From Robiginitomaculum antarcticum DSM 21748 (GTDB taxonomy: Bacteria; Pseudomonadota; Alphaproteobacteria; Caulobacterales; Maricaulaceae): a stretch of DNA of 64,000 bases. Position numbers and translations under genes: made by a program. Below the pieces are notes generated by a model. That model did not search any database. It was not told where the DNA came from and was given only the letters and a program-made list of their open reading frames with translations. Location: the NCBI RefSeq assembly GCF_000365025.1, contig NZ_KB823013.1:124001-188000 (forward strand). The letters run 5' to 3'. Below, one piece after another: positions 1 to 64,000 of this stretch (its first letter is position 1; every line of letters starts with the position of its first letter).

Positions 1-1
1 A

Positions 2-1198
2 GCGCGCTTTCACAGCAACTTTCCTGATATTCCTGCGCAGCTCAAATTTTCTGACAGCAACAGTATCGTCAGTATGACCGCAACAGCACAAATGCCGACC
101 ACATTAGGCGGCCTTGTCGGTCGGGACACATTTACCATCAGCGCGACAGCCGCCGGGACGGTTAATCGCGGGCGCACAGTCTGCACACTCGCGCTAGCGC
201 CGGATGGGGCGGAACGTGTCACTTTCGAAGATTCAGTCTATTTTACGGCGGATAATTGCAGCGTACAGGTCAATTCCAACGACGCAAATGCGATCGTCAA
301 CACCTCGACAATGGTACCGATAGCGAAAGAATTTTGTGTCACCGGCGGCGGCAAGGGGAACTTCCAGCCGAAATTAAATTCGGAATGCGCACCTGTCCCC
401 GACCCTTACGCTAGCCTGAACATGCCGGACCCGGGTCCATGCATCAAAATGGACGATTTTCAGCTTGTTCACGTTTTGCCAGGCGCAGAGCCAAACCCTG
501 ACGACGAACCATATGATGGCATTATACCTACAATAACCAGCAGCTTGCCAACTTTAACAATTGTTGATCCCCTTGCGTCAGTAGAAAGCTGGGAGCTTTG
601 GAGCGGAAGTAGCCGCAATATCGAGCCCGGAAATTATTGCGACGGTTTAACAATTGATGGCGTGAATGTTGTCTTTTCACCGGGCGTGTATCATTTTGGC
701 AAAGAAATAAAATTCAAAAATGGCGCACAGGCCTTTGCAAGCAATGTAACATTTGTTGTTTATGGTTATAAAGGCAAAATCAAAGTCGAGTCCGGGTCAG
801 AAGTCTATATGAAAGCGTCATCAACAGGGGCTATGGCAGGCCTCGCCATCGTTCAAGATGAGTTTTTGATGAGACCCGAAGACAGCAAAGACGCGGCGCT
901 TGTGCGTGTATTGGAACCGGTTCGTATATATAAAAAAAAGGGTGGATTCAAAGTTCCGAAAAGTCAGTTAAAAAGCGGCGGACGTTTGGATGTGATCGGC
1001 CCAGTGTACCTTCCCGGACAATCATTGGAAGTCTCCGGCACCAGCGTCTTTGGCGCCCGCTCGAGATCGACATCATTTATTGCTTATGAAGTGCATTTCA
1101 AAGAAAATACGCGGGCCAATATTGGCGTTGATCATCAAATAGAAGGCCTGCCGCCAGTGCAGCCGAGATCTGAAGAATCGCCGCGTTTAATCCGGTAG
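2..1198 (+). CDS. TadG-like Flp pilus-associated protein, 3' part (5' end outside window)
   Basis: The frame is open from the first bases of the window, so the gene starts upstream and only about 398 C-terminal residues are visible. The first visible stretch (NFPDIPAQLKFSDSNSIVSM, then TATAQMPTTLGGLVGRDTFT) resembles the 'archaic pilin-like, matured Tad protein' pattern of TadG/TadE-like proteins, in which a pseudopilin region precedes a large extracytoplasmic domain. The rest is rich in Ser/Thr/Gly and beta-prone, with scattered cysteines, and has no membrane segment, as expected for an exported domain. Function is inferred: an accessory component of a Tad/Flp pilus. No other tad gene lies in the window. 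The stop is directly back-to-back with that of convergent apaG. Base composition is AT-richer than in the housekeeping genes further in. Confidence 0.6.
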   Translation, partial: ARFHSNFPDIPAQLKFSDSNSIVSMTATAQMPTTLGGLVGRDTFTISATAAGTVNRGRTVCTLALAPDGAERVTFEDSVYFTADNCSVQVNSNDANAIVNTSTMVPIAKEFCVTGGGKGNFQPKLNSECAPVPDPYASLNMPDPGPCIKMDDFQLVHVLPGAEPNPDDEPYDGIIPTITSSLPTLTIVDPLASVESWELWSGSSRNIEPGNYCDGLTIDGVNVVFSPGVYHFGKEIKFKNGAQAFASNVTFVVYGYKGKIKVESGSEVYMKASSTGAMAGLAIVQDEFLMRPEDSKDAALVRVLEPVRIYKKKGGFKVPKSQLKSGGRLDVIGPVYLPGQSLEVSGTSVFGARSRSTSFIAYEVHFKENTRANIGVDHQIEGLPPVQPRSEESPRLIR

Positions 1199-1594
1199 TT
1201 AGTTTGGAAACTCAGCCTGCGCCGGGCTGTCCAGCGCGAAGACGGGGATGAAGACATCAAAGCTCTCGCCGTCTTCATCAGTCATTTTATATGTGCCGTG
1301 CATCATGCCCGCAGGCGCCGATAGAGGCGCTCCGGAGGTATAGCGAAACACTTCGCCGGGCTGCAAAACAGGCTGCTCACCAACCACGCCATTGCCGCGA
1401 ACGCATTGCACCTGTCCGCGGCTATCCGCAATATTCCACACCCGTTCGACGACTTTAAGAGGGGATGTGCCTAGGTTTTCAATCTCGACCGTATAGGCCC
1501 AGATATATCGATCATCCTTGGGCGAGCTTTCATCATGGAGGTAATCAGGCTGGACGCGGACGATGACGTCGCCGGTTTTTTGCTCGAACAGCAT
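1199..1594 (-). CDS. apaG: ApaG family protein (DUF525, Co2+/Mg2+ efflux-linked)
   Basis: The product has about 131 residues and matches ApaG along its length: a short N-terminal beta strand with VRVQPDYL, then SSPKDDRYIWAYTVEIENLG, the GxGVVGEQPVLxPGExFxYTSG core, and the MxGxY..DEDGESFDVxIPVFAL C-terminus. ApaG is a single fibronectin-III-like domain. Its biochemical role is unsettled, with links to Co2+ resistance and Mg2+ efflux in enterobacteria. The reading frame continues upstream to an ATG at 1690, but the family is normally ~125-130 aa and the extra 32 residues match nothing I recognise. I therefore start at the internal ATG at 1594. That leaves a ~190-bp divergent promoter region before the dCTP deaminase-like gene. 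Start confidence is moderate. Confidence 0.88.
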   Translation of the reverse strand: MLFEQKTGDVIVRVQPDYLHDESSPKDDRYIWAYTVEIENLGTSPLKVVERVWNIADSRGQVQCVRGNGVVGEQPVLQPGEVFRYTSGAPLSAPAGMMHGTYKMTDEDGESFDVFIPVFALDSPAQAEFPN

Positions 1595-1784
1595 TCCGAA
1601 TGCTGACGTCTCTGTCGTCTGTTGATGATGGTCCAAAGATTTCCCCCCGAGCCCGGTGAGTACCGGACTGTTATCTCTCACCCTCAACATGACGGGCGGT
1701 TTTCAAACTGGCAAGCGCTTTACACTCTTCAGGGCCGGGGAATCACAGTTATGCTCTGAAAAGCGCCTTTGTATGATTTTGGAC

Positions 1785-2855
1785 ATGGCCGCGCCGTCGC
1801 GAATCGTTATTAATGCGGTAATGACATCTGTATCTGATATCCTCGGTATCTATCCGCGCCAAGCCATTGCCGATCTGATCGCGGCAGGGCATGTGCGCGC
1901 TGATGCGCCTTTCGAGGACGGACAATTACAGCCTGCCAGCTTGGATCTGCGCCTCGGCGCGACCGCATACCGCCTCCGCGCCAGCTTCCTGCCGGGCAAG
2001 ACCCGCACGGTTAAATCCTGTCTGGATAATACGCAGCGCGGATTGGTGCTGACGCAAATCGATCTGACTGCGGGCGCGGTACTGGAAACAGGCTGCGTGT
2101 ATCTTGTTCCTCTTCAAGAAGCTTTGAACTTGCCCGGCGGCCTGTCCGCCAGCGCTAATCCGAAAAGCAGCACCGGACGGCTGGACGTCTTTACCCGCGT
2201 GATTACCGATCATGGAGAACAGTTTGACCAGATTAAAGACGGTTATGACGGCCTGTTATATGTCGAAATAGCCCCTCGCACCTATCCGGTGCTGGCCAAG
2301 CAGGGCGAACGTTTGGTTCAAATCCGCTTTCGCGCCGGCGCGCCGGAATTTCTGCGCGCGCTGACCGTATCCATTGATTTGACCGGATTTGGAAATGACG
2401 GCATTGTCGGGTATCGCGCACGCCGCCACGCCGGACTTGTTGATCTGGCAGGACGGGATCACGCTGCTGATGATTTTTGGGAGCCGCTGCGCGCGCGTCA
2501 CGGCATGTTGATTTTAGACCCTGATGAGTTTTACATTCTCGCCAGCAAAGAAGCTGTTGCGATCGGCCTTAACGAAGCGGCGGAAATGGCGCCCGTGGCT
2601 TTGGAAATGGGCGAATTTCGCGCGCATTATGCAGGTTTTTTTGATCCCGGTTTTGGTCTCGACAGCGCAGGCGGGGCGGGCAGCCGGGCCGTATTAGAAG
2701 TACGCGGCCGCGACGTGCCGTTCATTCTCGAAGACGGACAGCCCGTAGCCAAATTATTATTTGAACGCATGACCGACGCGCCTGATATATTATACGGCGA
2801 AGGCGGATCGCACTATCAAGCCCAAGGCCTGCGCCTGTCCAAACACTTCGTATAG
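1785..2855 (+). CDS. 2'-deoxycytidine 5'-triphosphate deaminase family protein
   Basis: The product has about 356 aa. It opens with GIYPRQAIADLIAAG and continues with QLQPASLDLRLGATAYRLRASFLPG, the trimeric dUTPase/dCTP deaminase fold signature. NPKSSTGRLDVFTR is the conserved nucleotide-binding block. It is about twice the size of E. coli Dcd: the second half (from about residue 190) repeats a dUTPase-like pattern (LEVRGRDVPFILEDGQPVAKL), as in the long alphaproteobacterial form annotated as dCTP deaminase. The expected reaction is dCTP to dUTP plus ammonia, feeding dUTP and then dTMP synthesis; this rests on family membership. Possible ATG starts lie at 1656, 1773, 1785 and 1821. I chose 1785, close upstream of the first conserved block, but 1821 is also possible. 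Confidence 0.8.
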   Translation: MAAPSRIVINAVMTSVSDILGIYPRQAIADLIAAGHVRADAPFEDGQLQPASLDLRLGATAYRLRASFLPGKTRTVKSCLDNTQRGLVLTQIDLTAGAVLETGCVYLVPLQEALNLPGGLSASANPKSSTGRLDVFTRVITDHGEQFDQIKDGYDGLLYVEIAPRTYPVLAKQGERLVQIRFRAGAPEFLRALTVSIDLTGFGNDGIVGYRARRHAGLVDLAGRDHAADDFWEPLRARHGMLILDPDEFYILASKEAVAIGLNEAAEMAPVALEMGEFRAHYAGFFDPGFGLDSAGGAGSRAVLEVRGRDVPFILEDGQPVAKLLFERMTDAPDILYGEGGSHYQAQGLRLSKHFV

Positions 2856-2885
2856 GGCAGACCTATTCTATTTTCGCGCTGTCAT

Positions 2886-2914
2886 TTGACTCTCGCAAAA
2901 TCTAAACTTATGAA
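2886..2914 (+). promoter_or_regulatory. Candidate sigma70-type promoter for the S9 peptidase gene
   Basis: TTGACT at 2886-2891 and TATGAA at 2909-2914 are separated by exactly 17 bp and lie 53 bp upstream of the chosen ATG at 2968. The -35 matches consensus in five of six positions and the -10 in four of six. The surrounding ~110 bp are AT-rich with no coding frame. Confidence 0.5.
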
Positions 2915-2967
2915 AAATAGACGATGTAATAACATTGTTTAGAATTCAATTAGTTACAGGATGCTCT

Positions 2968-4902
2968 ATGCGCTATCTCGTTCTCATTTTCGTCTCAATT
3001 TCGATTTTGTTTTCAAATGCGAATGCCGCTCCGCCGCCTGTCGAAGCCTATGCGCAATTACCGGCGATTTGGGACGGCGCGATTTCGCCTGATGGCTCAA
3101 AAATCGCAATATTGCAGGAGAATGATGGCGAATATATTTTACGTGTAATTGATGTTCAAGACATGGGCGCGCCTGTAAAAGCAATTGCCCTAAATAAAGA
3201 TATTTTTCCGAATTGGATAAAATGGGCCAATAATAACCGCATTTTGATGAGCGTTAAAGCCTCTGAGCGTGCGGGTAATACAACGCCTATATATTCTACA
3301 AATATTATAACCGTTAACTCTGATCTTTCCGATCCCGATATATTATTGCCGCAAAGTCGGCAATTTAATGATTACGTAATCAGTTGGTTGCCCAACGACC
3401 CTCAACATATTTTAATGGGATTTTCAGATGACAGACCCAATGAAACTGACGTTCAAAAAGTAGATGTTGTCTCGGGAAGATACAAAACTGTGCGGCCAGG
3501 GAGTGCCAACACTCAGACCTGGATGACAGACTCGACAGGTTTGGTCCGTTTGGCGCAGGGACGGCGTGGGTTTGACGGCGAGTATCGTCTACAAATTAGT
3601 CCTGCGGGTACAGACAGATTTGACGCCAACGAGACATTTCCAGACCTTCCGGCTTCATCGAAAATTTGGGGGTTTACGGACGATCCTAACGAGCTCATCG
3701 TTGCCCGATATGGCGAGGGTGATACGCTCGGTGTATGGCTGTATGATTTACGCAAAAAAGCATATTCCAAAAAATTATTTCAACATCCGGAATATGACGC
3801 CTCAGGAGTGATGCGGTCTTCTGACAGTCGCCGCGTTTTGGGTGTCACTTACATCGCAGCCGATACAGAAGTTGAATTCGTAGACAACGACGCAAAAGCT
3901 TTGATGAATGTAATCCGGCAGGAAGCTGAAGGGTACACTATCCGTTTTCTGGAACAAACGTCCGATGGTGACCGCACTTTAATCTGGGCGAGTTCCCCGG
4001 ATTCTCCTACACTTCTCCTATTATATGATAAATCAGAAAACTCTATTGACTTAATCGGGTCACGATATCCCGGTCTTGATAATGTGCAGAATGCTTATGT
4101 TCAAGAGGTCAATTACACGGCCAGAGACGGTCAAACAATTCCAGCATTTGTAACAATACCCGCTAAAGCGATGGACTCTGGAAATATTAAAAGTCTCCCT
4201 TATATAATTTTTCCTCATGGGGGACCGCAGGCGCGCGATACGGGGACATTTGATTATATGGCACAGCTTATGGCTTCCCGCGGTTATGGTGTCCTGCAGA
4301 TTAATTTTCGTGGCTCTACCGGCTATGGTGCAGAGTTTCGAGACGCCGGTAGAGACAACTGGGTTTTAATGCAAGAAGATGTCGAAGACGGAACACGGTG
4401 GTTAGTTGAAAAGGGCTATGCTGATAAAAACAGGATTTGTATTATGGGCTGGTCATATGGCGGCTTTGCGGCCCTCATGGGCGCTGCGAAAACCGGTGAG
4501 TTATATCAATGTGCAGCCTCGATCGCTGGAGTTACCGACCTAGCGAATCTCATGACTGACATGCGAAAATATAAAGGGGGGCGCGGGTTGGCAAAAGAGT
4601 TCATTCTTAGAGGTTTCGAAGACAAAGATGATATCAAGGAAAATTCCCCTGTTCGTCTGGCTGGTAGTATAAAAATTCCAGTTTTTCTAGCTCATGGTAA
4701 GGACGATGTTACCGTACATTATGACCACTTTACCAGAATGGAAAAAGAGCTAAAAAAAGAAGGCGTAATGACCACAGCTATAGGGATTAAAGGGGGCGAC
4801 CACAGTCTGCTCACCGTCGGCAAAGAGCGGATTGCTATGATGGAAAGCCTTGTCGAATTTATGGAAGACAATCTTGGGACCAGCGAATGGGCAAATGACT
4901 AG
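2968..4902 (+). CDS. Secreted S9 family prolyl oligopeptidase-like serine peptidase
   Basis: The product has 644 residues. The start at 2968 is preceded by AGGA and gives a clean signal peptide (MRYLVLIFVSISILFSNANA, cut before APPPV). A longer frame from 2935 lacks both. Residues ~30-390 form a beta-propeller-like region opening with ISPDGSKIAILQ. The C-terminal alpha/beta hydrolase domain contains FPHGGPQARD, NFRGSTGYG and the nucleophile motif GWSYGG, with Ser496, Asp580 (HGKDDVTV) and His612 (GGDHS) as the apparent triad. This is the S9C-like layout of dipeptidyl/acylaminoacyl peptidases. It probably cleaves small peptides in the periplasm; substrates cannot be inferred. The gene is noticeably AT-richer than its neighbours, which may indicate transfer. 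It converges on the radical SAM gene with a 9-bp gap. Confidence 0.9.
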   Translation: MRYLVLIFVSISILFSNANAAPPPVEAYAQLPAIWDGAISPDGSKIAILQENDGEYILRVIDVQDMGAPVKAIALNKDIFPNWIKWANNNRILMSVKASERAGNTTPIYSTNIITVNSDLSDPDILLPQSRQFNDYVISWLPNDPQHILMGFSDDRPNETDVQKVDVVSGRYKTVRPGSANTQTWMTDSTGLVRLAQGRRGFDGEYRLQISPAGTDRFDANETFPDLPASSKIWGFTDDPNELIVARYGEGDTLGVWLYDLRKKAYSKKLFQHPEYDASGVMRSSDSRRVLGVTYIAADTEVEFVDNDAKALMNVIRQEAEGYTIRFLEQTSDGDRTLIWASSPDSPTLLLLYDKSENSIDLIGSRYPGLDNVQNAYVQEVNYTARDGQTIPAFVTIPAKAMDSGNIKSLPYIIFPHGGPQARDTGTFDYMAQLMASRGYGVLQINFRGSTGYGAEFRDAGRDNWVLMQEDVEDGTRWLVEKGYADKNRICIMGWSYGGFAALMGAAKTGELYQCAASIAGVTDLANLMTDMRKYKGGRGLAKEFILRGFEDKDDIKENSPVRLAGSIKIPVFLAHGKDDVTVHYDHFTRMEKELKKEGVMTTAIGIKGGDHSLLTVGKERIAMMESLVEFMEDNLGTSEWAND

Positions 4903-4911
4903 ATATGCCCG

Positions 4912-5871
4912 TTAAGCCGAGCAGCTGGCTCCGCCGAGGACGCAGAATTTTGCGCAATGCGGATGGTTGAGTTTGATCGGTTGGCGGCTCTCTGTCAGAG
5001 TCTTTCCGGTCTCAAATTGAGGGTCATCCCATAATAATGTGCAAGCGAGAACGGACGGGACGGCTTCGCCTTTGCGTTTGACCACCATACGTGAATTGGC
5101 GCACATCATGCTATCGGGGGAGACGGACAGGATATCCCAGCAATCTTTGGTGATCTCCGGCACGTCGACTTTTTCGTCCATTTCCGGGAACAGCAAAACA
5201 CCGGCGCGGTTCATGGCGTCAATGGACCAGCCCTGCTGTATAATGAGATCGCCATAACCCGCGCGGGCCGTCGCCTCGTCTTCGGAAAACATAGAACGTC
5301 CGGCGATATTGACGTTAAATCCATGTGCTGTCAGCCAGGCCATACCTTTCAGCGCGATATCAAAGCTGCCCGCGCCGCGTTCGCGGTCATGACCTTCGGC
5401 TGTAAAATGATCCAGCGAGACGCGCATGGTAAGTTTATCGCCATATGCCTCTTTAATCGCCAGCAAACCTTTTTGGACGCGCGGACGCATCATCGGTTTC
5501 ATCGCATTGGTCAGCATTAATACGGTGTGACCGCGCTCCAAGGCCATTGCGATAATTCTATTCATATTGGGATTAAGAAACGGCTCGCCGCCGGTAATTC
5601 CGATTTCGACCGGGCCGCCACCCAGCATATCAATCTCGTCCAAATAAGGCGTGACTTCATCCGCGCGTAAATAGACAAAATGATCCGCCGTCGGGCTGCT
5701 TTTGATATAACAATTGGCGCATTCGATATTGCACTGGCTGCCACTGTTCAGCCACAGCGTCTGCAAGCCCGTCCAATGCACGCGGGCGCGCCGCTCGCCT
5801 TTCGCCGTGACGTCGGCATCAATAAATTTTGCCGGATCAAGCCGGGAGGGGGCAGTCATAATTTCATTCAT
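4912..5871 (-). CDS. Radical SAM enzyme with six C-terminal cysteines, function unknown
   Basis: The product has 319 aa. The radical SAM [4Fe-4S] motif C47-x3-C51-x2-C54 sits in QCNIECANCYIK, followed by the SAM-binding GITGGEPFLN (GGEP at 94-97). The barrel extends to about residue 230. The C-terminal third carries Cys244, 257, 277, 306, 310 and 317, the last three in PHCAKFCVLGGASCSA. Such clustering is typical of SPASM/twitch-like auxiliary Fe-S clusters, although I cannot match the exact spacing to a named subfamily. The enzyme should cleave SAM reductively to start radical chemistry on an unknown substrate. It is divergent from the XRE module and convergent with the S9 peptidase, so it looks monocistronic. 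Neither neighbour defines its substrate. No peptide precursor is obvious nearby. Confidence 0.85.
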   Translation of the reverse strand: MNEIMTAPSRLDPAKFIDADVTAKGERRARVHWTGLQTLWLNSGSQCNIECANCYIKSSPTADHFVYLRADEVTPYLDEIDMLGGGPVEIGITGGEPFLNPNMNRIIAMALERGHTVLMLTNAMKPMMRPRVQKGLLAIKEAYGDKLTMRVSLDHFTAEGHDRERGAGSFDIALKGMAWLTAHGFNVNIAGRSMFSEDEATARAGYGDLIIQQGWSIDAMNRAGVLLFPEMDEKVDVPEITKDCWDILSVSPDSMMCANSRMVVKRKGEAVPSVLACTLLWDDPQFETGKTLTESRQPIKLNHPHCAKFCVLGGASCSA

Positions 5872-5943
5872 AGCGACCTACCTAACGCCAAGAGACCTCT
5901 CGCGTCATTAACAATTGCGTGAGATGACAGAACATAAGAATGG

Positions 5944-5992
5944 AAAGTAAGCTTGACATGTAAAGCTAGCTTGTCTATGTAAAGCTTACTTT
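5944..5992 (+). promoter_or_regulatory. Promoter overlapped by an 11-bp inverted-repeat operator
   Basis: TTGACA (5953-5958) and TATGTA (5976-5981) are spaced by 17 bp, giving a near-consensus promoter for the gene at 6012. It is framed by a perfect 11-bp inverted repeat, AAAGTAAGCTT (5944-5954) and AAGCTTACTTT (5982-5992). A third palindrome, AAGCTAGCTT (5963-5972), sits almost at the centre of that repeat, inside the spacer. Three AAGCT-type half sites across -35, spacer and -10 are what an autorepressor would bind. The XRE protein encoded at the end of this operon is the obvious candidate (inference). Confidence 0.65.
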
Positions 5993-6011
5993 ACTTTATG
6001 GAGAAACCTTT

Positions 6012-6137
6012 ATGACGATAAAACCAACCCAAGCGCGCTATAGACCTATGGGCGCAAAACTCGGATTTTTTCTCGGCACCATTGGGTGTCTTGTAGGGAT
6101 TGCGACCGGAATATATTTTGGCTTTTTAACCCCGTAA
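6012..6137 (+). CDS. 41-aa single-pass membrane peptide
   Basis: This short frame, MTIKPTQARYRPMGAKLGFF followed by a Gly-rich hydrophobic segment, ends with GFLTP. It is preceded by GGAG eight bases before the ATG. Residues ~15-39 form one hydrophobic helix with several glycines; the N-terminus is basic, which predicts an N-in orientation. It is the first gene of the three-gene module with the 4-TM protein (14 bp downstream) and the XRE regulator, directly under the promoter/operator at 5944-5992. I do not recognise a family. A small regulatory or complex-stabilising subunit of the 4-TM protein is possible but unproven. Coding status is supported by the ribosome binding site, the hydrophobic pattern and its operon position. 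Confidence 0.6.
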   Translation: MTIKPTQARYRPMGAKLGFFLGTIGCLVGIATGIYFGFLTP

Positions 6138-6151
6138 TTTGGAGAATTTAT

Positions 6152-6562
6152 ATGTCACCCAAACAAGCTTACAGCCGCTATATGCGCGTCTTCGTTCCGG
6201 CCATGACCATTTATGCCATAAGCGTTTTTACAGCTGTCTATCTCATTAAAAACGAAATTCTGGCCTCGCCACAGTCTTACATTGTGGCGTTAATTCCCGG
6301 ATTGGCGGCCATGACATTTATGTGGGCGCATTTCCGGTTCATCCGCGAGACCGACGAATTTCATCGCAAAGTACAGACCGAAGCCATGATGATTGGTATA
6401 GCCGCACTGATGGCCGTCGCCATGACTTGGGGCATGATGAGCATGTTCACAGATTTCCCCGAGCTTCCGTTCTTTTATGCCATTCCGATTTTCTATGCCT
6501 CATATGGTGTGGCTGCGGCCTATTTGGGGCGTAAATATAAAGCCTCCTGCGTGCTGCTTTAG
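6152..6562 (+). CDS. Four-helix integral membrane protein of unknown function
   Basis: The product has 136 residues, starting MSPKQAYSRYMRVFVPAMTI with GGAG upstream; an earlier in-frame ATG at 6086 would overlap the preceding small gene. Four hydrophobic segments are visible (about residues 12-32, 43-60, 77-97 and 104-124). Between the second and third is a charged cytosolic-type loop, RFIRETDEFHRKVQTEA. This layout (4 TM, RETDE-containing loop, XRE gene immediately downstream) recurs in small bacterial membrane-protein/regulator pairs, but I cannot name the family. It lies 9 bp before the XRE gene. It may be the effector whose level the regulator sets; this is inference from gene order only. 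Confidence 0.75.
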   Translation: MSPKQAYSRYMRVFVPAMTIYAISVFTAVYLIKNEILASPQSYIVALIPGLAAMTFMWAHFRFIRETDEFHRKVQTEAMMIGIAALMAVAMTWGMMSMFTDFPELPFFYAIPIFYASYGVAAAYLGRKYKASCVLL

Positions 6563-6571
6563 GGGTCAGAA

Positions 6572-6763
6572 ATGGACAATACACTCAAAACTCTACGCGG
6601 GGATAAAGGTTGGTCACAGCAGGCGCTCGGCGACCTGCTCGAGGTCTCCCGGCAATCGGTCAACGCTATTGAGACGGGTAGATATGATCCGTCTCTGCCG
6701 CTAGCCTTTAAAATTGCGCGTCTCTTTGACTGCACAATTGAGGACATCTTCAAGGAGACCTGA
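6572..6763 (+). CDS. Small XRE/Cro-CI family transcriptional regulator
   Basis: The product has 63 residues and is a single helix-turn-helix domain. LKTLRGDKGWSQQALGDLLE gives helices 1-2, VSRQSVNAIETGRYDPSLPL the recognition helix and loop, and FKIARLFDCTIEDIF the last helix. This is the minimal YozG-like XRE type with no sensor domain. AGGGGTC precedes the ATG. It is the last gene of the module that starts at 6012 and is followed by a hairpin terminator. It probably represses its own operon through the palindromes at 5944-5992. Proteins of this size usually act as dimers on inverted repeats, and the 11-bp inverted repeat fits that. The inducer is unknown. Confidence 0.9.
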   Translation: MDNTLKTLRGDKGWSQQALGDLLEVSRQSVNAIETGRYDPSLPLAFKIARLFDCTIEDIFKET

Positions 6764-6797
6764 TCGTCGCCGCAGCAATTTGGTCTCGCCATCCATG

Positions 6798-6829
6798 CCC
6801 GCCTTCTGTTATGAGGGCGGGTATTTTTA
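6798..6829 (+). terminator. Rho-independent terminator after the XRE module
   Basis: CCCGCCTTC (6798-6806) pairs with GAGGGCGGG (6813-6821), with one G-U pair, across a short loop. TATTTTTAT follows. It separates the XRE module from the lipoprotein gene starting at 6841. Confidence 0.75.
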
Positions 6830-6840
6830 TGGAGATTATC

Positions 6841-7347
6841 ATGACGCGACTATTACTCTTATCGTGTTTCACGGCGGCCTTGGCCCTATCGGCCTGCGGC
6901 AAGTCCGAAGCTCCGAAATCCGGCACCTCCGCCGAAGTGACCATTGAAGACCCCGCCCCGCGCATAGTTGCGATCGAAACCGAAGAAGAGCGCGTCGCCG
7001 ACCGCGTCATCACGGAAATGGAAACCATTATTAATGCACTGGACGGCGTGACAGACGAGGACAGCGCCCGCGATGCCGCCGCCATAATCAATGCCGCCGG
7101 GCAGCGTATACAGGCCGAGGCCAATATGGCGCAAACCGAACTGGACAATGAGCGGTTCAAAGCCGCCATGGACGCGCGCAGGCAAGAGGTCGAAGCGTTC
7201 GAAGACAGCATGGAAAACACCCTCAAACGGCTTCTTTTCAAGCCTAAGCTCGGTATGATTTTAGCCAAAGAACTGGCCAAGCTCGACTGGAGCTGGATGG
7301 ATATGGACACGGAAATGCCGCAGGACGAAGAAACTCCGAAACCTTAA
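6841..7347 (+). CDS. Predicted lipoprotein, helical, function unknown
   Basis: The product has 168 residues. The start at 6841 has GGAG upstream and yields a lipoprotein signal (MTRLLLLSCFTAALALSAC, lipobox LSAC); the Lys/Ser/Glu after the Cys suggest outer-membrane sorting. The mature part is strongly helical and acidic (ETEEERVADRVITEMETIIN, then AAAIINAAGQRIQAEANMAQ) and ends in a Met/Asp/Glu-rich tail. No known domain is recognised. It lies 9 bp upstream of dxr, so the two may be cotranscribed, but there is no functional link that I can defend. The preceding hairpin isolates it from the XRE module. Confidence 0.75.
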   Translation: MTRLLLLSCFTAALALSACGKSEAPKSGTSAEVTIEDPAPRIVAIETEEERVADRVITEMETIINALDGVTDEDSARDAAAIINAAGQRIQAEANMAQTELDNERFKAAMDARRQEVEAFEDSMENTLKRLLFKPKLGMILAKELAKLDWSWMDMDTEMPQDEETPKP

Positions 7348-7356
7348 TACGCTTTC

Positions 7357-8487
7357 ATGAAATCTGTAACCATACTCGGTGTCACCGGCTCTATCGGTCA
7401 AAGCGCATTGCGTTTTTTGCGTCTGCACCGCGATAAATTTTCGCTGGATCATATATCTGTCGGTTGCAATGCCGAGCAGGCCGTTGCTATTGCCCGTGAA
7501 TTTAATTGCCAAAGCCTAGGCGTAGCTGACGAGGCTTGCGACATTGATCTGCCCGATGGGGTGAAGCTTTATCGCGGGGCGCAGGCCTTGTGCGAGCAAG
7601 CGGCGCAACCCGTCGATGTCGTGCTGGGCGCCGTCTCGGGCTCCCAAGGTCTGCCGGCCATACTCGCGGCGATCAATGCCGGAAACCGCGTCGCTCTGGC
7701 CAATAAAGAAAGCCTTGTCTGCGGCGGAACGGCCTTGCTGGAACGCGCGCGCGCCAAGGGCGTGCCGATCATTCCGGTCGACAGTGAACATAGCGCCATG
7801 TTTCAGTGCCTGCTCGCCGGAAAACGCGAAGAAGTGCACTCCATAATCCTGACCGCGTCGGGCGGTCCGTTTCGCGAGCACAGTCTTGAGCAGCTTAAAT
7901 CTGCAACGGCCAAGGCAGCGCTAAACCATCCCAATTGGTCTATGGGGCCCAAAAATTCGCTGGATAGCGCAACGCTGGCCAATAAGGGGTTGGAGCTGAT
8001 CGAGACCTGTTATTTTTTTGATATGGCGCCCGAAGACGTCACAGTCGTTATCCATCCCACCTCGATCTTTCATTCGGCGGTGCAGTATTGCGACGGCTCT
8101 GTCATAGCCCAGCTTGGCGAGACGGATATGGCTGGCGCAATCGGCTATGGCCTGTCTTATCCGGACCGCATCGAGACCGGATTAAACCCGCTGGACCTGA
8201 CAGCGCTCGGGGGACTGGATTTTTATCCCTATGACTCGGTGCGGTTTCCCGCAGTTGACCTTGCCCGCCGCGCCATTCATCTGGGCCAATCCGGGACGCT
8301 GATGTTCAATGCCGCTAACGAGATTGCCGGACAGGCCTTTCTGGACGGGCGCATCGGATTTTTAGACATTGCCCGTCATATTGAAACCGCGCTGAACAAA
8401 GGCGGGACGAAATTCAAAGCGGGCCTTGATGATATTGTGCGCGCCGACGCCGAGGCGAAATCATGGTGCGAGGACTGGATACATTAG
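7357..8487 (+). CDS. dxr: 1-deoxy-D-xylulose 5-phosphate reductoisomerase
   Basis: The product has 376 aa, the family's usual length. It converts DXP to 2-C-methyl-D-erythritol 4-phosphate with NADPH in the cytosolic MEP isoprenoid pathway. Visible signatures are the NADPH-binding GVTGSIGQSALRFL (residues ~8-21), LANKESLVCGG, the metal-binding VDSEHSAMFQ, the LTASGGPFR loop, and the substrate block HPNWSMGPKNSLDSATLANK followed by GLELIE. The C-terminal helical domain is complete. In many alphaproteobacteria dxr sits with uppS, cdsA, rseP and bamA; here it stands apart, after a lipoprotein gene and before an MDR gene on the same strand. Confidence 0.96.
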   Translation: MKSVTILGVTGSIGQSALRFLRLHRDKFSLDHISVGCNAEQAVAIAREFNCQSLGVADEACDIDLPDGVKLYRGAQALCEQAAQPVDVVLGAVSGSQGLPAILAAINAGNRVALANKESLVCGGTALLERARAKGVPIIPVDSEHSAMFQCLLAGKREEVHSIILTASGGPFREHSLEQLKSATAKAALNHPNWSMGPKNSLDSATLANKGLELIETCYFFDMAPEDVTVVIHPTSIFHSAVQYCDGSVIAQLGETDMAGAIGYGLSYPDRIETGLNPLDLTALGGLDFYPYDSVRFPAVDLARRAIHLGQSGTLMFNAANEIAGQAFLDGRIGFLDIARHIETALNKGGTKFKAGLDDIVRADAEAKSWCEDWIH

Positions 8488-8593
8488 CGTAAATCCAAAC
8501 GGCGAAAATTAATGCATGGCCACGCGCCGCGTTTAGAGGGCGACTTGAGCCGATCGGCGCGTTAAGATTAACATTCATAAATTGGAGTTTCCT

Positions 8594-9733
8594 ATGTCCC
8601 TGCCATCCACCTATTTGCAAATGCTCTCGACCCTAACCAAAGACGGAGAGCTGCGTCTGGAGCTGGCCGAAAAGCCTATGCTGACGCCCGAAGATGATCA
8701 GATCATCGTCAAGATCGAAGCCACACCGATCAACCCCTCCGATCATGGCGTCATGTTCGGTTGGGCCAGTATGGATCAGGCCAAGGGAAAAGGCAGCGGC
8801 AAGGATGCGGTGCTCACCGCCCCTGTCGGAAAGGCCGGAATGCACGTCATGAAAGCCCGGATTGGACAGGCCCTTCCTGTCGGCAATGAAGGCGCAGGCA
8901 CAGTCGTCGCGGCCGGAAAAAGCGATTACGCGCAGTCCTTAATGGGTAAAACTGTCGCCGTAATGGGCGGCGGCATGTATGGCGAATATCGCGCCGTGCC
9001 CGCGATGATGGCGATGCCATTGCAAGACGGGCACACGGCTAAAGACGGCGCGTCAAGCTTCGTTAATCCGTTGACAGCTTTGTCCTTTCTCGAAACCATG
9101 CGCCTTGAAGGGCATGAGGCGATCGTGCATACCGCCGCCGCGTCCAACCTTGGACAGATGCTCAACCGCATTTGTCAGGCAGACGGCGTTGATCTTATCA
9201 ACATTGTACGCCGCAAAGAGCAGGCGAAACTGCTCAAAGATATGGGCGCGAAATATGTGGTGAACAGCAGTGATGACAGCTTCATGTCAGACCTGACAGA
9301 CGCCATTCACGAGACCGGCGCAACGCTCGCCTTTGACGCGACAGGCGGGGGAGAGCTTGCCTCCAACATCCTCACGGCGATGGAAGCCGCCGCGGCGCGC
9401 ACTCCCGGCGCTTACTCGATTTACGGCTCTATTAAGCACAAACAAGTCTATCTTTACGGCGCGCTGGATACATCTCCTACCACGCTAACACGCGGCTATG
9501 GCATGGCGTGGGGCGTCGGGGGGTGGTTGCTACCCAACTTCCTCGCCAAAGCCGGTATGGAGGTTGGCATGCGCCTGCGCACGCGCGTCGCCAAAGAGCT
9601 AAAAACGACATTTGCCAGTCATTATACGGACGAGATCTCACTCGCTGAGGCGCTCGATCCGAAAACCATGGCGCAATATAATGCGAAAACGACAGGTCAA
9701 AAATTCCTGATCTGCCCGCAGAAAAGTTTGTAG
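8594..9733 (+). CDS. MDR-superfamily zinc-independent oxidoreductase
   Basis: The product has 379 aa and starts at MSLPSTYLQM with GGAG upstream. It is a medium-chain dehydrogenase/reductase. The N-terminal GroES-like domain contains INPSDHGVMFG and GNEGAGTVVAAG. The Rossmann domain begins with AIVHTAAASNLGQMLNRICQ and INIVRRKEQAKLLKDMGAKY. The catalytic-zinc cysteine and histidine set of alcohol dehydrogenases is missing, so a quinone-reductase or enoyl-reductase-type NAD(P)H activity is more likely. The dinucleotide motif is AAASNLG rather than the common AAxGGVG. Substrate is unknown. It is followed by a strong terminator, then the large intergenic repeat region. Confidence 0.85.
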   Translation: MSLPSTYLQMLSTLTKDGELRLELAEKPMLTPEDDQIIVKIEATPINPSDHGVMFGWASMDQAKGKGSGKDAVLTAPVGKAGMHVMKARIGQALPVGNEGAGTVVAAGKSDYAQSLMGKTVAVMGGGMYGEYRAVPAMMAMPLQDGHTAKDGASSFVNPLTALSFLETMRLEGHEAIVHTAAASNLGQMLNRICQADGVDLINIVRRKEQAKLLKDMGAKYVVNSSDDSFMSDLTDAIHETGATLAFDATGGGELASNILTAMEAAAARTPGAYSIYGSIKHKQVYLYGALDTSPTTLTRGYGMAWGVGGWLLPNFLAKAGMEVGMRLRTRVAKELKTTFASHYTDEISLAEALDPKTMAQYNAKTTGQKFLICPQKSL

Positions 9734-9768
9734 CTTTAAGCTCGATTTCATCGTCAAATTTAATCCGG

Positions 9769-9805
9769 AAACCCGCGCGGCTTAACGGCCTCGCGGGTTT
9801 TTATA
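9769..9805 (+). terminator. Rho-independent terminator after the MDR gene
   Basis: A 9-bp perfect stem, AAACCCGCG (9769-9777) with CGCGGGTTT (9792-9800), ends in a T run (TTTTTAT). It lies 36 bp past the stop codon. Confidence 0.85.
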
Positions 9806-9896
9806 GTCTTACGCGAAATTGAAGCTTACAAGGCACTACAGTATCTACACAGCACAGCCTCAAACCTGAACACACACATTTTTTTTACACTCTACC

Positions 9897-10009
9897 CTGT
9901 CATCAAGAGCCGCAAAGCGGCGAAGGATCCAAGTCTAGGATTATCAGCTCAGCATATAATTCAAAATCTAGGTATGGATTCTTCGGGGCTGCGCCCCTCT
10001 GAATGACGG
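9897..10009. repeat. REP-like inverted pair of short palindromic repeats
   Basis: Two arms of about 40 bp face each other. The left arm (9897-9940) holds GTCATC, a small GCCGCAAAGCGGC hairpin and GAAGGATCC. The right arm (9966-10009), read on the minus strand, holds CCGTCATTC, a small GGGGCGCAGCCCC hairpin and GAAGAATCC. The common pattern GTCAT-N-hairpin-GAAGRATCC is typical of REP/palindromic elements dispersed in proteobacterial intergenic DNA. Together the arms could form a long hairpin. It lies in the 716-bp gap between convergent genes. Confidence 0.6.
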
Positions 10010-10063
10010 AGTGGTGGGTTAAATTTTATATCTCAATAATTTATCTCTTATTTTCGGTGTTAA

Positions 10064-10389
10064 AGAAGGGCGTCCGTGCGGGCTTTTGGTAAACAGGTGT
10101 ACCTGAGCTAAAAATGTAGTTTCGTTTATCAAATTCCCTGCGTCCCTTATGGCTGTGACCCCATAAGTTTCACATGCGCCTATTTCACAAAGACGCAGCA
10201 CGGCGACATTTCTGCCAGCGGCCATCGGCGAGGGTTCGTCGCCATAGCTCTCACTGGCGGGGCTTCTCGCGACACGTTTTGCCGCGAATCCTCCCATGCC
10301 GCCTTATCTCCAGCCAGCCAACGATCACTTGCCTGCCCCGTGAGATAAGAACAGTTTGAATATAGATCAGGTTTGAAAGGCGGGGATGA
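10064..10389 (+). repeat. Dispersed ~330-bp intergenic element, copy A
   Basis: This segment is clearly homologous to 57503-57834, in the same orientation. Exact shared blocks include TTCACAAAGACGCAGCAC (10184-10201), GCGGCCATCGGC near 10219, AGCCAGCCAACG (10312-10323) and TGAGATAAGAACAGTTTGAA (10341-10360). Between the blocks the copies differ by substitutions and 1-2 base indels. Short frames exist on both strands, but indels change frame between the copies, so it does not behave like a protein gene. Copy A lies between the 3' ends of two convergent genes. With the REP-like pair and the terminator it accounts for most of the gap 9734-10449; I see nothing else there. Function is unknown: a decayed mobile element or a structured RNA/DNA element. 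Confidence 0.75.
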
Positions 10390-10449
10390 GTCTTTTGAAA
10401 TGCGCGGTCTTATGGGGGATTACTGCATATGGCAGTGTGGTTTCGCAGC

Positions 10450-12951
10450 CTAAGCTTTCGCGGCGTTTTCTAACCGTTGCAAGAGCGGGTCACTGACTTT
10501 GCCCGTGATAGGAAGGCTGTTTAAACGCTCAAATTCGCGGATGGCGTCACGTGTTCTCGGCCCCGCCGCGCCGTCAACGCCGCCAATATCGTAACCAATA
10601 TTGGCCAGCAGAGTTTGTACGCGCGCCACTTTTTCGCGGTTATTTACCGCGACTTTTTTCTCCCACGGGACATTCGGGAAAATACCGTTCGCGCTCAGAC
10701 TGAAATCAGAGGGGCGGAAGTCTGCAATGCGGCTATCCATGCGGGCCCGCATGTCCGGTGTTAATTTCGCGGAGAGCTGCTGCGCACGCGAGGCGCTTTC
10801 CTGATCTCCGGCCTGTCCGGCAATCGCGTACCAGAAATAAGCCTCAGCCGGGTCGGAGGCGATGCCATTGCCTTGGTCATACAAAACCGCGACATTAAAT
10901 TGTGCGTCAGTCATCCCGAACTCGCCGGCTTTGCGGAACCATTGCACGGCGCGGCCCATAGCGGCTTGTGCCTTTGGGCCTTCGCCCGCAGCGGATGCTG
11001 CCTCGGCTTCATCCACATAATAAACCGCCAAATCATACATGGCGACGCGATGACCGCCCATAGCGGCTTTCTGCGTCAGCTCTCTGGCCAGAGCCTTGTC
11101 GACTTTAACGCCTTCGCCCGTATCATAAAGATGGCCCAAAACATATTGCGCGGGGGTCAAGCCCTGTGAGGCCGCCTTGCGAACATAAGAGGCGCCTTGT
11201 TCAGCTTTGCCGGAGCGCAGTAATGTTACGCCGTGCTGCATTTGCGCAATCGGATTACCCGCTTCAACCGCCTCCATCAGCGTATCATATTGGACGTCTG
11301 TTGTCATAGCCGCAGTGGGCGACATGTCCGGTTGGCTCATATTTCCGGTTGGCTCGGTCAATGTGACGTCATATTGCAAAGATCCGTCCGCTGGGGGACT
11401 ACCCAGCGTTAGCGGGTCAAAATTAATCTCGCTCAAGTCTGAATTATCCACATCAGCGCTACCGGGGTCAGGCGTTCCTGCCGGCAAGGTTGCCGAGGCT
11501 ATGGCTCTGTCATTTCCGCTTTGGGCAAGCTTTCCGCGCAACATCAATGCGCCGGTGCTTACGACGGCGACCAATGCCGCAGCCGTCGCGGCTGTGCGCA
11601 ACAAGCGGCGCATCTTGCCGCCGCTCTTGGCGTTCTCTGTGGCCGGACGCGCCATGTCCATAGTGGCTGCGCCTAAGTCATTGGCCAGTATAGACATAGA
11701 CGGATCACTAGCACCATTTGTATCCGCGTATTGATTTTGGGCATAGGGTTGCGTCATATCCGGCGCGCCAAAGGATTGCGCCGCATAATCCTGCATTGCG
11801 CCCGGCGAGCCATAAGGATTACCGTATTCGCCGTTCATTTGTGCAGTCGCGTCCTCGAAATATTGTGATCCGCCTCCCCCGCCCATATGATGGATTTGCG
11901 CGCCGCCCTGATCCATCTGTGCTGCACCATAAGGATTAACCGGTGTTTCTACGGGTTCAAGCCTTGCAGCCGGCGGGGGCGCAGTAAACGCATCAGCCAT
12001 ATAAGGTACGGCCGTGAGTGCAGCGACGCGCCAAGGCTGCGTCTCTTCCGGCGCATCATCTAGCGGGGCAGGCGGGAATGGCGGCACGGCATTGCGCGGG
12101 GCGGGCGTAATGACATTGACCATGCCGGTTTCAAGCGCTTCAAGACGGGAGAAGACTGTCGCAATAGAATGCTGCACCGGCTCAATTGAGTTGCGGTGTT
12201 CTTCTTCGACGACGTCGAACATGCGCGTTGTCTCGGCTTTGTGCTTTTCAAATCTTTGCTGGTGATCCAGGGCCAGTTCGGCGAGTTTTTCTTGCGCGCC
12301 GGCATCAGATTGGTCCAGGCGGTCTTGCATGGCTGTCGTCAGGGTCGCGATGCGCTCGCCTATGCTCAAAATGGCATCGGCGCTTTGGGATTCGACCTCG
12401 ATAATGCGGTGATTTATCGCCTCTATGCCTTGCGCAGTCTCACTGATCTTCTGCGCATTTTTTGCGCTGGCTGTGTCTATGCGGCCGGACAGTTCAGCTT
12501 TTATTGCGGCCTGCTCGCGCGCCTGCATTTGCAGCCGCGCATCCAAAGCGCCGGCCAACCGGGCGATATGGCCGTTGATCTTGGCAATCGCTTCGGCTTG
12601 ATGCAGCTCGGCTCCGGCCAGTTGGGATTGCGCGGCTTGTACGGCCTGAGCCACCTTATCCAGACGCGGATCCGACATACCCGCCGCGAGTATGGCGGAA
12701 ATATCGGCGCGGACATTGAGTATACGGCGTTCGAGCTGGCCCGCGAGGCTATCGACATAATCGCGCAAATCGTCCTGAGTCTGCGCGCCAGACTTTGCGC
12801 CCAGATTGCTATAGGCATTCTGTAAGGCTTTAACAGACTTCTTTGTCGCGCTATCAGCGCGGCTCAACCGTTCATCCAGCAGCACGACATCCGCGCGCAG
12901 TTTCTTTAAACTGTCGCGGCCCTGATCCGGATGATCTGGCGTCTTTGCCAT
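10450..12951 (-). CDS. PodJ-like polarity/localisation factor (coiled coil, TM, Sel1 repeats, peptidoglycan-binding domain)
   Basis: The product has 833 aa; I chose the ATG at 12951, which has AGGGG upstream. Residues ~10-270 are long coiled coil rich in Ala, Gln and Glu. Residues ~280-440 are Pro/Gly/Met-rich and probably disordered. One TM helix lies near 452-471 (LLRTAATAAALVAVVSTGAL). The periplasmic half has three to four Sel1/TPR-like repeats (AQYVLGHLYDTGEGVKVDKA, AQFNVAVLYDQGNGIASDPA), and the last ~65 residues are a PG_binding_1 domain (LLANIGYDIGGVDGAAGPRT). This order is that of Caulobacter PodJ, the new-pole organiser, so a bitopic scaffold linking cytoplasmic clients to the cell wall is expected. 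Orthology rather than just shared architecture is not proven. It is divergent from divL across a region with a CtrA-type box. Confidence 0.8.
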   Translation of the reverse strand: MAKTPDHPDQGRDSLKKLRADVVLLDERLSRADSATKKSVKALQNAYSNLGAKSGAQTQDDLRDYVDSLAGQLERRILNVRADISAILAAGMSDPRLDKVAQAVQAAQSQLAGAELHQAEAIAKINGHIARLAGALDARLQMQAREQAAIKAELSGRIDTASAKNAQKISETAQGIEAINHRIIEVESQSADAILSIGERIATLTTAMQDRLDQSDAGAQEKLAELALDHQQRFEKHKAETTRMFDVVEEEHRNSIEPVQHSIATVFSRLEALETGMVNVITPAPRNAVPPFPPAPLDDAPEETQPWRVAALTAVPYMADAFTAPPPAARLEPVETPVNPYGAAQMDQGGAQIHHMGGGGGSQYFEDATAQMNGEYGNPYGSPGAMQDYAAQSFGAPDMTQPYAQNQYADTNGASDPSMSILANDLGAATMDMARPATENAKSGGKMRRLLRTAATAAALVAVVSTGALMLRGKLAQSGNDRAIASATLPAGTPDPGSADVDNSDLSEINFDPLTLGSPPADGSLQYDVTLTEPTGNMSQPDMSPTAAMTTDVQYDTLMEAVEAGNPIAQMQHGVTLLRSGKAEQGASYVRKAASQGLTPAQYVLGHLYDTGEGVKVDKALARELTQKAAMGGHRVAMYDLAVYYVDEAEAASAAGEGPKAQAAMGRAVQWFRKAGEFGMTDAQFNVAVLYDQGNGIASDPAEAYFWYAIAGQAGDQESASRAQQLSAKLTPDMRARMDSRIADFRPSDFSLSANGIFPNVPWEKKVAVNNREKVARVQTLLANIGYDIGGVDGAAGPRTRDAIREFERLNSLPITGKVSDPLLQRLENAAKA

Positions 12952-13026
12952 GTATATAGCCCCTACTCGACGGTTTTCGCGCATAATTGTGCAAATCACT
13001 ACACAGTGCAGTAAGGTGATTTGTGG

Positions 13027-13041
13027 TTAATACCTGATTAA
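13027..13041. promoter_or_regulatory. Candidate CtrA-binding box between podJ-like and divL
   Basis: TTAATACCTGATTAA has the TTAA-N7-TTAA arrangement of the full CtrA recognition site of Caulobacter-type bacteria. It lies 75 bp upstream of the podJ-like start and 122 bp upstream of divL, in their shared 212-bp intergenic region. A GANTC (CcrM methylation) site, GAGTC, occurs at 13131-13135. The site is read directly from sequence; binding is inference. Confidence 0.5.
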
Positions 13042-13138
13042 AATTTACCAAAAAAATTAACCTTTTCGCACCGATAATAGGCTTAACACTCAAAATGCAC
13101 CGCTTCCCTTTATAGTTAAATCCGATTAGGGAGTCAGA

Positions 13139-13171
13139 ATGACTTTAACGCCTATGGCCGACTATGCCTGA
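13139..13171 (+). CDS. Ten-residue leader ORF overlapping the divL start
   Basis: ATG at 13139 opens MTLTPMADYA and stops at 13171, overlapping the divL ATG (13164) by 8 bases in another frame. The only good Shine-Dalgarno sequence in the region, AGGGAG, is five to six bases before this ATG, whereas the divL ATG has none. The divL frame is closed by TAA at 13146, so divL cannot start further upstream. Translational coupling of divL to this leader is the simplest reading. Confidence 0.35.
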   Translation: MTLTPMADYA

Positions 13172-15581
13172 TGTAACTCCACTTTTGCCTCTTATTATAA
13201 CTACCGGCGCTGTTGCTTTGGCGATATTAACGGCGCTGTGGGCGCTGCGTATGACAGTGGGGCCGCGCAGGGCGGCGCAGCGGTGGAAAGAGCGCTGCGC
13301 TGAGCTGGACCAGACTCTGTCGCGAATCGACAGCGCCTTTAGCGCGTTTCCGGGTCTGGTTCTGGTTTGGCATAATGACATCCCAAATCCGCGTAATGAC
13401 TGGGGAAAACCTAATGTCTATGGCAGCACAGCCGCGCTGGCCTCACTTGTGCGCTTTGCCGAGCCCGGCGATCCGCGCTCATTTGCCCGCAATGTTCTCA
13501 ACGGCATTGCCGACCATGAAACGGTCAGCGGCTCGAACCTGCGCAGTTATGTCGAGACCTTGCGTACGAAGGGCGAAGCTTTTTCGGCAACGATTAATCT
13601 TCCAGGCGGACAAATCATTGAGGCCGACGGCATGCCCGCCGGAGCGCAGGTGGTGTTATGGCTTCAAGATGCCAGTGTGCGTAGCGAAGATGCGCGCACT
13701 GCCATTTCGCGCTTTCAAAGTGACCAACTCGAAGCCGGTAAGGATCCCGTCGCATTTATGCATTTAATGCAGCGTGCGCCATTTCCGGTTTGGAAAGTGA
13801 CCGGAACGGGGCGTCTCGATTGGGTTAATAAAGCTTATGCGGATGCCGTCGGCGCAAAGACTGCACAAATCGTTTTATCCCAGCAGATTGTCCTGGATGA
13901 AAAAGCCGACACACATATGCAAAATGTGCTGATGAATCATGAGCGCCGCACTGAAGTGCGCCATGTTATTGTCGAAGGCCGGCGCCGGTCCATGGCGATG
14001 ACCCTCTTCCCGATTTCAGGCGGCGCAGGCGGTATCGCCATGGACGTCACCGAAGCCGAGACCCTGCGCGAGACATTGACCCGTCACGTAGAAGCCCATG
14101 ATGAAGTGCTCAACCGCATGGCCGAAGGGATAATTAAATTTACTGCCGATCAAAAAATCCGCTTCCATAATACGGCGTTTGAAAAAATGTTCGGCCTGGA
14201 TAGCGCAGCGCTCAAAGATATTCGCCATGGCGAGCTTCTCGGTCTGCTGCGGGAAAAACGCCGGCTCCCTGAGCAGCTGGATTTCAAAAACTTCAAAGCT
14301 CAAGAGCTGTCCTATTATACTGATTTTCCAGATGAGAGCCCGGACGAGTTATGGAATTCTCCGGACGGGCGGACATTACGGCTTGTGCGCATGCGTGATC
14401 CTATGGGCGGCCTGACGCTGTTGTTTGAAGACATGACCGATGAGATGACCATGCAGAGCCGCTTTAACCAGCAGATTAATGTCCAGAGCGCGACGCTGGA
14501 CAAGCTCTCCGAAGGTATTGCCGTATTTGGCGCGGATGCCCGCCTGCAAATTTCCAATGCCGCCTTCGCCAATATCTGGCAGTTGCCGGAAGAGCTGCTG
14601 CAAGACGCGCCGCATTTCGACGCCCTGATTGAGCGAAGCCTCAAGCTTTACCATGACCGCGAATTTTGGGCCGAGATGAAGGCGCGCGTTACGGATCCCT
14701 CACCCCAAGTACGAAGACATGTCTTCTCCGAAATCAAACGCAGCGATGATTCCATTATCAAATATCTCTCCCGCCCTCTGCCCGACGGCGCAACGCTGAT
14801 TGCATGGGATGACGTCACCACAGCGCGTAAAGCCGAAGCTGCGCTCATCGCCCGCGCCGAGGCCATGGAAGCCGCGGATCGCATTAAGAGCGAATTTGTC
14901 GGCCATGTCAGCTATCAGCTGCGCACGCCGCTCACCACGATAAGCGGTTATTCTGAGCTCTTGGCTCTGGACAGTACAGGCGAGCTTAATGATGTTCAGG
15001 AAGAATATTTGTTTGCGGTAAAGACTGCGGCGGACGATCTGGCTAAAACGATTGACGATATTTTGGATATTGCCGCGATTGACGCCGATGTTCTGGATCT
15101 GGAACTGGGTGATGTCGATATTGCAGCACTGGTCCATAGCGCCGCGGAATTTGTCGCAACCAAAGCCGCCGATACGCAGCGCAAATTAACCGTCACCTGC
15201 CCCGATGATATCGGCGTCATCCGCGCAGATGAAAAGCGCTTAAAACAGGTCTTGCATAATCTGTTATCTAACGCGCTGGCCTTTACAACTGAGGGCGGAC
15301 GCGTCGATTTAACGGCGGAGCGCACGCCCGCAGGCGTACGCATCTCCGTCTCAGATGACGGGGTCGGCATAGCTCATGATGACCAGATCAAAGTGTTTGA
15401 GAGCTTCCAGTCTAAACGCGGCGGCGCGGGCCTTGGCCTGGCTCTTGTACAGCGTTTTGTCGAGCGTCATAATGGCTGGGTGGATATGGAAAGCGAAGAA
15501 GGCCGGGGGACCAAAGTAACAGTCTATCTGCCGGAAAATGCCACTCTAACCAGCGCCCATCCTGAACTTTCCTTCGGGTAG
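13164..15581 (+). CDS. divL: DivL-type cell-cycle sensor kinase homologue (Tyr replaces phospho-acceptor His)
   Basis: The product has 805 aa: one N-terminal TM (about 7-29), a long PAS-rich region to ~560 with at least three PAS-like units (RAPFPVWKVTGTGRLDWVNK; MAEGIIKFTADQKIRFHNTA; LSEGIAVFGADARLQISNAA), then DHp and ATPase domains. The DHp motif reads FVGHVSYQLRTPLTTISGYS, so Tyr584 occupies the position of the phospho-accepting His, the hallmark of Caulobacter DivL. The N box (LKQVLHNLLSNALAF), VSDDGVGI and GGAGLGLALVQRFVE are intact. DivL controls CckA and hence CtrA activity in response to phosphorylated DivK at the pole. It is divergent from the podJ-like gene, and its start overlaps a leader ORF. 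A hairpin follows the stop codon. Confidence 0.93.
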   Translation: MPDVTPLLPLIITTGAVALAILTALWALRMTVGPRRAAQRWKERCAELDQTLSRIDSAFSAFPGLVLVWHNDIPNPRNDWGKPNVYGSTAALASLVRFAEPGDPRSFARNVLNGIADHETVSGSNLRSYVETLRTKGEAFSATINLPGGQIIEADGMPAGAQVVLWLQDASVRSEDARTAISRFQSDQLEAGKDPVAFMHLMQRAPFPVWKVTGTGRLDWVNKAYADAVGAKTAQIVLSQQIVLDEKADTHMQNVLMNHERRTEVRHVIVEGRRRSMAMTLFPISGGAGGIAMDVTEAETLRETLTRHVEAHDEVLNRMAEGIIKFTADQKIRFHNTAFEKMFGLDSAALKDIRHGELLGLLREKRRLPEQLDFKNFKAQELSYYTDFPDESPDELWNSPDGRTLRLVRMRDPMGGLTLLFEDMTDEMTMQSRFNQQINVQSATLDKLSEGIAVFGADARLQISNAAFANIWQLPEELLQDAPHFDALIERSLKLYHDREFWAEMKARVTDPSPQVRRHVFSEIKRSDDSIIKYLSRPLPDGATLIAWDDVTTARKAEAALIARAEAMEAADRIKSEFVGHVSYQLRTPLTTISGYSELLALDSTGELNDVQEEYLFAVKTAADDLAKTIDDILDIAAIDADVLDLELGDVDIAALVHSAAEFVATKAADTQRKLTVTCPDDIGVIRADEKRLKQVLHNLLSNALAFTTEGGRVDLTAERTPAGVRISVSDDGVGIAHDDQIKVFESFQSKRGGAGLGLALVQRFVERHNGWVDMESEEGRGTKVTVYLPENATLTSAHPELSFG

Positions 15582-15599
15582 ATATGCCCGTTATAGCAT

Positions 15600-15633
15600 A
15601 AAAAAACCTGCGGCGAATCGCTCCGGCGCAGGT
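15600..15633 (-). terminator. Rho-independent terminator of the YegP-like gene (possibly shared with divL)
   Basis: ACCTGCG (15606-15612) pairs with CGCAGGT (15627-15633). A run of seven A on the plus strand (15600-15606) gives the U tract for minus-strand transcripts from the gene ending at 15660. On the plus strand only CGTTT follows, so termination of divL here would be weaker. Confidence 0.7.
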
Positions 15634-15659
15634 CGTTTAAATTAAATTCATATGCCGGG

Positions 15660-15992
15660 TTACATCATGCCATTGCGTTTGGCATTATCTTTACAATCGG
15701 ATTTATTAGCATAGCCTTCCGAGCTTGCGCCTACTTTTTCACCATTGCTGGCTGTGCGGCGCCAGCGGTGATGACCGGATTTATCTTCGTACATTTCCCA
15801 TTTATCATTAGACCCCAGGCCATTAGGATTTCCGTCCATGCCGTGGCGCTGCGCATTGGCTTTGCAACTGGCTTTTTGCGAATAGCCTTCACAGGCTGCG
15901 CCGACAATATTGCCATTGCTCGCCCTGCGGCGCCAACGGTGTTCGCCCGCCTTATCTTCGTACATTTCCCATTTATCGTTTTCACCGGGCAT
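15660..15992 (-). CDS. YegP-like protein with two DUF1508 repeats
   Basis: The product has 110 aa, starting MPGENDKWEMYEDKAGEHRW with GGAG before the ATG. It is two tandem copies of the ~50-residue DUF1508/YegP unit: NDKWEMYEDKxGxHRWRRxA, SNGxxVGAxxEGY, then a Cys-containing K-N-A-x-R-x-GM tail. The copies are highly similar, so the duplication is recent or under concerted constraint. The biochemical role of the family is not established. In many proteobacteria it is a small, abundant, possibly stress-related cytosolic protein. It is single, with its own terminator at 15600-15633, convergent with divL. Confidence 0.88.
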   Translation of the reverse strand: MPGENDKWEMYEDKAGEHRWRRRASNGNIVGAACEGYSQKASCKANAQRHGMDGNPNGLGSNDKWEMYEDKSGHHRWRRTASNGEKVGASSEGYANKSDCKDNAKRNGMM

Positions 15993-16092
15993 AGCAGTCT
16001 CCATTGATAGTGTTACAAAGGGAGTATGCCCAAAAATTCTGTCATGTTAAGGGTCAATTTGAGAATAATATCACGCGCCGAAAGGCAGAAAT

Positions 16093-16431
16093 CTAGTTAA
16101 ACGCGCTCAGAATCCGGCTAACATCAACAGGTTTTGACAAAATGCGGTCAGCATATTGCGGCGCTTCCTTGCGAAGCTGTGGCCCGCGGCCCGTCACAAA
16201 TATGAAAGGAACACGCTTTGTGTCCAAATCTTTGGCGATCGGCAGGCTGTCTTCATGGCCAAGATTAAAATCCAAGATAGCGTAATCAGGCGAGGAACTA
16301 CTCAATGCAGCATATGCCTCATCCACAGAGCCAGCCACAGCAAGCACTTTATAACCGGCTTCCTCAATCGCTAATTCTAAATCCATAGCGATAAAAGGGT
16401 CGTCTTCAACTATCAAAAAACTATATGCCAT
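16093..16431 (-). CDS. Single-domain response regulator
   Basis: The product has 112 residues, only a CheY-like receiver. The acidic pocket is in LIVEDDPF (Glu9, Asp10, Asp11), the phospho-acceptor is Asp54 in AILDFNLGHEDS, the switch Thr is in FIFVTGRG, and the conserved Lys is in LSKPVD. There is no output domain, so it would act by protein contact or as a phosphate sink. It is divergent from the HWE kinase gene at 16527 across 95 bp, and the two are likely partners. Single-domain receivers of this kind paired with HWE/HisKA_2 kinases are common in alphaproteobacterial stress and light signalling. The partner assignment is inference from adjacency. Confidence 0.9.
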   Translation of the reverse strand: MAYSFLIVEDDPFIAMDLELAIEEAGYKVLAVAGSVDEAYAALSSSSPDYAILDFNLGHEDSLPIAKDLDTKRVPFIFVTGRGPQLRKEAPQYADRILSKPVDVSRILSAFN

Positions 16432-16526
16432 ATGCCTTTTCAGTAAAATTATCTTTTGACTATATACTCCACTTATATGAATGCATAACTGCTTTCAATG
16501 TTCCTCTATCAAAAAAAAGTTAGCAT

Positions 16527-17525
16527 ATGACTAAAATCGTGTCATCGCATCCACCCGTCCTGTCGGAGGTGGCCTGGCTCACCTCTGCCCTACAGGCCGC
16601 AGGAGTCGGCGTTTGGGTTTGGAATCTCGATGACAACACCATTTTTGCCGATGAAAAATGGCGTGACTTATTTGCTATTGAAGGTGAAGTCATAGCGGTA
16701 AACGCAGAAAATGCCTTTGCCCATGTCCATCCCGATGATCGCTTTGCCCTGCAAGCCGCCGTCGATACTGCGGTTCGCACAGAAGCGCCGTTTCTAGCCG
16801 AGTTTAGGGTCATGATCGGCGACGAAACGCGCTGGATTGAATCACGCGGCGACATTATCGCCGCCACGACGGATTACGGCCTGTGCCTTGCGGGGGTAAA
16901 TTCCGATATTACGCCTAAGAAAAACATGCAAAAGCAGCTCGAATATGTGGCCTCGGAAATGGCCCACCGCATGAAAAATATGATGTCTCTTGTTGGCGGT
17001 ATATTGCGCATGACAGCGCGAACCTCCCCGACCAAAGAGCAATTGACCAAAAATTTGATCAGCCGCTTTGAGGCGCTTTCCGCGCTAAACGATATCATTC
17101 TGTCAAGAGATGGCCGTACGCCAACGGTCAAACATTTGACAATGGCCACGCTTCACGCGCCGATTGCGTCGGGCAAGGTCAATATAACACTGCCGGATTT
17201 TACGCTCAACCGTATGGCGGCGCAGACTTTCATACTGGCGCTTAATGAACTCGCGACCAATGCGGTGAAATATGGTGCGTTGAAAGATGACGATGGTCAT
17301 ATTGATCTGCAGGTCAAAGCCGACGCCGATAGCGATCATTTCGAGATTATCTGGACAGAGCACGCCGCAAATACAATCGTGCCGCCCGACGGCCATATCG
17401 GATTTGGCTTTCAAGTGCTCGACAAAATGACCCGCTCAACCTTTAAAGGCGCGCCAAAATTTGAGTGGCGCGAAACGGGGTTGGAATATAGCTGCCTGTG
17501 GTCGCTGGCGGCCATGGGGGAGTAG
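16527..17525 (+). CDS. PAS-containing HWE-family sensor histidine kinase
   Basis: The product has 332 aa and no TM segment, so it is cytosolic. Residues ~15-130 form a PAS domain (GVGVWVWNLDDNTIFADEKW, HVHPDDRFAL, PAC-like VNSDITPKKNMQKQLEYVAS). The dimerisation motif is MAHRMKNMMSLVGGI with His147 as phospho-acceptor. The ATPase part has ALNELATNAVKYGALKD (the N box of the HWE/HisKA_2 class) and a WTE triplet in FEIIWTEHAAN, the 'WxE' that names HWE kinases, then GFGFQVLDKM. It is divergent from a single-domain receiver gene, its probable substrate. The PAS ligand cannot be read from sequence. It converges on polA. Confidence 0.9.
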   Translation: MTKIVSSHPPVLSEVAWLTSALQAAGVGVWVWNLDDNTIFADEKWRDLFAIEGEVIAVNAENAFAHVHPDDRFALQAAVDTAVRTEAPFLAEFRVMIGDETRWIESRGDIIAATTDYGLCLAGVNSDITPKKNMQKQLEYVASEMAHRMKNMMSLVGGILRMTARTSPTKEQLTKNLISRFEALSALNDIILSRDGRTPTVKHLTMATLHAPIASGKVNITLPDFTLNRMAAQTFILALNELATNAVKYGALKDDDGHIDLQVKADADSDHFEIIWTEHAANTIVPPDGHIGFGFQVLDKMTRSTFKGAPKFEWRETGLEYSCLWSLAAMGE

Positions 17526-17597
17526 CGCAAATTCAGGAATTCCCCCCATCAGGCCGCGACCATCGGGAGCGGGTCGATTGGAGAATCCGGATTGCCA

Positions 17598-20414
17598 TCA
17601 ATGCGCGTCATTCCAGTTCTTCGCTGCCTTGGCTTCAACGACGAGCGGCACGGAGATATTGACGGCAGGCATAGCCGCATTTTCCATTGTCGTTTTAACG
17701 ACTTTCATGAGTTCGTCGGCATTATTTTCAGGCACTTCGAACACCAGTTCATCATGGACCTGGAGGAGCATGCGCGCGCCGTCGATCTTTTTAATCGCGT
17801 CCGGAATACGGATCATGGCGCGGCGCATAACGTCAGCTGCGGCGCCTTGAATAGGCGCATTAATGGCCTGCCGTTCAGAGAAAGCGCGGGTCGCGCCATT
17901 GCGGTCTTTGATCCCGGGAATATGGCATTTACGGCCAAATATGGTTGAGACATAACCGAGGTTTCGCGCCTCTTCTTTGGTTTCTTCCATATAGGCTTTG
18001 ATACCGGGGAATTTTTCAAAATAACTTTTGATATAATCGGCGGCTTCACCGCGTCCGATACCCAAATTATTCGCAAGCCCAAAAGCGCTGATGCCGTAAA
18101 TAATGCCGAAATTAATCGCCTTGGCTTTGCGGCGTGTTTCGCTGTCCATCTCTGTGATTTTGACGCCGAACATCTCACTGGCGGTTAAGGCATGAATATC
18201 GATCCCGTCCGCAAAGGCCTGTTTCATCGTGGTTAAATCGGCAACATGGGCAAGCAGGCGCAGCTCGATCTGAGAATAGTCTGCCGCGACTAGGACATGG
18301 CCGGTCTCCGCCACAAATGCATCGCGGATTTTACGCCCATCTTCTGTGCGGATCGGAATATTTTGCAGGTTTGGGTCAGAAGAGGACAGACGTCCCGTGG
18401 TTGTTGCGGCCAAGGAAAAACTGGTATGGACGCGGCCCGTCTCAGGATTAATTTGCTGCGCCAGTGCGTCGGTATAGGTCGATTTTAATTTCGAATAATG
18501 CCGCCAATCGAGCACGGTTTTAGGTAATTCATGCTCTCCGGCCAAGTCTTCTAAAATCCCCGCGCCCGTCTGCCACGCCCCGGTTTTCGTCTTCTTGCCG
18601 CCGGTCAAACCGAGATTATCGAACAGAATTTCGCCGAGCTGTTTGGGACTGCCCAGATTAAATGGATGGCCCGCAAGCTCATGCGCGGCGTCTTCAAGCT
18701 GCGCCATTTTCTGCGCAAAATCGGACGACAAACGCGACAGCTCGGCGCGGTCGACCTTGATGCCGTGATTTTCCATCGCGGCGATCACAGGCGGCAAGGG
18801 GCGCTCCAGCGTCTCATAGACTGTGGCGACCTGCTCTTCAGCCAGACGCGGCTTTAATATATGCCACAGACGGAGCGTAATATCGGCGTCTTCGGCGGCG
18901 TAGGGCGCCGCTTTATCCAGCGCGACTTTATCAAATGTCACTTGCGATTTTCCGCTGCCGGCCACCTCTTTAAACGCAATGCACTGATGACCTAAATATT
19001 CAAATGCCATCGCGTCCATACCGTGACGGCCCCGTCCGCCATCCACCGCATAGGACATCAACATGGTGTCATCATAGGGGGCGGGATAAAGTCCATACCG
19101 CGAAAATACGCCGAGGTCATATTTGAAATTTTGCCCGACTTTTAAGACAGATGGATCTTCAAACAGCTCTGCCAGCGCTTTAAGCGCCGCGTTGAACGCC
19201 ACCTGTTTTGGCGCGCCGTCACCGAGTAGATCCCCGCCCCCAATATGGGCCAGCGGAATATAACACGCCTCACCGGGCGCGATCGCGAGGCTGACACCGA
19301 CAAGATTGGCCGCCGCACTGTCCAGGCTATCGGTCTCGCAATCTACGGCGACAATCCCCGCCTCGCGCGCTCGCTTAATCCAAGCCTCAAGCGCGTCCAT
19401 ATCCTGCACGCAGTCATAAACGCTGCGGTCAATCGGGGCATTAGGTTCAGGCGCATCTCCGGCAGTCAAGCCCGGCATATCATCGCCGCGTAGACTGTCC
19501 GTTTCGCCATAATCAAAGGCCGCGCGCACGCGGTTGGTCAGGGTTCTGAACTGCATATCTTCGAGAAAGCCAAACAGCAGGCTCGGCTCCGGATCAATTA
19601 CAGCTAACTGGTTGAGCGGCACGTCGAGCGGGACGTCACGCTTTAACGTGACGAGTATTTTGGACAGGCGCGCGCCGTCGGCATGCTCCAGAAGTTTCTC
19701 ACGGCGGCCTTTTTGCTTTATTTCACCCGCGCGGGCAAGAAGCGTTTCAAGATCGCCATATTCAGTTAAAAGCAGCGCCGCCGTTTTTACGCCAATGCCG
19801 GGAACGCCCGGAACATTATCAACGCTGTCTCCGGCGAGCGCCTGAATATCAATCACCATCTCCGGTCCCATGCCGAATTTTTCGACAACGCCTTCGGGGC
19901 CGATTTTCTTGTCCTTCATCGTGTCATACATGATGGTGCGGTCGGTCACGAGTTGCATCAAGTCCTTGTCAGAGGACACAATCGTGGTGCGCGCGCCTAG
20001 CTTATCGGCTTGATCCGCATAGGTCGCGATGAGGTCGTCGGCCTCAAATCCTTCCATTTCGATGGACTGCACGCCAAAGGCGCGGGTGGCGTCGCGGGTC
20101 ATGGGAAATTGCGGGAGGAGGTCTTCGGGCGTTTCCGACCGGTTGGCCTTATACTGGTCGTAAATTTCATTGCGAAATGTATGACTGCTGGCATCAAAGA
20201 TCACCGCAAAGTGGGTGGGACGCATATCGCCTGATTGATCGCGTAGCAGCTTGAACAGCATGTTACAAAAACCCGAGACTGCTCCAATAGGCGCGCCGTC
20301 GGATTTGCGCGTCAGCGGCGGCAAGGCATGATAGGCGCGGAAAATATAGCTGCTCCCGTCTACCAAAACGACATGGGCATTTTCATCGACGGGGGCGCTG
20401 TGCGGGGCGGCCAT
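17598..20414 (-). CDS. polA: DNA polymerase I
   Basis: The product has 938 aa; the ATG at 20414 is preceded by AAGGA. Three domains are complete. The 5'-3' exonuclease (residues ~10-300) has VLVDGSSYIFRAYHALPPL and the helix-hairpin-helix GDSVDNVPGVPGIGVKTAA. In the 3'-5' proofreading domain (~335-530), VAVDCETDSLD retains the DxE metal ligands, so proofreading appears intact. The polymerase domain (~560-938) has DYSQIELRLLAH (motif A), RRKAKAINFGIIYGIS (motif B, O helix) and QVHDELVFEV (motif C). It fills gaps and removes RNA primers during lagging-strand synthesis and repair. It is divergent from the TonB-like gene. Confidence 0.97.
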   Translation of the reverse strand: MAAPHSAPVDENAHVVLVDGSSYIFRAYHALPPLTRKSDGAPIGAVSGFCNMLFKLLRDQSGDMRPTHFAVIFDASSHTFRNEIYDQYKANRSETPEDLLPQFPMTRDATRAFGVQSIEMEGFEADDLIATYADQADKLGARTTIVSSDKDLMQLVTDRTIMYDTMKDKKIGPEGVVEKFGMGPEMVIDIQALAGDSVDNVPGVPGIGVKTAALLLTEYGDLETLLARAGEIKQKGRREKLLEHADGARLSKILVTLKRDVPLDVPLNQLAVIDPEPSLLFGFLEDMQFRTLTNRVRAAFDYGETDSLRGDDMPGLTAGDAPEPNAPIDRSVYDCVQDMDALEAWIKRAREAGIVAVDCETDSLDSAAANLVGVSLAIAPGEACYIPLAHIGGGDLLGDGAPKQVAFNAALKALAELFEDPSVLKVGQNFKYDLGVFSRYGLYPAPYDDTMLMSYAVDGGRGRHGMDAMAFEYLGHQCIAFKEVAGSGKSQVTFDKVALDKAAPYAAEDADITLRLWHILKPRLAEEQVATVYETLERPLPPVIAAMENHGIKVDRAELSRLSSDFAQKMAQLEDAAHELAGHPFNLGSPKQLGEILFDNLGLTGGKKTKTGAWQTGAGILEDLAGEHELPKTVLDWRHYSKLKSTYTDALAQQINPETGRVHTSFSLAATTTGRLSSSDPNLQNIPIRTEDGRKIRDAFVAETGHVLVAADYSQIELRLLAHVADLTTMKQAFADGIDIHALTASEMFGVKITEMDSETRRKAKAINFGIIYGISAFGLANNLGIGRGEAADYIKSYFEKFPGIKAYMEETKEEARNLGYVSTIFGRKCHIPGIKDRNGATRAFSERQAINAPIQGAAADVMRRAMIRIPDAIKKIDGARMLLQVHDELVFEVPENNADELMKVVKTTMENAAMPAVNISVPLVVEAKAAKNWNDAH

Positions 20415-20543
20415 GAGCAATCCTTGTGCAAAAAATCTCCGGCATTTATGAGCGTTTTGCGGCGCGAATAGCAAGACCCGACATGCGCCGCCGTGTCATT
20501 CTTTTTCTTTATTTTGCCATGATTGGGTCTTAGAGATGAAGTT

Positions 20544-21515
20544 ATGAGCAAGACCGATGAGATTAAGCCGCCGCGCGGCATGGCTGGATTTCGCAGTGAC
20601 GGCTCCGTTATGCGTTACGCCTTTACGCTGGCCATCACCACGGCCATTGCTCTGGCTATCATCGCCTTCATGTATCTGCTTGAGCAACGCACGGGAGAGA
20701 CCGCAACGCGTTTGGATATTCCGCAGCGCACGGCCGCGCAGGTCTATGCTGACTCCGATATCGTGCCGGTCCCTGCTCTGCGTCTGCGCGCGCTGCGTAA
20801 TTTTATCCGTGCCTATCCCGGCTCGTCCGAAGCAGGGCGCGCCCAGAGCGATATTGACGCGCTGGAGCAAAATGAAGAGCAGGACTTTGCCGCGCTGACA
20901 GAGCAATATTATGATTTGCGCCTGACGCCCTTGCAAAAAGAGCAAACGCTAAGCCTGTATACCGCGCAGTGGGGTTACGATGGCCGCTACGCGCAAAAAC
21001 TCGCGGCTATGCACGAAAAGCTAGGATTGATTCAGATTGAGACCCAAAACGATGAGACCGTTCAGCCACCCATTACGCCTTTGCTAAGCGGCCAAACCGA
21101 TGACAGCGCGGATATGACAGCCGCCAGCCCCGCAGCGGAGAGTGCGTATCGCAGCTCCGGCAATTTGGCGGGAGGTCAGCGGCCGGGCCTGATCGTTCAT
21201 AACCAGCCCCTGCGCGTACATAATGTATCAATTATTGAAGCCAAAGTACGCCGCGACGCCACGCCGCGCTATCCACGTAATGCCCAAAGCCGCGGCGTCG
21301 AAGCGGTCGTCACCATCTCAATGGATATAGACAGCGAAGGCCGCGTACAGGAGGCGCGGGTGATAAAGCCTGCATCGGGCCGTTATTCCCGTGAGTTTTC
21401 GCGCGCCGCTACAAGCGCCGCGCGGCGCATGCGGTTCCAGCCCAAACAAATTGACGGCGAGCCTGTGCCCACAATCGGTTATACCCGCACATACCGATTT
21501 AAGATCGAAGATTAG
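20544..21515 (+). CDS. TonB C-terminal domain protein (inner-membrane anchored)
   Basis: The product has 323 aa. One TM helix near residues 24-46 (YAFTLAITTAIALAIIAFMY) follows a short cytosolic N-terminus. The periplasmic middle part is helical, with TPR-like spacing (LRNFIRAYPGSSEAGRAQSD). The C-terminal ~95 residues are a TonB_C domain: DATPRYPRNAQSRGVEAVVT, SEGRVQEARVIK, AARRMRFQPKQIDGEPVPT. The proline-rich spacer of classical TonB is missing, and no exbB/exbD lies nearby. It may be an energy transducer with a dedicated receptor elsewhere, or use the TonB fold for cell-envelope contact. It is divergent from polA and upstream of accD with a 74-bp gap. Confidence 0.78.
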   Translation: MSKTDEIKPPRGMAGFRSDGSVMRYAFTLAITTAIALAIIAFMYLLEQRTGETATRLDIPQRTAAQVYADSDIVPVPALRLRALRNFIRAYPGSSEAGRAQSDIDALEQNEEQDFAALTEQYYDLRLTPLQKEQTLSLYTAQWGYDGRYAQKLAAMHEKLGLIQIETQNDETVQPPITPLLSGQTDDSADMTAASPAAESAYRSSGNLAGGQRPGLIVHNQPLRVHNVSIIEAKVRRDATPRYPRNAQSRGVEAVVTISMDIDSEGRVQEARVIKPASGRYSREFSRAATSAARRMRFQPKQIDGEPVPTIGYTRTYRFKIED

Positions 21516-21589
21516 GGTCTGCATCAACGTCTCAAGATTAAGCAGTATTAATTGACCGCTCTGGCGTTTATGCGCTACAGTCTCAGGCT

Positions 21590-22468
21590 ATGAACTGGCT
21601 ATCCAAACTCACCCCGCCCGGGGTCAAAAATATCTTCTCCAAGCGTGACACACCGGATAATCTCTGGGTGAAATGTCCCAAATCCGGAGAAATGGTGTTC
21701 CATTCCGATCTCATTGAGGCGCTGCATGTGACGCCTGCGGGACACCATATGCGTATCGGGCCGGATTTGCGGTTTAGCTATACCTTTGACAGCGGCGATT
21801 TTGAACAGGTCGCCATCCCCACCGTCGCGCAGGATCCGCTCAAATTCAAAGATGACAAGAAATATACAGACCGGTTAAAAGCAGCCCGCACCAAGACCGG
21901 CGACCGTGACGCCATGTCCATTGGCGTTGGCAAGGTTGAAGGGCTGGACTGTGTCGTGCTGGTTCAAAATTTCGGCTTTATGGGTGGATCTCTGGGCATG
22001 GCCGCCGGCGAAGGCTTTATCACTGCCGCGCAAACTGCCATTGCGCGTAAAATGCCGCTGATCATATTTACCGCCGCGGGCGGCGCGCGCATGCAGGAAG
22101 GCGCGCTATCGTTGATGCAAATGCCGCGCACCACGATCGCTGTGCAGCAGCTGCGCGAAGCGGGGCTCCCTTATATTGTTGTTCTAACCGATCCGACCAC
22201 AGGCGGCGTCACGGCCAGCTATGCTATGCTTGGCGACGTGCATCTCGCCGAACCTGAAGCGCTGATTTGTTTTGCCGGGCCGCGCGTGATCGAACAGACC
22301 ATCCGCGAAAAACTGCCCGAAGGGTTCCAGCGCAGTGAATATTTAAAAGCCAAAGGCATGATTGATCAGGTCGTAGCGCGCGGTGAGCTGCGCGAGACAT
22401 TGGGCAAGCTTCTCTCCGTGCTGATGCGCCGCCCGCGCGATCATGACGCGGTTCTAAAAATCGCCTGA
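21590..22468 (+). CDS. accD: Acetyl-CoA carboxylase carboxyltransferase subunit beta
   Basis: The product has 292 aa, typical length. With AccA it transfers CO2 from carboxybiotin to acetyl-CoA, the first committed step of fatty acid synthesis. Signatures are [55 protein letters not shown] and [20 protein letters not shown], with [23 protein letters not shown] near the end. The N-terminal zinc ribbon of E. coli AccD is not conserved: only Cys29 remains ([12 protein letters not shown], later [10 protein letters not shown]), as is common in alphaproteobacteria. It is followed by folC one base after its stop, the usual accD-folC pair. Confidence 0.97.
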
Positions 22469-22469
22469 T

Positions 22470-23792
22470 ATGAATGATACCGAACGCGCGCAGCGCGCTT
22501 TGGACGCGCTAACCCGCCGTCATCCGCGCAAGATTGATCTGGGTCTGGAGCGCATTGAAAACGTTTTAAAAAAGCTCGGCAATCCACAGCACAGCCTGCC
22601 GCCTTGTATCCATATTGCCGGAACAAACGGCAAAGGTAGCACGGCCGCGCTGCTGCGCGCCATGGCCGAGGCGCAAGGCCTGTCCGTTCACGTCTATACC
22701 TCTCCGCATTTGGTGAAATTTAACGAGCGTATCGTGCTGGCGGGCGCGCAAATTGATGATGGCCGTTTGGCCGAATATCTGGAGCGCGTTACGGCGGCAT
22801 CTGAGGATGATCCGCTGACCTTCTTCGAGGCAACGACAGCTGCCGCCTATCTGGCCTTTCACGAAGCGCCGGCGGATCTCGCTATTATCGAAGTTGGTCT
22901 GGGCGGGCGCTATGACGCGACGAATGTGATCACGCCCGTTTTGTCACTCATCACGCCGATTGATTATGATCACGCCGAATTTCTAGGCCGCGATCTGTCC
23001 AAGATTGCACGCGAAAAAGCGGGTATTATCAAACGCCATGTTCCGGTGATGATCGGCCCGCAAAGCGCGCTGGTCTCGGCTGTTTTGCATAATGAAGCAC
23101 AGAAAAACCGTGCGCCGATAACCGCCTTTGATGAGCAGTTCCGCGCCTATCCCGAACATGGTCGGTTAGTCTTTGAAGATGATGACAGTCTATTGGATTT
23201 GCCGATGCCCGCGCTCATCGGCGCTCATCAAATTCAAAATGCGGCTCTGGCTATCGCAGCAGCTCGGCATTTGAAATTAACCCCAGAGTCCATTGCCCAA
23301 GGTCTTCAGAACGTGAAGTGGCCTGCGCGGTTGCAGCCGCTAACCTCCGGCCCGCTGGCTGAACTGGCGCGCAAAGGCGGCACAGAATTGTGGCTGGACG
23401 GCGGACATAACCCCCACGCCGCGCGCGTACTGGCTGCGGCCATGGCAGATTTAGAGGCGCGCGACCCGCGTCCGCTCGTTATGATTATGGGGATACTTTC
23501 CAATAAAAATGCAGGCGGTTTTCTCGACGAATTTGAAGGGTTGGCCAGCGCACTGATCGCTGTGGACATACAGGGCCATGCAGGACTGTCACCGGACGTG
23601 CTGGCAGAGCTGGCGCGCGGACGCGGGCTGTTAGATAAAGTGGCGGACAATCTGACCGACGCCGTAAAGCGGGCGATAAATATAGGACAGGCGCTGTCAC
23701 GGGAGACCCCGGACGCGCCTGTCATTGCGCCGCGTATATTAATTTGCGGCTCTTTATATCTCGCGGGGCAAGTCCTCGCGATGAAGGGCTAG
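22470..23792 (+). CDS. folC: Bifunctional folylpolyglutamate synthase / dihydrofolate synthase
   Basis: The product has 440 aa. It ligates L-glutamate to dihydropteroate and extends the polyglutamate tail of folates, using ATP in the cytosol. Visible motifs are the P-loop HIAGTNGKGSTAALLRAMAE (about 48-67), YTSPHLVKFNERIVLAG, FFEATTAAAYLAF, IIEVGLGGRYDATNVI, DHAEFLGRDLSKIAREKAGI, and in the C-terminal domain WLDGGHNPHAARVL and MGILSNKNAGGFL. It starts one base after the accD stop and is surely cotranscribed with it. The folC stop is 6 bp from the convergent peroxiredoxin stop. Confidence 0.96.
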   Translation: MNDTERAQRALDALTRRHPRKIDLGLERIENVLKKLGNPQHSLPPCIHIAGTNGKGSTAALLRAMAEAQGLSVHVYTSPHLVKFNERIVLAGAQIDDGRLAEYLERVTAASEDDPLTFFEATTAAAYLAFHEAPADLAIIEVGLGGRYDATNVITPVLSLITPIDYDHAEFLGRDLSKIAREKAGIIKRHVPVMIGPQSALVSAVLHNEAQKNRAPITAFDEQFRAYPEHGRLVFEDDDSLLDLPMPALIGAHQIQNAALAIAAARHLKLTPESIAQGLQNVKWPARLQPLTSGPLAELARKGGTELWLDGGHNPHAARVLAAAMADLEARDPRPLVMIMGILSNKNAGGFLDEFEGLASALIAVDIQGHAGLSPDVLAELARGRGLLDKVADNLTDAVKRAINIGQALSRETPDAPVIAPRILICGSLYLAGQVLAMKG

Positions 23793-23798
23793 ACCAGC

Positions 23799-24323
23799 TT
23801 AAACTGTAGAAGTCCCGCGTTCCGGATAATCATTCTCGACAACAAATTTCAAACCATTATGTAATTGCTTTGTCGGGATACGGCCAAAGGGCGAGGTCTG
23901 GATATATTGGGCGTAAAGCGTACCGTCGGGGCGCACGACAAATATGCCGGGCTCGCTAAAATGATCCGGCTCGCTATCTGAAATAGCATCAGAAATAAAC
24001 AGGCCAAATTCTTTGGCTGAGGTTATGTCCAGATCGTAAGCAATAGGCAGATTTTTAACCCCCCATTCTTTTTTAGCTTTTTCGGCGCGCTCTTCACTAT
24101 CCATTGAAATCGCGACAACATTGAAGCCGTCAACGGCCATATCATTATATTCCGCGTCAATTTCCTTAAGCTGTTCTTGGCATTTCGGGCAATGCACGCC
24201 GCGGTAAAAGACCAATATGTGGAAATTATCAGCCTGAGCCTCTGACAGGGTAAATTCACCGCCGCCAACAAGAGGCAGGGAAATTTCGGGAACTTGGGAT
24301 TTAGGGTTTAACAAATTTGACAT
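23799..24323 (-). CDS. Peroxiredoxin-like AhpC/TSA family protein
   Basis: The product has 174 aa with a thioredoxin fold. LVFYRGVHCPKCQEQLKEID gives a C45-x2-C48 pair at the position of the peroxidatic cysteine, an arrangement of the PRX-like2/AhpC-TSA group. AISMDSEERAEKAKKEWGV, LPIAYDLD and FGLFISD follow the peroxiredoxin pattern. The expected role is thiol-dependent reduction of peroxides; whether the second Cys resolves the first is not known. Its ATG overlaps the stop of the upstream small hypothetical gene by one base (TAATG), so the two are translationally coupled. trxA, a possible electron donor, lies just upstream on the same strand. Confidence 0.85.
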   Translation of the reverse strand: MSNLLNPKSQVPEISLPLVGGGEFTLSEAQADNFHILVFYRGVHCPKCQEQLKEIDAEYNDMAVDGFNVVAISMDSEERAEKAKKEWGVKNLPIAYDLDITSAKEFGLFISDAISDSEPDHFSEPGIFVVRPDGTLYAQYIQTSPFGRIPTKQLHNGLKFVVENDYPERGTSTV

Positions 24324-24649
24324 TAGACGTTCTTTCGACTGGCGGCTTCATCAATAGGGTCAAGAACGGCGGGCGCGGCCACGCCTTCCGGGTTTTTATC
24401 AAGCAGAGACAATCCGCGCTCAACTTCGTCCAAAAGCGGGCCGAAACCGGCTTCTGTATCGGCGCTGTGGCGCGCGGTAAGGTCATGTTTTATATTCAAT
24501 AATTCTTCGCGGCGGCTAGCCAGCGGGCGATCACTATAAATCATATCCTGGATCTCGGTCAAGCTAACGGGTTGGGCAATTCCGGGCGCAGCGGCATCCC
24601 CGCCCAGCGCTGTATCGACGGCCATAATATTCAAATTGTCATCTGTCAT
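24323..24649 (-). CDS. Small acidic conserved hypothetical protein
   Basis: The product has 108 aa and no recognised domain. It has a Pro/Ala-rich N-terminus, a helical centre (SLTEIQDMIYSDRPLASRRE, then ELLNIKHDLTARHSADTE), a second helix (FGPLLDEVERGLSLLDKN) and a low-complexity Ala/Pro tail. No signal peptide or TM segment is seen. Its stop overlaps the start of the peroxiredoxin gene by one base, so coexpression is expected. The overlap and normal codon use support coding. Possibly a small partner in redox or envelope stress, but no function can be claimed. Confidence 0.65.
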   Translation of the reverse strand: MTDDNLNIMAVDTALGGDAAAPGIAQPVSLTEIQDMIYSDRPLASRREELLNIKHDLTARHSADTEAGFGPLLDEVERGLSLLDKNPEGVAAPAVLDPIDEAASRKNV

Positions 24650-24715
24650 ATATCCTCGCGTTTCTAGCTTAAATAATGCGGGCCTAGGGGTGTTAGTTCC
24701 GAAACAAATCAGCTG

Positions 24716-24746
24716 TAAAAAGCCTGCACGGCAGGCGCACAGGCTT
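24716..24746 (-). terminator. Rho-independent terminator after trxA
   Basis: On the minus strand AAGCCTG (24746-24740) pairs with CAGGCTT (24726-24720), followed by a T run. It lies 22 bp past the trxA stop and separates trxA from the small hypothetical gene. Confidence 0.7.
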
Positions 24747-24767
24747 CAATTCCTTGTGAGGCAGTAT

Positions 24768-25088
24768 CTATGCGTGTTCTTTAACCCATTCGGATAATTT
24801 TGTTTTGGTCATAGCGCCGACTTTGGTCGCCACAACTTGGCCCTCTTTAAAAATCATCAGGGTTGGAATACCGCGCACGTGGAATTTACCGGGGGTGTCG
24901 GGGTTGTCGTCAATATTAAGCTTGGCGACCGTGATCTCATCACCCATATCTTCGGATAGTTCTTCGAGGCCGGGGCCCATTTGCTTACACGGCCCGCACC
25001 ATTCAGCCCAGAAATCCAGCAAGACGGGTTTTGTCGCGTCAATAACATCGGTTTTGAAGCTGTCATCGGTAACTTTAACTGTGGCCAT
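24768..25088 (-). CDS. trxA: Thioredoxin
   Basis: The product has 106 aa, a classical thioredoxin. VLLDFWAEWCGPCKQMGPGL contains the redox-active Cys31 and Cys34; KLNIDDNPDTPGKFHVRGIPTL holds the cis-Pro loop (GIPT), and FKEGQVVATKVGA is the final strand region. It is the general cytosolic disulfide reductant for ribonucleotide reductase, methionine sulfoxide reductases and peroxiredoxins. It lies 26 bp after addA on the same strand and ends in its own terminator. The addB-addA-trxA order is familiar in alphaproteobacteria. GGAGAG precedes the ATG. Confidence 0.97.
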   Translation of the reverse strand: MATVKVTDDSFKTDVIDATKPVLLDFWAEWCGPCKQMGPGLEELSEDMGDEITVAKLNIDDNPDTPGKFHVRGIPTLMIFKEGQVVATKVGAMTKTKLSEWVKEHA

Positions 25089-25114
25089 AGGGCTCTCCTT
25101 TAATACATCACAAT

Positions 25115-28100
25115 TTAGGTAAGAACGCCCATGCGCGGCGTCAAGGCAGAGGCCGAGAGATTCACGCCGTCCAGCACATCACCGGGGAGTTCCATGAGCC
25201 GCGCCTGCTCCGTCCACAACAAAGCGCAGCGCACAGTCTTGCCGGGGTATATAGCCCGCGCCAGCGCGCGATACGCCGCCATTTGTGCCAGATAGACGGG
25301 CGAAACATCAGCCGGCTGCGTCGGAGCGGGGCGGTTGGATTTATAATCGACGATCCACACCTCGGCATCTGTGACCGTGATGCGGTCAACTTGGCCATTA
25401 ATATAGATATCCGGGGGCAAGCCTTCAGCCTGTCCGGCAAGACTGACTTCAGCCTGACTTCCGGAGGCGAAGATAGGGGCGAAATCAGAATGCTCCAGAA
25501 CAGCGAAAATCTCCTCCATCATATCCTCAATTTCCTGCGCGCTCATATCGGCCCGCGCGGTGAGGAATTGCCGCGCGACATCACGGCGTCGGGCGGAGTC
25601 GATATCGGGCAGAATTTCCAGCAATTTGTGAATGCGCCGTCCGCGTTCAAACCGGTCATGACCACCGCGCAGCGTGTCCAGCGGCGAGCGGGCAGCGGGC
25701 GGGGCGGCGTCCGCGCCCGCGAGCAAATGCGACGGGCTGACATGGCGCGGCGGCGGCGCGTCAGAAGTAGGCGCGCGCCTGGCCCAATCCGGCACGATAG
25801 ATTGAACGTCGTCTTCCGAGGCCGCGCGCAGTGTTTCAATCTGTGCACCATATACCTGAACAGTACCAAATGACTCGTGTTTGTCCTCATATGTCTCATC
25901 GCCAAGCGCGTCGAAACCGCGTGACATCCAGTCATACCAGCTGCCATCTTTCGCGCTGAGCTCCTTACTGCGCGCACCTGACTCATAGCCGCAGCAGATC
26001 AGCCGCGTTTCCGCGCGCGTCATCGCCACATATAACAGCCGCAAATACTCGCCGGTCATATCGGCGTCGCGCTGGCTATAGAGCGGCTCCAAAGCGGCAG
26101 GCCGCGCATCTTTACCCGCTTTGCCGACATAGCCGATCTCCGGCAAATCCTGCGGCACAAGCGCCGCGCCGCGATCGGCGGGTAGATCATAGGTGTCCGG
26201 CAAGATCACCACCGGGCTTTCAAGTCCCTTCGCGCCGTGAACCGTCATCACCCGCACTTCATCGCCGCCGCTATCCGCCTCGCGTTTCAGCTCGCTCTGA
26301 TAAGTATCAAACTCATGCAGAAATCCGTCAAGGCTGGGCGCGCCGCGGCGTTGATGTTCTAATGCGCGCGATAGAAACGCCTCGATCGGATCGCGCGCCT
26401 CCGCGCCGAGACGCGCCTCGAACCGCGCCATAACGCTCGCCCCGTCATCAAACACATGGGCTAAAACCTGCGCGTAAAACTCATAAGGCGGCAAAGCGCG
26501 CGCCTGTCTGATCCAGCCGTTTAATGTCGCGCGAATTTCCAAAATTTCCGGAAACGGCGCAGCGGTTACGGCCTCAAATAATGTACCGTCTCGGCCAATA
26601 GCCAGCGCCATAAGCCCTTCTTCGGGCAGGCCGAAAATAGGCGATCGCAGCACCTCAGCCAATGATAAATCATCGGAGGGCAGCGCCAAGAACTTGCCCA
26701 GCGAGACCAGATCCTGCACCCCGATATTATCGGGCAGTTTCAACCGGTCAGCACCCGCCACCGCAACGCCTTCTTTTTTCAGATTGCGGATAAGGGCGTG
26801 AAAAAACGGCGACCTGGAGCGAAGCAAAATCATAATATCGCCGGGCCGCATGGCGCGCGCGGATTTTGCTTTGACGTCCCAAATGCTGTGGCCGTCTTTA
26901 ATCCAGCCGCTGACGGATGTGGCAATAATCTGCGCCAGCTGCTCGCGGCTGCTATTCTCAGCCATCCGGTCCAGCGGCGCGTCCCAAGCGCTCTCAATCG
27001 CCTCCGTCTCCGGCACGCGGGTCAGCGGCCACAGCTCGACACGGCCAGCATCATCTCGAATGGCTTTATGCTCGGCAATATCGCCGCCGGGCGGGTAGTC
27101 ATACACCTGCTTAATCGCGCCGCTTTCATTAAAAATAGCATCGACGAAAGACAGTATTTGCTCTGCGGAGCGAAAGCTGTGCTTCAGCGCGACGGCTTCG
27201 AAACGTCGCGGATCGTCGGCGCTGCTGCTCTGGCCCTGATCTAAAAACAGTTTCGGTTCCGCGCCCTGAAACCCATAAATGGACTGCTTCTCGTCGCCCA
27301 CGGCAAAGCGCGTGCGTCCGTCGCCCAGCGTTGCGCCGAACTCTTCGGACAGCGCATTGATGATCGCCCATTGATCGCCCGCCGTGTCCTGCGCCTCGTC
27401 AACCAGAACATGGTCTGCGCCTTGATCTAATTTATAGCGCACCCAGTCGCGCGACTCACTATCGACCAGCAAAGCGCGGGCTTTTTCAATCAGGTCAGAA
27501 AAATCGAGCAATCGCCGCTGCGTCTTGAGCCGCCCGTAAACCCTCGCCGCAGGAACCGCGAGGGTGAAAATCGTTTCGGTCAACTCGACAAGATCAATTT
27601 GTAAAAGCTCTTGATTGAGCGCAAAAAGCCGCGCGCCTTCATGGCCGTATTCATTGCCGCGTCTGGTGCTGCCGTAAATTGATTTCAAATCTTTACCGCC
27701 CGACAATAAGGAATCCACTACGCCTTTGGTCGTCAACATTGCTTCGTAATATTCAGTAAACACATCAAAATCGTCAGGGTTTTCCAGAAGCGGGAGAAGT
27801 TTGGCTGCCAGTTTTATATTTGTCGCTGTTTCATCAAGAAAAGGCACTGCACTTTTTAATAATGACCAGTCAGTTTGATTATGCGCTGCGCGCATGATCG
27901 TCTCCGCGCTCTCATCATCTTTAAGTCCAAAGCGTTCGCGTAATTTGATGCCCGCCATAGGCCCGTCTGCCAGTACGCGGTGAGCATTAGTGCACGCCCA
28001 ATTGATCAGATCGTCTACCGCGCTTTGCGCATTTCGCAGAGCAATAGTCTTTATCGCACGGGCCAGCGCGCCATCCGGCTTATCTAATGCGCGATTAAAC

Positions 28101-28603
28101 AGCTCTGATTTGATCTGTGCCACCATTTGCGCGCGGGTCTGATCATCAATCATGTCATAGCCGGGCGCAATTTGTGCTTCGACAGGAAAGCGGCGCAATA
28201 GACGCTCGCAAAAGGCATGAATAGTCTGAACCTTCAACCCGTCGGGGGTTTCCAGCGCTTGCGCAAATAAACGCCGCGCGCGGGCCAGAAATTCCGGACT
28301 ACGCTGCGTCGGCACACCGTCCAGACTGTCCAAAGCCGCGATCAAATGCTCATTATCCATGACCGACCACGCGCCGAGCCGCTCAAACAGGCGGGTCTGC
28401 ATCTCGCTCGCCGCCGCTTTGGTATAGGTTAGGCAGACAATTTTATCGGGACGCGGCGTCGCCTGCGCTAATAAAATACGGATAACCCGGTCGACCAGAA
28501 CGCGGGTTTTGCCGGAGCCTGCATTGGCCGCCACGAAAACGTTTTTGTCCGGATCAGCGGCCATACGCTGCGCGGCGATGGCGGCCTTAAATGCGTCACT
28601 CAT
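25115..28603 (-). CDS. addA: Double-strand break repair helicase-nuclease subunit AddA
   Basis: The product has 1162 aa. It is a UvrD/Rep superfamily 1 helicase with a C-terminal RecB-type nuclease. Walker A is AANAGSGKTRVLVDRVIRIL (about residues 25-44), Walker B is LVDEAQDTAGDQW, later motifs include GDEKQSIYGFQGAEP and MTVHGAKGLESPVVILPD, and the nuclease core is VWIVDYKSNRPAP. With AddB it resects double-strand breaks to produce recombinogenic 3' ends for RecA. The start is one of two adjacent ATGs inside the last codons of addB, just after GGAGG; I take the second (28603), with better spacing. The overlap ensures coupled translation with addB. Confidence 0.95.
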   Translation of the reverse strand: MSDAFKAAIAAQRMAADPDKNVFVAANAGSGKTRVLVDRVIRILLAQATPRPDKIVCLTYTKAAASEMQTRLFERLGAWSVMDNEHLIAALDSLDGVPTQRSPEFLARARRLFAQALETPDGLKVQTIHAFCERLLRRFPVEAQIAPGYDMIDDQTRAQMVAQIKSELFNRALDKPDGALARAIKTIALRNAQSAVDDLINWACTNAHRVLADGPMAGIKLRERFGLKDDESAETIMRAAHNQTDWSLLKSAVPFLDETATNIKLAAKLLPLLENPDDFDVFTEYYEAMLTTKGVVDSLLSGGKDLKSIYGSTRRGNEYGHEGARLFALNQELLQIDLVELTETIFTLAVPAARVYGRLKTQRRLLDFSDLIEKARALLVDSESRDWVRYKLDQGADHVLVDEAQDTAGDQWAIINALSEEFGATLGDGRTRFAVGDEKQSIYGFQGAEPKLFLDQGQSSSADDPRRFEAVALKHSFRSAEQILSFVDAIFNESGAIKQVYDYPPGGDIAEHKAIRDDAGRVELWPLTRVPETEAIESAWDAPLDRMAENSSREQLAQIIATSVSGWIKDGHSIWDVKAKSARAMRPGDIMILLRSRSPFFHALIRNLKKEGVAVAGADRLKLPDNIGVQDLVSLGKFLALPSDDLSLAEVLRSPIFGLPEEGLMALAIGRDGTLFEAVTAAPFPEILEIRATLNGWIRQARALPPYEFYAQVLAHVFDDGASVMARFEARLGAEARDPIEAFLSRALEHQRRGAPSLDGFLHEFDTYQSELKREADSGGDEVRVMTVHGAKGLESPVVILPDTYDLPADRGAALVPQDLPEIGYVGKAGKDARPAALEPLYSQRDADMTGEYLRLLYVAMTRAETRLICCGYESGARSKELSAKDGSWYDWMSRGFDALGDETYEDKHESFGTVQVYGAQIETLRAASEDDVQSIVPDWARRAPTSDAPPPRHVSPSHLLAGADAAPPAARSPLDTLRGGHDRFERGRRIHKLLEILPDIDSARRRDVARQFLTARADMSAQEIEDMMEEIFAVLEHSDFAPIFASGSQAEVSLAGQAEGLPPDIYINGQVDRITVTDAEVWIVDYKSNRPAPTQPADVSPVYLAQMAAYRALARAIYPGKTVRCALLWTEQARLMELPGDVLDGVNLSASALTPRMGVLT

Positions 28604-31600
28604 CATCGCCTCCCTCACCCGTGCTGGCCCATTCAGCGCGGCGCGCGAGATGGTCATAATCGGCATATTTATTTTCAAATTTTGGCAGGGGGTTAGACAT
28701 ATAGGGCATATTCGGATCGTCAAAATCGGCAATGCGTTTGCGAAGCCCCTCAGCGGCCTGCGCGATTAAGTCCGGCGTCTCACGATAGGCTTTATTGCGC
28801 CCTCCCGGCTCACCCTGCGCGGTGCGGGCAAAGGCGTTTCGCCCTGACAGCCGCACATAACCCAATTCGGAAACCTCCCTCTCCATCGTCTCCCCGAATG
28901 CGCCGGACTGCGCCATATAGCCGAGCAGAGCGAGCTGCGGCGCGATGCCGATATTGACCTCGCCAGCACCCGACGGCATGCCGGTTTTATAATCCAGTAT
29001 CGATAAGCCGTCCGGCCCTGTATCAATGCGGTCAGCAATGCCGGATAGGGTGAAATCCCCCTCCGACGTTGGGATTTTAAGCGCGCCTTTTTGCTCGATC
29101 CCGACCGTGCGATAACCGTCGTCGCGGCGCCCGCGTTCCCAGTCGACAAACCAGATCGCAAGTTGCTTGAGATTGGCGCGCTCAAACGCCATCTCTTCGG
29201 GCGCAAAGCCGCCAGCAAGGAGCTCTTCCTCAAAACGCTCCGTCAGCCAAGAGACAGCTTTGTCGGGCACGGCCTTAGCGAAGTGATGAGAGAAGATTTC
29301 CACTGCGGCGTGAATAGCATTGCCATATTCGCGCGGCCCCGGCCCCTCGCCCAGCGCATCAAGAGCGTCCAGTTTCAAAATATTTGCGGCATATATTGCA
29401 TAGGGATCGCGCAGCCATGTCTCGATCCGCGTCACCGATAAGCGGCGCGGACGGTCTTTGACCTTGGGGCGCGGGGCGGGCGGCTGTGCGGGCATCACGT
29501 CCGATGCATCGACATGATCCACAGCGCGCGCAATCGCCAGATAATCGGTATCGGGCGCAAGGCGCTCCAGCACTTTGTCTTCAGCAATATTACCGTCCGG
29601 CTCACTGGCATAAAGCGCGCCGCGTATCAGGGTTTTAAGCCGCCATAACCAGCGCGAGGCAACAACCGGCGCGTCATTGTCGCGCGCCGCGCGGGTCAGC
29701 GTGACGTCGGGATGGGCGGCAAGCTGGGCAAAGTCATGAGCGGATAAACCAAAGCGCCGCTCCGGCGAGGACAGGCCCAACTCCTGACGCATATGGCGCG
29801 GCAATAGCGGATCGATTTGCGGCGCGGCGGGCCAGACGCCCTCATTCAAACCACCTAATATTAATTTATCCGCGCGGATCATCCGCGCTTCCAGCGGGCC
29901 GAGAATTTGCAGGCGCGGATGGGTTCCAAAGCGCGGCCGCACCACGCGGCCCCGCATGAGATTGGTCAGCAGGCGCGTGAAGGTTTCCAAATCTCCGCCG
30001 GGCAAGCGCTGCCCATGGGAGAGCATATCCGTGCATAATTTCGCCGCCGCGTCGCCATCCTCACCGCGCCATAACATCTGCGCGCCGGTATCGGCATCGG
30101 TCGCCGCCAGCTCTGCGGCAATTTCGCAGAGCGCGCGGGCGCGTTCGCTATGGCCGCGCGGCTCATCAGCACTGGCGGAGAGCGGGTGTAGGGTAGCCTG
30201 AACGCGGGTGAGCAGATCGATATGCGCGCCCAGATCAAGCTTGCCTTTGCGCCGTGCATTGGTTTTGTCGATCTTTCGCTTTATACCCTCAAGCGATGTC
30301 GGGCAGGCCCCGCGAAAGACATGCGGCTCCATTTCGCGCCAGAGGCGCGCCGCTGCATTGGGGCGTTTGCCAAAAGCAAATTTCGGATGTTTGAACAGAG
30401 CCGCCAGCGAAACTGCGTCCCATGGGTCATGACACAGCGCCAATATGAGCGACAGGAATGACCCTGCAGACGTCTCTTCGAGCGGCTCACCCGCCGAGAC
30501 ATCGACCCGCACGCCCCATCGCGTCAGCCGCGCTTTGACGCGGCGGCCCAGTGACGGGTCAGGCGTTACAAGCGCCGCCGTTTTACCCGGCGTGTCGAGC
30601 ACTTCGCGCATGATCAGGGCGACCACGCTGGCTTCTTCATAAGGGGTACGCGTTTCGATCAGGGAAAGCCCTTCAAGCCCTGCGTCAAAAGGATTGTCGG
30701 GCTGCGCGGAGAGAAGCGCAATACGGTCAAGCCAATCCGATGTACTGTCTGCGGGAATGAGCGCTTCGCCGATCAGTCGGCGGCGCGCAATCGGCGCCGC
30801 GCCGCTGCGGCGGCCCGGAAATTGGCGCACATCATCGCGCTCCACCCCGATCACGCCAATAGCGCGTTTGAGACTGCCCAGCGGATGGGTCTCGTCAATC
30901 TTGTCCCAGACCTCGGGCATATGTAGGTCCAGCCCCGGCAAAACGATCAGACCTTCGGGCAGGCGCGATACCACCCGCATTAAATTCGCTGTAGCGTCCA
31001 GCGTACCCGTCGAGCCCGCAATAATCACCGGATATCCCGGCGGCTCGGCCTCCCATTGTGCGGCCAGTTCACGCAGCAATGTCACCCGCCGCGCCATCGG
31101 ATCCATCAGATGATTATCGGCTAAATATTCAGGCCAGAACCGCTGCACAATTTTATAAAATATCGCGGCCTGTTCAAAATGCGCCGAGGTCGTGCCAAAA
31201 TAATCGTCCAGCGCATCAAGCTTGGTAACGTCCAGCTCTTCCATTGCCGCATCGTCCAGCAAGGACAGTAGCGGATCGGTCAGCGCCAAGGCGGCCGCCG
31301 CATCAGGCGCAATGTCGCGCAGCTTCGCTTCCTTGGCCAGCACCAGACGCGCCAGTTCAAAACGGCGATGCACAGGATCAATGGCAAGCGTAATCATATG
31401 GGCCAGATCGCCGGGCTCAAAGGGCGGCTCTTCGGGGTCAACATCGGCGAGCGGCCGCATCAGCGGCAATCGCGCCGCGCTGCCGCCATCAGGCGCAGTG
31501 GCAACAAAAGCCTCGCCAAGCTCGCGTACGGCGCGGCGGGTCGGCAGCAAGATCAGCGCTTTATTGAGGCGCTGCCCTAAAGCCTCACGCAGGCCGCTGG

Positions 31601-31688
31601 CCAGCAAAGGCAGGAATGATTCCCCGGCGGGCATATTGACGACATTAGGCGCGCCGTCCGCGCCGTCTCTGAACAAGCGCTCAGCCAT
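28596..31688 (-). CDS. addB: Double-strand break repair protein AddB
   Basis: The product has 1030 aa, the alphaproteobacterial AddB type. The N-terminal half is a degenerate helicase fold (ALILLPTRRAVRELGEAFVA; VIIAGSTGTLDATANLMRVV); the C-terminus is a RecB-family nuclease with LSGIADRIDTGPDGLSILDY then KTG, the DxK catalytic residues. No cysteine is present in the C-terminal ~300 residues: where Firmicute AddB has the first Fe-S cysteine this protein reads TWLRDPYAIYA, so the Fe-S staple appears absent. The start is the second of two ATGs (31688), within the murU end and seven bases after AGGG. It overlaps murU upstream and addA downstream. Confidence 0.93.
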   Translation of the reverse strand: MAERLFRDGADGAPNVVNMPAGESFLPLLASGLREALGQRLNKALILLPTRRAVRELGEAFVATAPDGGSAARLPLMRPLADVDPEEPPFEPGDLAHMITLAIDPVHRRFELARLVLAKEAKLRDIAPDAAAALALTDPLLSLLDDAAMEELDVTKLDALDDYFGTTSAHFEQAAIFYKIVQRFWPEYLADNHLMDPMARRVTLLRELAAQWEAEPPGYPVIIAGSTGTLDATANLMRVVSRLPEGLIVLPGLDLHMPEVWDKIDETHPLGSLKRAIGVIGVERDDVRQFPGRRSGAAPIARRRLIGEALIPADSTSDWLDRIALLSAQPDNPFDAGLEGLSLIETRTPYEEASVVALIMREVLDTPGKTAALVTPDPSLGRRVKARLTRWGVRVDVSAGEPLEETSAGSFLSLILALCHDPWDAVSLAALFKHPKFAFGKRPNAAARLWREMEPHVFRGACPTSLEGIKRKIDKTNARRKGKLDLGAHIDLLTRVQATLHPLSASADEPRGHSERARALCEIAAELAATDADTGAQMLWRGEDGDAAAKLCTDMLSHGQRLPGGDLETFTRLLTNLMRGRVVRPRFGTHPRLQILGPLEARMIRADKLILGGLNEGVWPAAPQIDPLLPRHMRQELGLSSPERRFGLSAHDFAQLAAHPDVTLTRAARDNDAPVVASRWLWRLKTLIRGALYASEPDGNIAEDKVLERLAPDTDYLAIARAVDHVDASDVMPAQPPAPRPKVKDRPRRLSVTRIETWLRDPYAIYAANILKLDALDALGEGPGPREYGNAIHAAVEIFSHHFAKAVPDKAVSWLTERFEEELLAGGFAPEEMAFERANLKQLAIWFVDWERGRRDDGYRTVGIEQKGALKIPTSEGDFTLSGIADRIDTGPDGLSILDYKTGMPSGAGEVNIGIAPQLALLGYMAQSGAFGETMEREVSELGYVRLSGRNAFARTAQGEPGGRNKAYRETPDLIAQAAEGLRKRIADFDDPNMPYMSNPLPKFENKYADYDHLARRAEWASTGEGGDDE

Positions 31689-32466
31689 TGCCATGCCCTA
31701 TCGCTGTCCATGGATTGTCCGGGTCCGCTAAAATGGCCTCAGCTATATCGCGGGCTTGCGGGTCACCGACATGGAGCCAGTATCCATCCAGCTTTTCGCC
31801 CTCAAAACCATCTTTAGAAAATACATTCACACCGTAGAGTTTGCCGCGGTCTAAACTTTTATCCCAAACTTTATTGCGGGAGAATTTTTCCGCTTTAAAC
31901 CCGTCAAAGACATGCGGGCGGCAAATTTGGACGCCCGCATACATTTCAGGCGCGACAGCTTGCCACCGGCGCGTCAGGCGTAAATCAAAGTCGGTATGAA
32001 AATCACCGGGACCGTTATAGCCAAAGGCATATTGACGGCGGGTCAGCATTAAAAGCTCGTCCATCTCATCCGTCCAATAAGAGATAAGCTTTTTGATAAG
32101 GTTTTCGCGCTGCACCCAAATGGCGTCAATATTACATATTAAAAACGGATCATCGCCGAGCAGTGATAAAGCGTTGACGACGCCGCCGCCTGTCTCGAGC
32201 AGAGCGTCACGCTCGTCAGAAATAATAATATCCGGCCCGTATGCATGCGACAAGACATGCTCTTCAAGCTGATCCGCATGCGCGTGAACATTGATAACAG
32301 CGCGCTTAATTCCGGCCTCGCCCAACCGGTCAAGCATGTGATCGATGAGCGGCTTTCCGCCAAGCGTGACCATGGCTTTGGAGCGCTCATCCGTTAGAGG
32401 TGCCATGCGCGTGCCCTGCCCCGCCGCCATGATCATGGCCGTTTTTATCGGGGCGGTTTTGCTCAT
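31681..32466 (-). CDS. murU: Nucleotidyltransferase, probable N-acetylmuramate 1-phosphate uridylyltransferase
   Basis: The product has 261 aa. It is a sugar-phosphate nucleotidyltransferase with AMIMAAGQGTRMAPLTDERS then KAM, the NTP-binding G-x-G-T-R-M-x-P-L-T signature, and further LICNIDAIWV as the metal-binding DxD-like strand. Gene order directly after an AmgK-like kinase is the diagnostic context for MurU, which makes UDP-MurNAc from MurNAc-1-P in the recycling route that bypasses de novo synthesis (the route behind intrinsic fosfomycin tolerance in Pseudomonas). The assignment rests on motifs plus context; a mannose-1-phosphate guanylyltransferase is the main alternative. Starts in an ATGA overlap with amgK. 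Confidence 0.85.
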   Translation of the reverse strand: MSKTAPIKTAMIMAAGQGTRMAPLTDERSKAMVTLGGKPLIDHMLDRLGEAGIKRAVINVHAHADQLEEHVLSHAYGPDIIISDERDALLETGGGVVNALSLLGDDPFLICNIDAIWVQRENLIKKLISYWTDEMDELLMLTRRQYAFGYNGPGDFHTDFDLRLTRRWQAVAPEMYAGVQICRPHVFDGFKAEKFSRNKVWDKSLDRGKLYGVNVFSKDGFEGEKLDGYWLHVGDPQARDIAEAILADPDNPWTAIGHGNG

Positions 32467-33488
32467 TGGCCCGCTCCATCAAATATATCTTTAACCTTGG
32501 ACAGGGCCGGATGGGCGAGATTGGCCGCGAATAAAGCTTCGACATGAGGCAGAAGGTCGAGATATCTGTCTTTGCCGTCACGTTTGGCCAGCCGCACAAA
32601 TATGCCCAGAATTTTGGCATTACGCTGCGCGCCCAAAACGGCATAAGCGGTTCGAAACCCCGCCTCATCATTAATCACGGCTTTATCGCAAAACCGCGTT
32701 ATCAGCGCGTCAGTGATATCAACACTGACCTTACGCCGTGCATCCTCGAGCAAAGAGACCAGATCATAGGCCGGATGGCCCATGACCGCATCTTGGAAAT
32801 CAATCAGGCCAACACGAAATACGCTTTGGCGCTCGGGTAGCCAGAAGATATTTTCGGCGTGAAAATCGCGCAGAACGAGGCCATGCGGCTGACTGTTTAA
32901 CACGGCAAAGGCCTGGCGCCACGCTGCCTGCATTGCGGCTTTATCCAGCGTTAGTCCTTTATGCGGCGCGTACCATTCCAGCAGTAAGTCTGTCTCAGCA
33001 AGTAACGCCGCAGGATCATAATCGCGCACCGTCCAGCTTTGCCCGAAGCTGTTTATATCTGCCGGAAATGTGCTGCGATAGAGTGCGGCGAGGCAGTCCA
33101 CCGCCGCCTCATAAAGGGGTTTTTCCACCCCGGGAGTGGCGGCGAGCACTGACGCATAGAGATCATCACCCATATCTTCCAGCAGGAGGAGGCCGGAGCC
33201 GATATCCGCGCCGTAGATTTTAGGCGCAGAAAATCCGCGCATGGAGAGTTGCTGGGAAACGGCCGTGAAGGCCACCATTTTACCGTCTGATATTTTGGCG
33301 GTTTGAACATAATCCGACGGCGCGGCGTCGTTAACGGGGGCGTCCATTAAGACGGCTTTCCGGCCATCCTTATGGGTCAGGCGGCGGTAACGGCGCGCTG
33401 AAGCATCACCCGGCACAAGGGTCTGCGCGGCGGCGGCCCAGCCTTGCACGGTGAGGAAATCCGTAATCTGCACTTCACGGTCAGACAT
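32463..33488 (-). CDS. amgK: Phosphotransferase, probable N-acetylmuramate/N-acetylglucosamine kinase AmgK
   Basis: The product has 341 aa of the aminoglycoside phosphotransferase (APH) fold. The N-lobe has DASARRYRRL and KAVLMDAP; the catalytic loop is GLVLRDFHAENIFWL, a Brenner-type motif; the metal site is VGLIDFQDAVMGHPAYDLVS. AmgK phosphorylates MurNAc (and GlcNAc) at the anomeric position for MurU. The start is ATG 33488, inside the last codons of tsaE (8-base overlap); a TTG two codons earlier is less likely. The stop overlaps the murU start. The tsaE-amgK-murU order is conserved in many alphaproteobacteria. Confidence 0.87.
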   Translation of the reverse strand: MSDREVQITDFLTVQGWAAAAQTLVPGDASARRYRRLTHKDGRKAVLMDAPVNDAAPSDYVQTAKISDGKMVAFTAVSQQLSMRGFSAPKIYGADIGSGLLLLEDMGDDLYASVLAATPGVEKPLYEAAVDCLAALYRSTFPADINSFGQSWTVRDYDPAALLAETDLLLEWYAPHKGLTLDKAAMQAAWRQAFAVLNSQPHGLVLRDFHAENIFWLPERQSVFRVGLIDFQDAVMGHPAYDLVSLLEDARRKVSVDITDALITRFCDKAVINDEAGFRTAYAVLGAQRNAKILGIFVRLAKRDGKDRYLDLLPHVEALFAANLAHPALSKVKDIFDGAGQ

Positions 33489-33936
33489 TATCAAATCTCT
33501 TTTCCCACAGCGCGTCGCCGCTCAATTTTACCATGCGGCCCGTCTCCATAAATTCAATCTCAACATGTAGCGCGCCGTCAGGCGACAAGTCCCCCAGACG
33601 CTGCGGCCATTCGATCAAAGACACACCCTCATCCAAGGCCTCCTCAATGCCCAGCTCCCAAACGTCTTCAGGATTTTCCAGACGGTACAAATCAAAATGA
33701 TAGACCGGAAATTCCGGCCCCTCATAGGTTTGCAGCAATGTATAAGTCGGGCTGGGCACGTCATCAACGTCGCATAAGGCTTTGATGAGCCCGCGCGAAA
33801 GAGTGGTCTTCCCCGCGCCCAGAGCGCCGGAGAGCAGCACCACGTCACAGGCGCGGAGACGGCCGGCCAGCCGCGCGCCAAGCGCCAGCATATGAGGCGC
33901 GTCGGTAATTTCATATTGGGCAAAAGACAGTGTCAT
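33481..33936 (-). CDS. tsaE: tRNA threonylcarbamoyladenosine biosynthesis ATPase TsaE
   Basis: The product has 151 aa from MTLSFAQYEI. The P-loop is LLSGALGAGKTTLSRGLIKA, followed by DVPSPTYTLLQTYEG, VYHFDLYRLENPEDVWELGI and SLIEWPQRLGDLSP, all typical of TsaE (YjeE). It works with TsaB and TsaD to attach threonylcarbamoyl to A37 of ANN-decoding tRNAs. It is the first gene of the minus-strand operon, whose genes overlap one after another down to addA. The frame extends 14 codons further upstream without conservation. In Caulobacter relatives this operon can follow divL; here divL is about 18 kb away. Confidence 0.94.
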   Translation of the reverse strand: MTLSFAQYEITDAPHMLALGARLAGRLRACDVVLLSGALGAGKTTLSRGLIKALCDVDDVPSPTYTLLQTYEGPEFPVYHFDLYRLENPEDVWELGIEEALDEGVSLIEWPQRLGDLSPDGALHVEIEFMETGRMVKLSGDALWEKRFDNV

Positions 33937-34038
33937 CCGGCAAATCTTTGCCGCGATAATACAGTATATGCAAGCCATTTACCTTGCATTCACGCCGCGC
34001 CCCCTTAAATAAAACCCGCATAAGCACAGGAGGCCGTA

Positions 34039-34356
34039 TTGCCTAAAATTATCTTCACTGACACGAGCGGAACATCGCGCGAAGTCGAGGCGAAAGCCGG
34101 CCAGTCCATCATGGAAGCCGCCGTCCAAAACATGGTCCCTGAAATTGACGCGGATTGCGGCGGGGCCTGCGCCTGCGCAACATGCCATGTCTATGTCGGT
34201 GAGGCGTGGACAGCGAAGTTAAAGCCTATGGCTGACATGGAAGAATCCATGCTCGACTTTGCTGAAAATGTTCAGCCTAATTCGCGTCTCTCATGCCAGA
34301 TTCTGATGAGCGATGATCTGGACGGCATTACCGTCGAGACGCCCGAGAGCCAGTAA
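34039..34356 (+). CDS. [2Fe-2S] ferredoxin, adrenodoxin type
   Basis: The product has 105 aa and starts at a TTG (34039) preceded by a perfect AGGAGG five bases upstream; no ATG start fits. The cluster ligands are C40-x5-C46-x2-C49 and Cys86 (in SRLSCQI), within [18 protein letters not shown]; Cys44 is extra. [20 protein letters not shown] is the adrenodoxin/Fdx recognition region. It transfers single electrons to monooxygenases or Fe-S assembly. It is followed at 25 bp by an IscU-like scaffold gene, which suggests a role in Fe-S cluster biogenesis, though P450 partners elsewhere are not excluded. It is divergent from tsaE. Confidence 0.93.
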
Positions 34357-34381
34357 AGCCGAAGTGTGATAGAGAGCGGGC

Positions 34382-34804
34382 ATGTTCGGCGATCTTTATA
34401 ATACTGATATTTTAACGCTGGCGGCATCTGTCACAGATACCCGTTTGGACGCGCCGTGCGCAACCGCCCGCGCTGTGTCCAAGCTATGCGGCTCAGAACT
34501 TGAAATTGATCTTGATATGGATGGCGGCAAAGTCAGCGCCGTAGCCCTGCGGGTCAGAGCCTGCGCGCTGGGTCAAGCCAGCGCCGGCATTTTGCAAAAC
34601 GCTATTATTGGCGCCAGTGTGGATGACATTAGCGCCGCGCATCAAGCTCTGGAAGCCATGCTAAAATCCGGCGGGCCCGCGCCGCAGGGGCGGTTTGCCA
34701 AGCTATCCCTTTTAAAAGGCGTGACCGATTATCCGGCCCGCCATACCAGCACCCTGCTGGCGTTTAAAGCTGCGCAAGAGGCCGCGCGGGAATGTCAGAG
34801 CTGA
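34382..34804 (+). CDS. IscU/NifU-like iron-sulfur scaffold family protein
   Basis: The product has 140 aa. It opens MFGDLYNTDILTLAASVTDT, which resembles the N-terminus of the alphaproteobacterial IscU-like family found beside yidD and thrS. Cysteines at 26, 36 (KLCGSELEID, comparable to the CGD site) and 61 (RVRACALGQASAGIL, comparable to the second site) are retained. A third ligand at the usual place near position 105 is not seen; the only later Cys is four residues from the end. It may be a scaffold variant or regulator. Preceded by the ferredoxin and followed by a 214-bp gap before the zinc-ribbon gene. Confidence 0.8.
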   Translation: MFGDLYNTDILTLAASVTDTRLDAPCATARAVSKLCGSELEIDLDMDGGKVSAVALRVRACALGQASAGILQNAIIGASVDDISAAHQALEAMLKSGGPAPQGRFAKLSLLKGVTDYPARHTSTLLAFKAAQEAARECQS

Positions 34805-34954
34805 CGCTATTCCCCGCTAATCCCCAGCCGCGCGAATAATTTGGCGTCATCGGTCTCACTGGGATTATCGCTTGTCAGCAAAGTATCTCCGACAGAGATA
34901 GACTTTTGCGCCGGCCATAAAGCACAGCCGTGTACACCTGAAGGAGCGCCGCCA

Positions 34955-34993
34955 ATGACGCATGTATTGACGGTCTGCGTAAAGGCAGCCTAA
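34955..34993 (+). CDS. Possible 12-residue leader ORF
   Basis: ATG at 34955 opens MTHVLTVCVKAA, with a perfect AAGGAG eight bases upstream, and ends 25 bp before the zinc-ribbon gene. It may be a leader or a chance frame. The surrounding 214-bp gap (34805-35018) also holds a minus-strand open frame without any start codon (34807-34989, reading TNTCVIGG to LFARLGISGE at its end) that looks like a gene remnant. Nothing else is seen in the gap. Confidence 0.2.
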   Translation: MTHVLTVCVKAA

Positions 34994-35018
34994 CCTGCGC
35001 GCCATACAGGAGAGCCTT

Positions 35019-36086
35019 ATGTCCAAATCCGCAAGGCGGCCGCAGCGCGTTTTCTCTATCGTCATGTGGGCGCTGTCCATCGTCTTTGCCGGGTTCCTGA
35101 TTGGGCTGGGCAGTCTGATTATTCGCGATTTGCCTAAAGTTGATCAGACGATAACAGTCGAGCACTTTATCGATCAGGACGCCTATAATTCCGCGCAAAT
35201 TATTGAGGACCGAGAGCGCGTCAAAGTCAGCGCTCTGCAGCGCGACCTTGAGGACGCCGAGGCCGCCTTTGCCGCCGCCGCCAATGATTACCGCAGCGCC
35301 AAAGCGTCATTTGATAATTGGATTGCAACGCGCAACGCGACGCAAAGCAATGCACAAAACCCCGAAGTGATCGCCCGCACCCGCGCCCTGGAAACCTTAA
35401 AAGCGCATGAACGCACCTCGCTGCGCGAGGTCGAGCGAATTCGCGCCGTGCAAGTCACCGCCGAGCGCGCTTATCTGGATGTCGTGAAAAGCCGCGAAGA
35501 TCTTTACGCCGCCGCGACGCCGCAATACCGCGCCGCAATGCGGGCGCAAGAATTGCGGGTTTTTGTCTTCCGCCTTGCCCTGACATTGCCTCTTCTGCTT
35601 TTAGGTGGATGGATGCTCATGAAAAAACGCGAGTCCGCCTATTGGCCGCTCTATCGCGGTTTCATTATCTTCGCGCTCTTTGCTTTCTTTGTCGAGCTTG
35701 TCCCCTATCTGCCCAGCTATGGCGGTTATGTGCGGTATGGCGTCGGAATTATTTTAGTTGTCGCGGCGGGGCATTTTATCATTCGCGGCATGCGGAAATA
35801 TATTGCGCGCAAACAGATTGAGGAAGAACGCAGTGAGGTCGAACGCCGCCGCTCTATTGGCTATGAAACCGCACTCAAAAAAATCGCTGCCAAAACCTGC
35901 TCGGGCTGTGACCGCGCCATTATCAGCAAGGATGATGTGCCAACGGATTTTTGCGTACATTGCGGCATCCGCCTGCAATGCCAATGCGTCAATTGCGGGA
36001 CGCGCAATATTTCGTTTCACAAATTCTGTTTGTCCTGCGGCACGCCTAGCGCAGAGCAGCCCATGACAGAGCCTGTGCCCGGCTGA
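35019..36086 (+). CDS. Membrane protein with coiled coil and C-terminal double zinc ribbon, function unknown
   Basis: The product has 355 aa. TM1 is near 12-34; residues ~60-175 are a charged, Ala-rich coiled coil that would be periplasmic; three more TM segments follow (about 181-201, 209-231, 238-255). After a basic helix (IARKQIEEERSEVERRR) comes a cytosolic Cys-rich tail: C294-x2-C297, C312-x2-C315, then C321, C323-x2-C326 and C337-x2-C340, a double zinc ribbon. I do not recognise the family. A tethered scaffold that binds a cytosolic partner through zinc ribbons is one reading. GGAGAG precedes the ATG. Its stop overlaps the yidD start by one base, so it is coupled to a membrane protein insertion factor. 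Confidence 0.8.
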   Translation: MSKSARRPQRVFSIVMWALSIVFAGFLIGLGSLIIRDLPKVDQTITVEHFIDQDAYNSAQIIEDRERVKVSALQRDLEDAEAAFAAAANDYRSAKASFDNWIATRNATQSNAQNPEVIARTRALETLKAHERTSLREVERIRAVQVTAERAYLDVVKSREDLYAAATPQYRAAMRAQELRVFVFRLALTLPLLLLGGWMLMKKRESAYWPLYRGFIIFALFAFFVELVPYLPSYGGYVRYGVGIILVVAAGHFIIRGMRKYIARKQIEEERSEVERRRSIGYETALKKIAAKTCSGCDRAIISKDDVPTDFCVHCGIRLQCQCVNCGTRNISFHKFCLSCGTPSAEQPMTEPVPG

Positions 36087-36418
36087 TGAAATATCCGGCC
36101 ATATGGCTGTTATGGCTTTATAAATACACGCTTAGCCCGGCGTTTAGCGCGCTGGGCCTGCGGTGCCGGTATGAACCGGGATGCAGTACCTATTCCATTC
36201 AAGCCATATCAAAATACGGATTTTGGCGCGGCGGATGGATGACGCTGGCGCGGCTGCAACGCTGTCATCCGATAGATGCGCTGGGCGGGTCGTCGGGCAT
36301 TGATAAAGTGCCCGAAACTGTGCAAAAGGCGCCGTTCTGGGCGCCGTGGCGATATGGCGTCTGGCGACATTCCCCCAATTGCGATTACGCAAGCGAACAT
36401 ACGGATACGCAATCATGA
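36086..36418 (+). CDS. yidD: Membrane protein insertion efficiency factor YidD
   Basis: The product has 110 aa. The DUF37/YidD core is complete: [40 protein letters not shown] and RLQRCHPID. The N-terminal amphipathic helix is expected to associate with the inner face of the cytoplasmic membrane, where YidD helps Sec/YidC insertion. The C-terminal tail (~30 residues) is a lineage extension. Unlike the common rnpA-yidD-yidC order, this copy precedes thrS, an arrangement common in alphaproteobacteria. It overlaps the zinc-ribbon gene (TGATG) and thrS (ATGA), so three genes form a coupled unit. Confidence 0.93.
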
Positions 36419-38349
36419 TTACGCTGACATTTCCTGACGGAGCCACACGCGACTATGATGCCGGCGTCACCGCATTAGAGGTCGCAAAATCCATTAGCTC
36501 CGGACTGGCAAAAAAAGTTCTGGCCGCCAAGATTGACGGCGAGCTGCGTGACGCCGGCCGCGCGATTAACGACAATGCGAAAATCGAGCTCGTCACAGCG
36601 GTTGATCCCGAAGGCTTAGAGCTTATCCGTCATGATGCCGCCCATGTTTTGGCCGAAGCCGTGCAGGAGTTGTTTCCCGGCACGCAGGTCACAATCGGCC
36701 CGACAATTGAAAACGGATTTTACTACGATTTTTACCGCGAGACGCCCTTTAGCGCCGATGACTTTGCAGCCATCGAGAAAAAGATGACCCATATCATCAA
36801 CCGCAATGACAAATTTGAGCGGCAGGTTATGGAGCGCGATGAAGCGATCTCCCTCTTCAAAGATATGGGCGAAGAGTTTAAGGCCGAGCTGATTTCTGAT
36901 CTGCCAGAAGGCGAGACCATCACGGTTTATAAACAAGGCAAATGGTTTGATTTGTGCCGCGGCCCGCATTTGCCTTCTACGGGCAAAGTCGGCAAGGCGT
37001 TCAAGCTGATGAAAATTGCCGGGGCTTATTGGCGCGGCGACAGCAATAACCAACAGCTGCAGCGCATTTATGGCACGGCGTGGGCGACGCAGGAGCAGCT
37101 AGACGCGCATCTGCATATGCTGGCCGAAGCCGAGGCGCGCGATCACCGCAAGCTGGGCCGCGAGCTGGATTTGTTTCATATGCAGCCCGAAGCTCAAGGC
37201 ATGGTGTTTTGGCATGACAAGGGCGCAACATTATGGCGCGAAGTCGAAAATTATATTCGCCGCCGTCTTCAAAGCGCAGGCTATGTCGAAGTTAAGACGC
37301 CAATGCTGCTCAATAATGCGCTGTGGCAAGCCTCGGGACACTGGGACAAATTTCGAGAAAATATGTTCGTCTCTGAAGTCAAACACGGGGCCCATGAAGA
37401 AATCCACGCGCTTAAGCCGATGAATTGTCCGGCCCATGTTCAGATTTTTAATCAAGGCATGAAGAGCTATCGTGACCTGCCGATCCGCATGGGCGAATTT
37501 GGCTGCTGCCACCGTAATGAACCGACCGGAGCGCTCCATGGCATCATGCGCGTGCGCGGATTTGTGCAGGATGACGCTCATATTTTCTGCACTGAAGATC
37601 AGGTAACAGACGAGAGCAAGACATATATAGAACTGCTGAAATCCGTGTACCGTGATTTTGGCTATGAAGACATTACGGTCAAATTCTCTGATCGCCCCGA
37701 GGTGCGGGCTGGCTCTGATGAAACATGGGATAAGTCTGAAAAAGCTTTAATGGACGCCGTTGATGCGGCCGGGCTGGACGTTATTATGAACCCGGGTGAA
37801 GGGGCTTTTTATGGCCCCAAATTAGAATTTGTTTTGCGCGATGCGATTGGCCGTGATTGGCAATGCGGCACGCTACAAGTCGATTTTGTGCTGCCCGAGC
37901 GCCTCGGCGCAAGCTATATTGGCGAAGACGATCAGCGTCACCGTCCGGTCATGTTACACCGCGCTATTTTGGGATCTATTGAACGTTTCCTCGGTATTTT
38001 AATCGAAAACTATGCCGGACGTTTCCCGCTCTGGCTGGCACCAACGCAAGTCGTGATCGCGACCATTACATCGGACGCCGATGAGTATGCCGAACAGGCT
38101 GCCGCGACCCTTCGTAAGGCAGGGCTGCGCGTGGAAACCGATCTGCGTAATGAGAAGATCAATTATAAAATCCGTGAGTTGTCCGCTGACCGTAAAATCC
38201 CGGTCATCGCTGTGGTCGGCCGCAAGGAAGCCGATGAAGGCAAGCTCGCGCTTCGTCGTTTGGGCGGCCGTGACCAAGTCATCATGACGCTTGAAGACGC
38301 CGCGCGTGATTTGTCAATTGAGGCGCTTGCGCCTGATCTTCGCGATTAG
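36415..38349 (+). CDS. thrS: Threonyl-tRNA synthetase
   Basis: The product has 644 aa from the ATG at 36415, which overlaps the yidD stop (ATGA). TGS domain at residues 1-62 ([20 protein letters not shown]); editing domain ([30 protein letters not shown]); class II catalytic core with the zinc Cys in [12 protein letters not shown], then [20 protein letters not shown]; the C-terminal anticodon-binding domain begins near [14 protein letters not shown]. It charges tRNA-Thr and hydrolyses Ser-tRNA-Thr. No T-box-like leader is seen, as expected for a proteobacterium. The GT2 gene follows 15 bp downstream on the same strand. Confidence 0.97.
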
Positions 38350-38364
38350 ATCCGCCCCACCGCA

Positions 38365-39180
38365 ATGGCCCGTATATCTGTTATCGTTGTGACCTATTAT
38401 ACAGGTCCGGTTCTCTTTGAAACGCTGGATACATTACTGGCTGACCCGGACGCAGATGAGATCATCTTGGTCGATAACGGCAATTCAAATCTAACCCGTG
38501 ATATGATCTCAGCCGTTAAAAGTGACAGAATCCGTATTTTGCAAGGGCATGGCAATATAGGGTTTAGCGCGGGCTGTAATTACGGCGCGGCGATGTCGGG
38601 CGGTGAGTTTATCGCCTTCATTAATCCGGATGCCCGCCCCATGGCCGGCGCGCTTGCCGCGCTTTGCGAAGTGGCCTCGCAATCTCCATTCCCGCATATT
38701 GCGGGGGCCGTATTATTTGGAGAAGACGGAACAGAGCAGCGCGGATCGCGTCGCAGCACTCTAACCCTCCCCAAATTTATCGGCGCTATGATTGGATGGG
38801 ACAGATTTAATTTACATAAATCACGCCTGCCGGACGCGCCGTTTTCAGTTGGCGCCGTTAGCGGGGCCGGTATGATGCTGAGCCGTAAAAGTTTTGACGC
38901 ATTGGGCGGTTTCGACGAAGGATATTTTCTTCACGTCGAAGATATAGACTTATGCCGGCGCGCAATAAAAATGGGAGGTCAAGTGACCTGCGTGCCTGAC
39001 GCCAAAGTCGTCCATATTGGCGCAACGTCGAAGACCAGTTCGCTCTTTGTCAGCGCGCATAAAACGCATGGATTTCTGCGTTATTTCTGGAAGCATAGCG
39101 GCGACGTCGGCAAAATATTTACGGTTATTTTTGCGCCTCTGATCTTGTTTGTGACAATGGTCAGAGGCTTATTGGCTTAA
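38365..39180 (+). CDS. GT2 family glycosyltransferase (rhamnosyltransferase-like)
   Basis: The product has 271 aa. The GT-A fold nucleotide-sugar part reads ISVIVVTYYTGPVLFETLDT, EIILVDNGNSN, GNIGFSAGCNYG and FINPDARPM (the DxD-like metal site is NPDAR). VSGAGMMLSRKSFDALGGFD and FLHVEDIDLCRRA are the acceptor-side motifs of the WbbL-type family. A C-terminal hydrophobic segment (IFTVIFAPLILFVTMVRGLL) may anchor it to the membrane. It is likely involved in surface polysaccharide or lipid-linked sugar assembly. Its stop overlaps that of the convergent GT39 gene by four bases. Confidence 0.9.
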   Translation: MARISVIVVTYYTGPVLFETLDTLLADPDADEIILVDNGNSNLTRDMISAVKSDRIRILQGHGNIGFSAGCNYGAAMSGGEFIAFINPDARPMAGALAALCEVASQSPFPHIAGAVLFGEDGTEQRGSRRSTLTLPKFIGAMIGWDRFNLHKSRLPDAPFSVGAVSGAGMMLSRKSFDALGGFDEGYFLHVEDIDLCRRAIKMGGQVTCVPDAKVVHIGATSKTSSLFVSAHKTHGFLRYFWKHSGDVGKIFTVIFAPLILFVTMVRGLLA

Positions 39181-40862
39181 TTGGCAGGGCAGCCCACACG
39201 TTGCAGCAGACGCAAAATAACATCATCACTTTTGGCGTAATTGTGTCCGCGAACATAGCCCAGCGTTTTAAAACACCGGCCGGGTCCATCAATATCCAGC
39301 GCGGGTCGGCGTATCTCATCAATGAGTAAATATTCACCCATTTGAATGTCACCAAGTGAGGACTGATTAAAGTCTCCGCCCAATTTGATATGTGTGCCGA
39401 GCTTATAAACCAGTGACGCTTCGGTGAAATGCGGAGAGCGGAAAGCTGCGCTTTTGTCGAGTGGAAGGTCAATATTGCGCGATGCCATTATCGCCGCCAC
39501 ATTTTTGGAGACAAACAGATTGCTTAGCGCCGGCATGATATATCCGAAGGTAAAGACCATCATGACTGCGCCTGATCCAATGATAGCGGCTATGAAATAA
39601 CGGTGCCGCGTGATCATCATCGCCGCAGCCATTATGATAATGCAGGCCACAATGACGCCCAGACTAACGGCCCAAATATTCAGCCCGACATCGTCGCCAT
39701 ATATATAATGCGCATAAACGACCCCGCCGGTCAGCGCCGTGCCAATAACGCCAAATAAGGCTGCGCCGACATAGCGCGAAATATCAAATTCACGGATTTG
39801 TAACAGCAGCGCTCCCGCTGTGCCGCACAGCAGGGCCAGCGCTGGATAAGTCGGCAGGGCGTAATGGGGCAATTTGGTCGGCGTGATTTCAATCACAATC
39901 CAAAACGGAACCACCCAGCAGATAATCAGACGCATGGCGCGTTTAACCGGACTGTCCGGCGCGCTATCCCCGCGCAGCGCCCGCACGGCATATTCAACTC
40001 CGGCCGGTAACAACGCGATAGCCGGCATAAACATGACTAAAAGCGCGACAAGGTGATAGCCCGGAAGCCCGCCGTGATTTTCTTGCCCGCCGGTTAATTT
40101 CGGGGCAAGGTCTTCGCCGATCGCGGTTGCGAAAAACGCACCGCCTGTTTTATGCCAGATCAGCACCGTCCATGGCAGGATGACAAGAAGGAAGAGAATA
40201 GGGCCCGGCCAAAACAATAAGGGTTTTGCCCATTTGGCTTTGCGCTCCCAGATCATCAATGTGGCAATCGTCAGTCCGACTAACAACGGCGCAATGGGCC
40301 CTTTCATCATGACGCCGATACCCAGCGCGATCCAAAACAGCAGCGCAGCGGTTTTCTGCGTCGCCAGCGGATTATGCCGGATATGGGCAAGCGCGCCGAA
40401 ACACACTGTCGTCATCGCGACCATCAGAGCGTCCGTCTTGGCGGCATGCGCTTCATAGGTCAGCGATAAGGTAACAGCGAGCAGCGCCGCGCCTATGACC
40501 GCCGCGTCGCGTCCGACTAAACGCCGTCCCGCCCAATATGTGGCGAGCACAGCCAGAAGCGCGGCCAATACGCTGGGCACGCGGTGTTTCCATATTTGGC
40601 GGCTCTCCGGCCCGCCGAAAATTGTCACGCTGACCGCTTGCGCCCAATAGGCTCCGGCGGGTTTCTTCCATCGCGGCGCATCTTGAAACCGGATGTCCAC
40701 GGGGTCTCCCGTCTCCAGCATCTGAACTGTGGCTTGGGCGTAGCGCGCCTCGTCGCGATCAATGGCAGGAATACGAAACAGTCCCGGCAAAGCCGTCAGC
40801 AGAACGAGGCCCGTCAAAATCAGAATGTGCCGCAAACGGCTATGGGGTGGCGCGCTAAACAT
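39177..40862 (-). CDS. GT39-family membrane glycosyltransferase (ArnT/PMT-like)
   Basis: The product has 561 aa from ATG 40862, preceded by GGGGCGG; TTG 40898 and ATG 40874 are alternatives. A first TM (ILILTGLVLLTALPGLFRI) leads into the GT-C loop PAIDRDEARYAQATVQML with the catalytic-type Asp/Glu, then WKKPAGAYWAQAV. About 11-12 TM helices alternate with short loops, and a soluble C-terminal domain (~100 residues) follows. Such enzymes use polyprenyl-phosphate sugars to glycosylate lipid A or other periplasmic acceptors. Lipid A aminoarabinose genes are absent, so the acceptor is unknown. It lies 45 bp after the metallopeptidase gene on the same strand. Confidence 0.88.
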   Translation of the reverse strand: MFSAPPHSRLRHILILTGLVLLTALPGLFRIPAIDRDEARYAQATVQMLETGDPVDIRFQDAPRWKKPAGAYWAQAVSVTIFGGPESRQIWKHRVPSVLAALLAVLATYWAGRRLVGRDAAVIGAALLAVTLSLTYEAHAAKTDALMVAMTTVCFGALAHIRHNPLATQKTAALLFWIALGIGVMMKGPIAPLLVGLTIATLMIWERKAKWAKPLLFWPGPILFLLVILPWTVLIWHKTGGAFFATAIGEDLAPKLTGGQENHGGLPGYHLVALLVMFMPAIALLPAGVEYAVRALRGDSAPDSPVKRAMRLIICWVVPFWIVIEITPTKLPHYALPTYPALALLCGTAGALLLQIREFDISRYVGAALFGVIGTALTGGVVYAHYIYGDDVGLNIWAVSLGVIVACIIIMAAAMMITRHRYFIAAIIGSGAVMMVFTFGYIMPALSNLFVSKNVAAIMASRNIDLPLDKSAAFRSPHFTEASLVYKLGTHIKLGGDFNQSSLGDIQMGEYLLIDEIRRPALDIDGPGRCFKTLGYVRGHNYAKSDDVILRLLQRVGCPAN

Positions 40863-40907
40863 GAGCCGCCCCATAGCGTTATGCGGGCGATGCGGCAAGC
40901 ACGCGCG

Positions 40908-42614
40908 TCACGGCTGCGTCATGCGCAACGGGCCAAGCGGTAAATCGATGATTCGGATAAAGGGCGGCACGGCAGGGATGTCCGCCCCGCAGGGCATATC
41001 CGTAAGCTGCGTTCCATCACGCAAATCAAATGTTAGGGGAAGCCCCGCTCCGCAGCGATTGCGTACATCATCATAAACCGCGCGCGGCGTCTCAAACATA
41101 TTACGGCCATTGACGCCAACAAGATCAAAATTAGCATCCCATCGCCCGGTGCACAGCCCTTGCCCCGCAACGTCTTTATGGTCGTCATTATTGTAAATTG
41201 AAATTGCCCCGTCGCAATTGGCCTGCATCAGGCGGCCCAGCCACCAATTATTAAGCGACAGATCATCATCAGCAGGCGTCGCCTGAATTTCGATCTTAAT
41301 CGGGAGGCCATCAAGAGCGGGAGCGATATTATCCCACCGCGCGTCTTCAGCGGCAGTGAGCAGCCGCGCGGCGAGCACAGGAAACCCTTGCGGGTTATAG
41401 GCCGTGGACGCGTCGAGAAAATCCTGCGGTTGATACTCTTCATTGCCGGAAGACATTACAGCGCTCCAAATATCAAGAATATCACGGCCCTCTCTGGCTG
41501 CGCCCAATTCTGCAAACAGGCTGATAACAAAGCCGCAATCATAAGCCGCGCGGCCTTGAACAGGGCCGAGGCTCCCATCAAGCGCGAATGGGCCCAGTTC
41601 AGTCATACAGCGGTTCAGCGTGTCTTCGGCGACCTTGCGAAAGGCCTCTGCATTCAGCCGCAAGCGGCTGGAAATATATTCACTCGTGCCTTCATGCGCC
41701 CAGCTTTGCTCAGCATTTTGGGCGTTTTTAATACGGTGACCGATCCACATATGCACGGTTTCATGAGTGACGAGACCGGTAAAGCCGTCAACCAAGCCCG
41801 TATCATTCGGGTTCAATTCCATCCGGCGCAGACGCAGCGCAATTACGCCGCCATCCAGCGCCCCGCCTTTCCAGCCGGGGCTTTCAAAGCGCGTATCCAT
41901 AGACTGGCTGACATAAAGCGTCGGCGTATATTTACCCGTACCCCCCAGACGCGCGGTTAGCACAGTCGTGGCGCGGGACATATCGGCTGTCATCTGCACG
42001 CGTAGCCAGTCGGGCACTTCCGGACCCGACATAAAATCCGGATTTTCCGAGCGCAGATAATCACGCGGTCCGATATAGAGCAGCGTATTATCATCCGCCG
42101 TAATGCTAAATTCACTTTGCCCTGTAACGTCGCGGGCCCCGTCACGAATAAGCGCCGCCTCAAAGCCTGTTATTCGCACAGTGACGCTCCCGTCTTTCAG
42201 GGCGAATACAGGCTTGTAAAAGAGCCAACCCGACGATCCGATGCGGTCTATTGCGAAATAGCGGCGGTTATAAAATTCTGTCTCGGATGAGAGGCTAAAT
42301 TCTACTTTTTGTAAGGGCGCGCCATCTTTGCGGGTTACGGTGACGCCATCAAAATCGTGAAGCGTCCCGATAATTGTCCAGCCATTACGGCGCTGCGCCT
42401 GTGCGCCGGGCTCGAATATAATCGCAGCAACGTTCGAGGCCGGCTCTATTGTCAAATGCAGACTCTCGCCTTCGGGCGTCAGTAAAAATGTGGCGACAGC
42501 CGCATCATTCGCGTTTGCGGGCGGGATGTCGTCTTGAGCAAAAACGCCGGAGCTGAGCGCCAGCACAAAAATAATAATAATAAAGGCGAACCCTACGATG
42601 TTTATGCGGGGCAC
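40908..42614 (-). CDS. Secreted M1/M61-like zinc metallopeptidase (gluzincin)
   Basis: The product has 568 aa and starts at GTG 42614. A signal peptide is clear (GFAFIIIIFVLALSSGVFA, cut before QDD). The zinc site is HETVH at 284-288 (in GLVTHETVHMWIGHRI) with a downstream glutamate, Glu308, in SWAHEGTSEY, the gluzincin arrangement seen in M1 aminopeptidases and M61 glycyl aminopeptidases. The N-terminal ~230 residues are beta-rich. Cysteines in the C-terminal region suggest disulfides in the periplasm. Subfamily and substrate are uncertain. Located among a prolyl oligopeptidase, a symporter and a membrane glycosyltransferase. Confidence 0.8.
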   Translation of the reverse strand: MPRINIVGFAFIIIIFVLALSSGVFAQDDIPPANANDAAVATFLLTPEGESLHLTIEPASNVAAIIFEPGAQAQRRNGWTIIGTLHDFDGVTVTRKDGAPLQKVEFSLSSETEFYNRRYFAIDRIGSSGWLFYKPVFALKDGSVTVRITGFEAALIRDGARDVTGQSEFSITADDNTLLYIGPRDYLRSENPDFMSGPEVPDWLRVQMTADMSRATTVLTARLGGTGKYTPTLYVSQSMDTRFESPGWKGGALDGGVIALRLRRMELNPNDTGLVDGFTGLVTHETVHMWIGHRIKNAQNAEQSWAHEGTSEYISSRLRLNAEAFRKVAEDTLNRCMTELGPFALDGSLGPVQGRAAYDCGFVISLFAELGAAREGRDILDIWSAVMSSGNEEYQPQDFLDASTAYNPQGFPVLAARLLTAAEDARWDNIAPALDGLPIKIEIQATPADDDLSLNNWWLGRLMQANCDGAISIYNNDDHKDVAGQGLCTGRWDANFDLVGVNGRNMFETPRAVYDDVRNRCGAGLPLTFDLRDGTQLTDMPCGADIPAVPPFIRIIDLPLGPLRMTQP

Positions 42615-42705
42615 TTTTTCACCATCTGGCTATGTCGCCCGCCGCGCCGACGCCCAGAGCGGGCATTAGCGCGAAATAGCGGCGGATAACATTCATTTTA
42701 TCGCT

Positions 42706-43953
42706 CTAGTCCTGCAGAATTTTCGGTTTGCGGTAATAGAGTTTCAGGCCGTTCGCCGTGCTCATACTATCGGACTGTGTATTGAGCATTGTGCGCATGC
42801 GGTCGAGAATTAACGTATCCAGCGTTATAATAATAGCCGTTACATAGGTTGCAAATGCGCCTGAAACACCATGACTTGTCAGGATTTCCTGCAACAGCAC
42901 AATAGATGAGCTTGGCACGCCCGCCGCGCTGGTTGAATAAACCAATGACTGGAAGGCCACGACAAAACGGTCAGCGACGCTTGGCATAGCTCCTTCAAAG
43001 GCCTGCATGCCGTAGAGCGAAATAAGCGTCAGACCCATTAACGTGCCGACCATATTGATCGTCGCGCCAATCGTGTAAAACGGTGTCGCCTCGTCGGCAT
43101 TTGCCCCTAGCTGATCACAGGCAATGCGCGTCGCCGGCAAGGTCGCCATGGACGAGCTGGTCGCAATAGCGACAACAGCTTGAGGGAGCAAAGCCCGGCC
43201 CATAAATCCAATGCCGTGGCCAAGAACACGTGCGCTGATCACAATCATAAGCAGCCAGACAATGGTCATAGATCCCAGATAAACAGGGAGTAATTTGGAA
43301 AGCTGCATGAGCGATTCAACGCCGTCCGGGCGATTAAGCGCTAACGTCAAAGACCCAAATACGGCCAGTGGAATGGTAATCCAAAGAAATTTGATAAAAC
43401 CGCGAATAAACATATCCGATACAGCGTCAGCCTGGATACCAATGCCGGGATTAGTCGCTTCGAGTTTTTTAATGCCGTATCCTAATAATATACCGCCATA
43501 GATCGAAACCATAAGCGGGCTTGTGATGACCCCGTAGATTTTTTGCATGAATGGAATAGCGGCAACATCTTGACCTGCCGCCAAGCCTAAAGTTTCCGGG
43601 CTGTCAAAAATGTCCATCGGAAAAAGAGAATATGCGGCAATGGCTACAAGCGCGCCAATGATAGAAAATCCAACGAAGAAAGCCAGCACCCGCACAAATT
43701 TTGCGCCCAAGCCGCCTGTCGACACGGCAATGGAAGCACCAATGGACAAAATGATCAACGCATACATAACCGGTTTGAGCGGAACGAAAAGCGCATCTTT
43801 GGCCAGATCGGCCACTGATTTTGCTAAATAGGTCTCTCCGGCCATAATGGGCCGGACCAGTCCGTCTGCTCCCAAGGCCCACAATCCCACTGCGAGAACG
43901 GCCGCGATGAGCACCAAAATGAGAAGCGGAATGTTGTAATAACGGTTTAGCAT
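42706..43953 (-). CDS. Dicarboxylate/amino acid:cation symporter (SDF family)
   Basis: The product has 415 aa with about eight TM helices and two re-entrant loops. The SDF signatures are IATSSSMATLPATRIACDQL (HP1 tip) and FYTIGATINMVGTLMGL, where the usual NMDGT reads NMVGT; STSAAGVPSSSIVLLQEIL is HP2. GltP/DctA relatives import glutamate, aspartate or C4-dicarboxylates with Na+ or H+. The Asp-to-Val change at a cation-site motif and the diverged C-terminal region (NTQSDSMSTANGLKL) suggest altered ion or substrate use. Its ATG overlaps the stop of the prolyl oligopeptidase gene by one base (TAATG), so it may take up amino acids released by that enzyme (inference). Confidence 0.87.
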   Translation of the reverse strand: MLNRYYNIPLLILVLIAAVLAVGLWALGADGLVRPIMAGETYLAKSVADLAKDALFVPLKPVMYALIILSIGASIAVSTGGLGAKFVRVLAFFVGFSIIGALVAIAAYSLFPMDIFDSPETLGLAAGQDVAAIPFMQKIYGVITSPLMVSIYGGILLGYGIKKLEATNPGIGIQADAVSDMFIRGFIKFLWITIPLAVFGSLTLALNRPDGVESLMQLSKLLPVYLGSMTIVWLLMIVISARVLGHGIGFMGRALLPQAVVAIATSSSMATLPATRIACDQLGANADEATPFYTIGATINMVGTLMGLTLISLYGMQAFEGAMPSVADRFVVAFQSLVYSTSAAGVPSSSIVLLQEILTSHGVSGAFATYVTAIIITLDTLILDRMRTMLNTQSDSMSTANGLKLYYRKPKILQD

Positions 43954-46109
43954 TATTCGTCACCACCCAGCTTGGTCCATAAATAGCTATAAATCAGAGC
44001 CTGACTATGCGCCGTTTCTTTGAGATTCGCTGCGCCGGCATGGCCGCCGTCAATGTTTTCATAATAGTAAAACGGCAGGCCCATATCTTCGAGACGGGCG
44101 GCAAATTTACGCGCATGGCCGGGATGAACGCGGTCATCCTTTGTCGAGGTGTAGATATAAGGCTCAGGATATTCCACCCCGCTTTTCAAATTGTGATAAG
44201 GCGAGAGCGCCCGAATAAATTCACCTTCCGCGCCCGTGTCATCCGGATCGCCATATTCGCCGACCCATGACGCACCCGCGAGAAGTTTGTCATAGCGCTG
44301 CATATCTAAGAGCGGCACGCCAATGGTCACGGCGTTGAACAGATCGGGGCGCTGGGTGAACATAACGCCCATGAGCAGACCACCATTTGATCGGCCATGA
44401 ATGCCTAAATGCTCCGGCGTTGTCACGTCGCGCGCGATCAGATCTTCGGCGACGGCGATGAAATCGTCATAGACGACCTGACGGTTGGTTTTCAGGCCGG
44501 CCTGATGCCAAGCCGGACCATATTCGCCGCCGCCGCGGATATTGCCCACAACATAAACGCCGCCGCGCTGTAGCCACGCCTTGCCAATGGTCGCGCTGTA
44601 AGACGGATTAATTGAGATTTCAAAACCGCCATAGCCGTAAAGCAAGGTCGGGTTTGTGCCGTCCAGTACAACATCTTTATCGTGGACAACGAAGTAAGGG
44701 ACTTTTGTGCCATCGGTCGACGTCGCGAAATACTGCTCAGCGACCATACTATTGGAGTCAAACCAACTGGGCAAAGTCTTGGCTTCAGTCACTTGCATGG
44801 ACGCCGTATCAATCATCCATAGTGTATCGGGCTGCAAGAAACTCTCCGATGAAATAAAGGCGATACTTTCTTTGTCATTGGTCGATCCGATAGACACATT
44901 GCCGTTTTCAGGGAAATTCAGCTTTGTACTTGCCCAAGCATTATTGTCGAATGTGAACATATGGGCAGAGCCCGCGACATTGTCATATAGGCTTAGCAAA
45001 ACACCGTCTTTGGTAATACCGAAATTGCCGATAGACTGGCTCGCCGTCGGCGTGATCAACTCATGCACGGCGTCAATTTTGCCGTCTGCCATAAAGTCTG
45101 TGACAGAGAAGGTGACGAGAGCGCCCGATGAAAATCCACGCCAGTCCTCTTGAAGGCGAAGCAGTATTTGATCGCCAAATTGTCCGGAGAGCTCCACTTT
45201 GGTCGGCACGGGCAAGCGCATAGGCGCAAACGCGTTATCGCCGGTTTGCGGGATCCAGTAATATTGTGTGTCATAAAATGTGGTGGCGCGGGTCACGAGA
45301 ATTTCGTTATCTCCCGATGCATTTTCAAATGTGCCGGGCCAGACGCCGACATCTGTGGTCTCGCCGCGCATCAACTCGCGCGCCTCGCTCATTGGCATGC
45401 CGCGCGTCCACAGCTTTGACACCATAGGATAACCGGATTCGGTCAGCGTGCCGTCGCCGAAATTGCGGCCTATGACGAGCGTATCATCGCTCAGCCATGA
45501 TCCGCCGCCTTTGGACTCCGGCATATAAAACCCGCCATCGACAAATTCGCCCGTGGCGATATTGAATTCGCGGACCTCGGCAGCATCCTTACCGCCATCG
45601 GACAGTGTCACCAGACACAAATTATAATCCGGGCTTTTGCAATCATTGCCTTTATAAACCCAGTTTTTGCCTTCATCATTAGAGAGTGTGTCGATATCTA
45701 AAACAGTCGTCCATGATGGAGCGTCGGATAAATAGCTATCCTTCGTCGTGCGCCGCCACAAGCCGCGCACATTGGTCTCATCGCGCCAGAAATTATGCAT
45801 TTGTCCGTTGCGATAGGAGACATATGGGATTTTCTCCGGTGAATTATAGATTTCAAGCAGCTCCGCATAGAGCGTCTTATAAAGCCCATTTTCCATGCGC
45901 TTTGCCGAGGCTGCATTCCAGTCTTTGACCTTGGCAATGGCGGCTTCGCCTTCGACCTCTTCAAGATAGAGGTGGCTGTCATAATCTACGGTCGCAACGT
46001 CTTGGCTCATTGGTGTGGTATCCGTCTTTGTGTCGCCTTGCGTGCAAGCACCAAGGCCTAAAGCCAAAATAGAAGCCGTAGTCAAAAGCGTAAGTATTTT
46101 AAGGTTCAT
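43953..46109 (-). CDS. Lipoprotein prolyl oligopeptidase (S9A)
   Basis: The product has 718 aa. N-terminal lipoprotein signal with lipobox LGAC (MNLKILTLLTTASILALGLG, then AC), so it is membrane-anchored and periplasmic. A seven-bladed propeller region spans ~60-450. The catalytic domain starts near TKVPYFVVHDKDV and includes TLLYGYGGFEISINPSYSAT, GGGEYGPAWHQAG, the nucleophile in GIHGRSNGGLLMG, the Asp in STKDDRVHPGHARKF, and the His in DGGHAGA. It cleaves after proline in short peptides. It is translationally coupled to the downstream SDF symporter and divergent from dapF across ~97 bp. Confidence 0.93.
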   Translation of the reverse strand: MNLKILTLLTTASILALGLGACTQGDTKTDTTPMSQDVATVDYDSHLYLEEVEGEAAIAKVKDWNAASAKRMENGLYKTLYAELLEIYNSPEKIPYVSYRNGQMHNFWRDETNVRGLWRRTTKDSYLSDAPSWTTVLDIDTLSNDEGKNWVYKGNDCKSPDYNLCLVTLSDGGKDAAEVREFNIATGEFVDGGFYMPESKGGGSWLSDDTLVIGRNFGDGTLTESGYPMVSKLWTRGMPMSEARELMRGETTDVGVWPGTFENASGDNEILVTRATTFYDTQYYWIPQTGDNAFAPMRLPVPTKVELSGQFGDQILLRLQEDWRGFSSGALVTFSVTDFMADGKIDAVHELITPTASQSIGNFGITKDGVLLSLYDNVAGSAHMFTFDNNAWASTKLNFPENGNVSIGSTNDKESIAFISSESFLQPDTLWMIDTASMQVTEAKTLPSWFDSNSMVAEQYFATSTDGTKVPYFVVHDKDVVLDGTNPTLLYGYGGFEISINPSYSATIGKAWLQRGGVYVVGNIRGGGEYGPAWHQAGLKTNRQVVYDDFIAVAEDLIARDVTTPEHLGIHGRSNGGLLMGVMFTQRPDLFNAVTIGVPLLDMQRYDKLLAGASWVGEYGDPDDTGAEGEFIRALSPYHNLKSGVEYPEPYIYTSTKDDRVHPGHARKFAARLEDMGLPFYYYENIDGGHAGAANLKETAHSQALIYSYLWTKLGGDE

Positions 46110-46206
46110 GATCGTCCCCGAAATGAATTATTTTTCTTTTGTTACGCGGCGCAGGGGCGTGCGGCAAGCTTTGCTTTTTCACGTCATGGTGCATATAGCA
46201 GAGCCT

Positions 46207-47049
46207 ATGAAGCTTTACGTTATGAACGGCGCGGGAAACCGCTTTGCGATATTCGATGCGCGCGGCAGTCGCTTCCGTATGAGCCCGGACATGGCCGTTA
46301 AAACGGGGGCGCGCGGCGGGCCGCTGGGCGATAAAGGCGCAGATCAAATTATCGTATTGCACGATCCTTTGCCCGGCAGTGACGCGCAAATTTTCATGGA
46401 TATTTGGAATAATGATGGCGGTCATGTTGACGCTTGCGGTAACGCGTCTCGCTGCGCGGCGTGGCTGCTTATGCGCGAGAGCGGTGGAGACAATGCGCTC
46501 ATCCAAACAGCGATCGGTGTGCTGCACGCCACCCGTAAGGGTGAGCTATCCATAGCCGTCGACATGGGCAAGCCGCGCCTGGGCTGGGAAGATATACCCC
46601 TGTCCGAAGCCATGCATACCCATCATATTGATGTGAAAGTCGGCCCGATTGACAATCCGGTTCTGTCCAATCCCGGCGCGGTCAATATGGGCAATCCGCA
46701 TTGCGTGTTTTTCGTTGATGACGTGATGGCAACAGATATTGAGCGGCTCGGCCCGATGCTGGAGTTTTACCCGCTATTTCCCCAGCAGGCCAATATTGGA
46801 TTTGCGCAGATTATTGCCGATGATCATATCCGCTTGCGGGTGTGGGAACGCGGCGCGGGACTGACGCTGGCCTGCGGCACGGGAGCCTGCGCCGCCGTTG
46901 TCGCGGGCGTGCGGCAGCATAGATTATCGCGCTTATGCCGCGTCGATGTTGATGGCGGGCGGCTGGATATCCACTGGCGCGGAAGCGATGATCACGTCAT
47001 TATGACCGGACCAATCGAGCTGGAGCATGAGGGAGAGATGCCGCTGTAA
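46207..47049 (+). CDS. dapF: Diaminopimelate epimerase
   Basis: The product has 280 aa, starting MKLYVMNGAGNRFAIFDARG at 46207. In-frame ATGs upstream (46186, 46015) lack conservation and reach into the divergent lipoprotein gene. The two catalytic cysteines lie in DACGNASRCAAWLL and TLACGTGACAAVVAG; NMGNPHCVFFVDD and IGFAQII are also conserved. It converts LL- to meso-diaminopimelate in the cytosol for lysine and peptidoglycan. The N-terminal motif is MNGAGNRF instead of the usual GNDF. Another lysine-pathway gene, dapD, lies ~1.3 kb downstream on the other strand. The cupin gene follows at 23 bp. Confidence 0.95.
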   Translation: MKLYVMNGAGNRFAIFDARGSRFRMSPDMAVKTGARGGPLGDKGADQIIVLHDPLPGSDAQIFMDIWNNDGGHVDACGNASRCAAWLLMRESGGDNALIQTAIGVLHATRKGELSIAVDMGKPRLGWEDIPLSEAMHTHHIDVKVGPIDNPVLSNPGAVNMGNPHCVFFVDDVMATDIERLGPMLEFYPLFPQQANIGFAQIIADDHIRLRVWERGAGLTLACGTGACAAVVAGVRQHRLSRLCRVDVDGGRLDIHWRGSDDHVIMTGPIELEHEGEMPL

Positions 47050-47072
47050 ACAGGATGTATAAGAGGAATTAA

Positions 47073-47537
47073 ATGCCCAAAATTAACATAGAAGATGCGC
47101 CGCTGCGCAGAGGCTCAAGCTATCCGACTCCTTATGATGCGCCGAGCTTGACCCGCTATGGGCGCAAACTTGGCGATGCGGGAGGACTAACGCAATTTGG
47201 CGCTCATTTGATCACTCTCCCGCCCGGCGCTTGGTCGTCACAGCGCCATTGGCACAGCGCCGAAGACGAATTCGTCTATATCGTTTCGGGTCATCCCACG
47301 CTCATTGATAATGACGGGCCTCAACGCCTCTCGCCCGGCGATTGCACGGCGCATCCTGCTGGCGACGAGAACGGCCATCATATGAAAAACGACACCCAAA
47401 AGGATGTCGTTTTTCTGATTATCGGGTCACGCACACCTGAAATTGACAGCGCACATTACCCGGATATTGATTTGCGTCTTGATGCCAATGGTACGCCGGA
47501 TCGTATATATAAACGTAAAGACGGACGTCAGATTTAA
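47073..47537 (+). CDS. Cupin-domain protein
   Basis: The product has 154 aa, a single cupin_2 barrel. Motif 1 is QRHWHSAEDEFVYIVSGHPT, with the two His and the Glu as metal ligands; motif 2 contains LSPGDCTAHPAGDENGHHMK. The C-terminal strand carries FLIIGSRTPEIDSAHYPDID. The family includes metal-dependent isomerases and dioxygenases and non-enzymatic sensors, so a reaction cannot be assigned. GAGGA precedes the ATG. It sits 23 bp after dapF and may be cotranscribed; its stop is 3 bp from the convergent gene. Confidence 0.88.
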   Translation: MPKINIEDAPLRRGSSYPTPYDAPSLTRYGRKLGDAGGLTQFGAHLITLPPGAWSSQRHWHSAEDEFVYIVSGHPTLIDNDGPQRLSPGDCTAHPAGDENGHHMKNDTQKDVVFLIIGSRTPEIDSAHYPDIDLRLDANGTPDRIYKRKDGRQI

Positions 47538-47540
47538 ATC

Positions 47541-47939
47541 TTAAAAATGTTTGCTGAGCGTCCGCTCAATATCATCCATAGGCGAATTAATCAGCGTCTT
47601 ATCCAGCTCTAAGATAATTTTGTCTTCGACTTCTTTGTGAAGCAGCGGACGGATTTCGCCGAGGCTGTCGGGGTCAGCGCACAGGATCAGACGATGAAAT
47701 TTACCTTTATGCGCCAGCGCGTAAAGCCGCTCTGCAACCTGCTTGGAAAATGTCGCTTCCATGGATTCCCGATCGGATTGATCGGGCGGAGATTTACCGG
47801 ACGGGCCTTCATCGGCCAAATTTTGAGGTGTCCAATGTCCGTCATTTTTCAGCTTGCCGCCTTTAATGCGAAATAATTTAGCCTCTTCGCCAGTCGCTAT
47901 AACGAGCAATGTCTCTTCGGGAATATTCAGATCAGTCAT
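47541..47939 (-). CDS. Host-attachment family protein (baeRF-like)
   Basis: The product has 132 aa from the ATG at 47939, with AAGGAG upstream; the frame runs further without conservation. It opens with TLLVIATGEEAKLFRIKGGK, the first strand and helix of the 'protein required for attachment to host cells' family, then SDRESMEATFSKQVAERLYA and FHRLILCADPDSLGEIRPLL, and ends VEDKIILELDKTLINSPMDD then IERTL. These proteins resemble eRF1 domain 2 and are widespread in alphaproteobacteria, including free-living ones, so the family name should not be taken as function. Monocistronic on its strand. Confidence 0.85.
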   Translation of the reverse strand: MTDLNIPEETLLVIATGEEAKLFRIKGGKLKNDGHWTPQNLADEGPSGKSPPDQSDRESMEATFSKQVAERLYALAHKGKFHRLILCADPDSLGEIRPLLHKEVEDKIILELDKTLINSPMDDIERTLSKHF

Positions 47940-48028
47940 GTGTATCTCCTTGTTATAAGAGATCAACGCAGCGGGGGCCTGATTTGTTTCTATATAACTG
48001 AGGATTACCAAAGTTTAGAGTATGATTA

Positions 48029-48370
48029 TTATTCTGTTTGAGTGTTTTGCTTAATAAGGTCATTTGGAACATTGATCACATGTGTGTCCCGAAGGTTTTG
48101 TGTAAAATACCCAAATGAACCCAGATACTCCCGAGTATCGCACTCGTATACAGCGAAAGAACCATCACCGCGTGGCATGAAAGTTTTGCTTGCTCTCGAT
48201 TTCGGTGCGACCTTAAGATTATAATCTAACGGCCAATTCACGCATACCGAAACATCTAATTCATTATGCAAAGTAACTTTGCTCGGCCTGTAAACCATGA
48301 AAGCAATTGCTCCGAGACCCAGAAGAAATGCCCCAACGACAGCATACGTTATAAGGTTTGTATTCTTCAT
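48029..48370 (-). CDS. Small membrane-anchored periplasmic protein, unknown
   Basis: The product has 113 aa. A single N-terminal TM/signal anchor (YAVVGAFLLGLGAIAFMVY, ~9-27) is followed by a ~85-residue domain with two cysteines (Cys43 in VSVCVNWPLDYN, Cys77 in VYECDTREYLG) that could form a disulfide. No recognised family. It has no strong ribosome binding site, but codon use and the ordered hydrophobicity support coding. It is 10 bp downstream of dapD on the same strand and may be read from the dapD transcript. Confidence 0.6.
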   Translation of the reverse strand: MKNTNLITYAVVGAFLLGLGAIAFMVYRPSKVTLHNELDVSVCVNWPLDYNLKVAPKSRASKTFMPRGDGSFAVYECDTREYLGSFGYFTQNLRDTHVINVPNDLIKQNTQTE

Positions 48371-48380
48371 TTAGAGATGC

Positions 48381-49211
48381 CTAATCCCTTAGCAGCTCAT
48401 TCACGCCGGTTTTTGAGCGCGTTCTGGCGTCGACCGTTTTAACAATGACAGCGCAGGCAAGGCTGTGGCTGCCGTCTTTGGACGGGAGCATGCCGGGCAC
48501 AACAACGGAGTAAGCGGGCACTTCGCCATAGCTTATTTTGCCTGTAGCGCGGTTATAAATCTTGGTCGATTGGCTGATGAAGACTCCCATAGCCAGCACG
48601 GCCCCTTCGCGAACAATGACGCCTTCGACGACTTCGGAGCGCGCGCCAATGAAGCAGTTATCTTCGATAATAGTCGGATTAGCCTGAAGCGGTTCCAATA
48701 CGCCGCCAATGCCTGTTCCCGCGCTGATATGACAGTCTTTGCCGACCTGCGCGCAGGAGCCAACGCTGGCCCATGTATCGATCATTGTGCCTTCGCCGAC
48801 ATAAGCGCCCAGATTGACATAGGACGGCATCAACACGGCGCCCGGCGCTATATAGGCGCCGCGGCGCACAGCCGCGGGCGGCACTGCGCGAAAACCGGCA
48901 GCCTTGAATTCATCCTCGCCCCATCCGGAAAATTTACTGGGCACTTTATCAAACCAATTCCCATTGTCAGGGCCGCCGCTCATCACGCCGTTAGGATGGA
49001 TACGAAACCCTAAAAGCACGGCCTTTTTCGCCCATTGATGCACAGTCCAGTTTGCGTCGTTATCGCGACTGGCGACGCGAATTTTACCGCTATCCAAACC
49101 GTCAATCGCGGCTTCGATAGCGTCGCGCGACGCCCCTTTGGTTTGCGGTGACAGCTGCGCGCGGGCCTCCCATGCAACTTCAATGGCGGTTTCAAGTTCA
49201 GTTGTATTCAT
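48381..49211 (-). CDS. dapD: Tetrahydrodipicolinate N-succinyltransferase
   Basis: The product has 276 aa, full length. It transfers succinyl from succinyl-CoA to 2,3,4,5-tetrahydrodipicolinate in the succinylase branch of lysine/DAP synthesis. The N-terminal helical domain reads [20 protein letters not shown]; then [20 protein letters not shown] starts the left-handed beta helix made of hexapeptide repeats ([32 protein letters not shown], then [20 protein letters not shown]). The homotrimeric LbetaH fold is clear. AGAGA lies upstream of the ATG. The ABC ATPase gene ends 9 bp upstream on the same strand. Confidence 0.96.
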
Positions 49212-49220
49212 ATTGGGTCT

Positions 49221-50177
49221 CTATTTATCTTGGTCATAAGTCAGCGCCATAAAGACGTCTTCCAGATCGGGTTCTTCGGTGCGCAGATCCGCCACGATTA
49301 TGCCTGCCGCTTTAACGCGGTCAAGCAGATGCGGGATAGTCATTTGATTGGTGTGATAGGTGATCGCCAGCGCGCCATTATTGCGCAAAACCGGGTTGAG
49401 ATCGGCCAGCGCGTCAGGCGCTGCGGTCAAAGGCGTCTCTGCGCTGACCACCAAAGTCTTCTGATCGAGCCGCGCCAGAAGACTGTCTTTGGGCTCATTC
49501 GCTGTAATACGCCCGTTATGGATTATCGCGATTTGGTCACACAGTGACTCGGCTTCTTCGAGATAATGGGTGGTCAGGATTATGGTTGTGCCCTGGGCGT
49601 GCAATTCACGCACATATTTCCACAGCTGGCGGCGCAGCTCTATATCCACGCCTGCTGTGGGTTCATCTAAAATGAGGACAGGCGGATTATGCACGAGCGC
49701 TTTGCCGATCAGAAGGCGCCGCTTCATCCCGCCCGAGAGCTGGCGCACATAGGCGTCGCGTTTGTCCCATAATCCCAGCGCTTGCAAAATCTCTTCGCTG
49801 CGGCGCTCAGCCTTGGGCACGCCGTAAAATCCGGCCTGAATATCAAGCGCCTGCAGGGGCGTGAAAAACACATCCATGGCAATTTCCTGCGGGACGATAC
49901 CAATAGAGGCGCGGGCTTGCCGCGTCTGGGTTTCGATATCATAACCACAAATTGCCGCGCTGCCTTCGGTCTTAATCACCAAGCCTGCTAGAATATTGAT
50001 GAGTGTCGATTTACCGGCTCCGTTAGGACCAAGCAGGCCGAATATAGAGCCGCGCGGCACAGTCAGATCAATCCCGTGAAGCGCTATTTTGGCCTCGGCC
50101 TTGCGCGATTTGGCATAGGTCTTTTTCAAGCCGCGCACTTCAATAGCAGGAGATAAGTCAGAAGCAGAGTGAGGCAT
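49221..50177 (-). CDS. ABC transporter ATP-binding protein (YadG/multidrug export type)
   Basis: The product has 318 aa. Walker A FGLLGPNGAGKSTLINILAG, Q loop VPQEIAMDVFFTP, signature RQLSGGMKRRLLIGKALVHN, Walker B PPVLILDEPTAGVD and H loop LTTHYLEEAESLCD are all intact, so the ATPase should be active. The C-terminal ~90 residues (TLVVSAETPLTAAPDALADL and on, ending LEDVFMALTYDQDK) are the extension typical of ABC-2 type exporters (DrrA/YadG-like). The expected permease partner is not adjacent: the next gene downstream is dapD, and upstream is the divergent zf-CHCC gene. It presumably works with a membrane subunit encoded elsewhere. Confidence 0.9.
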   Translation of the reverse strand: MPHSASDLSPAIEVRGLKKTYAKSRKAEAKIALHGIDLTVPRGSIFGLLGPNGAGKSTLINILAGLVIKTEGSAAICGYDIETQTRQARASIGIVPQEIAMDVFFTPLQALDIQAGFYGVPKAERRSEEILQALGLWDKRDAYVRQLSGGMKRRLLIGKALVHNPPVLILDEPTAGVDIELRRQLWKYVRELHAQGTTIILTTHYLEEAESLCDQIAIIHNGRITANEPKDSLLARLDQKTLVVSAETPLTAAPDALADLNPVLRNNGALAITYHTNQMTIPHLLDRVKAAGIIVADLRTEEPDLEDVFMALTYDQDK

Positions 50178-50321
50178 TTTGGATCCGGCGGTAAGGGAAT
50201 GACGCTAGCAGCGATTGACGCCGCGAAATTTGGCTTTTAACTAGGCGCAAATACGACATGCTGCAACAGTGCAGATGAAAGCCGGACAGATTATGCCGGA
50301 AAACCCTATATTAGGACCGAT

Positions 50322-50522
50322 ATGAGCCTTGATAAAAACGCCGGCGCTCTGCCGCCACCCGAAACGGTGACCGTGTCAACGAAACGCGTATGTTGTGACG
50401 GCGGCGGGACGGCCACGGGTCACCCGCGCGTCTGGATGGATATGGGCGAGGACATGTTTGTAGACTGCAAATATTGTGATCGCCGCTTCATCCTCGACCC
50501 CAATGCGCCCGAAGCTCATTAG
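50322..50522 (+). CDS. Zinc-finger CHCC family small protein (NDUFS6-like)
   Basis: The product has 66 aa. The zf-CHCC ligands are Cys25-x8-His34 (CDGGGTATGHPRV) and Cys49-x2-Cys52 (VDCKYCDRRF). The same domain occurs in the mitochondrial complex I subunit NDUFS6, and alphaproteobacterial homologues are tiny cytosolic proteins thought to be the ancestor of that subunit. Complex I association here is plausible but unproven. It stands alone, divergent from the ABC gene and convergent with the entericidin-like gene. Confidence 0.9.
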   Translation: MSLDKNAGALPPPETVTVSTKRVCCDGGGTATGHPRVWMDMGEDMFVDCKYCDRRFILDPNAPEAH

Positions 50523-50559
50523 CGCGGCTGCGCGTCAGCTATGAGACATTCCCCATAAA

Positions 50560-50660
50560 TTAAGCCCGCCTGCAGGGGATGCAGACGGGCTTGGAAAAAG
50601 GCTGCAAAGTGATCGAAAAAGGGGAGGTTTTCGATCAACAAGGGAGAGAGCAGCCTGTAA
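50560..50660 (-). ncRNA. Candidate small RNA with anti-Shine-Dalgarno loop in the ecn 3' region
   Basis: Directly after the entericidin stop, the minus strand shows a layered structure. An outer 6-bp stem GGCTGC/GCAGCC (50655-50650 with 50605-50600) encloses a perfect 10-bp hairpin TGATCGAAAA/TTTTCGATCA (50637-50628 with 50619-50610). Its 8-base loop reads CCTCCCCT, complementary to ribosome binding sites. A second CU-rich stretch (CTCTCTCCCTT) lies in the outer loop. TTTTTCC follows the outer stem, then the strong terminator at 50562-50592. CU-rich loops plus a terminator are the layout of several alphaproteobacterial trans-acting sRNAs, which may be processed from a 3' UTR or have their own promoter. 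Expression is not shown. Confidence 0.4.
50562..50592 (-). terminator. Strong hairpin terminator between convergent genes
   Basis: AAGCCCG-C-CTGCA (50562-50574) pairs with TGCAG-A-CGGGCTT (50580-50592), a 13-bp stem with one mismatch. On the minus strand TTAATTT follows, so it most likely ends the entericidin/sRNA transcript. It may also stop the zf-CHCC transcript from the other side. Confidence 0.75.
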
Positions 50661-50662
50661 TC

Positions 50663-50818
50663 TTACATTTTGTTTTTAGTGTCTTTGGCAGTATCAGAGA
50701 TAACTTCGCCTGTTTTCTCGACATCTTTACCCATGCCTTCAACAGTTGCGCAGGCTGAGACAAGGAATGCGCCTGAGACGAGGGTCATAAGGGCAGCGGC
50801 TTTAACATATTTAGACAT
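50663..50818 (-). CDS. Entericidin-like small lipoprotein
   Basis: The product has 51 aa from the ATG at 50818, with AAAGGA upstream. A lipoprotein signal with lipobox VSAC (LMTLVSGAFLVSAC) is followed by a ~25-residue amphipathic, Gly/Asp/Lys-rich peptide, ATVEGMGKDVEKTGEVISDT, typical of entericidin EcnA/EcnB-type proteins. These are very abundant small envelope lipoproteins, often stress-induced, with a proposed bacteriolytic or envelope role. Its transcript would run into the CU-loop structured region and terminator at 50560-50660. The frame extends further upstream, but without an RBS. Confidence 0.85.
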   Translation of the reverse strand: MSKYVKAAALMTLVSGAFLVSACATVEGMGKDVEKTGEVISDTAKDTKNKM

Positions 50819-50990
50819 CTTAAATCCTTTCGGTGCGCGGCCTTTCACAAGCCGCAATGGTTAATCTAATTCAATAATTCGCTGGCGCGCTATTGGTTCC
50901 CGCCTGATGTAAAAAAATTCTTATTTTACTGTCGCCATAACGCGGCAGCGCGCTTACATTGGTCATCAAGAACTATTTTGGAGATTGACA

Positions 50991-51932
50991 ATGAGCCAGA
51001 CAGCCGGGCGCGGACGCATTTACGATAATATTATGCAGACTATGGGCAATACGCCGCTCGTGCGCTTTCCCCGCATCACGGCAGGAATGAATGCAGACCT
51101 GTGCTATAAACTTGAGTTCTTCAACCCCATTGCCTCAGTCAAAGACCGTATCGGCATTGCCATGATTGAAGCCTTGGAAGCCGAGGGCAAGCTGAAACCC
51201 GGCGGCGTGATCGTCGAGCCGACATCCGGCAATACGGGTATCGGTATCGCTTTTGCCGCGGCTGCCAAGGGCTATAAAGCCATACTTGTCATGCCGGAAC
51301 AGATGAGCATTGAGCGCCGCAAAATGATGAAACTGCTCGGCGCGGAGCTTGTCCTGACCGAAGCGGCAGGCGGCATTCCCGGCGCCATGAAAAAGGCCGA
51401 CGAGATATGCGCCTCTATGCCCGGCGCGGTGCAGGCGGGGCAATTTGTCAATCCGGCCAATCCCGCTATTCATTACAAAACTACCGGACCGGAGATTTGG
51501 AATGATTGCGGCGGCAAGGTCGACGCGTTTATTTCAGGCGTGGGGACGGGCGGGACATTATCGGGCGCCGGTAAATATCTGAAAGAGAAAAATCCTGACA
51601 TACAAATCATTGCGGTCGAGCCTGAAGGCAGCCCGATGATTAGCGAAGGCACAAAAGGCCCGCATAAAATCCAAGGCATTGGCGCGGGCTTCCTGCCCGA
51701 AGTTTTGGACGTCAGCCTGATTGATGATGTGGTCAAAATCAGCAATGACGCAGCTTTCGGCACAGCCAAACATGTCGCCGCCGAAGATGGCGTGCCCGTT
51801 GGCATCAGCTCCGGCGCCGCCATCGCCGCCAGCTTTATCGTCGCCGCGCGCCCCGAGATGAAAGGCAAACGCATCGTCACCATCATTCCAAGCTTTGCAG
51901 AGCGCTATTTGTCTACGCCGCTATTTGATTAA
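50991..51932 (+). CDS. cysK: Cysteine synthase A
   Basis: The product has 313 aa. The PLP lysine is in NPIASVKDRIGIAMIEALEA; the substrate loop is EPTSGNTGIGIAFAAAAKGY and the phosphate-binding loop GVGTGGTLSGAGKYL. The C-terminal GISSGAAIAAS is conserved. It makes cysteine from O-acetylserine and sulfide in the cytosol. GGAG is 7 bases before the ATG at 50991; a TTG two codons earlier is unlikely. It is followed at 9 bp by a moeB/thiF-type gene, so a link between cysteine supply and sulfur transfer is reasonable. Confidence 0.95.
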   Translation: MSQTAGRGRIYDNIMQTMGNTPLVRFPRITAGMNADLCYKLEFFNPIASVKDRIGIAMIEALEAEGKLKPGGVIVEPTSGNTGIGIAFAAAAKGYKAILVMPEQMSIERRKMMKLLGAELVLTEAAGGIPGAMKKADEICASMPGAVQAGQFVNPANPAIHYKTTGPEIWNDCGGKVDAFISGVGTGGTLSGAGKYLKEKNPDIQIIAVEPEGSPMISEGTKGPHKIQGIGAGFLPEVLDVSLIDDVVKISNDAAFGTAKHVAAEDGVPVGISSGAAIAASFIVAARPEMKGKRIVTIIPSFAERYLSTPLFD

Positions 51933-51941
51933 CCGTATTCT

Positions 51942-52688
51942 ATGACCCCTGAGCAGATATCTCGCTATGCCCGCCACCTTGTCCTTAAGGAAATAGGCGG
52001 ACCGGGGCAGGCCAAATTGCTGGCGGCCAATATCGCCATTATCGGTGCGGGCGGGCTTGGCGGTCCTGCGGGTTTGTATTTGGCGGCGGCAGGCGTTGGA
52101 AAGATTACGATCATTGACGATGACGCTGTGGACATCACCAATCTGCAACGGCAAATTCAATTTGTGCAGACTGATATCGGCGCGCTTAAGACAGAAGCGA
52201 TGGGCGGGGCGCTGGTCGATCTCAATCCTGACATTACCGTGCGCCGCGAACAGATGCGCCTAACCGATGATAACGCGGCTGACCTGCTGCGCGGGCATGA
52301 CCTTATTCTGGACGGGACGGACAGTTTCCAAACGCGCTTTATTGTCAATGACGCCAGCCTATATCTCGGCATTCCGCTCATTTCCGGAGCGCTGGGGCGT
52401 TTCGATGGACAGATTAGCGTCTTTAGCGGCAATGGCGCGGACGGGCCGTGTTACCGATGCCTCGTTCCGTCCATACCTCCGGACGCGCAGACCTGCGCGC
52501 AAGTGGGTGTGGTCGGCGCGCTGGCGGGCATAATCGGCGCGCAAATGGCTCTGGAAGCCGTAAAAATGATAACAGGCGCAGGCGCGCCTTTGATCGGTAA
52601 ATTATACCTGTTTGACGGCCTTGCAGCCACAGCGCGAACCGTGACCCTGCCCAAAGACCCCGCCTGCCCCGCTTGCGGCGCGAAATAA
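51942..52688 (+). CDS. moeB: MoeB/ThiF-type adenylyltransferase (E1-like)
   Basis: The product has 248 aa. It starts MTPEQISRYARHLVLKEIGG, then the nucleotide site IAIIGAGGLGGPAGLYLAAA, DDDAVDITNLQRQIQF and the catalytic-region NPDITV and DGTDSFQTRFIVNDA. Zinc ligands are CYRCLVP and the C-terminal CPACG. MoeB adenylates the C-terminus of MoaD for molybdopterin synthesis; ThiF does the same for ThiS. No rhodanese domain is fused, and the neighbours do not decide between them, so the symbol is provisional. It is 9 bp after cysK and likely cotranscribed. Confidence 0.88.
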   Translation: MTPEQISRYARHLVLKEIGGPGQAKLLAANIAIIGAGGLGGPAGLYLAAAGVGKITIIDDDAVDITNLQRQIQFVQTDIGALKTEAMGGALVDLNPDITVRREQMRLTDDNAADLLRGHDLILDGTDSFQTRFIVNDASLYLGIPLISGALGRFDGQISVFSGNGADGPCYRCLVPSIPPDAQTCAQVGVVGALAGIIGAQMALEAVKMITGAGAPLIGKLYLFDGLAATARTVTLPKDPACPACGAK

Positions 52689-52703
52689 TAATTCCGCGCT
52701 ACT

Positions 52704-53174
52704 CTAACGGCTTTGCGCCAGCGCAGTAATGGTCTCAAGCGCCGCTTGCAAATCTTCAAGAGCACCGCCCGAGGGGACGGCTTTCTTTGCGCAATTGTTA
52801 AGAGAGGCGGCGTAATCGGTAAACATACCGCCCTGCGGATACCGTTTGTTGAGCTGGGCCACAAGGCCGCTTTTATAAGCGTCGACCTGCCCCTGCATAA
52901 CGCTGGCCTTACCTTTATCACCGCTATTAAACTCTAATAGGCCGGGCGATATGACAGTATTTTGAATGAACCGGTCATAAGCGTTCAGGCCTTTGCGGAC
53001 AGCTTTGACCTGCGCTTTTTTGCCTTTGACCGTGTCCAGCTTACCGTCAACAAACATGATCATCGCCTGACAGCCCTGCATATCATTAATATTCGCGCGC
53101 GCAGATGTTGCGGGAGCAAGTACGATCATGGATAGGAGCAGAATTGCGGCGAAAGACACAGTACGGAAAAACAT
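52704..53174 (-). CDS. Secreted small protein, unknown family
   Basis: The product has 156 aa. A signal peptide (SFAAILLLSMIVLAPATSARA, cut before NIN) precedes a helical mature domain with only two cysteines, in MQGCQAMIMFVDGKLD and LNNCAKKA, that probably pair. No domain is recognised. AAGGGAC precedes the ATG. It is convergent with moeB (15-bp gap) and upstream of nothing on its strand. It may be a periplasmic protein; a function cannot be suggested. Confidence 0.7.
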   Translation of the reverse strand: MFFRTVSFAAILLLSMIVLAPATSARANINDMQGCQAMIMFVDGKLDTVKGKKAQVKAVRKGLNAYDRFIQNTVISPGLLEFNSGDKGKASVMQGQVDAYKSGLVAQLNKRYPQGGMFTDYAASLNNCAKKAVPSGGALEDLQAALETITALAQSR

Positions 53175-53258
53175 TCAGATGTCCCTTAATTCGAATTCAG
53201 TTAACTGCGCCACAACAAGCATCTTCAGGCAAGGCTGTAAATATCTGCACAGTAATAA

Positions 53259-54119
53259 TTATGGCAAAATCACCGTTTTGATGCCGTTGAGAAAGACTCG
53301 GTGTTCGCTGTGGAGCTTAACCGCGCGGGCCAAAGTGCGCGCTTCAACGTCGCGTCCAAGGGCAACAAGCCGGCGCGGCGTATGCGAGTGATCCACGCGC
53401 TCTACGGATTGCTCGATAATCGGGCCTTCATCCAGATCCGCCGTCACATAATGCGCCGTCGCGCCGATCAGCTTGACGCCGCGCTCATAAGCGCGGTCAT
53501 AGGGCTTTGCGCCCTTAAAGCCGGGCAGGAAGCTGTGATGGATATTGATAATCCGGCCCGAAAAATCGCGGCACATATCCGCTGACAGGATTTGCATATA
53601 CCGCGCCAATACGATGAGCTCCGTTTGCGTCTCTTCAGCCAGCGCGCGCAAAGCCGCTTCGGCCTGCGGCTTACCTTTCGCAGTTACAGGAATATGGTGA
53701 AATGTGTGTCCCCGGGCCTCAATCTCGGCCTTGTGCGTCCCGTGGTTGGACACGATGCCGACAATGTCGATATTCAGCAGGCCCGCGCGGTGCCGATAAA
53801 TCAGATCGTTCAGACAGTGATCAAATTTCGACACCATAATTAAAGCTTTGGTCGGACGCGCCTGCGGTATGATCTGCGTGTTCAGGTCAAACTCTGCGCA
53901 GACCCTGGCCAGATCCGCATCCAGCGCCGCGCGCGTCTCTGCCGCAATTGAAAAGCAGATACGCGAGAAAAACCGCTCGGACGAAGGCGTGCCGAACTGC
54001 GCCAGTTCATGGATAAAACCGTCATGGCGTGACAGACATCCGGTCAGCGCCGCGACGATGCCGGTGCGGTCAGCGCTCTGGGTGGTCATGATATATTTCG
54101 GCGGTGTTTTCGTGTTCAT
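53259..54119 (-). CDS. purU: Formyltetrahydrofolate deformylase
   Basis: The product has 286 aa. An N-terminal ACT domain (IMTTQSADRTGIVAALTGCL) precedes a formyltransferase-fold hydrolase domain: LIMVSKFDHCLNDLIYRHRA, VGIVSNHGTHKAEIEARG, VLARYMQILSADMCRDFSGR and INIHHSFLPGFKGAKPYDRA, where HHSFLPGF carries catalytic residues; then GVKLIGATAHYVTADLDEGP. It hydrolyses 10-formyl-THF to formate and THF, balancing one-carbon pools and supplying formate for PurT-type reactions. It is divergent from gyrB across 109 bp. Confidence 0.95.
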   Translation of the reverse strand: MNTKTPPKYIMTTQSADRTGIVAALTGCLSRHDGFIHELAQFGTPSSERFFSRICFSIAAETRAALDADLARVCAEFDLNTQIIPQARPTKALIMVSKFDHCLNDLIYRHRAGLLNIDIVGIVSNHGTHKAEIEARGHTFHHIPVTAKGKPQAEAALRALAEETQTELIVLARYMQILSADMCRDFSGRIINIHHSFLPGFKGAKPYDRAYERGVKLIGATAHYVTADLDEGPIIEQSVERVDHSHTPRRLVALGRDVEARTLARAVKLHSEHRVFLNGIKTVILP

Positions 54120-54204
54120 ATCGGGTCCGGTGTCTCTGGCTCTAAATCACAGCAATGACGTGCATTTTTAGACAGCGTAGTCTATGTTTTTCTTTTAAAA
54201 ATGA

Positions 54205-57418
<3,214 letters not shown>

Positions 57419-57502
57419 TTCTCCGTTCCCACAAGCGGAAGTGACGTAAGGTTTAGTCTTAATCACTTATCTCATCATCTCATATCTTTCTTCGTTTTAA
57501 TT

Positions 57503-57834
57503 AGGAGGGCTGTCTGTGCGGGACGTTGGTAAACAGGGTGACCTTTGGTTCGCGTTAGTATGTTTCGTCTATCAATTTCCCTGCCGTCCCTGCGCGTGTG
57601 ACTTCGCAGTTTCGACATGCGCCTTTTTTCACAAAGACGCAGCACAGCAGTGATGCTGCGAGCGGCCATCGGCTGAGGGTTAGTCGCCATAGCGCTCACT
57701 CGCGGGCCTCTATGCGTTACGTAAGGCGCACGTCATCCCAACACCGCCCTATCCCCAGCCAGCCAACGTACGCTTGCCTGCCCAATGAGATAAGAACAGT
57801 TTGAAGATAGGGCAGGATTCAGGGGTGGGGATGA
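57503..57834 (+). repeat. Dispersed ~330-bp intergenic element, copy B
   Basis: Homologue of 10064-10389 in the same orientation. Shared exact blocks: TTCACAAAGACGCAGCAC (57628-57645), GCGGCCATCGGC near 57662, AGCCAGCCAACG (57757-57768) and TGAGATAAGAACAGTTTGAA (57786-57805). GCCTGCCC just before the last block can pair with GGGCAGG just after it, enclosing the conserved 20-mer in a hairpin loop; in copy A that pairing is only partly kept. As with copy A, it lies between convergent gene ends (AT-rich lipoprotein, purK). It fills most of the 499-bp gap 57419-57917; the remainder shows nothing I can support. Confidence 0.75.
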
Positions 57835-57917
57835 ATTTGTTTTTTAGATCAATATATCAGATGCTTAACACACATGGATACGTGGATATAAAAAGGGGCG
57901 CGCCGGCATAAATCGTA

Positions 57918-59003
57918 TTAAAGCGCTTTTCCGATCATATTGACGTGCCCCATTTTGCGGCCCTCCCGCATCTCTATTTTGCCGTATAAATGAAGACGCA
58001 TATCCGGCTGCGCGGCGAGCATTTCCCATGACGCCGCATCATCACCAATCAGATTGGTCATCACCACGCCGTGTTTGGGCGCAGTGCTTCCCAGCGGCCA
58101 GCCGGCGACGGCGCGGATGTGCTGCTCGAATTGATCGATGCAGCCTGCATCCTGTGTAAGGTGGCCGGAATTGTGAACGCGCGGGGCAATTTCATTGACC
58201 AAAAGAGAGCCGTCCTGCATCTGGAAAAACTCAGTCGCCATGACGCCGACATAGTCCAGCCCGTCCATAATGCGCTGCGCAATTTGAGCGGCACGGCCGT
58301 CATCGTCCGAGGCCGGCACAGTGCTGGTATGCAATATATGATTGCGGTGGACGTTTTCGATCAGCGGATAGGCGGCGAATGTCCCATCACGTCCGCGCGC
58401 GGCGACAATAGACACTTCGCGCGTAAAGGGCGCAAAAGCTTCGAGGATAAGCGGGGCACCGTTCATTGAATTAAAGGCAGCGCGCATGTCCTTCGCCCGC
58501 TCGACTTTAATCTGGCCTTTGCCGTCATATCCAAAGCGGCGCGTCTTGATAATATTGGGGTAGCCGAACCGCTCCCCTGCCAAGGCCGCCTGCTTCGGCG
58601 TTGTGATATCAGCAAAGCCGACAACGTCCACACCCGCCTCATCTTGAATAAATGATTTTTCGACCAGCCGGTCCTGCGCAACGTGCAGCGCCCGCGCGCC
58701 GGGTGCCAGCGGCGCATATTCGGCCGCTTTGGCCGCGGTTTGCGCAGGGACATTTTCAAACTCATATGTCACGACATCACAGCGTTGCGCAAATGCGGCA
58801 ATCGCGTCCAGATCCTCATATTCTGCGACAGTTTCATAGCGCGAGACCCGCGCGGCGGGGCCGCCGGCATGTGGACAATAAATATGGCAGTCCAGCCCCA
58901 AATGCGACGCGGCAAGGCTCAGCATACGGCCAAGCTGCCCGCCGCCCATAATGCCGATAATCGACCCTGGAGGCAGAGACGTAAAAGCGGCGGCCTGTGT
59001 CAC
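57918..59003 (-). CDS. purK: 5-(carboxyamino)imidazole ribonucleotide synthase
   Basis: The product has 361 aa from a GTG start at 59003 that overlaps the purE stop (GTGA). ATP-grasp enzyme: N-terminal [20 protein letters not shown], then [30 protein letters not shown] as the ATP-binding loop, [20 protein letters not shown], and [20 protein letters not shown] as the metal/phosphate site. It forms N5-CAIR from AIR, ATP and bicarbonate for purine synthesis. It is translationally coupled to purE upstream. Convergent with the repeat copy B region. Confidence 0.96.
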
Positions 59004-59491
59004 GCGGCAGGGTCCTCACCAACGGCATCGCTCTGCGCTGCGCGCCAGCCATCAAGACGCCGCGCCAGCGCGGGATCGGACAGGGCCAAAATCGACGCTG
59101 CCAGAAGCGCGGCATTTTTCGCGCCGCTATCGCCAATCGCCAGCGTGCCGACGGGCACGCCGCCGGGCATTTGCGCAATCGATAAAAGACTGTCGAGACC
59201 GGACAGCGCCTTACTCTGAATAGGCACGCCCAATACGGGCAGCGGAGTCATCGCCGCTGCCATGCCCGGCAAATGCGCCGCGCCGCCCGCACCAGCAATT
59301 ATCACCTTAAAACCGGCAGCTTTCGCGCCTGTCGCAAAGTCATATAGGCGTTGCGGGGTGCGATGGGCAGAGACAACTTTGGACTGGTAGCTGATATCCA
59401 GCGCGTCCAAAATCGCGGCGGCATGCTGCATGGTCGGCCAGTCGGACCGGCTTCCCATAATGATGGCAATGTTAGGTGACGGGCTGGACAT
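59000..59491 (-). CDS. purE: 5-(carboxyamino)imidazole ribonucleotide mutase
   Basis: The product has 163 aa from ATG 59491. [20 protein letters not shown] carries the conserved Ser/Asp of class I Pur[21 protein letters not shown] has the active-site His; [20 protein letters not shown] and [20 protein letters not shown] complete the active site. It isomerises N5-CAIR to CAIR and works with PurK. An ATG four codons upstream (59503) is possible. The stop overlaps the purK GTG. It is divergent from the GGDEF gene across ~210 bp. Confidence 0.96.
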
Positions 59492-59704
59492 AAGCGCTCT
59501 CATATATGGCGGAGGGTTTACCGCTGGAAAGCGAGGGACAATACCGTTTTACCTGCAAATTTCAAATCTTTATTGAAATGAAGCAAAGTCCGTAAAATAT
59601 AGTGACTATTTTGTGACTTCTTCGCTTAGAGAATTTTAAACAACTCCTGTTATCCCTTTTCAAAACAAGCATGCGCGGGAAAACCGCGGCAAGGTGATGG
59701 ACTT

Positions 59705-60358
59705 ATGAGCTATGCACGCGTCTCAGAGATGCTATCAAATGAAGGGCTTGTCCCCTATAATGATCAGGCAGCCGCGCCTTCCGGCGTCGCTTTGGCGAAA
59801 ACGATTGCTGTGCTGCGCGAGGAAAACCGAACATTGCGCCGCAGGCTACGCGAATTAGAACAAACCGCAGATGCAGACCCTCTTTTGCCGGTTCAAAACC
59901 GCCGGGCCTTTATCCGCGAAATTGAACGCGCCCAGTCTGTCAAAGCCCGATATGATATACCCTCTTGCATCATCTATTTTGATTTAAACGATTTCAAACA
60001 GATCAATGACCGCTACGGCCATGCCATTGGCGACGAGATGCTTTTGTCTGTTAGCGCAGCTTTGTTATCAGGCGTGCGCGATTGTGATGTTGTCGCCCGC
60101 CTGGGCGGCGATGAATTTGGCGTCTTGCTATTTAAGACAGACCTACAAATCGCCAGCGCCAAAGCGGCCGTGCTGGCTATGCGGCTTTCCGATTGTGAGA
60201 TTAATATACCGACAGCCCGCATTTCTGTAAGTGCGGCGTGGGGCGCAGCGGCATGCAAGACAGACGAAGCCGCAGAACACGTTTTATCGCGCGCCGATCA
60301 GGCTATGTATGACAATAAAAATATACCGGATTTTCCCATAGATGATCAGGCGTCCTAA
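59705..60358 (+). CDS. GGDEF diguanylate cyclase, soluble
   Basis: The product has 217 aa without TM or sensor domain. A short N-terminal coiled coil (KTIAVLREENRTLRRRLREL) leads to a GGDEF domain: DADPLLPVQNRRAF, IYFDLNDFKQINDRYGHAIG and the A site ARLGGDEFGVLL. An I-site RxxD (RDCD) sits five residues before GGDEF, so product inhibition is likely. It should make c-di-GMP from two GTP. The coiled coil may drive dimerisation or bind a partner. This lean layout resembles small alphaproteobacterial cyclases used in motility/cell-cycle control. Its stop overlaps the stop of the convergent YdcH gene by four bases. Confidence 0.92.
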   Translation: MSYARVSEMLSNEGLVPYNDQAAAPSGVALAKTIAVLREENRTLRRRLRELEQTADADPLLPVQNRRAFIREIERAQSVKARYDIPSCIIYFDLNDFKQINDRYGHAIGDEMLLSVSAALLSGVRDCDVVARLGGDEFGVLLFKTDLQIASAKAAVLAMRLSDCEINIPTARISVSAAWGAAACKTDEAAEHVLSRADQAMYDNKNIPDFPIDDQAS

Positions 60359-60579
60359 GCAATAATATCCGGGGTGAGATCGTCTTCCAAGACGCGGATT
60401 TTATCTTTCAAGACAAGCTTTAGCTTCTTCATCCGTTGAATTTTCAGCATATCTGTCACGCCTGTCATTTGCTGCGCGGTGATCTCACTGTCCAGATGCC
60501 TATGCTCCATGCGTAGTGCATCGAGCGCCTGCAAGCGCTCGGCTAAATCCTGATCCTCTGATATCTCGGTCTCGTCCAT
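60355..60579 (-). CDS. YdcH family protein (DUF465), first copy
   Basis: The product has 74 aa: LQALDALRMEHRHLDSEITA, then IQRMKKLKLVLKDKIRVLED. The pattern H-x2-LD-x2-I ... LKK-x-KL-x-LKD-x-I is the DUF465/YdcH helical hairpin. These are small, helical, probably dimeric proteins of unknown role. It has an acidic N-terminal extension of ~14 residues relative to the copy at 60729. It is divergent from that copy across 149 bp and convergent with the GGDEF gene. Confidence 0.85.
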   Translation of the reverse strand: MDETEISEDQDLAERLQALDALRMEHRHLDSEITAQQMTGVTDMLKIQRMKKLKLVLKDKIRVLEDDLTPDIIA

Positions 60580-60728
60580 GACTACCCTATAGCGTCAGAA
60601 ATATATAATCGGTACCCCTATCCTTTAAGTCAGGACTTATAAAATTTTAGTGTCTAAACCGAGCTTAATGTGACACAGCATTTAATCTATGATAAGTATA
60701 AGATCTAAATCATATTATGGAGGAATGA

Positions 60729-60893
60729 ATGGCATTATCAGCGCATTTGGAAACCCTGAAAACGAAACATCATGATCTGGACGAAGAGATCAGAACGACG
60801 CTGAAAACGCCATCACCGGATCAATTGCGAATATCCAAGCTCAAAAAAGAGAAACTCGCACTTAAAGACCAAATCACGCTCTTATCCGTGTAA
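60729..60893 (+). CDS. YdcH family protein (DUF465), second copy
   Basis: The product has 54 aa: MALSAHLETLKTKHHDLDEE, then IRTTLKTPSPDQLRISKLKK and EKLALKDQITLLSV. It has the same H-x-LD ... LKKEKLALKDQI pattern as the gene at 60355-60579 but is shorter. A perfect GGAGG lies five bases before the ATG (60719-60723). Role unknown. The upstream 149 bp hold AT-rich DNA that must contain promoters for both copies; I cannot pick them with confidence. Confidence 0.85.
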   Translation: MALSAHLETLKTKHHDLDEEIRTTLKTPSPDQLRISKLKKEKLALKDQITLLSV

Positions 60894-60998
60894 TTCCAAC
60901 CAATTTGTAATGTGTTTTTAAAGTCTATTCAGGCTTTATTGCATCCATATCAGGGTCTCACTTCATCTTGATCTATAACGGGCATAAAAAGCTGAGTA

Positions 60999-61050
60999 TT
61001 ATCGTTTTTCGATAAATAATTGTTGACTAACGGTAATATTCGAGTATGTC
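60999..61050 (+). promoter_or_regulatory. Promoter and palindromic operator candidate of the RND efflux operon
   Basis: TTATCG (60999-61004) and CGATAA (61010-61015) form an inverted repeat with a T5 spacer. Just downstream TTGACT (61023-61028) and TATGTC (61045-61050) are spaced by 16 bp, a plausible promoter 18 bp before the ATG at 61069. A repressor or activator (TetR/MarR-like, encoded elsewhere) could bind the palindrome. No regulator gene lies next to it. Confidence 0.4.
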
Positions 61051-61068
61051 CGAGACTTGGAGGATGTG

Positions 61069-62562
61069 ATGAGAGACACATTAATATCAAGAACGGCTAT
61101 GATGACGACGCTCGGCGCGACGCTACTGACCGGCTGCGCGGGTTTTAGTGCCGATTTCGGTAACCCGCTGGACAGATTCAGCCCTAAAGCGGCTGTGGTC
61201 GATACGCAATTGCCCCAGGCCCCGGCGCAAGACTGGGTCGCAGAGAGCTATAAGCCCGACGCCTTGCCCAGCACGAACTGGGTTGCGGAATTTGGGGATC
61301 CCACATTATTGCGTATTATAAATACGGCCCTGATTGCCAATCCCGACATTCGCGCTGCCCGCGCCCGTTTGGACGCTGCTGAGCAAAGCGCCATTATTGC
61401 CTCGCAAGGCCTGTTACCCGGTGTCAGTGCATCCGGAGGCGTCACGCATAGCGAATTTGGCGATAGCCGCATTGGCGACTCCAACCGTTTTGACGTAGGC
61501 ATCAATGCCAGTTGGGAGGCCGATCTGTGGGGCCGCGTCCGCGATACAGCCAATGCCGGAGAGCTTGAAGCCGGCGCCAGCGAAGCCGATTATTTCGCCG
61601 CACGTCTATCTATTACCGGGCAAGCCGCCACAGCATGGTTTGATCTGATCGAAGCACGGTTACAGACAGAGCTATCCGAGCGTAATTTGCAAACACAGAA
61701 CCGCGCGCTGAATCTAACAGAGCGCCGCTTTTTTAGCGGCCTGACTACATCCGCGGATGTCCGCATTGCGCGGTCATCTGTCGCCAGCGCGGAAGCGTCG
61801 TTAGCCTCCCGCAAACAGGCGCAATCCTCAGGGTCACGGCGTGTTGAAGTTTTGCTGCGGGACTATCCGAGCGCTCAGCTTGAGGCCAGCACGGACCTTC
61901 CGGCGCTCCCGCCGGTCCATGCCATTATTGATCCGCAAACGATGCTGACCCGCCGGCCCGATTTGATCGCGGCGGAGACACGTATGGCCGCGCAAGGCCT
62001 GCGCGTTGATATTGCCCGCAAAAATCTACTGCCAAAGTTGACATTATCCGGTGATGTCGGCCTGCAAGTCGGCGATATTAGCGATCTGCTCGATATTGAC
62101 GGCATTATCGCCAGCATTGTCGGGGGGCTGACCGCTCCGATATTTCAAGCCGGTGCGTTAAAGGCGGAAGTCAAACGTAATGAAGCCGTGCTTCGCCAGC
62201 AGGTTGAGAGCTATGTTAACACCGTGCTAACAGCCTATCTTGATGTTGAAAACGCTCTGGATGCAGAACGCCGCCTCGATGAGCGCGAAGCCGCTTTGCG
62301 CGTGGCGTTAGAAGAAGCCCGCCAAGCCGAGTTGAGACTTGAACGTCAATACTCGCAAGGCCTGATTAATTTCCTGCCGCTGCTGGATGCACAATCCCGC
62401 GCAATTAACGCAGAAAGCGCGCTCATCAGCGCGCGCAAAGAACGTCTTGCCAACCGCGTCAGATTGCATCTGGCTTTGGGCGGCGGGACTTACGGCGCAC
62501 CAACAGATATACTGGTCGCGCAGACACTAACGGGCAATATTGCGGGTTCGACCCCGCGATAG
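61069..62562 (+). CDS. RND efflux outer-membrane factor, NodT family lipoprotein
   Basis: The product has 497 aa from ATG 61069 (GGAGG upstream). Lipoprotein signal ends LLTGC (Cys23). The mature part has the duplicated OEP (TolC-like) repeats: WVAEFGDPTLLRIINTALIA NPDI... in the first half, with long helices (LDAAEQSAIIASQGLLPGVS), and the second repeat from RRPDLIAAETRMAAQGLRVD onward, including the KLTLSGDVGLQVGDIS beta segment. It forms the trimeric channel through the outer membrane for a tripartite pump. The operon continues with a periplasmic adaptor gene 121 bp downstream; the inner-membrane RND gene would be beyond the window. The OMF-first order is less usual than MFP-RND-OMF. Confidence 0.92.
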   Translation: MRDTLISRTAMMTTLGATLLTGCAGFSADFGNPLDRFSPKAAVVDTQLPQAPAQDWVAESYKPDALPSTNWVAEFGDPTLLRIINTALIANPDIRAARARLDAAEQSAIIASQGLLPGVSASGGVTHSEFGDSRIGDSNRFDVGINASWEADLWGRVRDTANAGELEAGASEADYFAARLSITGQAATAWFDLIEARLQTELSERNLQTQNRALNLTERRFFSGLTTSADVRIARSSVASAEASLASRKQAQSSGSRRVEVLLRDYPSAQLEASTDLPALPPVHAIIDPQTMLTRRPDLIAAETRMAAQGLRVDIARKNLLPKLTLSGDVGLQVGDISDLLDIDGIIASIVGGLTAPIFQAGALKAEVKRNEAVLRQQVESYVNTVLTAYLDVENALDAERRLDEREAALRVALEEARQAELRLERQYSQGLINFLPLLDAQSRAINAESALISARKERLANRVRLHLALGGGTYGAPTDILVAQTLTGNIAGSTPR

Positions 62563-62683
62563 ACATAGAGAAATTCACGCGCGGTCATAAGGACGGCTTT
62601 GAATTATTAAATATAATCCGTTTGACCGGATGCACCGTATTTATTCATACGTGTATTGGCGCGGCGTAATGAGGCTTAGGCGC

Positions 62684-64000
62684 ATGTTTAAGAGATTTAA
62701 GAGAAAAAATCGACTTCAAACCAAAAACGCATCACTATTTGATAGCGCAAATCCGGCAGTTGATGACGATATAGTCCGCACGCCCCTGTCCAAACGCATC
62801 CTGATAGGCGTAATCTGCATTATCATATTGCTGGTATTTTTTGGTGTTTTGAGCTTTATCAAAAAAGTCTATGATAAACCCGAAGATAAAGAGCGCAGCT
62901 TTAACGCTCTGGCGGTTATGGCCGCGCCGGCACGAATCGAAGACGTCCAACTGACTGTTGAAGTGCAAGGCGAGTCGACGCCGCGCACCGAGATCAACCT
63001 CGTCCCGGAAGTGGCCGGTAAAATCGTATATGTCTCTCCGAACTTTGTCGAAGGTGGTATTATCAGCAAGGGCGAAACCTTGCTTCGCGTCGAAGACAGT
63101 GACTACCGCGTTGCCGTAATGCGCGCGCAGGCCCAAGTCGCGCAGGCCGAGCAGGTCTTGACCCGCGAAGCCGCTGAAGGCGAAATTGCCCGTCAGGATT
63201 GGGAGGAATTGGGTACCGGCGACGCCAGCCCGCTGACCTTGCGCGTCCCGCAACGCCAACAGGCCGAAGCCGCACTACAGGCCTCTAAAGGTGATCTTCA
63301 AGCCGCAAATCTGCAATTGCAGCGCACCTATGTGCGCGCGCCTTTTACAGGGCGTGTCCGCACAAAATCATCTGATATCGGTCAATATGTTACGCCGGGA
63401 TCAAGCTTGGGCCGTATTTTCTCGACCGACATTGTACAGGTTCGCCTGCCGCTATCCGATACGGATCTGTCGCGTCTGGTTCTGCCCATCGCCTTTGTTG
63501 CCGATTCGCGCAGTGTGGCCCCCAAAGTGACATTGTCCGCCACAGTAGGCGGTCAATATCAGGAGTGGCTGGGCAATATCATGCGCACTGACTCTACCTA
63601 TGACACACAGAGCCGCGCCTTGTTCGCCATTGTCGAAGTTGCAGACCCTTACGGTAAAGGCGCATCACAAAACGGCGTGCCGCTGGCGCCCGGCCTGTTC
63701 GTCAATGCCAAGATTCAAGGCCGCGAAGCGCTCAGCGCCTATGTCATTCCGCGTGATGGCCTGCGTCCAAATGATGAAATTTACGTTGTTGATGATAAAG
63801 GTAATGCTGAAATCCGTACGGCTGACGTCATTGATACCTATCCGGACCGCGCGATATTGCGCAGCGGCGTCAGCGAAGGCGAGCTTGTTGTGCTCTCCCC
63901 GATGGAGCGCTCGCGCGTCTCCACGCCTCTTAAAGTCCTCGATTTTAACGATCCGACAATCGTACTGGTTGAGCCGGAAAAACCGGAGTGGCTGATCGCT
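62684..64000 (+). CDS. RND periplasmic adaptor (HlyD/MFP family), 3' end outside window
   Basis: The frame is open from ATG 62684 to the last base (439 codons visible). The N-terminus is cytosolic and basic, followed by one TM helix at ~42-63 (LIGVICIIILLVFFGVLSFI) instead of a lipoprotein signal. Then the biotinyl-lipoyl half (VQLTVEVQGESTPRTEINLV, VAGKIVYVSPNFVEGGIISK), the helical hairpin (YRVAVMRAQAQVAQAEQVLT ... LQAANLQLQRTYVRAPFTGR), the second lipoyl half and the beta-barrel part. It would link the outer-membrane factor encoded just upstream to an RND transporter expected downstream. Substrate is unknown. Confidence 0.9.
   Translation, partial: MFKRFKRKNRLQTKNASLFDSANPAVDDDIVRTPLSKRILIGVICIIILLVFFGVLSFIKKVYDKPEDKERSFNALAVMAAPARIEDVQLTVEVQGESTPRTEINLVPEVAGKIVYVSPNFVEGGIISKGETLLRVEDSDYRVAVMRAQAQVAQAEQVLTREAAEGEIARQDWEELGTGDASPLTLRVPQRQQAEAALQASKGDLQAANLQLQRTYVRAPFTGRVRTKSSDIGQYVTPGSSLGRIFSTDIVQVRLPLSDTDLSRLVLPIAFVADSRSVAPKVTLSATVGGQYQEWLGNIMRTDSTYDTQSRALFAIVEVADPYGKGASQNGVPLAPGLFVNAKIQGREALSAYVIPRDGLRPNDEIYVVDDKGNAEIRTADVIDTYPDRAILRSGVSEGELVVLSPMERSRVSTPLKVLDFNDPTIVLVEPEKPEWLIA

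Follow-up and report, generated by a model that had tools for sequence, protein, structure and literature searches.

Two stretches of a 64,000-nucleotide segment of the Robiginitomaculum antarcticum DSM 21748 genome (the window) belong to a family of folded RNAs, about 290–300 nt long, that seems not to have been described before. The 2.77-Mb genome (G000) carries about 33 copies, and on balance we favour, with reservations, the view that they are small-RNA genes of a family that disperses as a non-autonomous unit and undergoes gene conversion. The family appears to be new, as judged from Rfam 15 and from a literature search conducted mostly without subscription papers; no description of this RNA was found in Rfam 15 or in the accessible passages of PMC2864571, PMC8632094 and PMC11109978.

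BLASTN of positions 10050–10400 of the window against the genome returned a second copy at exactly 57503–57834 (C3:181503–181834). This copy (copy B) matches copy A, at 10064–10389, with 76% identity over 326 bases (E = 3e-52), far above chance. The two similar segments described in an earlier sequence-only reading are therefore real, and the blocks it listed as shared lie where it placed them: an 18-mer, a 20-mer and a 12-mer, the last as part of a longer block. The one-base indels between the copies were also confirmed. Its count of two was too low, however, and the search of the genome and its relatives that it had recommended found further copies in both. BLASTN and a core pattern gave 16 class-A copies, including the window pair, spread over four of the five contigs. 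Some weaker BLASTN matches covered the promoter side only and turned out to be diverged class-B copies, a class that a box search enlarged to 16 in total; one diverged copy in C2 near 49,460 (L023/L151) constitutes class C. At about 350 bp apiece, the copies occupy roughly 0.4% of the genome. A tail-only remnant (L020, G000:C3:421332), with a promoter side and no RNA body, lies 1.9 kb from a full class-B copy.

Folding energy and wobble-pair asymmetry assign the RNA to the window's minus strand. With RNAalifold, 29 class-A sequences with flanks gave −131 kcal/mol on the minus strand versus −91 kcal/mol on the plus strand, and nine class-B/C sequences gave −132 versus −114 kcal/mol. The minus-strand fold contained 411 G–U cells versus 88 A–C cells, a count to be read with the fold itself having been derived on that strand. 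The plus strand had been our first assumption and was overturned by folding both strands. With the RNA strand reversed, the supposed variable 3′ tail is the promoter side, and we no longer regard the sequence flanked by AATATA and GGGGAT as guide-like, because it is what separates the −10-like part of the box from the −35-like part.

The case for an RNA rests on comparison and not on energy, because in single-sequence folding copy A folds better than its shuffles (z = −3.04) and copy B does not (z = −0.82). In a 56-pair structure scored over 25 class-A sequences, 96.8% of cells were paired, versus 85.9% in shuffled alignments and 33–46% when the structure was slid by 1–3 columns. Pairs changed on both sides numbered 27 versus 19.5 in shuffles, and the covariation score was 0.415 versus 0.204. 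For four of five measures none of 500 shuffles reached the observed value; for the fifth, further pair types (66 versus 61.0), 6 of 500 did. Single pairs show up to five pair types (columns 71–89: CG, GC, UA, GU and UG). These counts cover 25 of 31 distinct class-A sequences, with L011–L016 omitted as one near-duplicate and five members of a diverged central-arm subtype. The alignments were made without L101, L112, L124 and L130 (cut, interrupted or aberrant); alignment A2 holds 39 of 41 listed loci (L119 and L121 omitted), and class-B alignment A4, in which rows L225 and L245 are misoriented and some rows cut, was kept out of the counts. By these comparative measures the family is a structured RNA of about 290–300 nt, with covariation beyond the controls. 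Open frames of 70–145 codons overlap some copies, and their strand and place differ among copies. The strong covariation and these shifting frames bear out the proposal that selection acts on RNA or DNA structure and not on protein; the interpretation given by the sequence-only reading is thus supported, with the RNA strand corrected to minus.

Copy A is a class-A structured RNA of about 290 nt at 10062–10355 on the minus strand, placed by BLAST family, alignment and covariation. Its putative ends, predicted from the sequence, lie near 10352–10355 (5′) and 10062–10068 (3′). Upstream, at 10359–10387 (G000:C3:134359-134387), is a promoter-like box, ATCCCCGCC-N14-TATATT, with its −35-like part at 10379–10387 and its −10-like part at 10359–10364, 23 nt from the near-invariant core CAGGCAAGTGATCGTTGGCTGG (10314–10335). 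This core is the loop of hairpin P2 and lies next to the 5′ strand of a proposed pseudoknot, P0. Copy B, placed by BLAST, alignment and covariation, is a class-A RNA of about 295 nt at 57503–57797, likewise on the minus strand, with its box, ATCCCCACC-N14-TATCTT, at 57804–57832 (G000:C3:181804-181832) and its core, CAGGCAAGCGTACGTTGGCTGG, at 57759–57780 by the core pattern.

Read along the minus strand, the box is followed by UGUUCUUAUC, the 5′ strand of P2, a 5′ hairpin with a near-invariant loop, GGGCAGGCAAGNGNNCGUUGGCUGGCUGG (GGGCAGGCAAGNGNNCGUUGGCUGG). Next come a short hairpin, P3, with AACG in its loop in most copies, and a branched arm, P4. A 3′ domain is closed by GCCGUGC pairing with GCACGGAC near the 3′ end, and encloses hairpins that vary and an arm bearing the sequences CGAAAC and GGUA. 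The RNA ends in G[CU]CC, and a T-rich stretch follows. P0 can form when the terminal G[CU]CC pairs with GGGNC in the P2 loop (for example, GGGAC/GUCCC, GGGGC/GCCCC and AGGGC/GCCCU); among 42 readable copies, 34 have five of five pairs and eight have four of five. The mean of 4.81 pairs compares with 4.56 for shuffled partners (maximum 4.74 in 1000 shuffles), and these counts support, and do not prove, a pseudoknot between the 3′ terminus and the P2 loop, because the search pattern itself demands G[CU]CC at that end. The invariance of the P2 loop suggests that it is likely to be the binding site of a partner. The 20-mer stretch corresponds to the promoter-like or start region plus the 5′ strand of P2 of this opposite-strand RNA; the short hairpin previously suggested there (CCTGCCC/GGGCAGG) is possible in copy B and is not kept in copy A.

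Some members carry further inverted sequence around this body. In three class-A copies from the congener G003 and a matching named metagenome-assembled genome (L101, L124 and L226), the −10-like box is separated from the RNA body by an imperfect palindrome, about 90 nt long (ATTTTGGTCGGTCGG ... CCGGCCAACCAAAAT). Class-B copies such as L149, L150, L257, L259 and L260 have, downstream of the RNA end, a second conserved hairpin, GTGGTCACCCGATGGGCCATCGC or GTGACGACCCGATGCGTCAT, which in L149/L150 is near the sharp end of the duplicated unit.

The promoter-like box is tied closely to the RNA. The strict pattern ATCCC[CT][AG]CC-N12-17-TATNTT had 32 matches in G000, eight in the carrier G002 and six in G003, and the reversed pattern had one, zero and zero. 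RNA copies account for 30 of 32, seven of eight and six of six matches, respectively (43 of 46 overall); the three away from copies (L227, L236 and L231) look like chance. With a looser box, all 16 class-A copies have the −10-like part at a distance of 23 nt from the core; the box is the strict one in 14 of them and altered in L136 and L141. The sequence-only reading had raised the option of a decaying element; the class-A copies are not visibly decaying, all 16 keeping the core and its distance to the box. In class B the box lies 52–54 nt from a class-B landmark in 16 of 16 copies, although the presence of a box in every one is partly circular because all 16 were found via the promoter side.

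The −10-like part fits the sigma-70 type and the −35-like part is unlike TTGACA; a simple sigma-70 consensus scan called no promoter at either window box, and the same scan called no classical terminator at the 3′ end of copy A or B. A regulator or an unusual sigma factor may read ATCCCC, and the unit is predicted to be transcribed from its own box as a free-standing RNA. Inspection by eye of several class-A and class-B copies showed a pair of inverted half-sites upstream of the box, GTGGATA and ATCCCC, with GGAT and ATCC about 12 bp apart; a regulator replacing a −35 box could bind here. At a locus in another family of the order (L066, in G045), 22 bp are identical to promoter-side sequence of copy B, with GGTGGGGATGAATTTGTTTT there; the locus is possibly a distant relative or possibly shares just the box.

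Across a collection of 84,980 species, the core pattern occurred in 46 contigs. Forty-four were titled Robiginitomaculum, Hellea, Caulobacterales or Alphaproteobacteria, and Hellea balneolensis DSM 19091 is among the carriers; the remaining two (L096 and L117) have only the 22-mer, with unrelated flanks. In the NCBI taxonomy, Hellea and Robiginitomaculum belong to the Robiginitomaculaceae, Maricaulales. A class-A covariance model of the 5′ part (R1) matched at least 25 of 137 genomes from the same family as the window; the matching genomes represent six genera and have up to 18 matches each. The model's structure is the P2 hairpin alone (17 pairs) and its filters are strict, so that 25 is not a full count. 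Two of these 25 (G072 and G074) have weak matches (E about 0.003). The class-A model found none in the congeners G001, G004 and G005, whose assemblies are incomplete or fragmented (G004 67% and G005 75% complete). Plasmids and phages had no match with copy B as query, and the core pattern was absent from viral contigs.

The class-A copies sit among unrelated genes. Both window copies lie in gaps between convergent genes, of 716 and 499 bp, as the sequence-only reading had it; this setting is not general, the flanking open reading frames of the 16 class-A copies being convergent, divergent or tandem. We scanned 28 proteins around class-A copies and in the window against Pfam: four had no match and the rest shared no common theme, the neighbours including exonuclease VII, PurD, primase, YqeY, LptD, a pyrophosphatase, glutathione synthetase and Hsp20. 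REP-like palindromes were about nine times denser at 150–550 bp around the 16 class-A copies (L133–L148) than farther out in the same loci (1.0 versus 0.12 per kb); they occur near six of the 16, and the densities pool coding and intergenic DNA.

One locus records the gain of a unit. The xseA–purD gap of G000 is 562 bp and contains a copy; in 11 of 11 checkable relatives the gap is about 35–137 bp, measured from alignment ends, and the core is absent. We searched 14 relatives, of which 13 gave purD and 11 had both genes on the stretch compared; the 11 empty sites include the congeners G001, G004 and G005 and five genomes that have the RNA elsewhere, and the carriers G002 and G003 are not among the genomes checked. 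Comparison of these loci shows that one unit was gained at this single site. The dnaG–yqeY locus gives no filled/empty evidence, because in only three of 12 matched relatives does the stretch compared include dnaG beside yqeY. Two class-B copies delimit a unit more exactly: they share 374 bp at 99.7% identity with sharp ends (TAAAACCGC ... GGCGC[T/A]TGG). Inspection by eye of this one pair, the sharpest, showed neither terminal inverted repeats nor the target-site duplication that the sequence-only reading had proposed looking for. Other copy pairs have 201–471 bp in common at 90% or more; the 100% pair L145-/L261- is a single locus taken twice. Site gain at one locus, together with block exchange, agrees with the earlier suggestion of a non-coding mobile element.

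Most class-A copies resemble others of the same genome more than copies in congeners. Fourteen of the 16 class-A copies are nearest to another copy of the same genome (up to 99%) and not to any of 15 congener copies, whose best match does not exceed 82%; the exceptions, L008 and L009, are marginally nearer a congener's copy than any own copy. The resemblance is blockwise. L139 matches L134 at 99% over 278 bp and then drops to about 55–82%, and its promoter side is in common with L143; copy B of the window has only its promoter and 5′ block in common with L145. These alignments show the copies to be mosaics of each other, with near-identical blocks that end abruptly.

Four copies (L133, L135, L140 and L147, the first being window copy A) clearly have a neighbouring gene in common with a copy in a congener, and at these loci the same-place copy ranks 11th, 11th, 6th and 2nd of 19 in similarity, gaps ignored. 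Shared place therefore does not mean closest kin. In this ranking L141/L124 has no row (RNA cut short) and L136/L111 is compared over 205 columns only; the ranks of L146/L106 and L144/L088 say little because their immediate neighbour is not shared. The four shared loci point to long residence, which counts against the dispersing reading. They may be old insertions homogenized by gene conversion, or the same gaps may have been refilled; the first is simpler.

Searches for known families and for a mover covered RNA models and protein profiles. Rfam 15 had zero matches in the window at the gathering threshold and, to E 10 around the two copies, only sub-threshold ones (best E 0.45 and 0.11), which agrees with the statement of the sequence-only reading that no known RNA was recognizable. 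Nine related loci had four Rfam matches to E 1, one a tRNA and three sub-threshold, none on the RNA stretch. HEARO (RF02033) exceeded the cut-off in zero of 37 genomes and had no match at E ≤ 1 in G000, with one of 14 controls matching and none over the cut-off. The IscB N-terminal domain (RRXRR) was found in zero of 37 genomes, G000 included, a result to be read with a silent control. The TnpB zinc ribbon (PF07282) was absent from G000 and gave one weak sub-cut-off match in 23 genomes (control matches 6 of 14), and no IscB or TnpB domain was found among the 28 neighbour proteins, four of which had no Pfam match. Reverse transcriptase (PF00078) was absent from G000, G002 and G003 and present in eight of 23 genomes, carriers and non-carriers alike. 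The Y1 transposase (PF01797) was likewise absent from G000, G002 and G003, with matches in five of 23 genomes overall (control matches 5 of 14). Profile and model searches thus did not support an association with HEARO/IscB, TnpB, reverse transcriptase or RAYT. Because none of the four protein families searched (reverse transcriptase, Y1, TnpB and IscB), which usually partner large mobile RNAs, was found in G000, the mover, if any, would be of another kind.

Because a site was gained, copies have exchanged blocks and the occurrence is patchy, we consider a dispersing unit more probable than a small-RNA gene family that stays in place. In the reading that we prefer, the unit would consist of the promoter-like box and the minus-strand RNA of 290–300 nt transcribed from it; it would spread as non-autonomous DNA of roughly 370–480 bp that depends on a trans-acting factor for its movement, and its copies would be homogenized by gene conversion. 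The fold may be needed for the spread of the unit itself; alternatively, it may act in trans for the host, by way of a protein binding at the invariant loop. A bolder version, which we offer tentatively and rate well below an even chance, is a bacterial counterpart of SINEs: a promoter-carrying, protein-less mobile RNA gene in about 33 copies and two main classes, spread by a trans factor that recognizes the folded RNA or DNA and homogenized by gene conversion. Multicopy small RNAs of the Qrr or Yfr2 type are the model for a host multigene family with one regulator and no mobility of its own, arisen by ordinary duplication and kept for dosage or target variety. We regard such a family as rather doubtful here. 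It stays alive because copies sit at shared loci (four clearly neighbour the same gene as a copy in a congener) and no tested mobility protein was found in G000, and the single distance between core and box in 16 of 16 class-A copies fits it as well; against it speak the copy number of about 33, the placement of class-A copies among unrelated genes in all orientations, the gain at xseA–purD, three congener assemblies, incomplete or fragmented, with no class-A model match, and the one unit pair with sharp ends.

The remaining explanations have little in their favour. A conserved DNA element (a MITE, recombination site or REP-type site) with hairpins formed as single-stranded DNA and no RNA role would account for the dispersal and for REP-like palindromes concentrated near class-A copies, yet wobble pairs and folding energy are strand-asymmetric, the box lies upstream on the same strand at a fixed distance, and the sharpest pair has neither inverted termini nor a target-site duplication; we consider it improbable. 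Only a slim chance attaches to a stand-alone guide RNA of a transposon-derived RNA-guided nuclease of the OMEGA type (IscB/HEARO or TnpB): the large, probably pseudoknotted RNA and its many intergenic copies without an open reading frame recall such guides, but HEARO passed the cut-off in none of 37 genomes (nor in any control), the IscB domain in none of 37 (control silent) and the TnpB zinc ribbon in none of 23 with a good control, and the 28 neighbour proteins have neither domain. That the copies are remnants of a protein-coding or intron-type element is barely credible, as the overlapping frames of 70–145 codons that might suggest it differ in strand and place, the window copies differ by one-base indels, G000 has no reverse transcriptase, no Rfam intron matched, and the covariation speaks against it.

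Large structured RNAs without an assigned function are few, and HEARO, GOLLD and OLE opened new biochemistry, including RNA-guided nucleases. With the family described here, the existence in bacteria of mobile RNA genes that carry a promoter becomes a testable question. The genome holds about 33 copies, the promoter-like box is fixed, natural variation is ample for structural work, a carrier strain is known by name, and the alignment is ready for partner searches. Of the mobility or guide proteins, four families were tested and none was detected in G000.

Known systems resemble the family in part. The multicopy small-RNA families Qrr, Yfr2 and alpha-r15 have several copies with conserved promoters; unlike them, this family has more copies (about 33), is longer (300 nt), and shows block exchange and site gain. 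REP elements with their RAYT (Y1) transposase are dispersed intergenic palindromes. Our family is dispersed too, with REP-like sequences near six of 16 class-A copies, but its unit is much longer, with several domains and a promoter-like box, and G000 has no Y1 transposase. The omega RNA of HEARO/IscB is a large structured RNA with many copies that have no open reading frame, a description that also fits this family, whereas in G000 neither an RF02033 match nor an IscB domain (control silent) was found. In the accessible passages of a 50-genome survey of non-coding RNAs, the mobile or repeat candidate MRSC-65-2 consists of a single long stem, occurs across diverse phyla and in some cases lies near a transposase gene (PMC11109978). 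Like such candidates, our family is a structured motif with many copies per genome and inconsistent neighbour orientation, features that are read there as selfish (PMC11109978). Unlike MRSC-65-2 as those passages describe it, it has no tested transposase found with it, has been seen in one bacterial family, and consists of a 300-nt multi-domain RNA together with a promoter-like box (PMC11109978).
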